Origin: a virus
DNA length: 44,029 nucleotides
Reading direction: 5' to 3' (one strand)
IMG/VR virus record: IMGVR_UViG_3300020020_000080
Location: 1-44,029 of that record
A program made the translations under genes and the position numbers. This document shows positions 1 through 44,029 of the stretch, one piece after another. Position 1 is the stretch's first letter. Every line of letters starts with the position of its first letter. The notes under the pieces were generated by a model, which ran no database searches, was not told where the DNA came from, and saw only the letters and a list, made by a program, of their open reading frames with translations.

Positions 1-147
1 CCTCGCGGCCGTCAGTCTGGGTGCCGAAGGCGTCGGTACCGGCGCCTGATGCCGTCTGCGTGCGAGGGCCGCCAGCCACGCCGCCATGTCGCTCGACCAG
101 CGCCTCGATCGCCTCCAACAACCACTCTGGGGCATCCGCGATCGGCA
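1..147. repeat. Terminal direct repeat, left copy (contig closure)
   Basis: Positions 1-147 are repeated at 43883-44029 without gaps. The only difference I find is base 21 (G) against 43903 (T), which changes one codon of the primase-helicase from Thr to Asn on the minus strand. The reading frame of that gene passes through the repeat and joins both window ends perfectly. The simplest reading is an assembly overlap of a circular or circularly permuted genome of about 43,882 bp, with one polymorphic base. A true packaged terminal repeat inside a coding gene is less likely. Confidence 0.95.
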
Positions 148-709
148 CCTCCCATGGCGCCCGGCCAGGAAGCCACTCATAGTCCTTACCGCTCTCATGC
201 CGGCTCGGCGGCAGCATGGCGAAGCCGCCCTGGCCGCGGACGTCGACGCTGATGCTGGTCTTGTTGGTTGGCGCCACCCAGTCGGCCGGCGCCCGAAACA
301 GTTTCTGTCGGCCCCCGCCGCCCGTGCGCTGCTCGACGGTTTCCAGGTCGAGGCCGTTGTTGTGCAGCTCGAGCAGGCCGTGCCACCACGCCTGCGCCTC
401 CGGCCCCTTCTGGTCGTCCAGGTCGACCACGAACACGTTGCCAGAGCAGCGCCCGGCAATGACGCCCATGTTCTGACGGCTGGCGTGCTCGCCACCCGGT
501 GAATACCAGCGGTCGACCGTCGCCTGCGGGATCAGGTTCTCTTGGAATTCGGCCCAGCTCGCCAGCGCCGGCATTTTCCATTGCTGGCCCTTGACCGGCA
601 TTTTGGCCGGCACCGCCTGCAACAAACAGACGCGATACATCGCCGCCCATTCCGCCGGGCTTGCAAAATCGGGATCGAAGTCCGGCGGAATGGCATTTTC
701 GGGCATCAT
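1..709 (-). CDS. Primase-polymerase/helicase, N-terminal part (gene continues at 43882)
   Basis: This is the N-terminal prim-pol half of a 683-residue replication protein whose remainder lies at 42540-43882; the gene spans the circle join. The start is the ATG at 709 (a second ATG follows immediately), with AGG six bases upstream. Visible marks of an archaeo-eukaryotic primase (bifunctional primase/polymerase N-terminal family) are VVDLD at residues 94-98, giving the metal-binding Asp pair, then TGGGGRQKLFR at 129-139, and a VDVRGQGGFAMLPPSRH block at 155-171. The family makes primers and starts replication. The start lies six bases beyond the stop of the SSB-like gene, so both are in the same early operon. 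No separate DNA polymerase gene is visible, so elongation probably uses the host replisome (inference). Confidence 0.88.
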   Translation of the reverse strand, partial: MMPENAIPPDFDPDFASPAEWAAMYRVCLLQAVPAKMPVKGQQWKMPALASWAEFQENLIPQATVDRWYSPGGEHASRQNMGVIAGRCSGNVFVVDLDDQKGPEAQAWWHGLLELHNNGLDLETVEQRTGGGGRQKLFRAPADWVAPTNKTSISVDVRGQGGFAMLPPSRHESGKDYEWLPGRAPWEVPIADAPEWLLEAIEALVERHGGVAGGPRTQTASGAGTDAFGTQTDGRE

Positions 710-715
710 CTGGAC

Positions 716-1408
716 CTAGCCGAAGTCGTCGTCGGCCATGGCAGGTTCAGCGACAGGCGCACTAGCCCGCGTCGAGCCGGTCGACGGCGCCGTGGCAGTC
801 GAGGCAAGATCCTGCGAAGCCTGCGATGGCGTCACGGACTTGCCCGAGAACACCAGATCCCCACGCGGCGCCCAGCCGCTGATTTTGAATTGCGGATGAT
901 AATTGGTCGACGACTGCGCCCCGCTGCCGGTCTTGACTGGCGTGATCTTGTCCACCGTCAGGACGGGGAGTTTCCCCGCATTCTTGCCCCGCTCGGCCAG
1001 ATACTGCGTGTAAACAGCCTCGATGCCAGACAAAAACGCCCTCGACGTTCCGGCAATCTCGCGGATCGGCTTGTCGCCGCCGCACTCCTTGCTCAACTTC
1101 AGCATGAAGCGCAGGCCGTTCTTGTGGTTCGGGCTGGGACGCTCCGGCAACTGGTAGCCGATCGGCACCAGCCGGAAGTCAGGCGCAATGCCTGGTGTGA
1201 ACACAATCCAGCCGACCTCGACATTCTCGAAGTCTGCAATGAACTTCACGATCGGGGTAATGTCGACAGGCTCGGTGGCAAAGCCGTTGCCGGTGTCGAC
1301 GCGGTCCATCCGAAAGAACCGCCCGGCGCGGGCGTCGAATTTTAAGACAGGAGTAAAGTCCCCGCCGCCTGCGGATGCTTCAGTAGAAAACCCAAAAACA
1401 CTGCTCAT
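716..1408 (-). CDS. Putative single-stranded DNA-binding protein
   Basis: A 230-residue protein. The ATG at 1408 is chosen because a strong GGAGAAG ribosome site lies just upstream; reading further upstream would run into the next gene. I recognise no named domain with certainty. The N-terminal two thirds look beta-rich and globular. A low-complexity Ser/Thr/Ala linker follows, and the protein ends in a short acidic tail with a terminal aromatic (ADDDFG). That design is typical of SSB proteins, whose acidic tip recruits replication and repair partners. It sits between a RecB-like nuclease and the prim-pol/helicase, where phages commonly carry an SSB. Function is inferred from tail and context. 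Confidence 0.5.
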   Translation of the reverse strand: MSSVFGFSTEASAGGGDFTPVLKFDARAGRFFRMDRVDTGNGFATEPVDITPIVKFIADFENVEVGWIVFTPGIAPDFRLVPIGYQLPERPSPNHKNGLRFMLKLSKECGGDKPIREIAGTSRAFLSGIEAVYTQYLAERGKNAGKLPVLTVDKITPVKTGSGAQSSTNYHPQFKISGWAPRGDLVFSGKSVTPSQASQDLASTATAPSTGSTRASAPVAEPAMADDDFG

Positions 1409-1466
1409 TTTACTTCTCCAAATGCTGCGATAGGCTCGCAGCGCGCCATGCCCGATTGTTCGGGAA

Positions 1467-2195
1467 TTAGATTTTCCAGTAGTCCCACGCCAGTTGCCGC
1501 GCCGCGGGCGTGTTCCAGAGGTAGTGCCCAAGGTCCGGCACGGTGATGCCGAGGAAATAATCGGGATCGTCGGACAACGACAGAAACCGCTCCACCCGCA
1601 GCGCGATCTGCAGCAGCGCCTCGCGATGTTGGCGGATGTTTTCAAGCTGGTAGGTTTCGCATTTCTTCGGCGTGACGTAAGTCAGCCGCGCGTCCATGTT
1701 GTCGCTCATCGCGTAGAACGACACCTGCATGGCGTGCGGGATCGTAATCGCGGACGGCATCTTGTCGGTCGTCTTGAGATCGATGACGATGCCCTTGTCT
1801 TCCCAGAAAAAATCGTAGAACCCGACGATCGGAAATTTCAGCCCGTCAGGCTTCCACTCAATGAACCCCTGGGTCTTTGACGGAACGCCGTAGGGGCGCA
1901 GCTCGTCGAGCGCCAGCAGCACCATTTCAGCGATGCCGTCGCGGACCTTCTGCCGGCGACCGTCGCCAGACATCGCCGTCAGTGTGTCGTATTTGGTCAG
2001 CGCGAGATCGACGCACGCCTTCATGGGTGCGTCCGGGTTCATTAGCCCCAGTGCCACGCCGTGCTCGACGGCGGTGCCGCGGTGGGCTTGCGGGCCGACC
2101 GGCTGCTTTAGCCCGATGACCTTCTCCAGCACCCACATCGCCGGGCTGGCGGCAAAGCGGTTTAACGAGCTTGGGCTGTGTCGTTCGATGTTCAC
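1467..2195 (-). CDS. PD-(D/E)XK exonuclease, RecB/Cas4-like
   Basis: A 242-residue nuclease of the PD-(D/E)XK superfamily. The core motifs are visible in order: RGTAVEHG near residues 39-46, GFYDFF with Asp128, the IVIDLKTT motif with Asp139 and Lys141, and QVSFYA at 157-162, matching the motif III / QxxxY pattern of RecB- and Cas4-type nucleases. The start is a GTG at 2195 that overlaps the previous stop (GTGA), with AGGGG upstream. Such phage enzymes resect DNA ends for recombination and concatemer processing. The neighbouring VRR-NUC, SSB-like and primase-helicase genes support a replication-recombination role. I see no cysteine cluster typical of true Cas4, so no link to CRISPR is implied. 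Confidence 0.8.
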   Translation of the reverse strand: MNIERHSPSSLNRFAASPAMWVLEKVIGLKQPVGPQAHRGTAVEHGVALGLMNPDAPMKACVDLALTKYDTLTAMSGDGRRQKVRDGIAEMVLLALDELRPYGVPSKTQGFIEWKPDGLKFPIVGFYDFFWEDKGIVIDLKTTDKMPSAITIPHAMQVSFYAMSDNMDARLTYVTPKKCETYQLENIRQHREALLQIALRVERFLSLSDDPDYFLGITVPDLGHYLWNTPAARQLAWDYWKI

Positions 2196-2569
2196 TGTAT
2201 TTGTGTCCCCTTGAGCGCCCCGATCGAGCGCAGAAATTCAATCGCCTGATCCATTGTTTTCGCCATGCCCCACTCGAAACCGAGCGAGCGCGCCATGTCG
2301 CGAAATGCCTTCTGGTCTGATGACAGCGAGCCGCCCTTGATCTTCAATTCGAGGTAAACCAGCCGCCCGCCAGGCATCATGATGTGCAGATCGGGCACGC
2401 CGCGCTTGACACCTTCCGCCTTCAGCCGCACGGCCACGCGAATATGACGATGCCCACCGTTCGGCACGGCGTAGGGATAGCAATCGGGCCGCAGGTTCAG
2501 GCGCATGTATTCGAACAGCGTCGCCTGCAGTTGATGCTCGCTCGTTGCGAGTGGTGCGCGCAGCCTCAT
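2192..2569 (-). CDS. VRR-NUC domain nuclease
   Basis: A 125-residue protein made of a single VRR-NUC fold. Visible marks are an early Glu (about residues 11-20), VPNGGHR at 35-41, GVPDLHIMM at 57-65 containing the metal-binding Asp60, and YLELKIKGG at 72-80 providing the E-x-K pair, followed by Gln86. VRR-NUC proteins are structure-selective nucleases related to Holliday-junction resolvases and are frequent in phage replication modules. The gene overlaps both neighbours by four bases (ATGA and GTGA junctions), so it is translationally coupled in the early operon. It may resolve branched replication intermediates before packaging (inference). Confidence 0.85.
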   Translation of the reverse strand: MRLRAPLATSEHQLQATLFEYMRLNLRPDCYPYAVPNGGHRHIRVAVRLKAEGVKRGVPDLHIMMPGGRLVYLELKIKGGSLSSDQKAFRDMARSLGFEWGMAKTMDQAIEFLRSIGALKGTQIQ

Positions 2570-2748
2570 CGCGGCTCCCCCCGCATGGCAGCATCCGCAG
2601 CCTCGGCGTTGAGCCGCAGCAACTGCCGGCGCGTAAGAACGAACCGGTGCAATATGCCGGTGCCGGCAACGCCGATATTCAGGATCGGCTGATCGCTGTC
2701 AGGCAGCGTCAGGTAAATGAACTGAAGTGGCAGCGCGTTGTCGGTCAT
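2566..2748 (-). CDS. Small early protein, unknown
   Basis: A 60-residue protein starting at the ATG at 2748, which overlaps the previous stop as ATGA. Its own stop overlaps the next ATG in the same way. The tight coupling on both sides is the main evidence that it is real. The middle is rich in Leu/Ile, then comes a basic stretch (RFVLTRRQLLRLN) and an Ala-rich helix. I recognise no family. It is too short for an enzyme and may be an accessory factor for the adjacent nucleases. Confidence 0.6.
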   Translation of the reverse strand: MTDNALPLQFIYLTLPDSDQPILNIGVAGTGILHRFVLTRRQLLRLNAEAADAAMRGEPR

Positions 2749-3317
2749 AGGGCGGCCTCCGCGATCGAAATCAGTAGATTGCGGAATCGCTCTGGCGTGG
2801 CGGATCGCTCGGCCTTGGGAAGCTGCGGAAGTTTCTGGTCGAACAGCCCAATCTGATGTGTGCCGGCAATTCTGCGCCACTCCAGAACAGGGGGCATCGC
2901 CTTGCCGTGATATAACAGCCAAGTTTTCTTGCGGGCGCGGTGCCCATAGCTGGATTGCCAGACCTCGGTGACCCAATCGCCATCGATCGTGAGTTGCCAA
3001 CTCCCGGAAACCGGCTCCGGGATACCGTGAAACTTGAAAGCCCTGCTTTCCGCGGGATGCTCCAAGACGCCACCATATTGGCGCACGGCGGCGAGCGCAG
3101 CGGCAAAGCACCCGGCGTCATCGTTGATGACATATCCCCAACGCTTGTTATTGACTGCCGAAAGCTGGTGCCACCGATCGCACGGCGGATGAGCGACAAC
3201 GGGATACGGCCCAGCATAAAGCCGCGCATCGCGCGCGATATCCCAGGGATCTACATTCGGCACACCGAAGTAGCATCCTCCGCGTTCGACGTAGAGGGCG
3301 GCGACGGGCATAGTCAT
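2745..3317 (-). CDS. PPC-motif protein, possibly DNA-modification related
   Basis: A 190-residue protein. The ATG at 3317 is preferred over a GTG six bases upstream because it forms an ATGA junction with the gcrA-like gene and has an AGAGAG ribosome site. Two motifs stand out: AHPPCDRW near residues 42-49 and GGVLEHPA near 82-89, spaced much like the PPC and E-N/H motifs of cytosine-5 methyltransferases. However, I see no clear SAM-binding loop near the N-terminus, and the protein is shorter than a normal C5 methylase. It may be a degenerate or divergent methylase-fold protein, or something unrelated. Its place next to a methylation-responsive regulator homologue is suggestive only. Confidence 0.55.
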   Translation of the reverse strand: MTMPVAALYVERGGCYFGVPNVDPWDIARDARLYAGPYPVVAHPPCDRWHQLSAVNNKRWGYVINDDAGCFAAALAAVRQYGGVLEHPAESRAFKFHGIPEPVSGSWQLTIDGDWVTEVWQSSYGHRARKKTWLLYHGKAMPPVLEWRRIAGTHQIGLFDQKLPQLPKAERSATPERFRNLLISIAEAAL

Positions 3318-3757
3318 TCCCACACTCTCTTTGCCGGGTGATGCGTCAGCGCGTAGTGCGGCGGGCAGTAGGAACGGCCTTCGTCCGATTGTTTGCCGCA
3401 GTAGAGGTACGGCGGGTCGTTTCCCTCGACCGGGTATTTGCAGTCGCCATAACCGAGCTGATAGATCGTGATCGGTTCGTCACAGCGGGGTTGCCTATCG
3501 GCGAGCGGTCCCGGCTTCCACGGCTCCTGGCGCAGCTTCGGGCCGGTGCGGATCTTCAGGGGGCGTGGCGGCATGCTCATCCTCCGTGATTTTCCAATGA
3601 CGGCGTTGCGGGTGAGCGGCGGGACGATGTTGAATTCGTCCGACAGCATGTCCGCCATCTCGCTGCTCGTGTAGTTCTCTGGTGCCGCATGCAGCGCAGC
3701 CAACCGCTGCGTCATGCCCGGCGTCAGATCCCAGATGCTGGTGGGGACGGTGGTCAC
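3314..3757 (-). CDS. GcrA-like transcription regulator
   Basis: A 147-residue GcrA-family protein. The N-terminal HTH contains the family hallmark TRNAVIGKSRRM at about residues 49-60. The C-terminal sigma-interaction part contains CKYPV at 106-110, YLYCG at 117-121 and SYCPPH at 129-134, the usual cysteine-bearing signature. In Caulobacter, GcrA binds sigma70-RNA polymerase and activates promoters carrying methylated GANTC sites, the mark left by CcrM. The gene starts with a GTG overlapping the previous stop (GTGA) and lies in the early leftward operon, so it should appear soon after induction. It probably redirects host polymerase toward phage or cell-cycle promoters (inference). Its presence points to an alphaproteobacterial host. 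Confidence 0.9.
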   Translation of the reverse strand: MTTVPTSIWDLTPGMTQRLAALHAAPENYTSSEMADMLSDEFNIVPPLTRNAVIGKSRRMSMPPRPLKIRTGPKLRQEPWKPGPLADRQPRCDEPITIYQLGYGDCKYPVEGNDPPYLYCGKQSDEGRSYCPPHYALTHHPAKRVWE

Positions 3758-4059
3758 GTCGAGATCTTCCCCACGCCGTCAGCGAGCTGCCTGCAGACTT
3801 CCTGGCCGCGCTTGGCCTCCTCGGCCACCTTGGCGCCGAGTTCGTGCAGCGTGGTTAGGTCGGCTTTGGTCTTGGCGACGCTGGCGACGATTTGCGCCTC
3901 GAGCGCGTCCGCGTTCTTGCGCAGGATGACGAGCTGCGCGATCCATTCGTCAGCGATTTTGCTGACGCTTTCGAGCAAAAGGCCATGAACCTGATCGCCA
4001 AACGGCGCGATCTCGGGCTGCAGTGCTTCGATGAGGGTTAGTTTTGCGGTGGTTTCCAT
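3754..4059 (-). CDS. Helical early protein, unknown
   Basis: A 101-residue protein starting at the ATG at 4059, which has AAAGG seven bases upstream; a longer reading from 4110 lacks a better ribosome site. Almost the whole sequence is predicted by eye to be alpha-helical, with heptad-like spacing of Leu/Val/Ala between about residues 30 and 85, suggesting a coiled coil. No catalytic motif or membrane segment is seen, and I do not recognise a family. It is the first gene of the block coupled to gcrA (GTGA junction). Confidence 0.55.
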   Translation of the reverse strand: METTAKLTLIEALQPEIAPFGDQVHGLLLESVSKIADEWIAQLVILRKNADALEAQIVASVAKTKADLTTLHELGAKVAEEAKRGQEVCRQLADGVGKIST

Positions 4060-4130
4060 CGTGATGCCTTTCTTGATTGATTGGTCAGCCGCCGAGCCGC
4101 TCCCTGACAAGAAATGGCTCGGCGACGTCC

Positions 4131-4169
4131 TTCCGCGCGGTGGGTTGGGGGACTAGTTTCCGCGCGGAA
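4131..4169. promoter_or_regulatory. Repeated TTCCGCGCGG sites in an early gap
   Basis: The gap 4060-4195 has no gene. It holds TTCCGCGCGG twice, at 4131-4140 and 4158-4167. The second copy extends to a perfect 12-base palindrome, TTCCGCGCGGAA (4158-4169). Beside it, 4091-4098 and 4116-4123 form an 8-bp inverted repeat (GCCGAGCC / GGCTCGGC) with a 17-base loop and no T-run. Paired identical half-sites 27 bases apart, upstream of the gcrA operon, look like a protein-binding region. The binder is unknown; the HTH protein encoded just upstream is a candidate. Confidence 0.4.
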
Positions 4170-4195
4170 TTACGGTGTGAAAAAGCAGTTTCGCT

Positions 4196-4528
4196 TTAAG
4201 TCGGATTTTTCGGAGTAGCGCCCGCAGCAGCCGCATCGATCTTGTCCTTCAATTGGCGGAGACGTATTTCGTCCCGTTTGTTTTCTTGTTCGACGCGGTC
4301 ACAAAGTTGGTTGTACGCGGCACAAATTCGCAGCAAGAGCGGTGGACAAGGCGATCTGACTTCGCCGGTATCGCGCAGATATTTCTGAAGCCACGACGAC
4401 GAAGAACCAATCAGTTGAGCGACGTCGCCATATGCGACTTCTTTTTTCCCCGTCCGGCGCATCTCAATGGCGACGAGAACGGCTAGTGCTGCTCTAGCGA
4501 TGTCCTCGGTGTCAGAGAAAAACAGCAC
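4196..4528 (-). CDS. Putative HTH early regulator
   Basis: A 110-residue protein starting at a GTG (4528), 12 bases after the Cro-like stop. Residues about 25-52 (GKKEVAYGDVAQLIGSSSSW and onward) read as a helix-turn-helix. A proline break and a charged helical C-terminus (about 70-100) follow. By position, second in the leftward operon, it corresponds to the cII/replication-regulator slot of lambdoid phages, but I see no sequence similarity to CII that I could defend. It may bind the repeated palindromic sites just downstream of its own gene (inference). Confidence 0.5.
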   Translation of the reverse strand: MLFFSDTEDIARAALAVLVAIEMRRTGKKEVAYGDVAQLIGSSSSWLQKYLRDTGEVRSPCPPLLLRICAAYNQLCDRVEQENKRDEIRLRQLKDKIDAAAAGATPKNPT

Positions 4529-4540
4529 AGCGGTTCTCGC

Positions 4541-4777
4541 TTATGAGATGGTTTCAGACGGGGCGCGGGCGGCTAGATCAATGAGTGTTTCGGGCCTGAC
4601 GCGGGACTTGATTGCCGTGTCGGTGGCGAGGATCGGCGCCCACCACTCGGCGGGAACGCTGTCGCGCTGCCACCACTTGGAGACGGCGGAGGATTTTGCC
4701 TGGATGTCTGCGGCCATCGCCTCGCGGGAGGGCCAGAGTTCGATCAGGGCGCGGAATGAGTTGATTGAGAGTGCCAT
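4541..4777 (-). CDS. Cro-like HTH repressor
   Basis: A 78-residue protein with a central helix-turn-helix at about residues 17-45 (SREAMAADIQAKSSAVSKWW), of the Cro/YdaS type seen in lambdoid control regions. It is transcribed divergently from the HTH repressor at 4862 across an 84-base operator region and is the first gene of the long leftward programme. There is no ribosome-binding site before the ATG at 4777. The proposed -10 element (4784-4789) lies only six bases upstream, so the transcript would begin at the start codon and be leaderless. The role as an early lytic regulator is inferred from position and fold. Confidence 0.75.
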   Translation of the reverse strand: MALSINSFRALIELWPSREAMAADIQAKSSAVSKWWQRDSVPAEWWAPILATDTAIKSRVRPETLIDLAARAPSETIS

Positions 4778-4783
4778 GAAATG

Positions 4784-4812
4784 GCTTTAAGACAACTCGT
4801 CCTAAATAGCAA
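4784..4812 (-). promoter_or_regulatory. Leftward early promoter (PR-like)
   Basis: On the minus strand, TTGCTA (4807-4812), a 17-base spacer and TAAAGC (4784-4789) form a sigma70-type promoter, with six bases to the ATG of the Cro-like gene. Operator O1 fills the spacer and overlaps the -10; operator O2 ends on the first T of the -35. This is exactly the arrangement seen at the rightward promoter at 5280-5308, which strengthens both calls. The hexamers themselves are weak matches. Confidence 0.6.
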
Positions 4813-4860
4813 GGACATTTTGGCTTTAGACGGCAAATTGTCTTTAAGACATAGTGTCCG
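4786..4860. promoter_or_regulatory. Operator cluster between cro-like and repressor genes
   Basis: Three 15-base pseudo-palindromes fit one pattern, A(A/G)GACATTTCGTCCT or a variant. O1 is 4789-4803 (AAGACAACTCGTCCT), O2 is 4812-4826 (AGGACATTTTGGCTT) and O3 is 4846-4860 (AAGACATAGTGTCCG). A weaker match on the opposite strand at 4830-4844 may be a fourth. O1 and O2 centres are 23 bases apart, the same spacing as the operator pair at 5266-5303. O1/O2 cover the leftward promoter and O3 covers the -10 of the repressor's own promoter, as in lambda OR. Confidence 0.75.
4827..4855 (+). promoter_or_regulatory. Repressor promoter (PRM-like)
   Basis: TAGACG (4827-4832), a 17-base spacer and CATAGT (4850-4855) lie six bases before the ATG at 4862. 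Each hexamer matches the sigma70 consensus at four of six bases. Transcription would start at or next to the start codon, giving a leaderless mRNA, which agrees with the absence of a ribosome site. O3 overlaps the -10, so binding there would shut the promoter (inference). Confidence 0.5.
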
Positions 4861-4861
4861 C

Positions 4862-5179
4862 ATGGACTACATGGATTCGAAAGCCCAATACGAACAAGAG
4901 TTTATCGCTCGCGCCAAGGCCGCTCGATTAGCGACCGGGAAGAAGCAATGGCAGGTCGCCGAGCTGATGGGCATCCAGCAGGCTCAATATAAGCATTACG
5001 AGGTCGGCCGGGTTATCCCGCATCACCTGATCGGCCGCTTTTGCCTTATATGCAATGTCGATCCGAACTGGCTCCTCACCGGCAAGGGGACCAAGCCTCT
5101 GCCACCGCCCCACCTTGTCGAGCCTGAGCAGGCGCCGGTTCCAAAGGCCAAGCGCGCCAAGCGACGCAAGGCTTCCTGA
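4862..5179 (+). CDS. Short HTH phage repressor (CI-like, no protease domain)
   Basis: A 105-residue XRE-type protein. The helix-turn-helix lies at about residues 19-75, with KKQWQVAELMGIQQAQYKHY forming the core two helices and DPNWLLTGK closing the domain, a motif typical of the XRE repressor fold. The tail is Pro-rich, then strongly basic (KAKRAKRRKAS). I place the start at the ATG at 4862, directly beside O3; a second ATG follows at 4871, and neither has a ribosome site. There is no room for a LexA/CI-type S24 autoprotease, so induction cannot work by RecA-stimulated self-cleavage. It probably binds the five operator sites around it and maintains lysogeny (inference). Confidence 0.8.
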   Translation: MDYMDSKAQYEQEFIARAKAARLATGKKQWQVAELMGIQQAQYKHYEVGRVIPHHLIGRFCLICNVDPNWLLTGKGTKPLPPPHLVEPEQAPVPKAKRAKRRKAS

Positions 5180-5214
5180 ACAGATACTAAATGGCCTATT
5201 AGACGCCGCCCTCC

Positions 5215-5239
5215 GCCCTCCCCGGCGCGAGGGCTTTTT
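5215..5239 (+). terminator. Terminator after repressor gene
   Basis: GCCCTC (5215-5220) pairs with GAGGGC (5229-5234) around an eight-base GC-rich loop and is followed by TTTTT. It lies 36 bases after the repressor stop and before the second operator pair, so the repressor is its own transcription unit. Confidence 0.85.
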
Positions 5240-5265
5240 GCGTCCTGAAATCTTTTTTAGAATTT

Positions 5266-5303
5266 AAGACATTTCGTCCTTGACGACGAGGACGTTTCGT
5301 CCT
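5266..5303. promoter_or_regulatory. Second operator pair (OL-like)
   Basis: O4 is AAGACATTTCGTCCT (5266-5280) and O5 is AGGACGTTTCGTCCT (5289-5303), the latter a perfect palindrome around TTT. Their centres are 23 bases apart, identical to O1-O2. They flank and fill the promoter at 5280-5308. They belong to the same site family as the cluster at 4786-4860, so one repressor probably controls both arms. Confidence 0.8.
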
Positions 5304-5308
5304 AGAAC
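5280..5308 (+). promoter_or_regulatory. Rightward promoter (PL-like)
   Basis: TTGACG (5280-5285), a 17-base spacer and TAGAAC (5303-5308) form the best sigma70 promoter I see in the window. Operator O5 occupies the spacer and O4 abuts the -35. Transcription would start near 5315 and read the small genes from 5357 toward the cargo and integrase genes. Confidence 0.75.
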
Positions 5309-5356
5309 ACACCCATCAGCCGGCCAGCGCGGCCAGCCTAATGAGGACTAGCCACC

Positions 5357-5449
5357 GTGATCGACCTCACCGCCATCGTCGCAGGCGCACTAACTGTCGC
5401 GCTCGTCGTTTCAATCTACATGCTTGTCATCACGGAGTGGTCGCGATGA
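5357..5449 (+). CDS. Tiny single-pass membrane protein
   Basis: A 30-residue reading frame that starts with GTG at 5357, with GAGG about ten bases upstream. Almost all of it is one hydrophobic helix (IVAGALTVALVVSIYMLVI, residues 7-25) between a short acidic start and a WSR tail. Its stop overlaps the next gene's ATG (ATGA), the coupling seen throughout this operon. It is the first gene after the rightward promoter. Single-helix phage proteins of this kind often modulate a host membrane complex or act in superinfection exclusion. No such function can be read from the sequence. Confidence 0.5.
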   Translation: MIDLTAIVAGALTVALVVSIYMLVITEWSR

Positions 5450-5643
5450 AGACCTATCCCCGCACCGTCTACTTCCCCGAGAACGACCGCCGCGTCGTCA
5501 TCAACATCATGCCCGGTCCCGGCGCCCGCTTCTCGGCAGCCTGCGAGGATGACGGCGACGAGGGGCGCCTGATCTGGGGTCTCGGCGACACCGAGATGGC
5601 GGCGATCGCCGACCTCGCCCGCGAACTCGAGGGCACAGAATGA
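5446..5643 (+). CDS. Small acidic protein, unknown
   Basis: A 65-residue protein starting at the ATG at 5446 with GGAG eight bases upstream. The N-terminal half is basic and beta-like (YPRTVYFPENDRRVVINI). The middle has an acidic patch (CEDDGDEG) and the C-terminus is a short helix. It is coupled to both neighbours by ATGA overlaps. I do not recognise the family. It lies in the operon read from the repressor-controlled rightward promoter. Confidence 0.6.
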   Translation: MKTYPRTVYFPENDRRVVINIMPGPGARFSAACEDDGDEGRLIWGLGDTEMAAIADLARELEGTE

Positions 5644-5972
5644 AGCAGTATCTTCTTATCGCAACACTGCTCACCTCGCCCGCCGCGGCGGCAGATCCCG
5701 ACACCCTCACCGCAGAGGACAAGGCGCTGTACCTGAAATGCGCCTACGTCCTCAGTGGTCACACATCAAGGGCAATCATCCCCACGATCGACCTGTCGGA
5801 CTGGACCCGCGAAGAACTGCAACTGTGCATCGAGCCGCAGCCGTTCGCGGAGGCACCGCCGGACGCGCCCGCGCTGGTGAAGGCAGACAGGCCGGTGTCG
5901 GACATCTGCACGCGCCATGGCTTACGCAAGGTCTACACCGACAGCGGGACGAGCTGGCGGTGCCGCAAATGA
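5640..5972 (+). CDS. Small exported protein, unknown
   Basis: A 110-residue protein with a clear signal peptide: MKQYLLIATLLTSPAAAAD, cleavage expected near residue 18-19. The mature part has four cysteines (about residues 34, 62, 89 and 107), consistent with disulphides in the periplasm. The ATG overlaps the previous stop (ATGA). No family recognised. An exported disulphide protein expressed from the lysogeny arm could act at the host envelope, for example in superinfection control (inference only). Confidence 0.6.
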   Translation: MKQYLLIATLLTSPAAAADPDTLTAEDKALYLKCAYVLSGHTSRAIIPTIDLSDWTREELQLCIEPQPFAEAPPDAPALVKADRPVSDICTRHGLRKVYTDSGTSWRCRK

Positions 5973-6337
5973 GAGACTTCGTGGAACGCCTGCGCGCCGC
6001 TTCGGATGACGCCTCGCTGGATTGCTATGCGCTTTGCGAGGAAGCCGCCGACCGTGTCGAGGCGCTGGAGACGGCGCTGCGGGTGATTATAGCCGAACCT
6101 GATGGCTGTGTTTCCCCCAGCTTCAAGGCTTTGGCGGCGACCGCCCTCGCACCGGAGCAACCCCAAATGAACCAGACAGAACGCCTTCTCAACGCCGTTG
6201 TAGATCACATAGCCGCCACGCTAGAGCAGCCATCCGACATGCGCGCATGGGAGCAACTTTTGACCTACTGCCCCAGCGCCATCCTGCTTGAACGCGCGGC
6301 CAAGTACATGCCCGCACCACCGGAGCAGGACAAATGA
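5969..6337 (+). CDS. Helical protein, unknown
   Basis: A 122-residue protein starting at the ATG at 5969 that overlaps the previous stop; a longer upstream reading would sit inside the exported-protein gene. Two helical halves (about 1-45 and 63-115) are separated by a Pro-rich link. The first half contains EEAADRVEALETALRVIIA, a pattern common in small phage proteins that assess coiled-coil partners, but no defined family is evident. Coupled to the next gene by ATGA. Confidence 0.55.
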   Translation: MRDFVERLRAASDDASLDCYALCEEAADRVEALETALRVIIAEPDGCVSPSFKALAATALAPEQPQMNQTERLLNAVVDHIAATLEQPSDMRAWEQLLTYCPSAILLERAAKYMPAPPEQDK

Positions 6338-6546
6338 CACCAGATCGCGAACCGCTGGCGCAGGCGCTTAACACGATCATCGGGCAGTTAAGTGCAATCG
6401 GTGAGAGGCTGGCAAACCCTGTCACCTATGACGAGGTGGCCGCAGAAGTAAACGACCTGTGGGTGATCAAGACCAAGATAGAATTGATCTGCTCTTACAT
6501 CAAAAGCAAGGAAAAACGCCGCGCGCTGTCCACCGCAGAGGGCTGA
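6334..6546 (+). CDS. Small helical protein, unknown
   Basis: A 70-residue protein, ATG overlapping the previous stop. It appears wholly alpha-helical, with a possible coiled coil across residues 8-55, and a basic end (KSKEKRRAL). Last gene of the tight five-gene block from 5357; a 55-base gap with a fresh AGGAGA ribosome site then precedes the first PEP-CTERM gene. Function unknown. Confidence 0.5.
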   Translation: MTPDREPLAQALNTIIGQLSAIGERLANPVTYDEVAAEVNDLWVIKTKIELICSYIKSKEKRRALSTAEG

Positions 6547-6601
6547 CGATGCGCAGCCTTCCGCGGTGCATTCCGCACCAATCTCTCTGCAGGAGAATAC
6601 T

Positions 6602-7363
6602 ATGAGAAAGTTACTTTTAGCGTGTACCGCGTTAATTGCATTAACGGCATCTGCGGATGCCGCCATCGTTCGAACCCTCGGCGGTCTGAACTGGACTGTC
6701 GCCGGTACTGAACTCGGCCTCGGAGGCGTACCGACTGGTAATCAGGTCGATAACAATCCGTGTATAATCTGTGGCGCAAACCAGCCCAACCAGACTAACA
6801 CGGCACTCGACTTCGGCTATACCGACTATGGCAACACCGGCAAAGTAGGCACCTTCGCTTATTTCTCGTCAGGTACCCTGCGCGATAAGGTGCTGGGACA
6901 AGACGCCATCTCCGCAGTCAACTACACCGGCCAGCAGATAATTGACGCGGTGGCCGCTCTCGGCGGCGAGAATGGCGCCTTCGGTATTGGCGTGGATATG
7001 AACGACACCAAAGTGGCTCAGACGCTGGAGAGCTTCTTCTTCCTCGACCTGACATCAAAGACGGTTCTTGGGTACTTCTCGCCCGAGCTTCTTGATGGCG
7101 TGCTGCTTCCGTCCGTTAACAACGGGACGGGATTTCCTGACTACACGCTCAACGGTCTGACGACCAATGGGCTTATTGCCGATCATGAGTATGCGTTCTT
7201 CGCGCGCATCTCCGGTGCGAACGACGGGCCGGATAGTTTCTTCCTGACGCCTGGCGTGCAGGCGGCTGTACCTGAGCCCGGAACCTGGCTTCTTTTAATA
7301 TGTGGGTTCGCTGGCGTTGGCTTCATGGCCTACCGCCGTAAACAGGCATTCCGCATGGCGTAG
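6602..7363 (+). CDS. PEP-CTERM sorted exported protein 1
   Basis: A 253-residue protein with an N-terminal signal peptide (MRKLLLACTALIALTASADA, cleavage near residue 20-21) and a textbook PEP-CTERM tail: VPEPGTW at about residues 223-229, a hydrophobic helix, and a basic end beginning YRRK near 246. Exosortase-type enzymes of the host recognise such tails, cut them and pass the protein to the cell surface or extracellular matrix. The mature region is Gly/Asn/Thr-rich and beta-like, with one close cysteine pair (CIIC, about residue 54). The ATG at 6602 has AGGAGA six bases upstream. It sits in the lysogeny arm before the integrase, the usual place for lysogenic-conversion cargo. Its substrate or ligand is unknown. 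Confidence 0.88.
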   Translation: MRKLLLACTALIALTASADAAIVRTLGGLNWTVAGTELGLGGVPTGNQVDNNPCIICGANQPNQTNTALDFGYTDYGNTGKVGTFAYFSSGTLRDKVLGQDAISAVNYTGQQIIDAVAALGGENGAFGIGVDMNDTKVAQTLESFFFLDLTSKTVLGYFSPELLDGVLLPSVNNGTGFPDYTLNGLTTNGLIADHEYAFFARISGANDGPDSFFLTPGVQAAVPEPGTWLLLICGFAGVGFMAYRRKQAFRMA

Positions 7364-7437
7364 CTCCCGCTCCGTCAACGGAATATCTCGGGGAGGTGGC
7401 TGTACTGCCTCCTCGATTTTCTGAACGAGGTAATCCT

Positions 7438-7785
7438 GTGACCCTGCCGGAAGCAACCACGCCGCGCGACCTAGCCAAGCACCTCGGCTGGAGCGAAAAG
7501 CGGTTGAGAAGCCTGGCGCGCCGCCTTGGCGCTTGCCGGGAACTGGGTAATCGTATGCTATTCCTGCCCGACGACGTCGCCGCCATCATGGAAGCAACCA
7601 AGCCATGCCCCTCAAGATCTATCGGCGTAAGGGAAGCACTGTCTGGAGCTATCGGGGAACGCTTGCCGGACATCGACAGCGTGGATCTACTGGCGCAGCT
7701 GACAAGGAAACCGCGCAAAGAATTGCGTCCGAGATCGAAAACAAGTTCTGGCGCCGTGGTCTTGATGGAAAAGAGAAGGCGCTAA
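7438..7785 (+). CDS. Excisionase-like HTH protein
   Basis: A 115-residue protein starting at a GTG (7438) with GAGG seven bases upstream. Residues about 5-45 (TTPRDLAKHLGWSEKRLRSL and following) form a MerR/excisionase-type winged helix that typically ends in FLPDDVAAIMEA, as seen here. The C-terminal half is basic and low in order, and is encoded entirely inside the start of the integrase gene in another frame (7605-7785). Its position immediately before int supports a recombination-directionality or int-control role. The long overlap may couple the amounts of the two proteins. Confidence 0.7.
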   Translation: MTLPEATTPRDLAKHLGWSEKRLRSLARRLGACRELGNRMLFLPDDVAAIMEATKPCPSRSIGVREALSGAIGERLPDIDSVDLLAQLTRKPRKELRPRSKTSSGAVVLMEKRRR

Positions 7786-8588
7786 CATGGCCGAAAGCAT
7801 GTGCGCTTTACATGGGCGCTGGAAAGTCGCCGAGGTTTCTCGCGCCTACGGTAAAATACTGGGGCGATGCGAAGGTTGCGGACATCAATTCTGGTTCTAT
7901 CCGTCAAGCGGCTATCGACCTATATCCGAATGCAAAAAACTCAACTCGCAATCGACAAGTTATCGTTCCGATGCTGGCAGTGATTAATCACTGCGCCGAG
8001 TTGGGGCACTGCCCGTACATGAAGATGAAACGCTTCAAGACCGACACCAAAATCAAGCAGCCCGTCACACTGGAATGGATCAATGTATTCAAAGCAAACG
8101 CTGACCGAGTGGATGTCGGAGTACTCGCCCTCTTCCTGTTCGCAACCGGCGCCAGGATATCTGAAGCTCTATCTGTCCGATGGAACGATATTGATCTTAA
8201 GCGACGCACAGTGCTCATCCGCCAGTCTAAGCTCGGCAACGAGCGTGTTGCACACATACAATCCGAATTATTTGTCGCGCTCGCGAACCTCCCGAAAGAC
8301 AGAGAGCCATTCGCCATTGCTTACACCACAGCACGCGATGCCTGGGCGCGCACGACAGAAGCAGCAGGAATAGAGCCGCTGACGTTTCATAGCTGCCGGC
8401 ATGGGTTCGCGACGGAGCTTGCCGGGAAGAACGTGCCGGTCAAGACCATAGCCAAATTAGGTGGCTGGAAATCGACGCAGCACTTGTTCAACACCTACCT
8501 GCACTCCGACGAAGATCCGACGCTGACGGATTTGCTTTTTGACACGGTGTGTCAATCCGACAAGCCCGGCATCAAGCGAAATCAATAG
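7605..8588 (+). CDS. int: Tyrosine recombinase integrase
   Basis: A 327-residue phage integrase. The catalytic set is visible: Arg184 in ATGARISEAL, Lys209, His262 and Arg265 in FHSCRHGF, Trp288 in LGGWKS (in place of the second His, a common variant) and the nucleophile Tyr298 in NTYLH. The N-terminal part (KIYRRKGSTVWSYRGTLAG) is the usual arm/SAM-like start for alphaproteobacterial prophage integrases, which supports the ATG at 7605 despite the 181-base overlap with the upstream gene. It integrates the phage circle into the host chromosome and shows that this is a temperate phage. Confidence 0.95.
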   Translation: MPLKIYRRKGSTVWSYRGTLAGHRQRGSTGAADKETAQRIASEIENKFWRRGLDGKEKALTWPKACALYMGAGKSPRFLAPTVKYWGDAKVADINSGSIRQAAIDLYPNAKNSTRNRQVIVPMLAVINHCAELGHCPYMKMKRFKTDTKIKQPVTLEWINVFKANADRVDVGVLALFLFATGARISEALSVRWNDIDLKRRTVLIRQSKLGNERVAHIQSELFVALANLPKDREPFAIAYTTARDAWARTTEAAGIEPLTFHSCRHGFATELAGKNVPVKTIAKLGGWKSTQHLFNTYLHSDEDPTLTDLLFDTVCQSDKPGIKRNQ

Positions 8589-8846
8589 GTTAAGGCACCA
8601 TTGCACGCCCCATATAGGGGAATACGAAAGGAACGCAACAGTTGAAATTGCTGAGTAAATTCAGGAAAGCCCCGTCAGTTCGGGACGCTTTTGACCGGAA
8701 CGGTCCAAGAACGTCCAGAAGATTGACACGTCACTGACACCGCCAGGTTCGCGGGACGTTCACGCCCACCATTAACATTAACTTAGCCGCCGGTTGACCT
8801 GGGACAGGATTCCAGCCAACCGTCGCCACATCATGGGGAAATTCAA
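8589..8846. other. Intergenic region after int, possible attP
   Basis: 258 bases without a gene between int and the second PEP-CTERM gene. It has short inverted repeats (ACCG-gaa-CGGT near 8695-8705 and CCCG...CGGG near 8673-8686, the latter followed by CTTTT and possibly a weak terminator for int). Phage attachment sites usually flank int, so attP may lie here or in 7364-7437. I cannot identify a core without the host sequence, and I see no tRNA-like 3' end. Confidence 0.35.
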
Positions 8847-9473
8847 ATGAGATTTTTATCGGTAGTTGCCGCGGCCGCTCTCGCCACCATGAGCGTTCCG
8901 GCTGCCGCCAACACAGTGACGACCTACTCAGCCGTCGCATACGCGATCGAGTACTATCGACCGTTAGAGCCAGGAGATGATTTAATTTTTAGCCCTATCA
9001 ATTTGTATAATCTCCCGAACGGAGGCAGCATTAGCCTTCCTGAAATAGGCTGGGTCAGCTATTCGCAAACCCACGAATACCAAAGTTCAATCGGTGGCGG
9101 CAGTTCTAGCTTAATATATTTCCATGGTTCTTTGGGAGGCGTCAGCGGTCACTATTACGATATGTCTAACAGTTGGAGCCCGGTATGGGCGTTTAACACT
9201 CCCCCGGTATCATTCGTGCTTGAGCAATGGACCATGACATCATTCGACTGCACGTTCATGGACTGTTTTGCCATGCGCCCGGATGCGGAGTTCGTCACGA
9301 TGTCTACAAGCAGTGATTGGGGCAAGGTCACTCGTATTGGAACTGTCCCCGAGCCTTCAACCTGGGCGCTTCTAATCCTTGGCTTTGCCGGGATTGCGTT
9401 GATTAGACGTTTCCGTCCCAGCCGTGCAGGTACAATTCCATTGCCAGCAAACTCACCTGTAGAATTTGGGTGA
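8847..9473 (+). CDS. PEP-CTERM sorted exported protein 2
   Basis: A 208-residue exported protein. Signal peptide at residues 1-22 (ending VPAAAN), then a Ser/Tyr/Gly-rich beta-like mature part with a CTFMDC cysteine pair (about 132-137). The PEP-CTERM tail is VPEPSTW at 167-173, a hydrophobic helix, and a basic end starting RRFRP. Unusually, about 15 further residues follow the basic cluster; they overlap the 3' end of the convergent GH9-like tail gene (9403-9473). The ATG at 8847 has GGGGA seven bases upstream. Patches such as 8975-9012 are clearly A+T-richer than neighbouring genes, which fits recent acquisition. Probably exosortase-processed lysogen cargo (inference). Confidence 0.85.
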   Translation: MRFLSVVAAAALATMSVPAAANTVTTYSAVAYAIEYYRPLEPGDDLIFSPINLYNLPNGGSISLPEIGWVSYSQTHEYQSSIGGGSSSLIYFHGSLGGVSGHYYDMSNSWSPVWAFNTPPVSFVLEQWTMTSFDCTFMDCFAMRPDAEFVTMSTSSDWGKVTRIGTVPEPSTWALLILGFAGIALIRRFRPSRAGTIPLPANSPVEFG

Positions 9474-12400
9474 ATTCGGAAGCGTAAATGATGCCCTTGT
9501 TCTCAGGCGACCATTCCCAATAGCTTGACGCCCCACGCCACGGGTTCCACATCTTGGCCGAGCCGGGTGTGGCATAGCTTTCATAAAGCCCGGTTGTATT
9601 GTCTGAATTGTAATTGAGCGGACCATCGGATGCCGCCGTACTGCCGGCGAAATTGTTAAACATCGATGATGTCGCCCAGGCAAAATGCCCCATGACATTG
9701 ATGCCGTAGATCGGCGTGGCGCCATACTTGAAGCTGTCCTCGTGCAGGACAATCCTGAACGGTCGCGGCCCCATCCCGGTGATGTATGCCTTGTTCGCCA
9801 GGTTGGCGCCGTGAATGAAGTTAGCACCCGCCTGCATCAGCTTGAGATTATCGGACGTTCTCGCCACCGTGTTGCCGTTCATGAATGCTTGATGCATATG
9901 CGCCACGACGTTCTCGGTCATACCCGCTGGCTCGGTCGTCCCGGACGTGTTTGGCGGCGCCTGACGCCAGAACATCCCCATGTAACCCATGGTCGATGCC
10001 ATGCACAGCGCGGGCTGAGGATTGACGTTTGACCGTGTCTGGATGTCGTTCTTTGCGGTCGTATTAGCCCCTGTCGTCACGCAATAATCATAACCGCCGA
10101 TATGTTCCTCGCCGATGTTATTGTGCATCGGAAGGGTGGCGAGCGTAAACGACGCACCTGTGCCGGCCCCGGTCGAACTCGCCTGTATGCATGGATTGGT
10201 TGGCGCCGTCGTGAATTGCCCTGTGTTCAATCTTAGCACCGCAGTAATCCCGCCGCCGCCATCCACGGCGGAAACGAGCAATCTGGTCGGCTTAACCACG
10301 CCTGTGGCGCCCGTGGTGACCAATGTGACGATGTCGTTGACCGCATGACCTGTTCCCGCGCTGGTGATCGTCGTCACGGAAGTCATCGCCCGATCCGTGA
10401 TAAATTTGCCATACGCCGAGCCGGCCGTGCTGCCAAGCAACCGAAATAGCGAGCCAGCCGCGTCTACCTTGGCGACCATCCCGCGCTTTAGAACGCCGGG
10501 ATAGCCGTCAATCTCGATCATGGCATTCTGGTATTGCGTCTCGGTCCAGCCTGCCTTGTCCCGCAGATTAAGTTCCCCTTTATAATAAGCATCGCGGGCG
10601 ACGGGGTCGGTGATAAAATTATCTGCCCATGCATAGGCCGCAATCGCACTTTCCTTGTAGTCGTCGCCCAATGCTGTCAGGCCATAGTCATAGGCTATCC
10701 GCGCCAGCTGCGCTGCATATGCGGCATAGAGAAAGTTCGTCAGATGATCGCGCGCGTAGATGTAGGCGTGAACGGTTTGCCCAGTCAGCCCGCCGCCGGC
10801 ATCTGTCCCGCGATACTTGTCAATGGTTTCAGGATAGGAAGCGATCGCCGACGAGAACTCAGGAAGCAATGGCGGCAGCTTCTGCGCTCCGATATTATGC
10901 CCGCCCCACACCGATCCGTCCGGCATCTGGTTGACGCGATATGGCTCGGCGAACCAGAACAGTTCATGAAACAACGGCGGCAGCGCATCAGTATCCGCAT
11001 ACAAGACAGGGTCCAGCACGGCGCTACTGAGCGGTACGGTGAACGGTGTAAAGCGCGATGCCTCGTCCATGTTGCCAAACACTAGCGCCAGCAACTTCCA
11101 CGCCGGGAAGTGATCAATCCCTGGTTCGTCATTGTCGCCGGCGTCCTGGTGCGCAACCCGGCCGGGATGACGCACGTTGGTAACCCAGCCATTTCTTCCA
11201 ATGCCGGGCGTTGTGGCAGGCAAAGTAGGTGCTGTTCCTACAGCGGTATAGGTGAACTTATCTGTCGCAGTTGCCGTCAGAATGGAGCCGGTGCCGTTGA
11301 GATAAGTCGCTGGTAGCGATCCAACCATTTGAACGGCGATGCTTTGGCCGATGGTTATTCCATGCGGGGCGGATGTCGTGGCGGTGATTGTAGAGCCAGA
11401 GACTGTCAGTGACGTAAACGTAAACGCCGCGCCGGCGTTGTAATAGGCACCGAGCCCCGAGCCTATTGCAGTCGGGGCTGACGGCGGTGGAACATAAAAG
11501 CTGGCGCATTCAGTGCAGAACAGCGCGACCAGCGTGCTGCGATAATTGGTAACACCGTTCTCACCATCCGTAAGCGACGAACCGCGCGTGTATCCGCTGG
11601 AGTTGGTCACGGCAATACCGTGCCTTAGCGTGTAGACACCCTCGTGAAGCTTGGCGGTGGACTGCGCCCATGCATTGGACGTGATCTGCATCGGGTCGCT
11701 GATGCCATAACCAGGGATGTGAAGGTAATATGTCCCGCCGCTGCTCGGCGTCCAGGCGCTGAAGTCCAGCCCGTAGACGTAAGTGCCGGCGCGGTTGGTG
11801 TTGAAGCACTTGAACACCATGTTACTGATGCCGCCGAATGCTTCGCTTGCCACCGGGGTGGCGGAAAAATTAGAGAACCCGCTTGAATTAAAGGCGATGT
11901 CGAAGGTGGTTGCATCCGCCCTTGTAACAACAGGAGCAAAATGGCTGGTAAGCGCACCCGTAGGTGTGCCCGGCGGGTTATCGAATTGCGTCGTTCCTGC
12001 CGTCATGCTGCCGACACCAAGGAAACGCACCCGGTCGTTGACCGCCAGGCTATGGCCGCCAGAGCATGTTATGGTCGTGGTTACAGCCCCCTTGGTGACG
12101 CCTGTAATTCGCCAGCCCTGCGCAAGGTCGGCAACGTCAATGCCGCTGTCATAGCCTTCGCCTGGCGTCAGGGCCGAGCTAACCCGCTGCGTGATGGTAT
12201 TGGAATAGACCGATGTCTTGGTGCCATCCAGCACATGGAACGTGGTCATGCTGTAGGGGGCGGCGGCGAATTGCATGGTGCCGTTGTTGGCAGCGCCTGG
12301 AATGCGCGCGGCCAAGTAGCCGTATTTGTGCGCGTCGTCAGGACGCTGGCCGATGTGGTTGACCTGGATGCCACCCGCCCTCGAGGTCTTGTCGTTGAAG

Positions 12401-12921
12401 GTGTAGCTGATCGGAGCAACGCCGGCGGTCGCGTTGCCAATGGCCATGGTGGCGCCTGTCGGCACGCCGGACAGTTTCAGATAGATCGTATGCCGCTGCG
12501 TGATCATGTAGGAATTCAGGCCCTGGCCCGAACTGGAATTGAACACCCAACCTTGACCACTGGCCTCGTCGCGGTAGTACACATTCGAAATGGTGACGCC
12601 ACCGCCGCCGGTCAGCGACCAGTTAGCCATGGTTCGCAGCGCCACCTTGTTGACGTAGCCCGCCGGATTGGGCAGATCGCTGAACCTGACCTCGGTGCGG
12701 TCCTTGCCCAGCGGTGTGCACCATTCGAGCGCGCCGCTGCGCGGGTTCGTCATCTGGAACCAGGTGACATACGGGTTCGTGTTGAACGTCCCGGATACGA
12801 TATTGCCGGGAATGATTGGCGGGTCTTCCACCACGATTGCAATTATGTCAGGCGCAGCCATCCACGCGACTTCGGCAGTGCTGGCCGCGGCGCCCCACCT
12901 CATCGTAAAGGTTTGCGGCAT
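9403..12921 (-). CDS. Tail-associated GH9-cellulase-like enzyme
   Basis: A 1172-residue protein starting at the ATG at 12921 (TAATG overlap with the gene upstream). Several features follow the glycoside hydrolase family 9 plan. A CelD-type Ig module precedes the catalytic part (YVYGLDFSAW and GTYYLHIPGYG, about 381-405). The block RVAHQDAGDNDEPGIDHF at about 588-605 carries the DAGD pair that holds the catalytic base. A C-terminal NKAYITGMGPRPFR stretch lies near 1044-1057, and WSPENKGIIYASEF near 1138-1151 supplies the expected acid Glu. GH9 enzymes cut beta-1,4-glucans. Three beta-rich insert modules (about 270-345, 500-562, 848-930) resemble domains common in phage tail proteins. The N-terminal ~250 residues probably attach it to the tail. 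Last gene of the late programme. The substrate could be cellulose or another beta-glucan exopolysaccharide. Confidence 0.7.
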   Translation of the reverse strand: MPQTFTMRWGAAASTAEVAWMAAPDIIAIVVEDPPIIPGNIVSGTFNTNPYVTWFQMTNPRSGALEWCTPLGKDRTEVRFSDLPNPAGYVNKVALRTMANWSLTGGGGVTISNVYYRDEASGQGWVFNSSSGQGLNSYMITQRHTIYLKLSGVPTGATMAIGNATAGVAPISYTFNDKTSRAGGIQVNHIGQRPDDAHKYGYLAARIPGAANNGTMQFAAAPYSMTTFHVLDGTKTSVYSNTITQRVSSALTPGEGYDSGIDVADLAQGWRITGVTKGAVTTTITCSGGHSLAVNDRVRFLGVGSMTAGTTQFDNPPGTPTGALTSHFAPVVTRADATTFDIAFNSSGFSNFSATPVASEAFGGISNMVFKCFNTNRAGTYVYGLDFSAWTPSSGGTYYLHIPGYGISDPMQITSNAWAQSTAKLHEGVYTLRHGIAVTNSSGYTRGSSLTDGENGVTNYRSTLVALFCTECASFYVPPPSAPTAIGSGLGAYYNAGAAFTFTSLTVSGSTITATTSAPHGITIGQSIAVQMVGSLPATYLNGTGSILTATATDKFTYTAVGTAPTLPATTPGIGRNGWVTNVRHPGRVAHQDAGDNDEPGIDHFPAWKLLALVFGNMDEASRFTPFTVPLSSAVLDPVLYADTDALPPLFHELFWFAEPYRVNQMPDGSVWGGHNIGAQKLPPLLPEFSSAIASYPETIDKYRGTDAGGGLTGQTVHAYIYARDHLTNFLYAAYAAQLARIAYDYGLTALGDDYKESAIAAYAWADNFITDPVARDAYYKGELNLRDKAGWTETQYQNAMIEIDGYPGVLKRGMVAKVDAAGSLFRLLGSTAGSAYGKFITDRAMTSVTTITSAGTGHAVNDIVTLVTTGATGVVKPTRLLVSAVDGGGGITAVLRLNTGQFTTAPTNPCIQASSTGAGTGASFTLATLPMHNNIGEEHIGGYDYCVTTGANTTAKNDIQTRSNVNPQPALCMASTMGYMGMFWRQAPPNTSGTTEPAGMTENVVAHMHQAFMNGNTVARTSDNLKLMQAGANFIHGANLANKAYITGMGPRPFRIVLHEDSFKYGATPIYGINVMGHFAWATSSMFNNFAGSTAASDGPLNYNSDNTTGLYESYATPGSAKMWNPWRGASSYWEWSPENKGIIYASEFTQILQVSLLAMELYLHGWDGNV

Positions 12922-14255
12922 TAGCTGATCACCGGTTGCCAGTCGATATAGTAAATCCCGGACCCGCCGACGCAGACGCGGATCGTCATCGGTCCTTTCA
13001 TGCCGGGCTGCGGCCACGGCGATCCGTTCAGGGTGGCCACCAGTTTGAACGGCGTGGTCGAGCCGCCCCACGACGAAGCGTCCGTGGCCACCGATGCAGG
13101 CGTTGACAGCGGAGTGTCTATTGTTGTGTTGGCTGTGGTCAGGATCGGACTTGCGCCGGAGCCTGGATATTCCACCTCAAGCCAGATATCGGCGTTAGTC
13201 GGCAGCGCCGCTGCAATACCGTAGACCGTCACCGTTCGGTTGGTGCTTATGACATCGTTCCAGATGATAATCGGACTGGACTTGAACGGCCGCTGTGGCT
13301 TGACCCTGCCGCTTCTTCCTGTCGCGGTGTCGATCTTCCATGACGTTGGTGTGGTGCCGTCAGTCGCGCCACCGGTTCGGACGATGGTCGTCTCGGTGGT
13401 CTGCACGCCGTAGAACGTCTCGCGAACTTTGGTATAGTTGAGCGCGCCGTTCTCCGACCGCTCGGTAACAATCGTAGCAAAATCACTTGTCTGTGTAGCG
13501 CCGTAGCGCGTCCATGACGTTGGCTCTTTGCAACCGATCAGCGAAATAAGGAGCACCCCGCCCGTCTGAGATGCCTGAAGCAATGTCCTTCCAGGCAAAC
13601 CGCTTAGGTCAACACCGCGAAACGTCATCATGCCAAAGGAACTGCTGGCAAACAGGTTATTAGGCGGCGTTCCCGTTACGGCGTTAGGTGTATTTATCCA
13701 AAGAAACTCACCACCGGCCGGGGCAAGATATTGTCCGGTGCTACCAAACGTCGCCGGCACGTTGTCCCATGTGGTTCGTGTCGATCCGAGAGACGTTACC
13801 CTTATCTGCGATGTTCCGCTGGTGTTATTGAGTATGACGGCGCAGTTCTTCAAATACCAAATTCCGTTGAAATGAATGTTTGACTGCCCGGAGCCAGTGC
13901 CTGCGCTGAAGATGATGCCCTCGCAATGCGAGACCACCCCTGCAAGGGTTGTATTGACTGCTGTGACATTTGAACTAAGCGTGACGGTTGGCGTATGAAC
14001 CAGCGCGGACGCTGGCGGGTTGCCGCCCACCAGTGCGGCAGTATGGTCTGCTACCATTATCCTGGTTGGCAACGACGCCGTGCCCAGCGCGGTCAGCGTG
14101 GTAGATACACCATAAGGCGGTTCGACATGATCGGCCGCGACGAATACATCATCTCCCGCGACGGTCGGCGATGCCAGCCCGGCCGCCAGCGTCGTCACCA
14201 CGGTCCCCGTCCAGCCGCCGCCAGCGCCACCGGACCGCACAAATCTAGCTGTCAT
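12921..14255 (-). CDS. Beta-rich tail appendage protein
   Basis: A 444-residue protein, ATG at 14255, the stop of the preceding gene lying directly beside it. The composition is Thr/Ser/Gly/Val-rich with repeated short strands (TVTLSSNVTAVNTTLAGVV, IHFNGIWYLKNCAVILNN) that look like a parallel beta-helix for residues 60-300. The final ~110 residues resemble a beta-sandwich (PFKLVATLNGSPWPQPG). No catalytic motif is evident. Coupling to the esterase and GH9-like genes suggests that it is a structural or binding partner in the same tail appendage. Confidence 0.55.
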   Translation of the reverse strand: MTARFVRSGGAGGGWTGTVVTTLAAGLASPTVAGDDVFVAADHVEPPYGVSTTLTALGTASLPTRIMVADHTAALVGGNPPASALVHTPTVTLSSNVTAVNTTLAGVVSHCEGIIFSAGTGSGQSNIHFNGIWYLKNCAVILNNTSGTSQIRVTSLGSTRTTWDNVPATFGSTGQYLAPAGGEFLWINTPNAVTGTPPNNLFASSSFGMMTFRGVDLSGLPGRTLLQASQTGGVLLISLIGCKEPTSWTRYGATQTSDFATIVTERSENGALNYTKVRETFYGVQTTETTIVRTGGATDGTTPTSWKIDTATGRSGRVKPQRPFKSSPIIIWNDVISTNRTVTVYGIAAALPTNADIWLEVEYPGSGASPILTTANTTIDTPLSTPASVATDASSWGGSTTPFKLVATLNGSPWPQPGMKGPMTIRVCVGGSGIYYIDWQPVIS

Positions 14256-16241
14256 TTAACTCTCCACGATCCCCAGGCCCTCGGCCCCGAATTCCCTGCC
14301 GCCTATTGTCACTGTTATGCCCGCGCCTTCGGCACCGAAACTGCGCGTTGTTCCGGCAACGACATCCAGCACCGTGACGGTAATGGTTTTATTGGTTGCA
14401 TTGCTGGCGCCATCGGTCGCCGTGACTACCGCGGCGTAGGCATCGACCACACCCGTGAATGTCTTGGTGCCGTTGCCAAGCCATCGCAGCGTCGTGCCAG
14501 AAATCTCGAAATCCGCCCCGCCACTGAATAGCGACCAGGTCACAGCCTCATCGGCCGTTAGCGCAATTGCCAAGGCAACGCCCTCGTTGACGTTGGCGGT
14601 GGCTGGCGTGGTGATGGTCGGCGGTGTGGTATCCGTAACCACGTCAACCACCGTAACTGTAATGGATTTAGCCGTCGCATTCCCGGCGGCGTCCGTCGCC
14701 GTGACTTCGCAGGTGTAGGCATCAACTACACCGGTAAACGTCTTGGTGCCGTTGCCAGTCCATCGCAACGTGGTGCCGGATATCTCAAAATTGTTTCCGG
14801 CATCGAGCGTCTCTGTCCATGTCACAGCCTCGCTTGCGGTCAGTGACACCGCCAGCAACGCGCCCTCATTGACGTTGGCGGTGCTGGCCGTGGTGATGGT
14901 CGGCCCGGTAACGTCAACCGTGAACGTCAACACGGCGCTGTATGGACTGAGCCCCGTGCCGCGTTCGTGCCGCGCCGTCAGGGAATGTGCGCCGCCAGCC
15001 AGCGGAGAAAGCCCCAGCGCGAGACTAAGCGAACCAATCTCGGCAGCGGTGATTTCATGCGCGACCAGTTCGGTGACGCCATCCCGCAGCCGTATGATGT
15101 CGTGTTCCAGCACGGAAGTGACGAACGTGACGATGATATCCGGCGTGGTGTCGGTGGTGATGTTATCGGTCGATGACGTTCCGGTATCCGATCCGGCGGC
15201 CAGATCGAGCGACGGCGCTTCGGGCACCACCACCACAGGCGCAACATATGTCAGCGTGATCGGCGTGCCGTAGCCCTTCAGCTTCATGTATTGCTTGAAC
15301 GCGCGATGCGCGATCAGACGAAACGCAGCCTGGCTGTAGTGAATATAATACTGGGTGGAATTCACGATAATGTCGGGCTGGCCATCCGCACCGTTGGTGC
15401 CTGCATCGCCGGTCGTCGTGTCGCTGCCCTGCGTCTTGATGCCGTCGTGATACAGCGCCTTGGTCGGATACAGGCAGTCGATGTAGCCGCAGTTGGAAAC
15501 AAACCCCGGCATTTCCTTCTGGGCTTCGAAAATCGGAATGTACTGACTGCCGCTGTGATCCAGCCCGTCAGCCGATGGCCCGATCAAGGTTTGAGGGTAG
15601 GTCAGGTCCGGCGGCACAGAGCCTATCAGGAATGGCCACGTTCGCCCGCCCGTCACCCGCGCCGCCATGTCGGCGATCATCTCGGTGACGTATCGCGTGT
15701 AAGCCTGCTTGTTGGTCAGGCCAAAACTGTCGTGGTAATATCCAATGCCACCCGGCCACCCCACCATACTGACGTGCGCTGTTTCCTGCTCGCCGTTCTG
15801 CAGGATCACCAGATCGATCGTGTTCCCAACTTCGGCGGCAAGGAACGCATTTATCTGTTCGATGGTTTTTTCATAGTAGGCACCACCGAGAGGGTATTGG
15901 TTCCATGATGCGTCCACACCTACCGCCGTCGTAAGCGCCGGATTAGGTGCATGCCAGTAATCGGTAAACCCGGTGCCGCCGACCGACTGCGGCAGAATGC
16001 AGAAGTCCACGCCGGGGTTGCGCGGTATCAGGTAGTCGCGCACCAGATACCAGGAATACGCCGTGAACTTGCGGCCCGAAATGCCTGCGAAGTCCAGCGG
16101 CGTGATCGGAGCCTGTTCGAAAGTTTTGTCCTGCTTGTACTGCCACAGGTTCGGATGGCTGCGGAACGCATCAACACGGTCCTCGGCATAGCCTGCAATC
16201 CCGTTGGACTGCCCCATCATAACGATACCGCGCTTTGGCAT
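14256..16241 (-). CDS. GQSN-type carbohydrate esterase with Ig-like repeats (tailspike)
   Basis: A 661-residue protein. The N-terminal ~310 residues are an SGNH/SASA-type esterase: GQSN at residues 10-13 with the nucleophile Ser12, PQSVGGTGF near 84-92 (oxyanion Gly), LQNGEQET near 146-153, and a C-terminal IHYSQAAF with the probable catalytic His near 301. Enzymes of this family remove acetyl groups from sugars. After about residue 340 come Ig-like modules, including two ~90-residue repeats that share NFEISGTTLRW / DFEISGTTLRW and GNGTKTFTGVVDAY. The start ATG overlaps the previous stop (TAATG). It probably de-acetylates host surface polysaccharide so the lyase and glucanase can act (inference). 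Confidence 0.75.
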   Translation of the reverse strand: MPKRGIVMMGQSNGIAGYAEDRVDAFRSHPNLWQYKQDKTFEQAPITPLDFAGISGRKFTAYSWYLVRDYLIPRNPGVDFCILPQSVGGTGFTDYWHAPNPALTTAVGVDASWNQYPLGGAYYEKTIEQINAFLAAEVGNTIDLVILQNGEQETAHVSMVGWPGGIGYYHDSFGLTNKQAYTRYVTEMIADMAARVTGGRTWPFLIGSVPPDLTYPQTLIGPSADGLDHSGSQYIPIFEAQKEMPGFVSNCGYIDCLYPTKALYHDGIKTQGSDTTTGDAGTNGADGQPDIIVNSTQYYIHYSQAAFRLIAHRAFKQYMKLKGYGTPITLTYVAPVVVVPEAPSLDLAAGSDTGTSSTDNITTDTTPDIIVTFVTSVLEHDIIRLRDGVTELVAHEITAAEIGSLSLALGLSPLAGGAHSLTARHERGTGLSPYSAVLTFTVDVTGPTITTASTANVNEGALLAVSLTASEAVTWTETLDAGNNFEISGTTLRWTGNGTKTFTGVVDAYTCEVTATDAAGNATAKSITVTVVDVVTDTTPPTITTPATANVNEGVALAIALTADEAVTWSLFSGGADFEISGTTLRWLGNGTKTFTGVVDAYAAVVTATDGASNATNKTITVTVLDVVAGTTRSFGAEGAGITVTIGGREFGAEGLGIVES

Positions 16242-18868
16242 TACGGTGGTCCTGTTACTGATGTGAGGGCGCCGACAGGCGTGGTGAAATCACCCTTGCT
16301 GCCGTTGTTGGTGCCCCAGTCGGCAAAGGTATTGTTGTCGCCTAGATAAAACTCGGGTTGCGAGCCGGTCGGGTTGGTGCCTGTTGCGCCCAGCGACATC
16401 GGAGCGCCGCCGGTCCCCCGGAATTTTTGCAAGTTCGTCGGGTCCGACAGATCAAGCGTCTCATGCAGGTTGATGTACAGTTCCGACAACGCGCCGTTGA
16501 ATTTTGTCCCGATGCTCTGGCTGGCCCCGATAAGCAGCGTTGACTGGCTGTAATCGATATCGTTAACAAGAATATTCTTGCCGCCAGCAACGCTGACAGT
16601 GCCGTTGACATAAATGAAACCGCCCGCCGGATTGCCGAGCGACAGATCCCACCACGCCGCAACATGTATCCAGCCGGTCGGCGGTGGCGTGAACGGTGTG
16701 CCCGTAGTCAGGGTGGACATCGCAAGAATATCGATGGAGCCGGAGCTGCGCGCCTTGAACTCGATCACGTTGGAAGCGAGCAGGGTACACCACAGTCGTA
16801 CCGTGGTGCCCGTCGTAAGCGTGAATATAGTGCGCGCCGTTCCCGCACCGCCCAGCACCTTGATCCAGAACGACACCAGACCCTTTTTGCCGATGGGGAT
16901 ACCACCCGCAGCGACAATGCCCGTGTTGGTCATGTAGGTTGTCGAGCCGTCAAAACCGCCGACACCGTTAGCAGCAAACGCTGCAATGGTATGTGTCCAC
17001 GCCGCCTCCGTCACCGCCGCATTATTACCAGCGGTGTCGGTGTGCGTGAAGAAAACCTTGAAGCTGCCGGATACAGTGACAGTGCCGCTGGCAGTCTTTG
17101 CCCCCGTGCTTGATACGTTGAAACTGCCGTGGCGCCCACCGTCCACCCAGAGGCCGTCCCCCGTTCCACGGTAGTCTATAATTTCCAGCGGCGTCGGCGC
17201 GGCCCATGCCGCAGGCTGGATCATCCAGTAGATGATGCCTTGCCCCTTGTTGGTCGTCACTGACAGGTCGACAGTACCCGGCACCGTACCGTTCTGCGCG
17301 CCGCTTGCCGACGTCAGCACCGGTGCCACGGTGTCGATCGTGACGGACAGACCTGCCGAATAGGCGCTGGTGCTTCCGGCATTGGTATGCCGCGCAGTAA
17401 ACGTATAAGTGCCGTCAGGCAGCGTGGTCGACCCCAGGCTTGGGGATGTCGTCCCGGCAATGTCGGCTGCGGTCAACACCGCATTCACAACGATGACGCC
17501 GTCCTTGGCAACGGTGATGGTGTCACCCAACACCGGCGTCGTCAGGCAGATAACGTCGAACTCCGGCGAGTTGACGTTGGTGATGTTGTCGATCGAGGAC
17601 AGCCCTTTGTCACACACCCCGGTCAGATCGAGCAGCGGCGCCAGCGTCCCGCTGGATGCCGCCGTTATCGGCCCGAACGCGCTAGAGGTCGCATTGGCGC
17701 TGCCCGCCACGTTGGTGGCCGTCACTACCACCGTCATGGTGTTGCCGACATCTCCTAACACGGTCGTGTAGGTCGTCAATCCGGTGCCGACGTTCACGCC
17801 GGCACTCTTCCACTGGTAGGCATAGGTCGGCGTCGGCGTGCCGGTCCATGTGCCGGATGTCGCCGTCAGTGTCGAGCCCTGCGGGGTCGAGCCCAATATC
17901 GTGGGAAGGTTAGCGCCCCCAGCGTTCGCCGGGGCAATGCCGGTGATGGCTGCGGTAGCCGCTGACGTGGCACCGCCGCTGCCGCCCGCATTGGTGGCGG
18001 TCACCACCACCGTCATTGTCGACCCGATGTCGCCGGCAACGGTCGTATAGGTGCTGGAGTTGGTGCCGACGTTGGTCCCGGCACGCTTCCACTGATAGGC
18101 GAACGTGATCGGGGCTGTTCCGGCCCAGGTGCCGGTAACCGCCGTCAGCACCGAGCCAACCACGGTCGAGCCTGAAATGGAAACGCTGCCGGAAGGGGCG
18201 ACAGGAACCAGCGTCACCGTGATATTGAACACCCGGTCGACCGGAGATGGGGTGCCGCCACTCGCCCTGATCGTAATTGGCTTGTCGCCTGGCGTCAGCG
18301 CCGCCGCAGTGTTGAGGTTGGACCCCGATATCGCGAACAGCGAACCGGGGTTACTCAGAAAAGAATAGGTATAAGTTCCACTGCCACCCGATACAGACAA
18401 GGCTCCAACCGTTGTACCGATCGTTGCGGTTTCCGGTATCGTTGAATTGCTGATGACAACCACCGGCCCCATGGTGGTGGCGTTGCCGGCCTCGTCGACC
18501 GGGCAGAAATAGGACAGCCCCCGCTGCGCCAGCGTCAGCATGGTGGCGGATCCGGTCAGGGCCAGGCCATTGGCCCCGAGCAGCACCATTGGCCGGATGC
18601 CGGCACGGCGCAGGGCGTCGGCTGTAGCGCCGCTCTGGGCCACGCCCAGTTCGTCCACCGGGCAGAAGGCGCGGATGCCCCGCTGCGCCAGCACAGCCAC
18701 CGTGGCACCGTCCGCAGACACCCCGGAGCCATCGACGGCACAGACCGCCTGCATGCCCCGCTGGGCGAGCTGCAGCACGGTTTGCGAGCCGTTGGTGGCA
18801 ATGCCCATGCCATCCACCAGCGCAAGCCTGGGGGCGCCGCGCGGCGGCAGCAGATCGATGTCAGCCAT
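16241..18868 (-). CDS. Large tail adhesin with Ig-like and LamG-like domains
   Basis: An 875-residue protein. It opens with four tandem 26-27-residue repeats (about 18-44, 45-70, 71-96, 97-123), each with a Gly-x-(G/A)-x-x near the start and LAQRG(I/M/L) near the end; they may form the virion attachment. Several Ig-like modules follow, two of them nearly alike (residues about 230-400, each with YAYQWK or FAYQWK and TMTVVVTATN). The last ~230 residues look like a concanavalin/LamG lectin fold (FDGSTTYMTNTG, LVSFWIK, GWIHVAAWWD, FNGALSELYIN). It is probably a sugar-binding tail protein. Start ATG at 18868, after the lysis-type cassette. Confidence 0.65.
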   Translation of the reverse strand: MADIDLLPPRGAPRLALVDGMGIATNGSQTVLQLAQRGMQAVCAVDGSGVSADGATVAVLAQRGIRAFCPVDELGVAQSGATADALRRAGIRPMVLLGANGLALTGSATMLTLAQRGLSYFCPVDEAGNATTMGPVVVISNSTIPETATIGTTVGALSVSGGSGTYTYSFLSNPGSLFAISGSNLNTAAALTPGDKPITIRASGGTPSPVDRVFNITVTLVPVAPSGSVSISGSTVVGSVLTAVTGTWAGTAPITFAYQWKRAGTNVGTNSSTYTTVAGDIGSTMTVVVTATNAGGSGGATSAATAAITGIAPANAGGANLPTILGSTPQGSTLTATSGTWTGTPTPTYAYQWKSAGVNVGTGLTTYTTVLGDVGNTMTVVVTATNVAGSANATSSAFGPITAASSGTLAPLLDLTGVCDKGLSSIDNITNVNSPEFDVICLTTPVLGDTITVAKDGVIVVNAVLTAADIAGTTSPSLGSTTLPDGTYTFTARHTNAGSTSAYSAGLSVTIDTVAPVLTSASGAQNGTVPGTVDLSVTTNKGQGIIYWMIQPAAWAAPTPLEIIDYRGTGDGLWVDGGRHGSFNVSSTGAKTASGTVTVSGSFKVFFTHTDTAGNNAAVTEAAWTHTIAAFAANGVGGFDGSTTYMTNTGIVAAGGIPIGKKGLVSFWIKVLGGAGTARTIFTLTTGTTVRLWCTLLASNVIEFKARSSGSIDILAMSTLTTGTPFTPPPTGWIHVAAWWDLSLGNPAGGFIYVNGTVSVAGGKNILVNDIDYSQSTLLIGASQSIGTKFNGALSELYINLHETLDLSDPTNLQKFRGTGGAPMSLGATGTNPTGSQPEFYLGDNNTFADWGTNNGSKGDFTTPVGALTSVTGPP

Positions 18869-18893
18869 CTAGCAACCTTTGCAGACTTTGGGA

Positions 18894-19142
18894 TTAAACG
18901 GTTCGGCCGGAGGCAATGGCGGTGTCTCCGAGGCGAAAGGGGCTCGAGAGTTTGAACGAGCCGCCGCTCGTCACCATCTGCACCAGCCACAGCACGGCGA
19001 TCAGGGCAACTATGACCCAAATCAGTTGCAGCACCTTGGGCGGGATCGGCACCCCGATGACGCCGAGAACGTAGATCACCAGATAGATGACGATCGCGAA
19101 AATGCAGAGGTAGATTAAAAATGTGATTACAGACGTGAGCAT
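18894..19142 (-). CDS. Holin-like two-helix membrane protein
   Basis: An 82-residue protein with two hydrophobic segments (about residues 5-31 and 38-57) joined by a short turn (VPIPPKV) and a polar C-terminal tail. Start at the ATG at 19142 with GGAG six bases upstream. It is last in a four-gene block of very small genes, two others of which encode membrane or lipid-anchored proteins, so a class II holin role is plausible. It also resembles small bacterial two-helix membrane proteins of unknown function, so holin is an inference from topology and context. Confidence 0.55.
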   Translation of the reverse strand: MLTSVITFLIYLCIFAIVIYLVIYVLGVIGVPIPPKVLQLIWVIVALIAVLWLVQMVTSGGSFKLSSPFRLGDTAIASGRTV

Positions 19143-19144
19143 GG

Positions 19145-19330
19145 CTATCTCCTCTCGTTGGGTCCGCAGCGCAGCGCCTGCAGCGGCGTCCGCGCCAGCC
19201 GCCTGCATTCGGCCTCGGCATTGATCGCGTCGACCTCGGCCTTGGTGTAGGCCCGCTCCGCCGGGGCAGGCTCCCGGATCTGGTAAGTGCAGCCGCCCAG
19301 CAGCGAGATCAGCAGTAGCGCCCTGATCAT
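19145..19330 (-). CDS. Small lipoprotein, probable o-spanin
   Basis: A 61-residue protein with a lipoprotein signal peptide (MIRALLLISLLGGC), the lipobox LGGC placing the lipidated Cys at residue 14. The mature part is a short, Pro-containing, charged segment with two further cysteines. This is the size and form of Rz1-like outer-membrane spanin subunits, which join inner and outer membranes at lysis. The ATG overlaps the stop of the next-upstream membrane-protein gene (ATGA), as expected for a coupled lysis cassette. Confidence 0.65.
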   Translation of the reverse strand: MIRALLLISLLGGCTYQIREPAPAERAYTKAEVDAINAEAECRRLARTPLQALRCGPNERR

Positions 19331-19503
19331 TTGAAACACCGTTCCAGCACCTTCTCGCGCCGCTCCATTGCGCCGCTCACATGCGATAGCGTGATCCAGA
19401 ACCCGGCAAGCACGATGACGTTGATCAAAAGCAGGACCAGCAGAAACGGCGAGCCGCGGAGTTGATCGACAACCTTGTTGGCGATGTCGCTTGGGACGTT
19501 CAT
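19327..19503 (-). CDS. Small single-pass membrane protein of the lysis cassette
   Basis: A 58-residue protein, ATG at 19503 overlapping the previous stop. One membrane helix covers about residues 19-41 (FLLVLLLINVIVLAGFW), preceded by a short amphipathic N-terminus and followed by a charged tail (AMERREKVLERCFK). It could be the inner-membrane spanin partner of the lipoprotein, but the periplasmic part is far shorter than in typical i-spanins; a pinholin/antiholin is another option. The call rests on context. Confidence 0.55.
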   Translation of the reverse strand: MNVPSDIANKVVDQLRGSPFLLVLLLINVIVLAGFWITLSHVSGAMERREKVLERCFK

Positions 19504-19688
19504 GGCGGCGGGCGATCCTGCGTCGCAATCCACTGCTCGATTTGAGACAGGCCGTCAGCCAGCGAAACGGCTTGTACCCCGTGATGGACGCCGCAATAAT
19601 CGATCGCGATCAAATAGGGCCGATCATCGAGGCATGGATCCAGATATGTCAGCGACAGATTGACACCGCGTTTCAATAATTCTTCCAT
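19500..19688 (-). CDS. Small soluble protein, unknown
   Basis: A 62-residue protein starting at the ATG at 19688, which shares its A with the stop of the pectate-lyase-like spike gene (TGATG). The sequence is compact with a helix, a DPCLDDRPYLIAIDYCG strand region and a C-terminal helix. No membrane helix or catalytic motif. Its stop overlaps the next start (ATGA), so it belongs to the lysis-type block. Function unknown. Confidence 0.5.
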   Translation of the reverse strand: MEELLKRGVNLSLTYLDPCLDDRPYLIAIDYCGVHHGVQAVSLADGLSQIEQWIATQDRPPP

Positions 19689-21637
19689 CAATCCAGCACC
19701 TCGACGGCGAACCCATGGCAGACGATGTCGTTAGCGACCGCGGCGCCATTGGTGGCGCGCATCTGGATCAGCACCGCCCCGGCTTCGGTAGGGATTGCCG
19801 ATGCACCCGCATTTGCGGTCGGCACCTGTCCAAAGACGATGGCATTGCCCGCATAATCCTGCGCCGCCGCCCCGGTAATCATCACGTCGGCGTTGATTGT
19901 CCATCCCAGCCCGTTAAATCCGCCAGAATGCACGGCGACCTGCGAGCCTCCAAACGCCAGTTCAATCGTCTTGACGTTGAGGGTGGCGGCGAAACTACCA
20001 TATGCACGAACTCGGATTTTCTGCCCGAACTTGGCAGTCGCAGCCGGAAGCGTGTATGACATCAGCGTGGTTGGCGTGGTGTTGGCGAGAGTGCCTGCCG
20101 TGCCGGTGTCGCGGTAGACTTCCTTTGACGTCACGCCGTTGACAATGCGCTGGCCGGTCGCGAGCACGGTGCTGATGGCGTTCTTGCCGGAAAAAACCAC
20201 ATCCCGGAAGGTACATGCGCCGAGGTCAATATCGTAGAAGGCGCCACCAACTCCATTGTTGCCCAGGATGGTCGCATTAGTCACCGAAACCCGAACCGCA
20301 CCGGCTTCGACCACGACGCCCGATCTGTACATGGTATCAACTTCCAACCCGACAAATTGCACATCAGAGCACAGGTTGCGGATGCGGATGCCGTCGCCGG
20401 AATTGGTGCGCATAGTGCCGAACGTGACGTTCAGGTTGCTGGCCTTTAGCCATTCAACATTGGCGTCGAGACCGCTGACGGTCGGCTGGTCGAGACCAAC
20501 ATTGGACAGGTAAATCCACGCCGGCTTGACGCCATCGGGGCCAACCGACAGCAACATGCCGGTGGTCATGTAGACAAAAATGCAATTGGTCAGGAAAATC
20601 CCCTCGCAGGCGCCGGTCGCCTCGAAGGCAATCGCCCCGCCATCGAGCGATGCGGTCAGCACGTTGGTCATGTTGACGCCAACGGCGCGATAAAATTGAA
20701 ACCATCGCGGCGAAGAACCCCACGATGCGCCGCCCAGGCTTTGATGATTGACGTTGGCGATGTTGACATCGAAAATCCGGTCACCCGCCGGACCGTTGCC
20801 GACGCCGGTAAAGAACCAGGTGCCGCTGCCGTACTGATGAATATTGGAGATCGTGACGCCGCGACCGCGCCGGAACACGCAGCAATATTGCACATTGGTG
20901 ATGGTCAGATGCGACAGCGTGGTCAAATAAGGCGCTTCCTCCAGCACCACCACCACGCCGGTTTTGCTGTTGCCATGAAACGACAGGCCGTCGATCGTGA
21001 ACGTCTTTGCTGTCGCGCCTGTCGCCGCACCGGTCAGGTTGGCAAAGGCCATGGTGTTGGCGATGGCAATCAACGTCGCGCCAGAACCCACCCACGCGCC
21101 GCCGTTGACGCGGTTGATGTTGACTGCGCCAACCAGATAGGTGCCAGCCGGAAAATACAGCGTGCCGCCAACGGATGCGCGGTAGGTTTCCGCGGCCTGG
21201 ATTTTGACAGTGTCGTTGGCGATGCCGTCGCCGACAGCGCCGAAATCCCTGACGCTGATAACATCGCGCGCCTTGTCCTGCGACGTGCGCGTAACCGCGC
21301 CCGTGCCGGCCTGAAGGAATGCCGAGGCGGTAACCGGCGTCCACGCCTCGGACTGCCTGCCGTACTGAATGCCGTCGTCGGGCGCCTCTGTAATGCCCGC
21401 CACCGCCCCGCCAAGCAGTTGCGACGGGATCATGACGTAGGCTTCCGTCGCCGTGTCGAATGTCAGCACGTTATTGGTCAGGCTGGTTGGGATGGAACCC
21501 TGCGTGCCAAACTCATTCCACGACATGTCGATGACGGCGTGGCCGTTCTGCTTCGTCACCTCGATGCCGGTGCCGCCGATGATATTCGCCGAAAAACTCG
21601 GCATCATCTTGAGCTTGACCTTGGGGAGCAGTGTCAT
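19688..21637 (-). CDS. Pectate-lyase-like beta-helix tailspike
   Basis: A 649-residue protein starting at the ATG at 21637; longer upstream frames overlap the glycine-rich fibre gene and have the wrong composition. Residues 1-100 are a virion-attachment module shared with the neighbouring fibre (see 21651-24500), ending in [13 protein letters not shown]. The beta-helix opens with the Pfam pectate-lyase-3 type signature RDFGAVGDGIANDT (130-143) and GGTLYFPAGTYLVG, followed by many short strands. A C-terminal jelly-roll-like part (from about 505) probably trimerises the spike. Proteins like this bind and cut capsule or exopolysaccharide. The bond cleaved cannot be read from the sequence. Confidence 0.8.
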   Translation of the reverse strand: MTLLPKVKLKMMPSFSANIIGGTGIEVTKQNGHAVIDMSWNEFGTQGSIPTSLTNNVLTFDTATEAYVMIPSQLLGGAVAGITEAPDDGIQYGRQSEAWTPVTASAFLQAGTGAVTRTSQDKARDVISVRDFGAVGDGIANDTVKIQAAETYRASVGGTLYFPAGTYLVGAVNINRVNGGAWVGSGATLIAIANTMAFANLTGAATGATAKTFTIDGLSFHGNSKTGVVVVLEEAPYLTTLSHLTITNVQYCCVFRRGRGVTISNIHQYGSGTWFFTGVGNGPAGDRIFDVNIANVNHQSLGGASWGSSPRWFQFYRAVGVNMTNVLTASLDGGAIAFEATGACEGIFLTNCIFVYMTTGMLLSVGPDGVKPAWIYLSNVGLDQPTVSGLDANVEWLKASNLNVTFGTMRTNSGDGIRIRNLCSDVQFVGLEVDTMYRSGVVVEAGAVRVSVTNATILGNNGVGGAFYDIDLGACTFRDVVFSGKNAISTVLATGQRIVNGVTSKEVYRDTGTAGTLANTTPTTLMSYTLPAATAKFGQKIRVRAYGSFAATLNVKTIELAFGGSQVAVHSGGFNGLGWTINADVMITGAAAQDYAGNAIVFGQVPTANAGASAIPTEAGAVLIQMRATNGAAVANDIVCHGFAVEVLD

Positions 21638-21650
21638 CAGAGCGCCGCCA

Positions 21651-24500
21651 TCAGTAATATTCCTCGGTGTAAATAAAGCCTGATCCGCCCGCGCCGCCCG
21701 CAGCTGACGTCCCCCCACTGCCGCCCGTCCCTGCCGCGCCGACAGTGTAAGAATAGGATGCGGCCGGTGACGTAATGAAATGCTCGACGCATCCACCGGA
21801 TCCGCCGCCGCCGCCAGCAGCAGATGTCGACACAGACGAGCCGCAGCCGCCGCCCCCCGCCCCTGAATTGGTTGCAGCAGCAAGGCCGGCGGGTCCGCCC
21901 AGCGTACCGCTTGCACCAGCGCCCCCAAAGAACGGGTTGGCGCCGCCGTTGCCACCAATGGCGCCCGTGGCCAGTGTCGCCTCAACCGCTCCGGGGTTAC
22001 CGGCCGCGGTTATGCTGGGGCTTCCTAAACTCGAGCCACCTCCTCCCGCGTTTCCGTTGTTAAAGCCTCCCGAACCACCACCCGCGGTAAATGTCCCGAA
22101 CGTCGTGTTACCGCCAGCGCCCCCGCTGCTGCCGCCCGACGCGCCGCTGGCACCGCCGCCACCGCCGCCGCCTGTCATCCTGAGACGGATGGCAACGCAG
22201 CCGGTTGGCGTGGTGTACGTCCCGGATCCGCTCGTCATTCGCGTAGTCGTAACCGCAATGGCTATGTTAGCCCGCGCCTGCACCTTCTGCGGCGCCGTCA
22301 GCGATTGCGAGGCGTCGTAGCGCACCGCCGCGGCGCCGATCGCCGTGGTGACGGACGCGGGCGTTGCAAACGATGCCGCCGCACTCCCGCTGTCCTTGAT
22401 CAGTTTGCCGGTGGCGAGATCGAACGCCGCGAAATTGTTGTTGGTGGCGCTTGCAGGGCCGACGACATCGCCACTACCACCGACAACCGGAGTCGCCCAT
22501 GCGCCATCACCACGCCAGAAGGTCGAGGACGATGCTGCCGTGCCGCCGTTGAGGTTGGTGACAGGAAGGTTGCCGGTAACGCCTGTTGTCAGCGGCAAGC
22601 CGGTGCCGTTGGTCAGGGTTACCGACGATGGCGTGCCGAGCGCGGGCGTCACCAGGGTTGGTGACGTGGCCCGCACGAAATTGCCGCTGCCCGTGGTGCT
22701 GGTAAAGGTAGCAGTTCCAGCCGCAAACAAGGGAACGCCGTTCGCTGCGCTGACATCCGCGCCAAAGCCGCCGCGCGCCGCCGATAACGTCCCGCTCCAT
22801 CCAACTGTAATGCTCGTAGCTTGAAGTAATGCCGTTGTCGGCGTGCCGCCCAGGGTCAGCGTGACATTGGTGTCACTGGTTCGTGTCAGCGCCGCTGGCG
22901 TAGCCGTTGCCGCAGATGTCAGTCCCAACGTTCCCCTTGCCGTCGCTGCATCGGCATCATCAATCAATGAACGGCCAAAGCTCGATAGCGTCGTCAGAGC
23001 TGCCGTGCCCAAGCCGGTAAAGTAAGGTAGCTGATCCGCCGCGCTTACCAGCCCTGCAATCGCCGTCAATTCTGCGTCGAGCGGTTGGCGCGTCGTGTCG
23101 GACGGATGAACGTGATCGCCCCGAGAATAGAGCAACGACACGCCGGCATTTACTGTCCCATCAACCAACGGCAACGTGTCGCTGGGCGATGCTCCGCCGC
23201 CGCCCGCGACCACCGTCCAACCAAGCGATTGCCGCGCGTATTGCTGCCCGTCATTCGGGGCTTCCGAAATACCTCCCGACGCCCCCGGCATCGAGGAAAT
23301 GGCAACCTTCTTCCACGCCCCGGAGGCCGACTGATCCGACACCAGCAGATAATCACCGCCTGCCGGACTAGCTTTGGTCGTCAGCCCGGCGATATTGACA
23401 TCGGTTGGGGCGGCCGAACTGCCGCTATTATTACCCTTGAAGGTGAATGCCGCCATCGTCGCCAGCTCGGCGTTGACAACGGCTGTACCGACTGACCAGG
23501 TTGGGGTTGTAGCGGTTCGCCTGGCAATGCCGGTGCCGGATAGCGCCGCAATCGCTGTCAGATCAGCGTCAGCGGTTTGCAAATCTGAAATCAGCGAGCC
23601 GCTATCCTGAATGATCTTGCCGGTGATGCCGTTGAACGTCGCGATGCGGCTGGCGGTCGAACTTGCCGGTCCCGTGACATCACCTGTCACCGAAATCGGC
23701 GCGTAGCGCGCATCCGCATCAGCGCGGGTTGGAACCGACGTGGCGGCGGCAACACCCAGCGCCCGCTTGGCAAAAACATCAACCCCTGTCTGTTCGATCA
23801 GTCCCGCCGCAGCACTTAGTGCTGCCAGCGCCGTTAACGTCGCGTCAATCGGCTGTAGGTCAGAAATCTTTGCGCTGCCGTCCGCGATCAGTTTGCCGGT
23901 GGCACCGTTAAAGACCGCAATGTTATTCGCAACAGCACTGGCTGGCCCCGCCACGTCGCCGCCGCCACCTGCCGGCGTGCCCCACACCCCGTCACCGCGC
24001 CAGAACGTGGTCGACGATGCCCCCGTGCCGCCATTGAGCCGGGTAACCGGAAGGTTGCCGCTTACTTCCGTTGTGAGGTCGATCGTCGTCGCATGGTCTT
24101 GCAGGACAGTGCCATCCACGCCGTTCCAGCGCGCGAAACCGCCGCTGGTCGAAGATACCGGTCCGGTGACGGTGCCACTGCCGCCGCCCGTCACGATCGG
24201 CGACCAGGTCAGGCTTTGCCTGCCGTACTGGATCCCGTCGTTTGGTGCTTCCGGCACCGCGCCGCCACTTGCAATCAGCGATACCGGCGCGAGCGTATAG
24301 ACGCCCGTTACGTCGTTCCACAGCAGTGCGTTCTGATGCGTCGGGTCGCTGATGCCACCGGCAGGCGGCGCAAAATCCCGGTAGTCGAGGTCAACGACAA
24401 ACGTGCCGCCGTCTCGGGTGATATCGACGCCCGCGCCACCGACAGCGGTAGACGGGAAATTAACCAGCGCCTTGATCTTGATATCGGGGAAGTCAGTCAC
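21651..24500 (-). CDS. Long tail fibre with glycine-rich tip
   Basis: A 949-residue fibre starting with GTG at 24500 (GTGA overlap). The first ~100 residues match the attachment module of the 649-residue spike (IGGTGIEV / VGGAGVDI, then [13 protein letters not shown]). The shaft consists of repeated blocks: TGKLI or TGKII followed by ISDLQ-x-x-DA-x-LTA(L/I)AALS, and LPVT-x-LNGGT-x-ASS-x-xFWRGDG, each present at least twice. The last ~150 residues are a glycine-rich domain ([17 protein letters not shown] and similar) as in phage receptor-binding tips built of polyglycine helices. Likely a primary adhesin. Confidence 0.8.
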
Positions 24501-24835
24501 GACACTACCCCGTCAACGATGATCAGCGGACCGACGCTTAGTTGAACCGTCTGCGTGCGATCGTCATTCCACAGCGTCAGGCCGGTATCGTGCTGAATGG
24601 GACGGAGGCCCTGCATTTCTTCCAGAGCAAAGAACCAGCGAAACGTTCCGAGATCGACAATCGTGAGCTTGCCGTTGTCGGTCGACGCCTCCAGCAGGTT
24701 GCTGTCCTTGCCGCGAACCGCGAACACCATCTTGCACGCCGATATGTCGATCGGGTTGTCGTCAAGGTCGGTGATCATGCCGACGAACGCCCACGACGCC
24801 CGGTTGCTCTGCGGGGGAAAAGTCACTTGATACAT
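24497..24835 (-). CDS. Small tail protein, unknown
   Basis: A 112-residue beta-rich protein, ATG at 24835. It has alternating strands ([44 protein letters not shown]) and no catalytic motif. It sits between two fibre genes and is coupled to the large fibre by GTGA, a position usually held by fibre attachment or chaperone proteins. Family not recognised. Confidence 0.6.
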
Positions 24836-24844
24836 GGGATCAAC

Positions 24845-25831
24845 TCAGAGTTTGATATAGAGCGTGGCGAGCTTGCGCGGGCTGATGACCGAGAACGCCG
24901 CGCCGGTCCCGCCCTGCGCCGTGCCTAAAAAACTCGAAGACAATTGCGGCGAACCGACCGTGCCAGACGAAACCTCAACACCGAGACCGCCACCGGGGCC
25001 GGTGATGACAAATTGCGACGTCCCCGGCACGATATTATTGAGGACGACCTGACCAGGCTTACAGGTAAATGTGCTGTTAATAGCCCCGTTCGTAATGCTG
25101 CCCGTAGGCGTATAAGGCGGCATATTGGCTGTAGCCAACCCGGTTGATTGTCCACCGGGTTGGGCCCCCAGGACGGTTGGATTTGAAATGAAATAAGTCG
25201 CTGTAATCCTGCCGGCGGGCGTGTTCCCCATGTCGTCGAGAAAAGCCAGGGAATAACCGCGATAGTCGGGCGTCTCGATCTGCTTGTTGGCGCCCCAGTC
25301 CGTCGCCGCCGAAGCCCCCCGCCCGCCACTCACCACCAGGCTGGCGTCTGCGCCCCATAGGTGCAGGAACAGCGCCTGGCAATCGAGGTTGGCGCGTTCC
25401 GTTGCGCCTGACGTGGCCGAGCCGATCGTTCGCTTGTTGCAGCGGACGAAGCCGGTATGATCACCGGTGCCATAACGCGGCTTGAGGTCGCCGGTCTGGT
25501 AGATGGTGGTCGGATCGATCGTGCCGCCGCCACCCCCGCCACCGGACGATGGGCCGATCACCATGACCTGGTCGGCGGTGAGTTGCACCACGCCGTTCTT
25601 GTCCTGCAGGCGGATCTTGACGGTTCCGTCAGCCAGGAAGAACTGGGGCACCCGCCCCGCGGCGTCCAGCGTCATCGGATACGGCTGCTCGATCGTCAGG
25701 GCGATATCGGCAAACGCATCCTGCGGAGTTGATACGGTGCCGGCCTGGATGATATACAACTGCCCGCCAGACAACGGCTTGCTGTATTCATCGAATTGCT
25801 GGGTCATCGAAATTGGAATGGTGCCGGCCAT
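24845..25831 (-). CDS. Tail fibre, N-terminal attachment and collar-like domain
   Basis: A 328-residue protein with ATG at 25831 and GAGGA upstream. The N-terminus (SGGQLYIIQAGTVSTPQDAF, then PMTLDAAGRVPQFFLADGTV) is the head/tail-binding beta module found at the start of many podoviral tailspikes. A (Gly)7 linker near residues 96-104 leads to a collar-like domain (PDYRGYSLAFLDDMG). The C-terminus is Gly/Ser/Thr-rich. It is the first gene after a terminator and starts the appendage module. Confidence 0.75.
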   Translation of the reverse strand: MAGTIPISMTQQFDEYSKPLSGGQLYIIQAGTVSTPQDAFADIALTIEQPYPMTLDAAGRVPQFFLADGTVKIRLQDKNGVVQLTADQVMVIGPSSGGGGGGGTIDPTTIYQTGDLKPRYGTGDHTGFVRCNKRTIGSATSGATERANLDCQALFLHLWGADASLVVSGGRGASAATDWGANKQIETPDYRGYSLAFLDDMGNTPAGRITATYFISNPTVLGAQPGGQSTGLATANMPPYTPTGSITNGAINSTFTCKPGQVVLNNIVPGTSQFVITGPGGGLGVEVSSGTVGSPQLSSSFLGTAQGGTGAAFSVISPRKLATLYIKL

Positions 25832-25846
25832 ATTCCGTCCTCAAAG

Positions 25847-25868
25847 AAAAACCCGCCGGAAGGGCGGG
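25847..25868 (-). terminator. Terminator between ejection and fibre genes
   Basis: On the minus strand CCCGCC pairs with GGCGGG across a five-base loop and is followed by a run of five T. It lies 53 bases after the stop of the 554-residue ejection protein and just before the ribosome site of the fibre gene. Confidence 0.85.
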
Positions 25869-25920
25869 CTGGATCGTCTTGCTCGTATTCTTGTGGCTGC
25901 TCGTCCCATACCCTTACGGG

Positions 25921-27585
25921 CTAACGCTGTTCGTCCTGAGCTGCTGCGTTCACCGGTCCCTGTATCGCTCGCATCAGATCCCCCGACGCAATCTGAACCC
26001 CGTCGCGCGTAAGGCCGTTAGCCAGTTGCCGGGAAGCGGTAGTGTACGCCGCGAGCCGCGCTGGTGATGGGTCGTTGACCAACTTCATTTGCGCCTCTTC
26101 CCAACGCTGGACGGATCGTTCGACTGCCTTCGCGTATGCCGGCGAACGCTTCGCGACCAGATCTTTAAGACGCTCGATCTGTTTTCCAGTCAGCACCGTT
26201 GCGAGCTTGTTGGCTGCAGCGCCGATGGCTGGAATGGCAAGCGCCACAGGTCCGGCCGCATAGGTCGCGCCACCAGCAGCTGTTGATGCTAGAATGCCCT
26301 TGCTTGGCGAAGCCTGCCCCACCAGTCGCAGCGTATTCGTAACGCCTGTCCCTTCAACGATCTCCCGCATCGCCGCGATTTCGTTAGGCTTGAAGAGCGT
26401 CTTTTTCCCCTCGACAGCCTTCTGCACGATCGGCGACAAAACCTGCCGCATTGAGTTGACGGCGTTGCCGCCATAGCCGGCGCGGCCCTTGCGCAGATCA
26501 GCCACTGCGCCCTTGTTTTGCAATTCTCGCAAGGCGACCGCGGTTGAATGAATATCGTCAGCCGTCTTGAGGCTTTTTGCCCCTTCCGGCGACACTTCAC
26601 TTATGACTTTACGAAGCTCGGCAACCATCGCGCCCGCGCCATCACGGAAGGATTTTTCAGGGCTCTTGAAGCCATAATCAATCGTGCGCTTGATCCGCTG
26701 CAGTTCGTCAAAATCTGCGATCTTGCCGCTTTCGAGTTTGCGTAAAGCAGCCTTTGCCGCGGGGCCAGCCATGTCCTCGTCAAGGCCAATTTTGTCAAGT
26801 GCTGTGCGCAGGCGGTCTGCAATGCCTTGCGCCGTCTCCTTCGGAACCTCAATGCCGCGCGTGGCTTCCGTGAACTCACGATAGAACGGCTTGGCGCTTG
26901 CAAAGGTCTGGGACGCCGTCGGCGTAATCTGCGCCTGCGTCGGTGTCGGGATGGCCGGGCGCCTCGTCACAGCTCCGGATGATAGCCCCTGCGACAGAAC
27001 GCGGCTGATGCCGACAGCCCCGTTCTCGTCCAGTTCCTCGGTGCGCGCAAACACCTTCGGCTTGCCGTCTCGCGGATCGCGCAACAAAATGTGCTGGCTT
27101 CGGTCGTAGGGGATTGTCTGGCCTGTGTTCGGATCGGTGAACACAGTCTGCCCGGCGTCATTCTGTCCAAGGTCATCCGAGAGGAAGTTTGGAACATGCC
27201 GTTCAACATTCGGATTGGTGCCCTGCTCCGCAGCCGGCAACACGTTCAGCATGCCGGTCGCCATCTGGCCCGGCGCCCATTGCTGCTCAGATGGCGGCAC
27301 CACCGCGCGGAATGAACGCTTGTCGCCCAGCGCGTCGAATCGTTCGTCAAAAGATGGGGCTTGTGGCGCAGGCGGCTGTTCTGTCGCTGGCGCGACCGGC
27401 GCAGTCGCCTTTCCGCTTACGTCCATCACAACGCGAGTGGGCGCGCCGTTCTGGCCGGGGATAATCTGCGGCGCCGGACGCGCCGCGGCAGGCTCCTCAA
27501 ACTGGTCGAAAAAATTCTTCGTCGCAGCCGGTGCCGCAGCAGGTGCCGGGCCTGGACTATCGAACTGGTCGAAGAAGTTCGCCAC
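25921..27585 (-). CDS. Internal virion / ejection protein with FFDQF repeat
   Basis: A 554-residue protein starting with GTG at 27585. The N-terminus contains a repeated tag, NFFDQFDSP (3-11) and NFFDQFEEP (24-32), followed by a Pro/Ala-rich linker to about residue 75. The centre and C-terminus (about 225-550) are strongly alpha-helical and basic, with a hydrophobic Ala/Gly segment near 415-445 that could enter a membrane. This composition and the position after gp10- and gp7-like genes fit podoviral ejection proteins (gp16/gp20 role), which leave the head with the DNA and help it cross the envelope. Confidence 0.65.
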   Translation of the reverse strand: MANFFDQFDSPGPAPAAAPAATKNFFDQFEEPAAARPAPQIIPGQNGAPTRVVMDVSGKATAPVAPATEQPPAPQAPSFDERFDALGDKRSFRAVVPPSEQQWAPGQMATGMLNVLPAAEQGTNPNVERHVPNFLSDDLGQNDAGQTVFTDPNTGQTIPYDRSQHILLRDPRDGKPKVFARTEELDENGAVGISRVLSQGLSSGAVTRRPAIPTPTQAQITPTASQTFASAKPFYREFTEATRGIEVPKETAQGIADRLRTALDKIGLDEDMAGPAAKAALRKLESGKIADFDELQRIKRTIDYGFKSPEKSFRDGAGAMVAELRKVISEVSPEGAKSLKTADDIHSTAVALRELQNKGAVADLRKGRAGYGGNAVNSMRQVLSPIVQKAVEGKKTLFKPNEIAAMREIVEGTGVTNTLRLVGQASPSKGILASTAAGGATYAAGPVALAIPAIGAAANKLATVLTGKQIERLKDLVAKRSPAYAKAVERSVQRWEEAQMKLVNDPSPARLAAYTTASRQLANGLTRDGVQIASGDLMRAIQGPVNAAAQDEQR

Positions 27586-28667
27586 TATTGCCCACTCCCC
27601 AGAACGGCTCTCGATGCGCCAGGCCCATACTTCGCGTCGAACTGCGCGGCTAGGCTGGGGTCGTTCTGGAGCGCCGTAATCGCGCGTTCATTGGGCGATG
27701 ATCGCCCCGAGGCTGTTGCTGGAGGAGTAACTACCGGCGCAGCCGCTGTCGACGACGCGGTGCTGGTGGGGGGCGCCGCTGATGCTGGAGCAGCGCCGCC
27801 AGTCCACCCGCCGCGCCCCTTGCCGACCTCCGCGCCGATGGTGTTCAACTCGACTTCAAGCTGCTCGAGCTTCGATTTGACTTTGTCCGCCGTATCAGTC
27901 GGGCCAAGCCGGTAACGGTTGGCATATTCCGTCGCCTCCGTGTTGTTCATGCCTGCACCGGTCAGAAGCCGGGTCAAGGCGTCCGCGCCAGAGGAAATCT
28001 GCCTAGCGACTTCTCCCGCCCGGCCAACTCCCGCGAGCGCCTTCGTAGCATCCCACAGCCCGGTCACCGCTCCCGCCTCGACATCCTTCTTGATGGCAGG
28101 GAGCTGCTTCAGGAAACTCTTGGCAAGACCGAGCCGGCCTGCGACTTCCGCGTCGACCTTCTCGCCCGGCCCTCCGGGAATAGGATCCACTCCCTTGGAG
28201 TGATCGTTTGGATCCCTCCAGGAGTAACCTGACGGTGCATTCTGGCTCTCTGTCTTTTTGGGAACTTGACGCAAATAGGCCGGGTCAGCCGGTCCACCAG
28301 AAACAGGCTCCAACGCTCCCGCCTCAGTGCGTCGGAAGCCTTCGGGGACCGAATTTGCCAGCCGGGCCGCGGTTGCCTGCTGATTGGCCAGGCTACCCGT
28401 GTGATACCTTTCCGTTTCAGCCTGCTGCCGTTCGCGGAACGCCTGCGCCTGCTTTGCCTGCTCCATCTCCGTGCCGAGCTTGACCAGGCTCATGTCGCCC
28501 GAACCCAACAGCGCCCTGGTATCCCCGGTTTGCTGGAACGCCGCGATCGCCTGCTTGTTGGCAGCGTCCTGCTGGGCTTTCTGGTAGATCTGGCCGAGCT
28601 GCCCCAACGGAGCGAAGTCCGCCTGCGAATTGATGCCAGACGGCCCGAAACTGATGGGATTGACCAT
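27585..28667 (-). CDS. Internal virion / ejection protein
   Basis: A 360-residue protein, ATG at 28667. Its first 25 residues (ISFGPSGINSQADFAPLGQLGQ) closely match the start of the next-upstream lysozyme protein, suggesting a common packaging or assembly tag. Residues 30-110 form a Gln/Ala-rich coiled coil, 175-275 are helical, and the C-terminus is Ala/Thr/Pro-rich. No enzyme motif. Position and composition match P22-type ejection proteins. Confidence 0.6.
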   Translation of the reverse strand: MVNPISFGPSGINSQADFAPLGQLGQIYQKAQQDAANKQAIAAFQQTGDTRALLGSGDMSLVKLGTEMEQAKQAQAFRERQQAETERYHTGSLANQQATAARLANSVPEGFRRTEAGALEPVSGGPADPAYLRQVPKKTESQNAPSGYSWRDPNDHSKGVDPIPGGPGEKVDAEVAGRLGLAKSFLKQLPAIKKDVEAGAVTGLWDATKALAGVGRAGEVARQISSGADALTRLLTGAGMNNTEATEYANRYRLGPTDTADKVKSKLEQLEVELNTIGAEVGKGRGGWTGGAAPASAAPPTSTASSTAAAPVVTPPATASGRSSPNERAITALQNDPSLAAQFDAKYGPGASRAVLGSGQ

Positions 28668-29360
28668 CTATCTTCCCCCTAACAGGCGAGACAACCGCAA
28701 TGCGTTGGCCTCGCGACCGCCCGTCCTGTCGGCGGAACGCTCATAAAATCTGTTGATCGCAGTCGCCGCCTGATCCGGCGTCTGCGCCGACGTCAGCGCC
28801 TTGTAGGCCCGGTTTTCAGGGCCAAGATACTCATGCCGCATGAACCCCTGCTGCGCCTCAGTGCTGCGATAGTCGAGCCCGCGCTCGGCGGCGTATTTCT
28901 GCAGTCCGGAGAAACGATCGCCCCGCCACTGCGCGGCGCCGAACGCCGTCCCGTTGTCGCCGGTCACGCCCCAGGGCTTGATATTCTGCCCACTTTCAGC
29001 CTGCAGGTTTGCCACCTTGCCGGCCGCCTGCTCATGCGTCAGGCCGAGCCCGCCGGCCTCCAGCGGCTTGCGCGCGAAATCATACCAGGACTGCACATTG
29101 CTCCCCGTCCCGCCGAGCGTCCCGCCAGCCCCTGCGCCGCCTCCGTAGCCGCTTCGCCCCGGCGCGGTGTAGGGGACAGCCGCCACGCCACCAGGCGCGC
29201 CACCGCCCGCCACAGCCGCTCCTGGCGCCAGGCCGGCCAGGCTCATTGCCTGCTCCCGATCACGGCGCTGCTGCAACTGTTGCCCCAACTGCGCCAATGG
29301 CGCGAAATCAAACGCCGAGTTGACGCCGATAGGCTCAAAGCTGAGGGGATCAATTGCCAT
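28668..29360 (-). CDS. Ejection protein with phage tail lysozyme domain
   Basis: A 230-residue protein. Residues 1-25 are the same tag as in the 360-residue neighbour (LSFEPIGVNSAFDFAPLAQLGQ); 30-85 are a Gly/Ala linker. The C-terminal ~145 residues are a phage tail lysozyme domain: QAESGQNIKPWGVTGDNGTA with the likely catalytic Glu, then FGAAQWRGDRFSGL and QQGFMRHEYL. Such domains cut peptidoglycan locally during DNA entry. It is the only clear murein hydrolase in the window, so whether it also serves in lysis is an open question. Confidence 0.75.
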   Translation of the reverse strand: MAIDPLSFEPIGVNSAFDFAPLAQLGQQLQQRRDREQAMSLAGLAPGAAVAGGGAPGGVAAVPYTAPGRSGYGGGAGAGGTLGGTGSNVQSWYDFARKPLEAGGLGLTHEQAAGKVANLQAESGQNIKPWGVTGDNGTAFGAAQWRGDRFSGLQKYAAERGLDYRSTEAQQGFMRHEYLGPENRAYKALTSAQTPDQAATAINRFYERSADRTGGREANALRLSRLLGGR

Positions 29361-29368
29361 TGATCGCC

Positions 29369-30154
29369 TCAGGTAAACCGGGGCCAGGACTGGCCGCCGT
29401 AATTCATGGTCGACGCCACGCCGCCACCGCCGCCGCCGCCAAACATCCCGCCCAGCGAACTGCCCAGCCCGCCGCCGCCGAAGCCACCTGACGCCAGCGA
29501 CGCCAGCGACAGCCCCGCCCCCAGCAGGTTCTTGGCGCCGGACGCCTCGCCCTGCGCCTGCAGATTGCTCGAATTGACGTTGCTCGATAGCTGGTTGCCG
29601 ATCACACCAGTCTGGTCCCCGGCGTACTTGCCAGCCAGGTTGGCGAGGTTGCCGTAGCCCGCCGCCTGCCCGCCAGCGACGGCCCCCGTGGTCTGCACCC
29701 CGGTCTGCCCCGCGCCCATCAGGTTCTTCTGCCAGTCGCCATATTGCTGGTTCTGCAGGTTCTGCCCGAACGTCAGTGCATCGATGTCGGCATTACCGCT
29801 CGCCGCCATGCCCTGCCCCGCCCTGCGGCGGTTCAGGATGTCGAGGCCGGCCGTCACCGCCCCCTGATAGCCCGGGTTGTTCTGGAACGCGCCGGCGGCC
29901 CGCGTATTGCCTTCAGGGCCATTGACGCCGAGGCTGTCGAGGTAGAGGGCGCCGCCCTTGTTGTAGCCCTGCGCCAGGTCCGACAGCGGCTGGTAGGCCC
30001 CGATTGCCTGGTTGAGGTTAGTGACGCCGGTATCGTACCCGGTCTTGAGGTAGCCCTGCGCGTCCTGCCCGTATTGTGACGTCAGTGCGCGGTTGCGCTC
30101 CGCGGCCTCGCGCTCGGCGCCGCCTCCAAAGAGGGTGTCGAAAAAGCCTGCCAT
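29369..30154 (-). CDS. DNA-transfer/ejection protein (gp7-like)
   Basis: A 261-residue protein, ATG at 30154. It starts MAGFFDTLFGGG and continues with a helical, Gln/Asn/Ala-rich body (NLNQAIGAYQPLSDLAQGY, FGQNLQNQQYGDWQ), and ends in a very glycine-rich region (SLASGGFGGGGLGSSLGGMF). The Gly-rich tail and Gln-rich helices are typical of small podoviral DNA-transfer proteins such as P22 gp7. The role rests on composition and its place after the gp10-like gene. Confidence 0.55.
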   Translation of the reverse strand: MAGFFDTLFGGGAEREAAERNRALTSQYGQDAQGYLKTGYDTGVTNLNQAIGAYQPLSDLAQGYNKGGALYLDSLGVNGPEGNTRAAGAFQNNPGYQGAVTAGLDILNRRRAGQGMAASGNADIDALTFGQNLQNQQYGDWQKNLMGAGQTGVQTTGAVAGGQAAGYGNLANLAGKYAGDQTGVIGNQLSSNVNSSNLQAQGEASGAKNLLGAGLSLASLASGGFGGGGLGSSLGGMFGGGGGGGVASTMNYGGQSWPRFT

Positions 30155-30155
30155 C

Positions 30156-30350
30156 TTACACTCCCGCCGTAAATTTCTTGGTGGTCGCGTCCCACCGGAA
30201 GGTATGCCCGGTCGTCATCGTCGCGAAGTTGATCTCTGAAAACAGATTGCGGAACGCGACCAGCTCCTGAAACTTTTCAAACCAGATCGGATCGACGCCT
30301 GTCGGCGTATCCACCAGGACCGTCTGCGCCGGCAGCACCACTTTCGTCAC
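30156..30350 (-). CDS. Small virion-associated protein, unknown
   Basis: A 64-residue protein starting with GTG at 30350, coupled to the gp10-like gene by GTGA. Sequence elements such as WFEKFQELVAFRN and FRWDATTKKFTAGV suggest one helix and a beta hairpin. Small proteins of this sort are often found between the stabilisation protein and the ejection proteins in P22-like phages. No specific family assigned. Confidence 0.55.
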   Translation of the reverse strand: MTKVVLPAQTVLVDTPTGVDPIWFEKFQELVAFRNLFSEINFATMTTGHTFRWDATTKKFTAGV

Positions 30351-31783
30351 AGCAATTTATCCACTTGCATGTCGATGCCCATGAACCCGAACGACAGCGG
30401 CGCGCTCTCGCGCAGGCGCCACCGCACGCCCTGGTTCTGCGCCTGGCCCCAGATCGAGGCCCGCACCCGGCCATCCGTCAGCGACTGCCGGCCAATCTTG
30501 ACCACCCGCGGATTGCTCCAGTTCTGGCCGCCGTCCCTTGAGATCGAGATCGAAATATCCGGGTCCGTCTCCAGCGGATCCACCCCGGTCGCCTTGCCGA
30601 CCCCCTTGGTCAGATAAAGCTCGATCGAGTTAACCCGGATCTTGTTCGGAAACGCGCCCATCGGCCCCGTCTCGATCTGGATCAGCAGCGGATTGCCGAA
30701 TTCGGTGAAGGTCAGGCCGTCGATCACAGCGAGGTTGCCGCTTTCCTTGTCGCCTGAAATCCACTGCCCGAACGCCGCGACCGGAAACTTGCCACGCCAG
30801 TAGTCGACCAGATGGCTCTTGCGCTCATGCCACGATTGCAGCGTGGTGTCGTATTCCCAACACCATTGCGGCCCCTGCACCACCACCACGCCATGGCCCT
30901 GGCTGACATAGACCGACACCGTGATGATGGTCTTGTCCGGCTCTTTCTCGATCAGCAAATCCAGGTCCGGCACCGAGATCGGCGTCGGCGTGTAGCCGGT
31001 CAGCGTTGAGACCTTGAAATCATCCCCGACGAAGAAAATTCCCTTGCCGAAACCGTCGTCGTGCCCGGCAATGGCGTTGATGCCGACAATGCCGCGCGGG
31101 ATGGTGGCGACGTAGTTAAACGGATAGCCCGTGTCGTTCAGCCCGCCCCACACCTCGATCGTGGTCGAGCCGCACAGCCCCAACTGCCCGTTGCCGAGCG
31201 GCACAGGACGATAGAGCGTATCCGGCTTGCTTTCGGCGGTGGCAACGTCGAGCGAGACAATATCGACCGAGTTGACCTTGCTGGCCTGCGTGTGCCCGTC
31301 GCCATAGGTGAAAATGAAAAACCCGCGATGAAACACCACCGCGTTGGGCTGGCCGATCGTGTGCCCGCCAGATCCCACAGGATACGCAGCCACAACGGTT
31401 GGCGCCGCCGGGTTTATCCAGAACGCCCCGTCTCCCGGCGCCACGATGACAATGTCCGGCGTTGGCTTGTTGTTGCGCGCCATCGTCACAGGCGCCGAGC
31501 CTGGCACCGCGCCAGTCAAGGCCGTGCCGGCGCCGCCTGCGGCCGAGAAGGTGTAGACCGTGTTGTTGACCACGGCGTAAAGCAGGTTATTGACCAGCAG
31601 CGCGCCGCGATAGTTGGTGCCGGCCGTGGTTGCCCACGGCCTCAGTCCCGGCGTGCGCCAGTAGGCGTGCGGCTTGCCGGCGGTCGCCGGCAGCTTCTCC
31701 GGGTAGACGTTGATCAGCCGCCCGCCAGCCGCCTGCGGGAGCCTTCCGGGTCCGGTCAGCATGGGCAAGGGGCAGTCGACCAT
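30347..31783 (-). CDS. Packaged DNA stabilisation protein (P22 gp10-like tail hub)
   Basis: A 478-residue protein recognised as the P22 gp10 family. It starts MVDCPLPMLTGPGR and contains a series of beta-propeller-like strands (YRGALLVNNLLYAVVNNTVYTF, VFHRGFFIFTYGDGHTQ, GFGKGIFFVGDDFKV, RRDGGQNWSNPR-like SRDGGQNWSNPRV). In P22 gp10 plugs the portal-gp4 channel and forms the tail hub that holds packaged DNA. ATG at 31783 overlaps the stop of the gp4-like gene. This is one of the clearest markers of the P22 architecture here. Confidence 0.85.
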   Translation of the reverse strand: MVDCPLPMLTGPGRLPQAAGGRLINVYPEKLPATAGKPHAYWRTPGLRPWATTAGTNYRGALLVNNLLYAVVNNTVYTFSAAGGAGTALTGAVPGSAPVTMARNNKPTPDIVIVAPGDGAFWINPAAPTVVAAYPVGSGGHTIGQPNAVVFHRGFFIFTYGDGHTQASKVNSVDIVSLDVATAESKPDTLYRPVPLGNGQLGLCGSTTIEVWGGLNDTGYPFNYVATIPRGIVGINAIAGHDDGFGKGIFFVGDDFKVSTLTGYTPTPISVPDLDLLIEKEPDKTIITVSVYVSQGHGVVVVQGPQWCWEYDTTLQSWHERKSHLVDYWRGKFPVAAFGQWISGDKESGNLAVIDGLTFTEFGNPLLIQIETGPMGAFPNKIRVNSIELYLTKGVGKATGVDPLETDPDISISISRDGGQNWSNPRVVKIGRQSLTDGRVRASIWGQAQNQGVRWRLRESAPLSFGFMGIDMQVDKLL

Positions 31784-32121
31784 CAGAAATAATCCGTCCG
31801 CAGCACTTCATAGGTCGGCGTTTGCGACACCAGGTAATGCAGTCGGCTTTCGTGTTGCTTGATGGCGGGCATGTCGAGCGGCACGTTGGAAAAATCCGCC
31901 GCGGCGTAAATCGCGCACAGCCGCCCCGCCGTCTCGAAATAGATGTCCGGGATCTGCTCGCGATCAATCAGGACAATCTTGCCCATCTCGGCCAGCACGC
32001 TGTTGATGCAGCGGTCGATCGTGTCGTGCTCGATCGCGCCCAGCGCCTCACCCGGCACATACTTGCCGAGCAGCGCCGCCGTGCGGTTAATCAGTTCTTC
32101 CGACGTGTGGTAGATGCCCAT
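31783..32121 (-). CDS. Head-tail adaptor / tail accessory factor (P22 gp4-like)
   Basis: A 112-residue helical protein with ATG at 32121 and GAGG upstream. Segments such as TSEELINRTAALLGKYVPGE and IEHDTIDRCINSVLAEMGK read as the helical bundle of portal-binding adaptors. It precedes the gp10-like gene with an ATGA overlap, the same order as in P22 (gp4 then gp10), and is shorter than P22 gp4, lacking its C-terminal lytic part. It probably lengthens the portal to accept the tail. Confidence 0.7.
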   Translation of the reverse strand: MGIYHTSEELINRTAALLGKYVPGEALGAIEHDTIDRCINSVLAEMGKIVLIDREQIPDIYFETAGRLCAIYAAADFSNVPLDMPAIKQHESRLHYLVSQTPTYEVLRTDYF

Positions 32122-32130
32122 GGCGCCTCA

Positions 32131-32160
32131 GTTGTCGCGAGTTGTCGCGAGTTGTCGCTT
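32131..32160. repeat. Three tandem 10-base repeats
   Basis: GTTGTCGCGA occurs at 32131-32140 and 32141-32150, with a third copy differing in its last two bases at 32151-32160. The third copy overlaps an inverted repeat, TTGTC-GCTT-GACAA (32152-32165). The array lies between the capsid terminator and the gp4-like start, in the leader of that gene. It could be slippage or a protein site. Confidence 0.7.
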
Positions 32161-32169
32161 GACAAGCAG

Positions 32170-32199
32170 AAAAAAGGCGGCGGCATCGCTGCCGCCGCC
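32170..32199 (-). terminator. Strong terminator after the capsid gene
   Basis: A 10-bp perfect GC-rich stem (32176-32185 with 32190-32199, loop of four) is followed on the minus strand by six T. It starts ten bases after the capsid stop codon and is the strongest hairpin terminator in the window. Confidence 0.92.
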
Positions 32200-32209
32200 A
32201 AGGTTCGTA

Positions 32210-33346
32210 TCAATCCGCTGCGCTCGCATAGAAGCCCTGCACAACGCCGCTCTGGACAAGGTTCGAACCCGTCATCGGGTGCTTGGAGTACATCTTGACG
32301 GTGCCGTAGCACATCTCGATGCCGACACCGGTCAGGAACTGGTAATCGTCCTCCTTGCGGAAGGTTGGTTTTGCCATCCGGCCCCACACGATCGCCGCCG
32401 CCTGCTGGCCGCACAGGAACACCGGCTCGACGCGGTTCGATGTGGTGCCAGCCGTCAGCAGGTTGGTCCAGGTCGACGTCACAAAGCCCGAAATCTCCGG
32501 CACCTGGCGAATGATGATGCCGTCGAAGATCAGATCGCCGTCCTGGAACAGCGGGTTCTTGTCCATCCCGTTGCCTTCGCGCGGCCTGGAATCCTTGTTG
32601 TAGGGCAGCAGGTCGAGCTTGAGATCGCGGAACGTGTTGGTGCCGGCGAACGCCACGAAATATTCGTAGCCGTCCCGCGTCTTGAAGGGACGAATGTGCG
32701 GGTCGGCGTTCATCGCAACGCGCTTGAGCAGCGAAATGTTCGCCGCCGTCAGCTTGTCGTTGGTGATGTCGAGCGTTGCCAGCGAACCCGCATGCGTCGC
32801 CACCGTGTTGGCCCGCAGCGCACCGTACTGGATGCGATCGGCGTTCGCCGTCTGCCAGGTATCGCGCTGGCCGGTCGTTGCGATATTGTACAACAGGCCG
32901 TTAACCGTCTGATCCGCCGCCGGTAGTGTCTCGGTCGGCAGCGCCATCAGCGCCTCGATGATGTCGTCACGCTGCTCCGACTTGCCCCAATCACTGAGCA
33001 GCGGCTTGGCCTCGCCGAAGATGTCGGCCGAGTCTTTCTGCTCCTCGGCGTTGTTGGTCACAACGGCGTTGCGCTTCCAGTCAACCTTGGCCCGCATGCC
33101 ATAGTTGTCGATCTTTTCTTCAAAACCGACCAGCGTGCCCTGACCGACGCCAGCGCCCTTGAGGCGCTTGACGAACGGGATGTTGACCACCTCGCCGCCG
33201 GACTTCAGTTCCTGGCGGACGCGGATGATGGAATTAAGATCCTCGCCCATGTAGGGCGAGAACAGGTTCTCGCGAACGTATTCGCGATTGATCTCCTTGG
33301 TGTACTTGATGAGTTTATTGTTGGTGTCGATGGTGGTGAGAGCCAT
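32210..33346 (-). CDS. Major capsid protein
   Basis: A 378-residue protein of the DUF4043 / N4-gp56-type HK97-fold capsid group. Typical features are LFSPYMGEDLNSII near residues 28-41, GGEVVNIPFVKRLKGAG, IDNYGMRAKVDWKRNAVVTNNAEEQK around 80-107, and the C-terminal Y-x-FLTGVGIEMCYGTVKM. ATG at 33346 with GAGGGG eight bases upstream. That ribosome site lies in a small inverted repeat (GTGAG-N6-CTCAC at 33347-33362). Position after the scaffold gene and flanking terminators on both sides suggest separate control of its dose. Confidence 0.88.
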   Translation of the reverse strand: MALTTIDTNNKLIKYTKEINREYVRENLFSPYMGEDLNSIIRVRQELKSGGEVVNIPFVKRLKGAGVGQGTLVGFEEKIDNYGMRAKVDWKRNAVVTNNAEEQKDSADIFGEAKPLLSDWGKSEQRDDIIEALMALPTETLPAADQTVNGLLYNIATTGQRDTWQTANADRIQYGALRANTVATHAGSLATLDITNDKLTAANISLLKRVAMNADPHIRPFKTRDGYEYFVAFAGTNTFRDLKLDLLPYNKDSRPREGNGMDKNPLFQDGDLIFDGIIIRQVPEISGFVTSTWTNLLTAGTTSNRVEPVFLCGQQAAAIVWGRMAKPTFRKEDDYQFLTGVGIEMCYGTVKMYSKHPMTGSNLVQSGVVQGFYASAAD

Positions 33347-33379
33347 GTGAGTTACCCCTCACGCTGGCGTCCGCCCAAT

Positions 33380-33402
33380 AAAAAACCCGCCATCTAGGCG
33401 GG
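33380..33402 (-). terminator. Terminator between scaffold and capsid genes
   Basis: CCCGCC / GGCGGG stem (33386-33391 with 33397-33402, loop of five), followed on the minus strand by six T. It lies between the scaffold stop and the capsid ribosome site. Confidence 0.85.
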
Positions 33403-33426
33403 TGGTTTTGTCTATTGTAGCGAAGG

Positions 33427-34308
33427 TCAGCGCATAGCGTGCCTGAACATCGCCGCATCGCTCGTATCGGTGTTGTCGTCGTCATTGCCACTGCGGGCAG
33501 ACGGCGTATTCCGGAGTGACGGCGGCAAGCGTGTAACGCTGCCTTGAGGTTGACCTGGCTGTGGACGTGACTGCTGCTGCGGCGATGATGCTGCGAGGAG
33601 TTGTTCCCGATATTTGTCGGGACCGCCCGCCGCCTTGATCTGCTGCATGAGCGATAGTTCCTTGTGCGCGCTTACAATGGATTCAAACGGATGCTCCGAT
33701 TGCATCGCCTGATTGTAAACGTGTGCCACACTAGGATCGCCCGCCTTAATTCCCTGATCCAGCCAATCGTAAGCACTACGCACCGCTTCCGGTCCGTGAT
33801 CACGTTCGGCAAAATATCGGGAATTCAACTCAACCTGCCTTTGCAAACGCATTTCCAGCGCCTGCTGCCTTTGCTCAACTGGACTCGTCATCTGTTGAGC
33901 GTGATACCTGGCAAACCCCTCCGGATTTTCATACGGATCAGGTGCCGTCTGTGGCTCAGGCTTCGGCATTTGCCGTTGCAGCATCTCTAACTGACGTTGC
34001 CACTGCATGCGCTCATCGTTGTAGCGTCTTTCGATCGCTTCAGCTTTTTCGCGCTCTTCACGCAGTCGCCAACTCGGGACATGTGCGCCCTCGTCCCTTG
34101 CCTGTTCCGGCTGCTGTGCAGTCGGCTGTTGCGGCTCGGGTGTTGGCTCGGCCGCTTGCTTTGGTGCGAAGCGCCCGTGTTCGTCCCGTTGTGGCCCGTC
34201 CTGTTGTGTCTCTGCTGCTGGCTGTTCGGCCGGCTGCTCAACAACGTCAGGAGTAGGCTCGTCAGTCATCGCGGCACTGAAAAGTGCCTTGTCGTCCATC
34301 TCTGCCAT
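33427..34308 (-). CDS. Scaffolding protein
   Basis: A 293-residue protein from the ATG at 34308, which has GAGG six bases upstream. It is Gln/Glu/Pro-rich with an acidic N-terminus (residues 1-80), a long charged coiled coil (about 80-175: REEREKAEAIERRYNDERMQ and on), and a polar C-terminus. Low complexity, helical content and its place between portal and capsid genes are characteristic of phage scaffolding proteins, which template procapsid assembly and then leave. P22 has the same order. Confidence 0.8.
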   Translation of the reverse strand: MAEMDDKALFSAAMTDEPTPDVVEQPAEQPAAETQQDGPQRDEHGRFAPKQAAEPTPEPQQPTAQQPEQARDEGAHVPSWRLREEREKAEAIERRYNDERMQWQRQLEMLQRQMPKPEPQTAPDPYENPEGFARYHAQQMTSPVEQRQQALEMRLQRQVELNSRYFAERDHGPEAVRSAYDWLDQGIKAGDPSVAHVYNQAMQSEHPFESIVSAHKELSLMQQIKAAGGPDKYREQLLAASSPQQQSRPQPGQPQGSVTRLPPSLRNTPSARSGNDDDNTDTSDAAMFRHAMR

Positions 34309-34402
34309 GTTTTCCTCTAGGCTGGCCGTTTCGTGGCCCGACGAGGCCGGCATATCGCTGCCGGCGTGGCGTTAATCCGATCTCGCTCGGATCAGGCGAA
34401 AC

Positions 34403-35218
34403 TCACTGTTGCGGCTCTCGCGACGCACCAACTCCAAGCATCGCAGCTAAACTTCCCAACAATCCAGCCTTGCCGGCATTTGCCGGGTCGAACTGTGCGA
34501 ATCTGGAGCGGTAGCTTGTCGCTGGTGCCACATATTCCTCGTAACCACTGGAGCGCCGCGCTGGATTGCCGTCGCCGTATTTGACGATCACACCGTCATG
34601 GCCCTTGCCGTAGACTTCATTGCGCAGCCAATCGTCACGGTCAAAGCGATCCATCCCTGCAATGCGTCGCTTGTCGTCTGCGCTGATCACATGCGGATTT
34701 TCCATCTTCAGCTTGAGCGGCATGACATTCGGAGCGCCATCATCAAACTCTCGCGCCGCCTTCAGCATGGCGTAGTCGTTCGCCAGGTGAGGCCGGTTCG
34801 TCGCATAGATCGCATCACCGCCAAGAAAACCGGGATCATATCGAGCCGGGTGACCTTCAACGAAGGCATCGCCGGAAATCGGCCTGCCCTCGCCGCGGTA
34901 GACATCGCGCGTAAAGCCCTGCTCCGTCGCCCGCGCTAGCCGCGACGCCTCGTCCATCGGCACACCAATCTTGCCGCCTGCGCTACCCAACGCCCCCCGC
35001 TCTGCCATCGGCATTCCGCCGAGCGTTGCCAGCCCGGCCAGATCCATTGATCGGTTAATCACTTCCGGATTAGTCCGGCCGTCCTCGCCGTACATGCTGA
35101 CGTTGCCCTGGTAGACGTCACCCGGCAGCGTCACTGCGCCCCACGCATCCCTTGCCATGCGCGCAGGCCAAGTCTGCGCCAGCTTCTGTCCTAAAGAAGC
35201 AAGCGACATCTCAGGCAT
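34403..35218 (-). CDS. Leader-tagged putative ADP-ribosyltransferase effector
   Basis: A 271-residue protein. Residues 1-63 are a leader nearly identical to that of the next gene upstream (35322-35966; about seven differences). The C-terminal part resembles ADP-ribosyltransferases of phage polyvalent proteins: VYRGEG with Arg108, AIYATN (137-141) as the Y/S-x-T strand, EEYVAP with Glu227/228, and a closing SYRSRFAQFDP (235-245) often seen at the end of that fold. If active it would transfer ADP-ribose from NAD to a host target. It lies among head genes, before the scaffold, so it may be packaged like T4 Alt and injected with DNA (inference). Catalysis is not proven by these motifs. Confidence 0.6.
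   Translation of the reverse strand: MPEMSLASLGQKLAQTWPARMARDAWGAVTLPGDVYQGNVSMYGEDGRTNPEVINRSMDLAGLATLGGMPMAERGALGSAGGKIGVPMDEASRLARATEQGFTRDVYRGEGRPISGDAFVEGHPARYDPGFLGGDAIYATNRPHLANDYAMLKAAREFDDGAPNVMPLKLKMENPHVISADDKRRIAGMDRFDRDDWLRNEVYGKGHDGVIVKYGDGNPARRSSGYEEYVAPATSYRSRFAQFDPANAGKAGLLGSLAAMLGVGASREPQQ
35049..35218 (-). repeat. Leader-coding direct repeat, copy A
   Basis: The 170 bases 35049-35218 align without gaps to 35797-35966 at roughly 84% by eye. They encode the shared ~63-residue leader of two adjacent genes. The first 35 bases are identical; most differences cluster near the start-codon end. Confidence 0.9.
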
Positions 35219-35321
35219 TTGTCGGAAACCTCAAAACTGGGGCGGACGGCACTGCGTTAACAGCACCGCCCGCGACTCCGGCGCCGGTTCACCTAAAGGT
35301 GGAGCCAACGCCGAATGGAAT

Positions 35322-35966
35322 TTACTTTGCGCCCAATGCCCTCAGATATTCCTGATACAGAGCAGGATAATCCTGCCCGATCTGAAGCACTTCATGCGGC
35401 GCAGGCTTCCAACCTTCGTTGATAACCCTACCGTTTCCCATCTCTCTTGATGCCGAGTTGGGCACCAGATAAACCGTGTCGCCCGCTTTCGGCGCCATCT
35501 TCATATCAACGATATTGCGCGGCTCACCGCCACGATATGCCGGCAAGGTGTTGACGTTGCCGCCTCGCCTGAAGCCTTCTTCCATAATCTGACGCTGAAT
35601 ATCCGCGGCATTCCCGCCAGCCCGCCCACGCAAATCGACGTGCTGGCTGTACTGATTATAAAATTGCTTCTCTGTCAGCGGCTTCATGGCGTCCCTAGAA
35701 CCCCTTACGATCCCAGAGCCTAGCACAGCCTCACCAGCCCCGGCAGGTATTCCCATCCCGCCCCCGCCTCCTGTCATTAACCCGGCTAGGCTCATCGATC
35801 GGTTAATCACTTCCGGATTAGTCCGGCCGTCATCCCCGTACATCGACACGTTGCCCTGATAGACATCACCCGGCAGCGTCACTGCTCCCCAAGCATCCCT
35901 AGCCAGCCGCGCCGGCCAAGTCTGAGAAAGTTTCTCTCCCAGTTTTGCCAGCGACATCTCAGCCAT
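35322..35966 (-). CDS. Leader-tagged effector-like protein, unknown C-terminal domain
   Basis: A 214-residue protein. Residues 1-63 are the same leader as in the gene at 34403-35218. A Gly-rich hinge follows (about 64-80), then a different C-terminal domain of ~120 residues with KQFYNQYSQHVDLRG, an AYRGGEPRNIVDMK stretch, AGDTVYLVP and EGWKPAPHEVLQI. I recall similar stretches in uncharacterised phage effector-like proteins but cannot name a family. The AYRGG element resembles the Arg strand of ADP-ribosyltransferases, without a convincing Glu motif. A 103-base gap without a gene follows before the next leader. Confidence 0.6.
   Translation of the reverse strand: MAEMSLAKLGEKLSQTWPARLARDAWGAVTLPGDVYQGNVSMYGDDGRTNPEVINRSMSLAGLMTGGGGGMGIPAGAGEAVLGSGIVRGSRDAMKPLTEKQFYNQYSQHVDLRGRAGGNAADIQRQIMEEGFRRGGNVNTLPAYRGGEPRNIVDMKMAPKAGDTVYLVPNSASREMGNGRVINEGWKPAPHEVLQIGQDYPALYQEYLRALGAK
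35797..35966 (-). repeat. Leader-coding direct repeat, copy B
   Basis: Partner of 35049-35218, offset by exactly 748 bases with no insertions or deletions. Such a repeat would allow loss of one effector by homologous recombination or gain of new C-terminal domains. Confidence 0.9.
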
Positions 35967-35969
35967 CGG

Positions 35970-36122
35970 TCACTCGTCCGCGCGATTGGTCAGCGGATCT
36001 TCCGGATACGCCGCAAACCGCCTGATGGCGTCCGCAACCTCCCCACTCGTCCATGTGGTATCGCCAGCCATCGCGAACCGGTTAGCCAGCTCCTCCAGAG
36101 CTATCTCGACCTCGTCATTCAT
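35970..36122 (-). CDS. Small acidic helical protein
   Basis: A 50-residue frame from the ATG at 36122 (MNDEVEIALEELANRFAMAG..., ending TNRADE). It overlaps the stop of the next-upstream gene by eight bases and ends three bases before the start codon of the effector gene. Acidic and helical; function unknown. The tight packing with both neighbours supports it. Confidence 0.55.
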   Translation of the reverse strand: MNDEVEIALEELANRFAMAGDTTWTSGEVADAIRRFAAYPEDPLTNRADE

Positions 36123-36306
36123 CTTTCATCTCGCGCATGGCTTCCACCGCCCTGTCCACGCTCTCGATAACCCTCGCGAGTGCAGCCTTCTCCTCAAGCA
36201 AACGCTCGATACAGTCCGCCAGCCGGCTGTACAGCATCCCGCCGTCGTTGGTTTCCTGCGAGGAAAGCCTGGCCAACTCGACCAGTTGCTTGGGGTTCTC
36301 ACTCAT
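36115..36306 (-). CDS. Small coiled-coil protein
   Basis: A 63-residue protein, ATG at 36306 overlapping the previous stop as ATGA. From residue 25 to the end it is an uninterrupted amphipathic helix (LADCIERLLEEKAALARVI...), probably a coiled coil. Located between the Ig-like acidic protein and the effector pair. Function unknown; it may be a minor head component or a chaperone for the packaged proteins (inference). Confidence 0.55.
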   Translation of the reverse strand: MSENPKQLVELARLSSQETNDGGMLYSRLADCIERLLEEKAALARVIESVDRAVEAMREMKDE

Positions 36307-36950
36307 TTCTTGTGCCTCGCCTTCCGCGGTTTCTTCTTCTCGGTGTCGTCGCCCGGCTCCTGGTCGTATTCCTGCTCGGCCTCGTCGTTCGCGTCGTCGT
36401 CATCGCGATCCGCGTCGGCATCCCGCGCAGGCGCCTCGCCCGTGAACGTAAACGTCACCGGCTCGGAATACAGCTTGCCGTTGCGCACCTTGACCTCGAG
36501 CGTGTCAGGACCGTGCCACACACCCATGTTGACGCCCGTCGACAGCGTCCCGTCCTCGTTCAGCGTCGTCGGCTCGTCCTGGCCGGCAAACACAATGATG
36601 CTGTCCTGCAGAAAGCCCGTGCCACTGACGTGGATGTCGAAACTCGGATCCCCGATCGCCGCCGTGTTCGGCTCGACCCCCGATACGACCGGCGGAACGC
36701 GCAGGTAAATCTCCTTCTTGATTGCCCAGTACGGCATGCGGTTCTCAAAGCACCACTGCACATATTCCGCGTCGGTCATATCCGCGGGATCAGTGTCCTT
36801 GGGCACCACCGTCCCCGCCACCCACTGCGGTGGCGGCGTGTCGTAATCGGTGCCGGCCAGGACTTCAGGCTCGACACCCTCCAGCCTCGCCACTTCCGGC
36901 TTGGCCGCTTCGTGCTTTGGTTCAATAATCAGTTGTTCATTGTCAGGCAT
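36303..36950 (-). CDS. Ig-like (IPT/TIG) head-associated protein with charged tail
   Basis: A 215-residue protein from the ATG at 36950, overlapping the portal stop by eight bases. Residues 1-60 are flexible and acidic; 56-80 form a small helical part (DAEYVQWCFENRMPYW). Residues 86-170 look like one IPT/TIG beta-sandwich (PPVVSGVEPNTAAIGDPSF ... VTFTFT). The tail is first very acidic (DADADRDDDDANDEAEQE, 177-194) and then basic (KKKPRKARHKK). Ig-like modules of this kind decorate many phage capsids. The acidic/basic end may help packaging or scaffold contact. Confidence 0.6.
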   Translation of the reverse strand: MPDNEQLIIEPKHEAAKPEVARLEGVEPEVLAGTDYDTPPPQWVAGTVVPKDTDPADMTDAEYVQWCFENRMPYWAIKKEIYLRVPPVVSGVEPNTAAIGDPSFDIHVSGTGFLQDSIIVFAGQDEPTTLNEDGTLSTGVNMGVWHGPDTLEVKVRNGKLYSEPVTFTFTGEAPARDADADRDDDDANDEAEQEYDQEPGDDTEKKKPRKARHKK

Positions 36951-39015
36951 CGCCACCACTCCGCTTGTGCGCCAGCATCCGCTTGGCTTCGGCATTCATC
37001 TTGCGATCCTCGTGCGCGTCGTGCGCATCCTGCACGAACTTCGCATTCTCCATCCGTGCATCATGAACGGCCCACTGGGGCGCCAGTTCCGCATCCACCT
37101 GCGCCTTGTACGCCGTCGACCGCTTGTGCGTTGCGTCCGCCTGCGTCTTGTCGATGTCCGCCGCGGCCTGCATCATCTGCATCTCAGGCGGCAACTCGAA
37201 CGGCTGCGGCGCGCCAGGACCGTCCGGCATGCCCTCCGACTGCGCCTTGGCGTAGTTCAGTTGCACCTTGGACTTGGTCTCCTCGACTTTCGCAGCCTCG
37301 CCCTCCAGCGCAATCTTCTTCGCCGTCTCCTGCGCCGGATCGGGCTGCTGCTGCGTCGCGTCCCGCCAGGTTTTCTTCGCCGTCGCACTAAGGCTCGAGC
37401 TTTCCACCAGGATGCTCACCGCGGCCGCGGCCTCCTGCGGCTTAAGCATCGGAGCGATGCTCGGCATGATCTGCGTCAGCGTCTCGTAGACGTCCTGCTG
37501 CGCGTTGATGGTGTCGCTGCCCTCGTCCATGATGATGTCGACGTCGAGTTCGCCGATCGCGTTCACCATCTGCGGCTGACCCGTCATCGGGTCGATCTGC
37601 TGCCCGTTCACCTGCACGAACTGCGCAACGCCCTCGTTGTCCGTCACCCTCACCCACTTCTCGCCGGTCCAATACCGCTGCACCGCAGAGAATAACGCCC
37701 GGTAAACCCGGATCTTCCAGCCCCGATAGCCCAGGATATACGGCCCCAACTCGGCCATGCCGGCCTGCTGCAGCAATTGAATAGCGCGGCCGCTCTGGTT
37801 GGAGATGTCGCCGATCAGCGCCTGGTTCGGCCCGTAATTGTCCAACTCGGCAATGGCATTTTCCATCAACTTGAGTTGGCCCGCAAAATCGAACGACTGG
37901 TCATCGCTCTTGATGCCCTCGTCCGGCGTCCGCGCGTTGGTTACAACCACGCCGTCCGGCCGCGACCACTCCTGCCGCACCCGCTCGATGTCGCTCACGC
38001 TGCCCTGCGTCATAATCAGGCGCCGGCTGTTGGCCGTAAACAGTGCCCTCGATCGCCGCGCGTTGTACTCGTCCTGCGCCGAGCGCATGTTGCGCACGAA
38101 GCCATACCGATCGCCATCATGGTCGACGTTGCAGGAAAACATGATGTAGCGGCAGATCGGCTTCAGCTTCTCGTCAAACAGATAACTCTCGCCACTGTCG
38201 AGGATCATGCTGCCGGTGAACATCGTCCAGCACCAGCGCCCCTTGTGCAGATACCAGCAGTCGACCAGGCGGACGAGCTGCTTGCCGCCCTCCATCATGA
38301 ACCATTTGCTTTCCCGATCGGGGTTCGTGGTCAGGTCGCTGGTGTTCTCGCTCGTCGCCGCCAACTCCTCGGCATGGTCGGGAAATAACTCCTGCGCCGC
38401 CTCGAGATCCAGCCACTTCGCTTCGCCCATGAACCGCGCGTCGGAGAAATCGTTGCGATAGCTTCGCGGGTCGTAAAAGAAGCTATCCACCTCGACCGGG
38501 TTGAAATCGACGTTGTAATTGCCCTGCTGATCCTGCTCGCCCAACTCAATCACGATGCCGGAAAGACCTTCTACGGCAGCGTCCAGCGCCACCTCCGGCG
38601 CCTTCGCATTCCAGTTGCCTATGTCCAACACGGCCCGGATCACCGCGGTCGCCAACTCGGCGCCCTCCTGGTGCTTCGGCGTGCGCGGATACGCCTTCGG
38701 ATCCTGCTTGAGCCGATCGATCAGACCGACCACGCCGTTGAGCTTGCGGGCGATGCGATTGAACGTCACCACCGGCTGCTTGCGCTTGTTCAGTTCCTTG
38801 ATTTGCGCGTCGGTCCAGTGCGCGCCGTGGTAGTAGCGCCGCGCGTTCTTCTGCTCGGAGATTTCTTCCTGCTTATTGTCGAGATAGTTGCTGTAACTCT
38901 TGCGGCATTTCTCGAGCGACCAGTATTCCTGCTTGGGCGCGCCTGTTACGGCCACGGCTGTGCTGCCGGTGCCTGCGAACGGTGCCCCGGTTGAGTAGCC
39001 TGGTGATGCTGGCAT
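36943..39015 (-). CDS. Portal protein (P22 gp1-like)
   Basis: A 690-residue portal of the P22 gp1 family. Marks include NARRYYHGAHWTDAQI (about 58-73), NRIARKLNGVVGLIDRLKQD (86-105), VEVDSFFYDPRSYRNDFSDA, RGYGFVRNMRS-like DRYGFVRNMRSAQDEYN, and a long Gln/Ala-rich helical barrel C-terminus. The ring forms the packaging vertex and later binds the gp4-like adaptor. ATG at 39015 overlaps the stop of the small gene upstream (TAATG). Size agrees with P22-type portals. Confidence 0.92.
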   Translation of the reverse strand: MPASPGYSTGAPFAGTGSTAVAVTGAPKQEYWSLEKCRKSYSNYLDNKQEEISEQKNARRYYHGAHWTDAQIKELNKRKQPVVTFNRIARKLNGVVGLIDRLKQDPKAYPRTPKHQEGAELATAVIRAVLDIGNWNAKAPEVALDAAVEGLSGIVIELGEQDQQGNYNVDFNPVEVDSFFYDPRSYRNDFSDARFMGEAKWLDLEAAQELFPDHAEELAATSENTSDLTTNPDRESKWFMMEGGKQLVRLVDCWYLHKGRWCWTMFTGSMILDSGESYLFDEKLKPICRYIMFSCNVDHDGDRYGFVRNMRSAQDEYNARRSRALFTANSRRLIMTQGSVSDIERVRQEWSRPDGVVVTNARTPDEGIKSDDQSFDFAGQLKLMENAIAELDNYGPNQALIGDISNQSGRAIQLLQQAGMAELGPYILGYRGWKIRVYRALFSAVQRYWTGEKWVRVTDNEGVAQFVQVNGQQIDPMTGQPQMVNAIGELDVDIIMDEGSDTINAQQDVYETLTQIMPSIAPMLKPQEAAAAVSILVESSSLSATAKKTWRDATQQQPDPAQETAKKIALEGEAAKVEETKSKVQLNYAKAQSEGMPDGPGAPQPFELPPEMQMMQAAADIDKTQADATHKRSTAYKAQVDAELAPQWAVHDARMENAKFVQDAHDAHEDRKMNAEAKRMLAHKRSGGDA

Positions 39016-39188
39016 TAGTGCTTTGTGGTTGCCTTCATCAGCCGCAGTGCTGACGCTATTTCCATTTCACGCTTCCGCTGCTCAAGCATGCCGGATCTCG
39101 TCAAATCAGGACGGCCTTCACGCAGCCTCTCAGCATCCCACTCTTCCCATATGCGGCGGGTGCCTTTTTCCAATTCACTCTCGCTCAT
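39015..39188 (-). CDS. Small charged protein between terminase and portal
   Basis: A 57-residue frame from the ATG at 39188 (MSESELEKGTRRIWEEWDAE..., ending KATTKH), four bases after the TerL stop and overlapping the portal start. Highly charged and helical; no family recognised. Gene packing and a plausible AGGG site upstream support it. Confidence 0.55.
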   Translation of the reverse strand: MSESELEKGTRRIWEEWDAERLREGRPDLTRSGMLEQRKREMEIASALRLMKATTKH

Positions 39189-39192
39189 CACA

Positions 39193-40686
39193 TCACCCTA
39201 TCAACGAAAGATGGTTCGCGCGCACTTCGCTCTCATGGCTGCGGTAGCCGCTTGCGTTCTCCGGCTTCGGCGCCCTTGCCGGATGCTCGCCCGACATCAT
39301 TCGATCGAGTAGCTGGCCGACGAGGCCGAGCGCGTCGACCATATCATCGTGCTTCCCCGCGGGAAATGACAGTAGCTCGCTCCGCAGCGCCGGATACCAC
39401 GATGCGTGCATCGGGACATACAAACCATCCAGTGCCATACGGCCTCGCATCGACTGCGCCCTCACAGCTTTGTCGCCCCGCGTCGGGAATTGCTCGCGGT
39501 AGACCCAAGCTTTGCGCTCGCGCTGGCGCCGATCAATCCACGGCCCGACACCGCTTTTAATTTGGCCGGTTTCTTCGGCCCAGCCGATCGGCTTGTGTTC
39601 GATGACGAGATCACAGAAGGCTTCGACCCAGACATCGCTCGATGCCTGCTTGCGCCACACATCGAGCAAATACATTCGCCCTTCCGGATCAATCCCAACG
39701 ACTGCATGGACCGTATAATCCCCGCCATCACTAGTCGTTGCGTAGTCGGATCCACCATAAACTCTAAGCGTTCCGGCGGCTGGTGCTTTGTCATACGGCT
39801 TCAACCAATCGACTTTGAAATAATCACCCTCATCAGGCGATGGTCTTTGCATGTACAACGCGGACCAAAAGCGAGCCTGAGAGTTTCGCTTGATACGCTC
39901 GAGTGCTTCGATGGGATACGCATCAGGCCACAACGCGGATCCATCTTCAGCAATAGCCGGCAGCTCGACCACTTCCCAGGTATCGCCACCGGCCGCTTGC
40001 TGCGCCAACAGAGCGCCACATAAATCATCTTCGTGCATGCGGTGATTGATGACGATGATCTTGCCGCCAGGCATCAACCGATTGTACGCCGTGCCCGTGT
40101 ACCAATCCCAAACTGTCTTGCGTGTGAGTTCTGACAGCGCGTCCTGCATCGACGCATACGGATCATCGATGAGCATGCAATCAGCGCCGCGGCCGAGAAC
40201 CGAGCCGCCAATGCCCATCGCATAATAAATGCCGCCAGCCGAAGTGTGCCACTTGCCTCGCGCCTGGCTATCTTCTGCGAGTTCAGTTGGATTGAGGAAG
40301 ATTGATTTGTATTCAGGGGATGAGATCGTGTTTCGCACTGCGCGTCCGAAATCACTTGCGAGGCTTTCGGTTGCGGAGATGGAGAGAAACTGTTTGTCAG
40401 GTTGGCGCCCGAGAAACCATGCAGGAAAGCGGTGCGAAGCCAGTTCTGATTTGCCGTGCCGTGGCGGCACCAGCAACATCAGCCGATCTATTTCACCACG
40501 TTCGACGCGCTCGAGTTGTTCGGCGATCGCGCGGTGATGTTTTGCAGTTCGGTATTTCGGAAACGTATATTCAGTGAAGTTGATCAGGCTCGTCTGCGCC
40601 TCGACGCGGCGCTCGATCTCTTGTTCTATCTGCTCGTCGCTCACGGACGAAGTCGACCAGTTCCGCAAGGGTCCAGTCTGTTGCAT
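39193..40686 (-). CDS. terL: Terminase large subunit
   Basis: A 497-residue packaging motor. The ATPase has Walker A VPPRHGKSE (73-81), Walker B CMLIDDPY (170-177) and a coupling NHRMHEDD near 214-221. The RNase-H-like nuclease shows YGGSDYATTSDGGDY from 310 (Asp314) and a C-terminal KHDDMVDAL (about 457-465). It translocates DNA into the procapsid and cuts it, probably by headful as in P22-type phages. The ATG at 40686 overlaps the terS gene by 116 bases; a GTG at 40644 is the alternative start, but only 40686 has a ribosome-like GAGAAG. Confidence 0.95.
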   Translation of the reverse strand: MQQTGPLRNWSTSSVSDEQIEQEIERRVEAQTSLINFTEYTFPKYRTAKHHRAIAEQLERVERGEIDRLMLLVPPRHGKSELASHRFPAWFLGRQPDKQFLSISATESLASDFGRAVRNTISSPEYKSIFLNPTELAEDSQARGKWHTSAGGIYYAMGIGGSVLGRGADCMLIDDPYASMQDALSELTRKTVWDWYTGTAYNRLMPGGKIIVINHRMHEDDLCGALLAQQAAGGDTWEVVELPAIAEDGSALWPDAYPIEALERIKRNSQARFWSALYMQRPSPDEGDYFKVDWLKPYDKAPAAGTLRVYGGSDYATTSDGGDYTVHAVVGIDPEGRMYLLDVWRKQASSDVWVEAFCDLVIEHKPIGWAEETGQIKSGVGPWIDRRQRERKAWVYREQFPTRGDKAVRAQSMRGRMALDGLYVPMHASWYPALRSELLSFPAGKHDDMVDALGLVGQLLDRMMSGEHPARAPKPENASGYRSHESEVRANHLSLIG

Positions 40687-40933
40687 CTCGCTTCTCGATT
40701 GTTACGTTGCTTTCCTGCGCCGGCTTGCCGTCGAGCCGATCAGCGATAATGTCCGCCGATGCAACGCCAAGCCTGCTCGGCATTTGAGCGAGCGCGATCA
40801 GGTTGCGGGCGATGGCGCGGAGCGCCTTTTGATCGCTGCCGGCCGCGGCGATTTCCATCTTGAGCGCGTCGGCGAACGGCTTTTCTGTTGGTCGACCGCC
40901 TGGATTGCCTGATTTGCCCTTGACGAAGGTCAC
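40571..40933 (-). CDS. Putative terminase small subunit
   Basis: A 120-residue protein starting with GTG at 40933. The N-terminus FVKGKSGNPGGRPTEKPFA is the DUF5681-type motif found at the start of proteins encoded beside TerL. The middle is helical and the C-terminus charged (VRERRADRTRDRAPRRGAD). Position directly before and overlapping terL supports the small terminase role, which is to recognise the packaging site. The SD is weak (GAGG about 13 bases upstream). Confidence 0.65.
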   Translation of the reverse strand: MTFVKGKSGNPGGRPTEKPFADALKMEIAAAGSDQKALRAIARNLIALAQMPSRLGVASADIIADRLDGKPAQESNVTIEKRDATDWTLAELVDFVRERRADRTRDRAPRRGADEPDQLH

Positions 40934-40972
40934 TTGTTTTGAAGCCTCAACTATTTGGGAAGATTATGGAAC

Positions 40973-40997
40973 ATTTAGCCTAAATGATTACAATCAT
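40973..40997. promoter_or_regulatory. Two adjacent palindromes before terS
   Basis: ATTTAG-C-CTAAAT (40973-40985) overlaps ATGATT-AC-AATCAT (40984-40997); both are perfect. They lie in the A+T-rich 80 bases between the terminator at 41013-41037 and terS. A possible promoter on the minus strand is TTGTAA with CATAAT 19 bases away. This could be the late-gene control site or a packaging signal. Another perfect palindrome, TGTACC-AA-GGTACA, lies at 41083-41096. Confidence 0.45.
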
Positions 40998-41012
40998 CCA
41001 GCTAAGTCCATG

Positions 41013-41037
41013 AAAAAACCCGCGTTTTTGGCGCGGG
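41013..41037 (-). terminator. Terminator separating early and late genes
   Basis: CCCGCG (41019-41024) pairs with CGCGGG (41032-41037) and six T follow on the minus strand. It closes the early/replication programme just upstream of the terminase genes, the position where lambdoid phages place a late antiterminated terminator. Confidence 0.85.
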
Positions 41038-41139
41038 TGTCTCGATGCACACCGGACACTGCTTATGTCGGGAAGTCAACACTGTACCAAGGTACAATAC
41101 GGTGCAGCGGCTGCAACGCGGGAATGTTATTTTGAGTTC

Positions 41140-41670
41140 CTATTTTGTCCTGCGATTCCAGAAGGCTGAGAGGGCTGAGAGGCCGCGGTTGAGGTCGGCG
41201 AGCTGCTGGACGCCGTCGACCATCAGGTTATTCTCGCAAACCTCGGCCACGGCGAGCCTGGCGGGGGCGCCTGATGCGTTGAGCGCGGCGCGGGCGGCGA
41301 GGTACTGGTGCTTGGTGTGGGTGTGCCGCTGGGCTTCCTTGAGGCCCTGTGCGCTATCCGGGTCCGGGGGCTGGCCACCGGCGGGATTGAGGTTGGCCGA
41401 CCGGGGCTGGCGCGGCGCGAGACAGGCCAGTGAGTAGTCGCTGGCGAGAACGGTCCAGCGCCAGCCGGCGGCAAACTGAGCGTCGGTGATTTTGCCGCGG
41501 GCATGCAGCACGCCGAGCATGCTTCCCCAGACAGGGTCGCGGAAGCCCTGCCTGGCGGCGTCGATCATGCGCCTGACTTCGGTGGGGGACGGCAGGGTTG
41601 GGTCGGCGCGGGGTGGTCGCCGGACCTTGCCTGACGGCTCCCGGCTGGCGAGGGATTTGCGGCGGGTCAT
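41140..41670 (-). CDS. Unknown protein before late terminator
   Basis: A 176-residue protein from the ATG at 41670, two to five bases after the previous stop. The first 30 residues are basic and flexible (MTRRKSLASREPSGKVRRPPR). A helical core follows (EVRRMIDAARQGFRDPVW, ITDAQFAAGWRWTVLASDY, LAVAEVCENNLMVDGVQQLADL). The basic N-terminus and its place right before the terminator and the late genes would suit a DNA-binding late regulator or antiterminator, but I recognise no such family and this is speculation from position. Confidence 0.55.
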   Translation of the reverse strand: MTRRKSLASREPSGKVRRPPRADPTLPSPTEVRRMIDAARQGFRDPVWGSMLGVLHARGKITDAQFAAGWRWTVLASDYSLACLAPRQPRSANLNPAGGQPPDPDSAQGLKEAQRHTHTKHQYLAARAALNASGAPARLAVAEVCENNLMVDGVQQLADLNRGLSALSAFWNRRTK

Positions 41671-41674
41671 GGCG

Positions 41675-42304
41675 CTACGCTCCGAGGTTCGGGATGGGAT
41701 CATCGAGCGGGTCGTCGATGCCGCCGAGGGTGTCGCGGATGTCGTCGAGGGGATCGTGCGGGCGGCGGACGGCTTCGACGGTGGCGCCGGGCCAGACCAG
41801 CTTGGCCTCGTTCACGGCGCCGTGATGGGAGATGATGCGGGCGATTTCCTCGAGCGTGTAGACGACGAGCTTACGCGCTTGCCCCGCCGAAGCCTCTTGG
41901 CGAAAGTGGGCTAGGGCGTCCTCGGGGGAGCGCACGATCGCCGCCACGGTGCCGTCCTCGAGGCGGGCTTCCCAGACGGCTGGGTCCAGATGCGGACATT
42001 GTCCAGCTTCCGCTGCGGCGTCGAGCGCCCGCCATGCTGACGCCATGCGGGCGGACTGGACCCGGACGGATTCGAGGTCGCCGTGCCAGATGGCCTGGTT
42101 GAACAGGTAGCGTTGCCGGTCGAACTTCTCGCGCAGTTCCGGGCTGACCAGCAGGCGCAGCCGCCCGGCGCCCCACTTCGCCTCGGCCTCGACCGCCACC
42201 TGGTCGGCGCCATCGATTGCGCCTTGGCCGACGATCAGGGTGCCTGGTGTTCTGGCCCAGCTTTGGGGTGAGCCGAGGGGGCGGGTGTCTTTTACCTTCG
42301 CCAT
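41675..42304 (-). CDS. Unknown protein next to the origin
   Basis: A 209-residue protein, ATG at 42304 with a G-rich ribosome site ten bases upstream. Mostly helical, with a YLFNQAIWHGDLESVRVQSARMASAWRALDA-type central region and a degraded acidic C-terminus (DPLDDIRDTLGGIDDPLDDP). I recognise no family. Encoded between the iteron array and the unknown gene at 41140, both under the early leftward programme. Confidence 0.55.
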   Translation of the reverse strand: MAKVKDTRPLGSPQSWARTPGTLIVGQGAIDGADQVAVEAEAKWGAGRLRLLVSPELREKFDRQRYLFNQAIWHGDLESVRVQSARMASAWRALDAAAEAGQCPHLDPAVWEARLEDGTVAAIVRSPEDALAHFRQEASAGQARKLVVYTLEEIARIISHHGAVNEAKLVWPGATVEAVRRPHDPLDDIRDTLGGIDDPLDDPIPNLGA

Positions 42305-42342
42305 TTTGAAAAAATCCCCCCGTACCCCCCTAGTAAACCCAG

Positions 42343-42506
42343 CGATACGATACGACGACCATCAGGTCGTTCGTATCGCTGAAGCGGTACGAAATAACCA
42401 AGCGATCCCAAGGCGTTGGAAGGATTCGTATCGGTTCGTATCGGTTCGTATCGACCCCGATACGATGACAAATGGAACCCAAATCGTATCGATTTTTTTC
42501 GATACG
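42343..42506. other. Iteron array, probable replication origin
   Basis: The heptamer CGATACG or its complement CGTATCG occurs nine times in 164 bases: 42343, 42348, 42372, 42427, 42437, 42447, 42458, 42485 and 42500 (start positions). Three copies (42427-42453) are exact 10-base tandem repeats of GGTTCGTATC type. The last two form a perfect 12-bp inverted repeat, AAATCGTATCGA (42481-42492) and TCGATACGATTT (42499-42510), around six T. The array follows directly on the stop of the prim-pol/helicase gene. Iterons beside a replication-initiator gene are the usual form of a plasmid- or phage-type origin. Confidence 0.7.
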
Positions 42507-42539
42507 ATTTGTCTACTGTTTGTTCACGTTTCTCAGCAA

Positions 42540-44029
42540 TCATTCAAAGCCTCCCAAGCCAATTTCCTTCTCGCCTTTTTCGGTGATTTTGTATTTCCCG
42601 CTACGATGCTTCACGGCGAATTTGTACTGGACGAGGTTCGCCATTACGCGCTGCACCTTGGCCTTGCTCGGGCGCCCCTCGACCTCGAACCCGGCCCTGG
42701 TGGCGATATGAGAGAAGGATGCATTGGGGCTGGCGGCTAGGATCCGCAGCACTCGGTTCTCGTCGCTCTCCAGCTTCCGCCGGCCCTCCTCGATCGTGGC
42801 CTCGGCGATCGGAACGGCGACCACGGACGGCATCAGGCGCCCCTCGGCGTCATGCACCCTGGCGCTCTCGGCCACCCTCAGATCAAACGACAGCGCCTCG
42901 AACTCCGGCCCCCGGAACTTGCCGAGCCAGTGCAGTGTCACCTGCTTCTCGGCATCCGCCCACAGCGTCAGGTTCCCGTCGACCTCATTGAGGAAAGCGG
43001 ACCCGCCCATCGGCAGCAGGTTGTCCTGAACGGCATTCTTGACGGGGTGGCAGCACACCAGAGCAGCCGGCTTGCCGGGCAGGAAGGTCAGGCGTCGCAG
43101 CACCCTGGCGTAGGCCCCCTGCTGGCTGTTGCTGTTGGTCTCGTCGCCCCTGAAGTAGGCTGCGGCGGTGTCGACAATGACCAGGATCAGGTCGCCGATT
43201 TCGGCCGCGGCAGCCTCGATCACGGCCATCTGGGCCGCGATGTCGATCACGCCGGCGATGAACCGCATCTTGACCCGCTCAGCGTCGAACCCGTAGGCGT
43301 CCGCCAACACCAGAAACCGCGCCCTTATGTCGTCCGGGTTCTCGCCGGCCAGCACCAGCACCGTCCCCGCCTTGACCTCCTTGCCGTGCATGGCCTCGCC
43401 GCGGGCAATGCACTGGGCGACGTACATGGCGACCGCCGTCTTGCCATGCCCGGTGCGCGCCGTCAGGCTGTAGAGGTAGCCCCGCTGCAGGATGCCATCG
43501 ATCAGGTAGGCCGGTGGGGTGAAGCCCGCCACGAACTGCGCCGCGGTCAGCACCAGCGGCAGCGGCTGGCCGGTGGCAGGGTCAACCTGCGGGGTCGCCT
43601 CCGGCTCGGGTTCGAACTCCCCCGGCTTGGGCTTGCCAGCCTCCTCGGCGACCTTCGTGTCCCACTTCTTGACCGCGCGGCGCCACTTGTTGGCGAACAG
43701 GCTCGGCCCGCGGCCTTCCTCCTCCAGCCGCTCGGTGTTGGTTCTGGCGTCGTCGGGGAGCCGGGAGCGGGTGTTACGCTCGTAATCTGCCCACACCGCG
43801 TCACGGTCGCTGTTGCTTGGCGGGATAGGACTATCGCGGCGCAGACCGATCACAGCCGCCCACACAAGCTTTGTCATGTACTCCTCGCGGCCGTCAGTCT
43901 GGTTGCCGAAGGCGTCGGTACCGGCGCCTGATGCCGTCTGCGTGCGAGGGCCGCCAGCCACGCCGCCATGTCGCTCGACCAGCGCCTCGATCGCCTCCAA
44001 CAACCACTCTGGGGCATCCGCGATCGGCA
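42540..44029 (-). CDS. Primase-polymerase/helicase, C-terminal part (gene begins at 709)
   Basis: The continuation of the gene starting at 709; the frame is open through the window end and the repeat. Numbered on the 683-residue whole, a RepA/AAA_25-type helicase follows the prim-pol domain: Walker A TARTGHGKTAV (about 377-387), LVLAGENPDD (413-422), Walker B LILVIVD (468-474), and a HPVKNA motif near 515. The last ~75 residues look like a winged helix (ASFSHIATRAGFEVEGRPSK), which could bind the iterons at 42343-42506. Prim-pol fused to a RecA-fold helicase gives a self-contained initiator. Codon 43902-43904 reads Asn here and Thr in the left copy (20-22). Confidence 0.9.
   Translation of the reverse strand, partial: PIADAPEWLLEAIEALVERHGGVAGGPRTQTASGAGTDAFGNQTDGREEYMTKLVWAAVIGLRRDSPIPPSNSDRDAVWADYERNTRSRLPDDARTNTERLEEEGRGPSLFANKWRRAVKKWDTKVAEEAGKPKPGEFEPEPEATPQVDPATGQPLPLVLTAAQFVAGFTPPAYLIDGILQRGYLYSLTARTGHGKTAVAMYVAQCIARGEAMHGKEVKAGTVLVLAGENPDDIRARFLVLADAYGFDAERVKMRFIAGVIDIAAQMAVIEAAAAEIGDLILVIVDTAAAYFRGDETNSNSQQGAYARVLRRLTFLPGKPAALVCCHPVKNAVQDNLLPMGGSAFLNEVDGNLTLWADAEKQVTLHWLGKFRGPEFEALSFDLRVAESARVHDAEGRLMPSVVAVPIAEATIEEGRRKLESDENRVLRILAASPNASFSHIATRAGFEVEGRPSKAKVQRVMANLVQYKFAVKHRSGKYKITEKGEKEIGLGGFE
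43883..44029. repeat. Terminal direct repeat, right copy
   Basis: Matches positions 1-147 with one mismatch (T at 43903 against G at 21). See the left copy for interpretation. Confidence 0.95.

Follow-up and report, generated by a model that had tools for sequence, protein, structure and literature searches.

Virus-encoded proteins with PEP-CTERM-type tags and the apparent exchange of C-terminal sorting tags within a virus-associated protein family

Why should a temperate phage encode secreted proteins whose C-terminal tails are of the kind sorted by bacterial exosortases? The question is raised by two genes, here called P1 and P2, in the window analyzed in this study, a stretch of 44,029 bp that makes up the full virus record IMGVR_UViG_3300020020_000080. 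The termini of the record carry a 147-bp repeat with one mismatch, and the contig is therefore considered closed. Matches to PHROGs were obtained for terminase, portal, head-closure, and major head proteins, with Pseudanabaena phage Pam1 as the closest relative of the terminase (50%), and a temperate gene set consisting of integrase (int), Xis-like, and CI-like genes is present. By its gene set, the record reads as a P22-like temperate podophage. One tail protein contains a pectate-lyase-like fold (PF12708), in agreement with the initial annotation, which had proposed a tail enzyme aimed at polysaccharide. In addition, we observed a pair of tandem duplicate genes (34403-35218 and 35322-35966; 82% over 191 nt), the former with a weak match to ADP-ribosyltransferase (ART-PolyVal) below cut-off. 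A search of Rfam gave no match.

P1 (6602-7363, + strand) starts at an ATG preceded by AGGAG and encodes 253 amino acids, with the signal peptide MRKLLLACTALIALTASADA, a beta-rich body, and the tail VPEPGTWLLLICGFAGVGFMAYRRKQAFRMA, where VPEPGTW is followed by a helix and RRK. P2 (8847-9473, + strand) encodes 208 amino acids with the signal peptide MRFLSVVAAAALATMSVPAAA and the PEPxxWA-type tail VPEPSTWALLILGFAGIALIRRFRPSRAG, whose C-terminus is slightly atypical in extending ~15 residues beyond the basic cluster; both signal peptides were called by a hydropathy rule, not SignalP. The tags score above the gathering cut-off of the Pfam PEP-CTERM model PF07589 (22.5 bits for P1 and 26.7 bits for P2, cut-off 20.7) and above that of NCBIfam TIGR02595 (20.7 and 25.7, cut-off 16), and fall just below the cut-off of 35 of the PEPxxWA-CTERM model NF035944 (32.3 and 31.7). 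Both proteins thus display the complete PEP-CTERM architecture recognized in the initial annotation, in which a signal peptide at one end is paired at the other with a PEP motif that precedes a helix and a basic cluster. As P1 and P2 are the only PF07589 matches in the record, and none were obtained in 14 control genomes, the tags are not due to chance.

No family match was found for the P1 body in Pfam, in PHROGs, or in a tag-free test against NF033554, the model of the floc protein PepA. Homology to PepA was rejected, since NF033554 matches none of 61 tag-free P1-family bodies and earlier weak matches ran into the tag. A PDB profile search gave no match, and the predicted structure of P1, of moderate confidence (pLDDT 66), gave no confident fold match in Foldseek (E > 0.001 throughout). 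The predicted structure of P2 (pLDDT 36) was unusable. No relatives of the P2 body were found, phages included, and the gene has a lower GC content (0.51 vs. 0.61).

Operator-like repeats TTTAAGACANNNYGTCC (4786-4860, + strand) are located between a Cro/YdaS-like gene on the minus strand and a CI-like repressor gene (4862-5179, + strand; phrog_4 transcriptional repressor, E 3e-11). A second operator-like cluster (5263-5303, + strand), which repeats those before the repressor gene, heads the arm containing P1, xis, and int, and copies of TTTAAGACANNNYGTCC starting at 4786, 4843, and 5263 flank the CI-like gene. Four matches to the repeats were found, compared to 0.11 expected by chance. In its sequence, the arm looks like the PL-type arm of lambda and would be shut off by the repressor in a lysogen; because the operator-like repeats flank the CI-like gene, its expression is likely to coincide with infection or induction. 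No promoter was found directly upstream of P1, and directly after it an intrinsic terminator with a 12-bp stem and a T run (7388-7416, + strand) ranked first among 11 sites, compared to 5.3 expected after shuffling. P2 has an upstream region of its own. The arm also encodes a small secreted protein with a C-terminal CTRHGxRK..SWRCR motif (orf5640; 5640-5972, + strand), which recurs within ~3 kb of P1-family genes in the contigs L203/L003, L208, L230/L034, and L240.

Behind P1 follow an Xis-like HTH gene (about 7440-7785, + strand), with a weak match to the excisionase phrog_66, and a tyrosine integrase gene (7605-8588, + strand; Pfam E 4e-26). The order along the record is thus P1, Xis-like, integrase, and P2, and the two tagged proteins flank the recombination genes as originally described. 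A GTG start of the Xis-like gene was set by homologues in L170, L171, and L240; the open reading frame first listed begins at 7396, and the start at 7440 is more likely because the terminator occupies 7388-7416. The integrase gene is followed by a conserved non-coding block of 176 bp (8586-8761, + strand) that is 90% identical in L240. Within it, a segment of 16-18 bp (8609-8626) also shows similarity to L170, L171, and L172 and may represent attP. The similarity to L240 ends at 8761 and P2 comes next, just past the candidate attP, and its end overlaps by 71 nt the 3' end of a large convergent gene (9403-13071, - strand) that lacks a family match and is assigned to the tail region by position. 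In a prophage, P1 and P2 would then sit at opposite ends. A search for attB found nothing.

Relatives of the integrase were identified in L170 (80% identical), L240 (78%), L171 (77%), and L172 (62%). L240 contains the same arm, with homologues of orf5640, orf5970, orf6334, xis, and int (42-78% identity), and its P1 homologue (47%) occupies a different slot, while L170 encodes a P1-like protein just behind int. In L171 and L172, xis and int are present and no tagged protein was detectable in the DNA compared. Because its slot varies in L240 and L170 and a tagged protein was not detected in L171 and L172, P1 is regarded as accessory cargo of the arm; in being accessory and carried by a temperate phage, it resembles a moron.

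In an alignment search, relatives of P1 were found encoded in at least 215 IMG/VR contigs. With three different members as queries, none were found in 50,697 phage records, and 72,556 plasmids likewise contained none. Among 80 members examined, 77 have a signal peptide and the other three are truncated by the end of their contig; in essentially all, the C-terminus consists of a VP-motif, a helix, and a basic cluster. In at least 13 other contigs the gene lies directly behind that of the large terminase, usually with head protein genes next. A small secreted protein (LHDKATGEA...; L242 3268-3552, L208 6771-7031) without family match was observed beside P1 in eight loci. Remote chromosomal homologues of P1 were identified in three of 385 sampled Alphaproteobacteria genomes, and PF09721, the exosortase family, in two of these three. 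After removal of the tag, two of the homologues remained homologous (E 3e-13 and 4e-7); these two carry VPLPA or PEP tags, and both genomes encode exosortase. As the chromosomal relatives are tagged and reside in exosortase-encoding genomes, we infer that the P1 family probably descends from bacterial exosortase substrates. No member was confirmed in GTDB representatives using peptide patterns from P1 and L003, and none was found in 392 genomes at family level, in a search without positive control. The P1 family is apparently undescribed and virus-associated.

PEP-CTERM proteins are commonly carried by metagenomic viruses. At least 119 stretches of viral contigs match a degenerate DNA pattern for VPEPxTWA, and 70 of the 82 pattern matches in the first 80 loci correspond to complete proteins with signal peptide and PEP-CTERM tag. 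Among the neighboring genes are those for portal, terminase, head, helicase, and recombinase or other recombination functions, and repeats of 57-143 nt at the termini show that several of the checked contigs are closed. An integrase is visible in only 15 of 48 PEP-CTERM-bearing contigs. Since relatives are located in late head operons and so few of the contigs show an integrase, lysogeny is not the common denominator. In a second large phage PEP-CTERM family, found in 23 contigs, the mature protein begins with ATLQIEVFDNG, and LQLSISxGxSTFTC marks a third, found in 20; these families were drawn from L011, L014, L015, L023, L038, L042, L046, L057, L062, and others. In INPHARED, the tag consensus gave one case, the PEP-CTERM-like protein MEPATLSLLFLGLAAIGIRRRFR of the isolated Marinobacter phage PS3, a weak but architecturally convincing match. 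No description of phage-encoded PEP-CTERM proteins was found in the searchable literature, which excludes subscription papers; within that scope, the view that no described phage system supplies exosortase substrates stands, and the novelty of such proteins is considered provisional.

Across the 80 members of the P1 family examined, the secreted body is kept and the class of the C-terminal tag varies. By our own regular expressions, 47 of 72 distinct bodies carry VPGPIxGAG[LI]PGL-like (GAG-type) tags, 14 VPLPA-like, 10 PEP/PEL/PEAxxW, and one another tag; with NCBIfam models, one VPLPA tag scored above cut-off (TIGR03370) and some others gave sub-threshold matches. Placed on a tree of the bodies, the tag class must have changed no fewer than 18 times, where three changes would suffice, and well-supported branches force at least seven changes for PEPxxW and at least seven for VPLPA. 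In L060, the junction VPGPTVGA-VPEPATWAMM reads as if a PEP tag had been superimposed on one of the GAG-type. Where a contig encodes two sorted proteins with unrelated bodies, their tag classes match in 12 of 12 contigs, a set in which seven pairs are of the PEPxxW class, six of these seven coming from contigs picked by the PEP motif; for five P1-family loci not picked by tag, the concordance has P = 0.002 (shuffled labels). Matched tags and class changes would follow if phages fitted their surface proteins to the host's sorting enzyme, and the repeated swaps suggest that these viruses rely on the sorting system that a given host offers.

The nearest genomic integrases were found in Bradyrhizobium, with 44-49% identity, and are not taken as a host call. 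Exosortase (PF09721) is encoded in eight of 61 Bradyrhizobium genomes, and PEP-CTERM genes in 13, including all eight with PF09721. PF09721 was present in none of the three genomes with the nearest integrases and in two of 15 with portal relatives; the prophages of these genomes are not tied to P1 or P2. Three Bradyrhizobium genomes (G073, G084, and G090; L184-L188) have one or two PEP-CTERM genes and lack PF09721. A prophage origin of PEP-CTERM genes in exosortase-less Bradyrhizobium was rejected, as these seem mostly chromosomal, beside ordinary host genes. No exosortase gene was found among the annotated genes of the phage.

The commonest tag of the P1 family is the GAG-type (C-termini, L201-L279), for which we know of no enzyme, and no mention of the motif was found in the searchable literature. 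It occurs in two of the 61 Bradyrhizobium genomes (tagged proteins at L280 8009-8554 and 14077-14862; L281 6033-6656 and 7001-7852). In the PF09721-less Bradyrhizobium richest in the tag, the tagged secreted proteins are grouped inside an exopolysaccharide island, and no exosortase-like protein was found among the proteins checked in the exopolysaccharide island of genome G106. Judged by its sequence, the GAG-type motif, which is common in phages, is apparently an undescribed sorting-like tail.

We propose that phages carry the P1 family between hosts and that the tag is replaced whenever the sorting system of the new host differs, a reading we hold with a probability of roughly 0.75. What the sequences show is the protein architecture, the residence in phages, the size of the family, and both the swapping and the concordance of tags. 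Following the published model for PEP-CTERM proteins (Haft et al. 2006, PMC1569441), the products would be exported by Sec, retained in the membrane by the tag, and processed by the host sorting enzyme; P1 and P2 would presumably be processed in this way, and tags would be exchanged when a phage enters a host with another sorting system. Counting against host sorting are the scarcity of PF09721 in Bradyrhizobium, the genus with the nearest integrases, and the commonest tag of the family being one without a known enzyme. That the family parasitises several C-terminal sorting pathways (PEPxxW, VPLPA, and the undescribed GAG-type), swapping tags on host change, such that the tag would record the host enzyme and point to an unknown sorting system, has in our estimate an even chance of being correct.

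What the sorted proteins do is more tentative. Phage-borne surface proteins, whether early or late, commonly block superinfection or adsorption. As the likeliest of the roles considered, P1 may form a surface layer during infection, and perhaps in the lysogen, that blocks adsorption of rival phages or alters the polysaccharide coat, although we place this at somewhat below even odds. The same guarded estimate applies to superinfection exclusion in general, where sorted proteins would cover or modify polysaccharide receptors and keep other phages off the infected or lysogenic cell; the wide distribution, which takes in phages that encode an integrase and others that do not, is consistent with it, and the polysaccharide-directed tail protein makes such a receptor plausible, but a resemblance to exclusion proteins already known was not found at the level of homology. 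A role during infection is favored over a purely lysogenic one because operators head the P1 arm and relatives adjoin terminase and head genes.

A change in matrix or biofilm is an alternative purpose that may be considered. The initial annotation regarded both genes as lysogenic-conversion cargo, by which the prophage would express P1 and P2 and alter the extracellular matrix and biofilm of the host. The temperate gene set, the position of P2 in a classic cargo slot just past the candidate attP, and the terminator that ends P1 are in favor of this, as are findings in cultured bacteria, where floc formation depends on PEP-CTERM proteins and biofilm on exosortase (PMC9850573, PMC12188702). However, CI-type operators head the P1 arm, no promoter was found before P1, P1 relatives occur in late head operons, most PEP-CTERM-bearing contigs show no integrase, and the tag-free P1 body has no similarity to PepA. 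The genes are real phage-resident genes for exosortase-type substrates, but expression from the prophage is doubtful for P1, and we consider lysogenic conversion unlikely.

It is improbable that the tails are simple membrane anchors without a sorting enzyme. Relatives include PF09721-less hosts, the GAG-type tag lacks a known enzyme, and a plain anchor could likewise consist of a C-terminal helix with RRR, but the repeated use of exact curated motifs (PEPxxW and VPLPA), the 18 class changes, and the matched classes per contig are hard to explain by a generic helix. Less probable still, P1 and P2 could be captured or misjoined host genes without phage function, as P2 adjoins the candidate attP, a position at which host genes are acquired by imprecise excision, has a lower GC content and no phage relatives, and P1 has remote chromosomal relatives, but the closed contig, the synteny with L240 and L170, the recurrence of P1 in the L240 arm, and the phage-resident family contradict the misjoining that the initial annotation had raised, and P1 and P2 are phage cargo. 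Capture of P2 by an ancestor is possible.

Compared to the PEP-CTERM/exosortase (EpsH) system (TIGR02595/PF07589 and PF09721; Haft et al. 2006, PMC1569441), the phage proteins share the signal peptide and the tail of PEP motif, helix, and basic residues on bodies that are mostly unlike one another, with tags of the PEPxxW subtype. The known systems are chromosomal and EPS-linked, whereas here the substrates are phage-encoded and none of the annotated phage genes is an exosortase gene. Several P1-family members carry the VPLPA-CTERM tag (TIGR03370), but the family also uses other tags. The PepA floc protein (NF033554) of Zoogloea and Aquincola is likewise a secreted PEP-CTERM protein, found in EPS, but differs in its body. 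With phage morons and lysogenic-conversion surface proteins, the family shares an accessory site near int/attP or between late genes, an own terminator, and an exported product; unlike these, it uses a sorting tag that belongs to the host and sits at the C-terminus, and this tag has been exchanged repeatedly.

The finding ties phages to a surface-sorting pathway that has been little studied experimentally. If the proposed reading is true, one body with interchangeable tags would be a natural experiment on the fit between tag and enzyme, including the GAG-type tag from the Bradyrhizobium exopolysaccharide island, and the tag class could help predict the hosts of uncultivated phages. Phages would then shape the cell coat of environmental bacteria via the host's own sorting enzyme.
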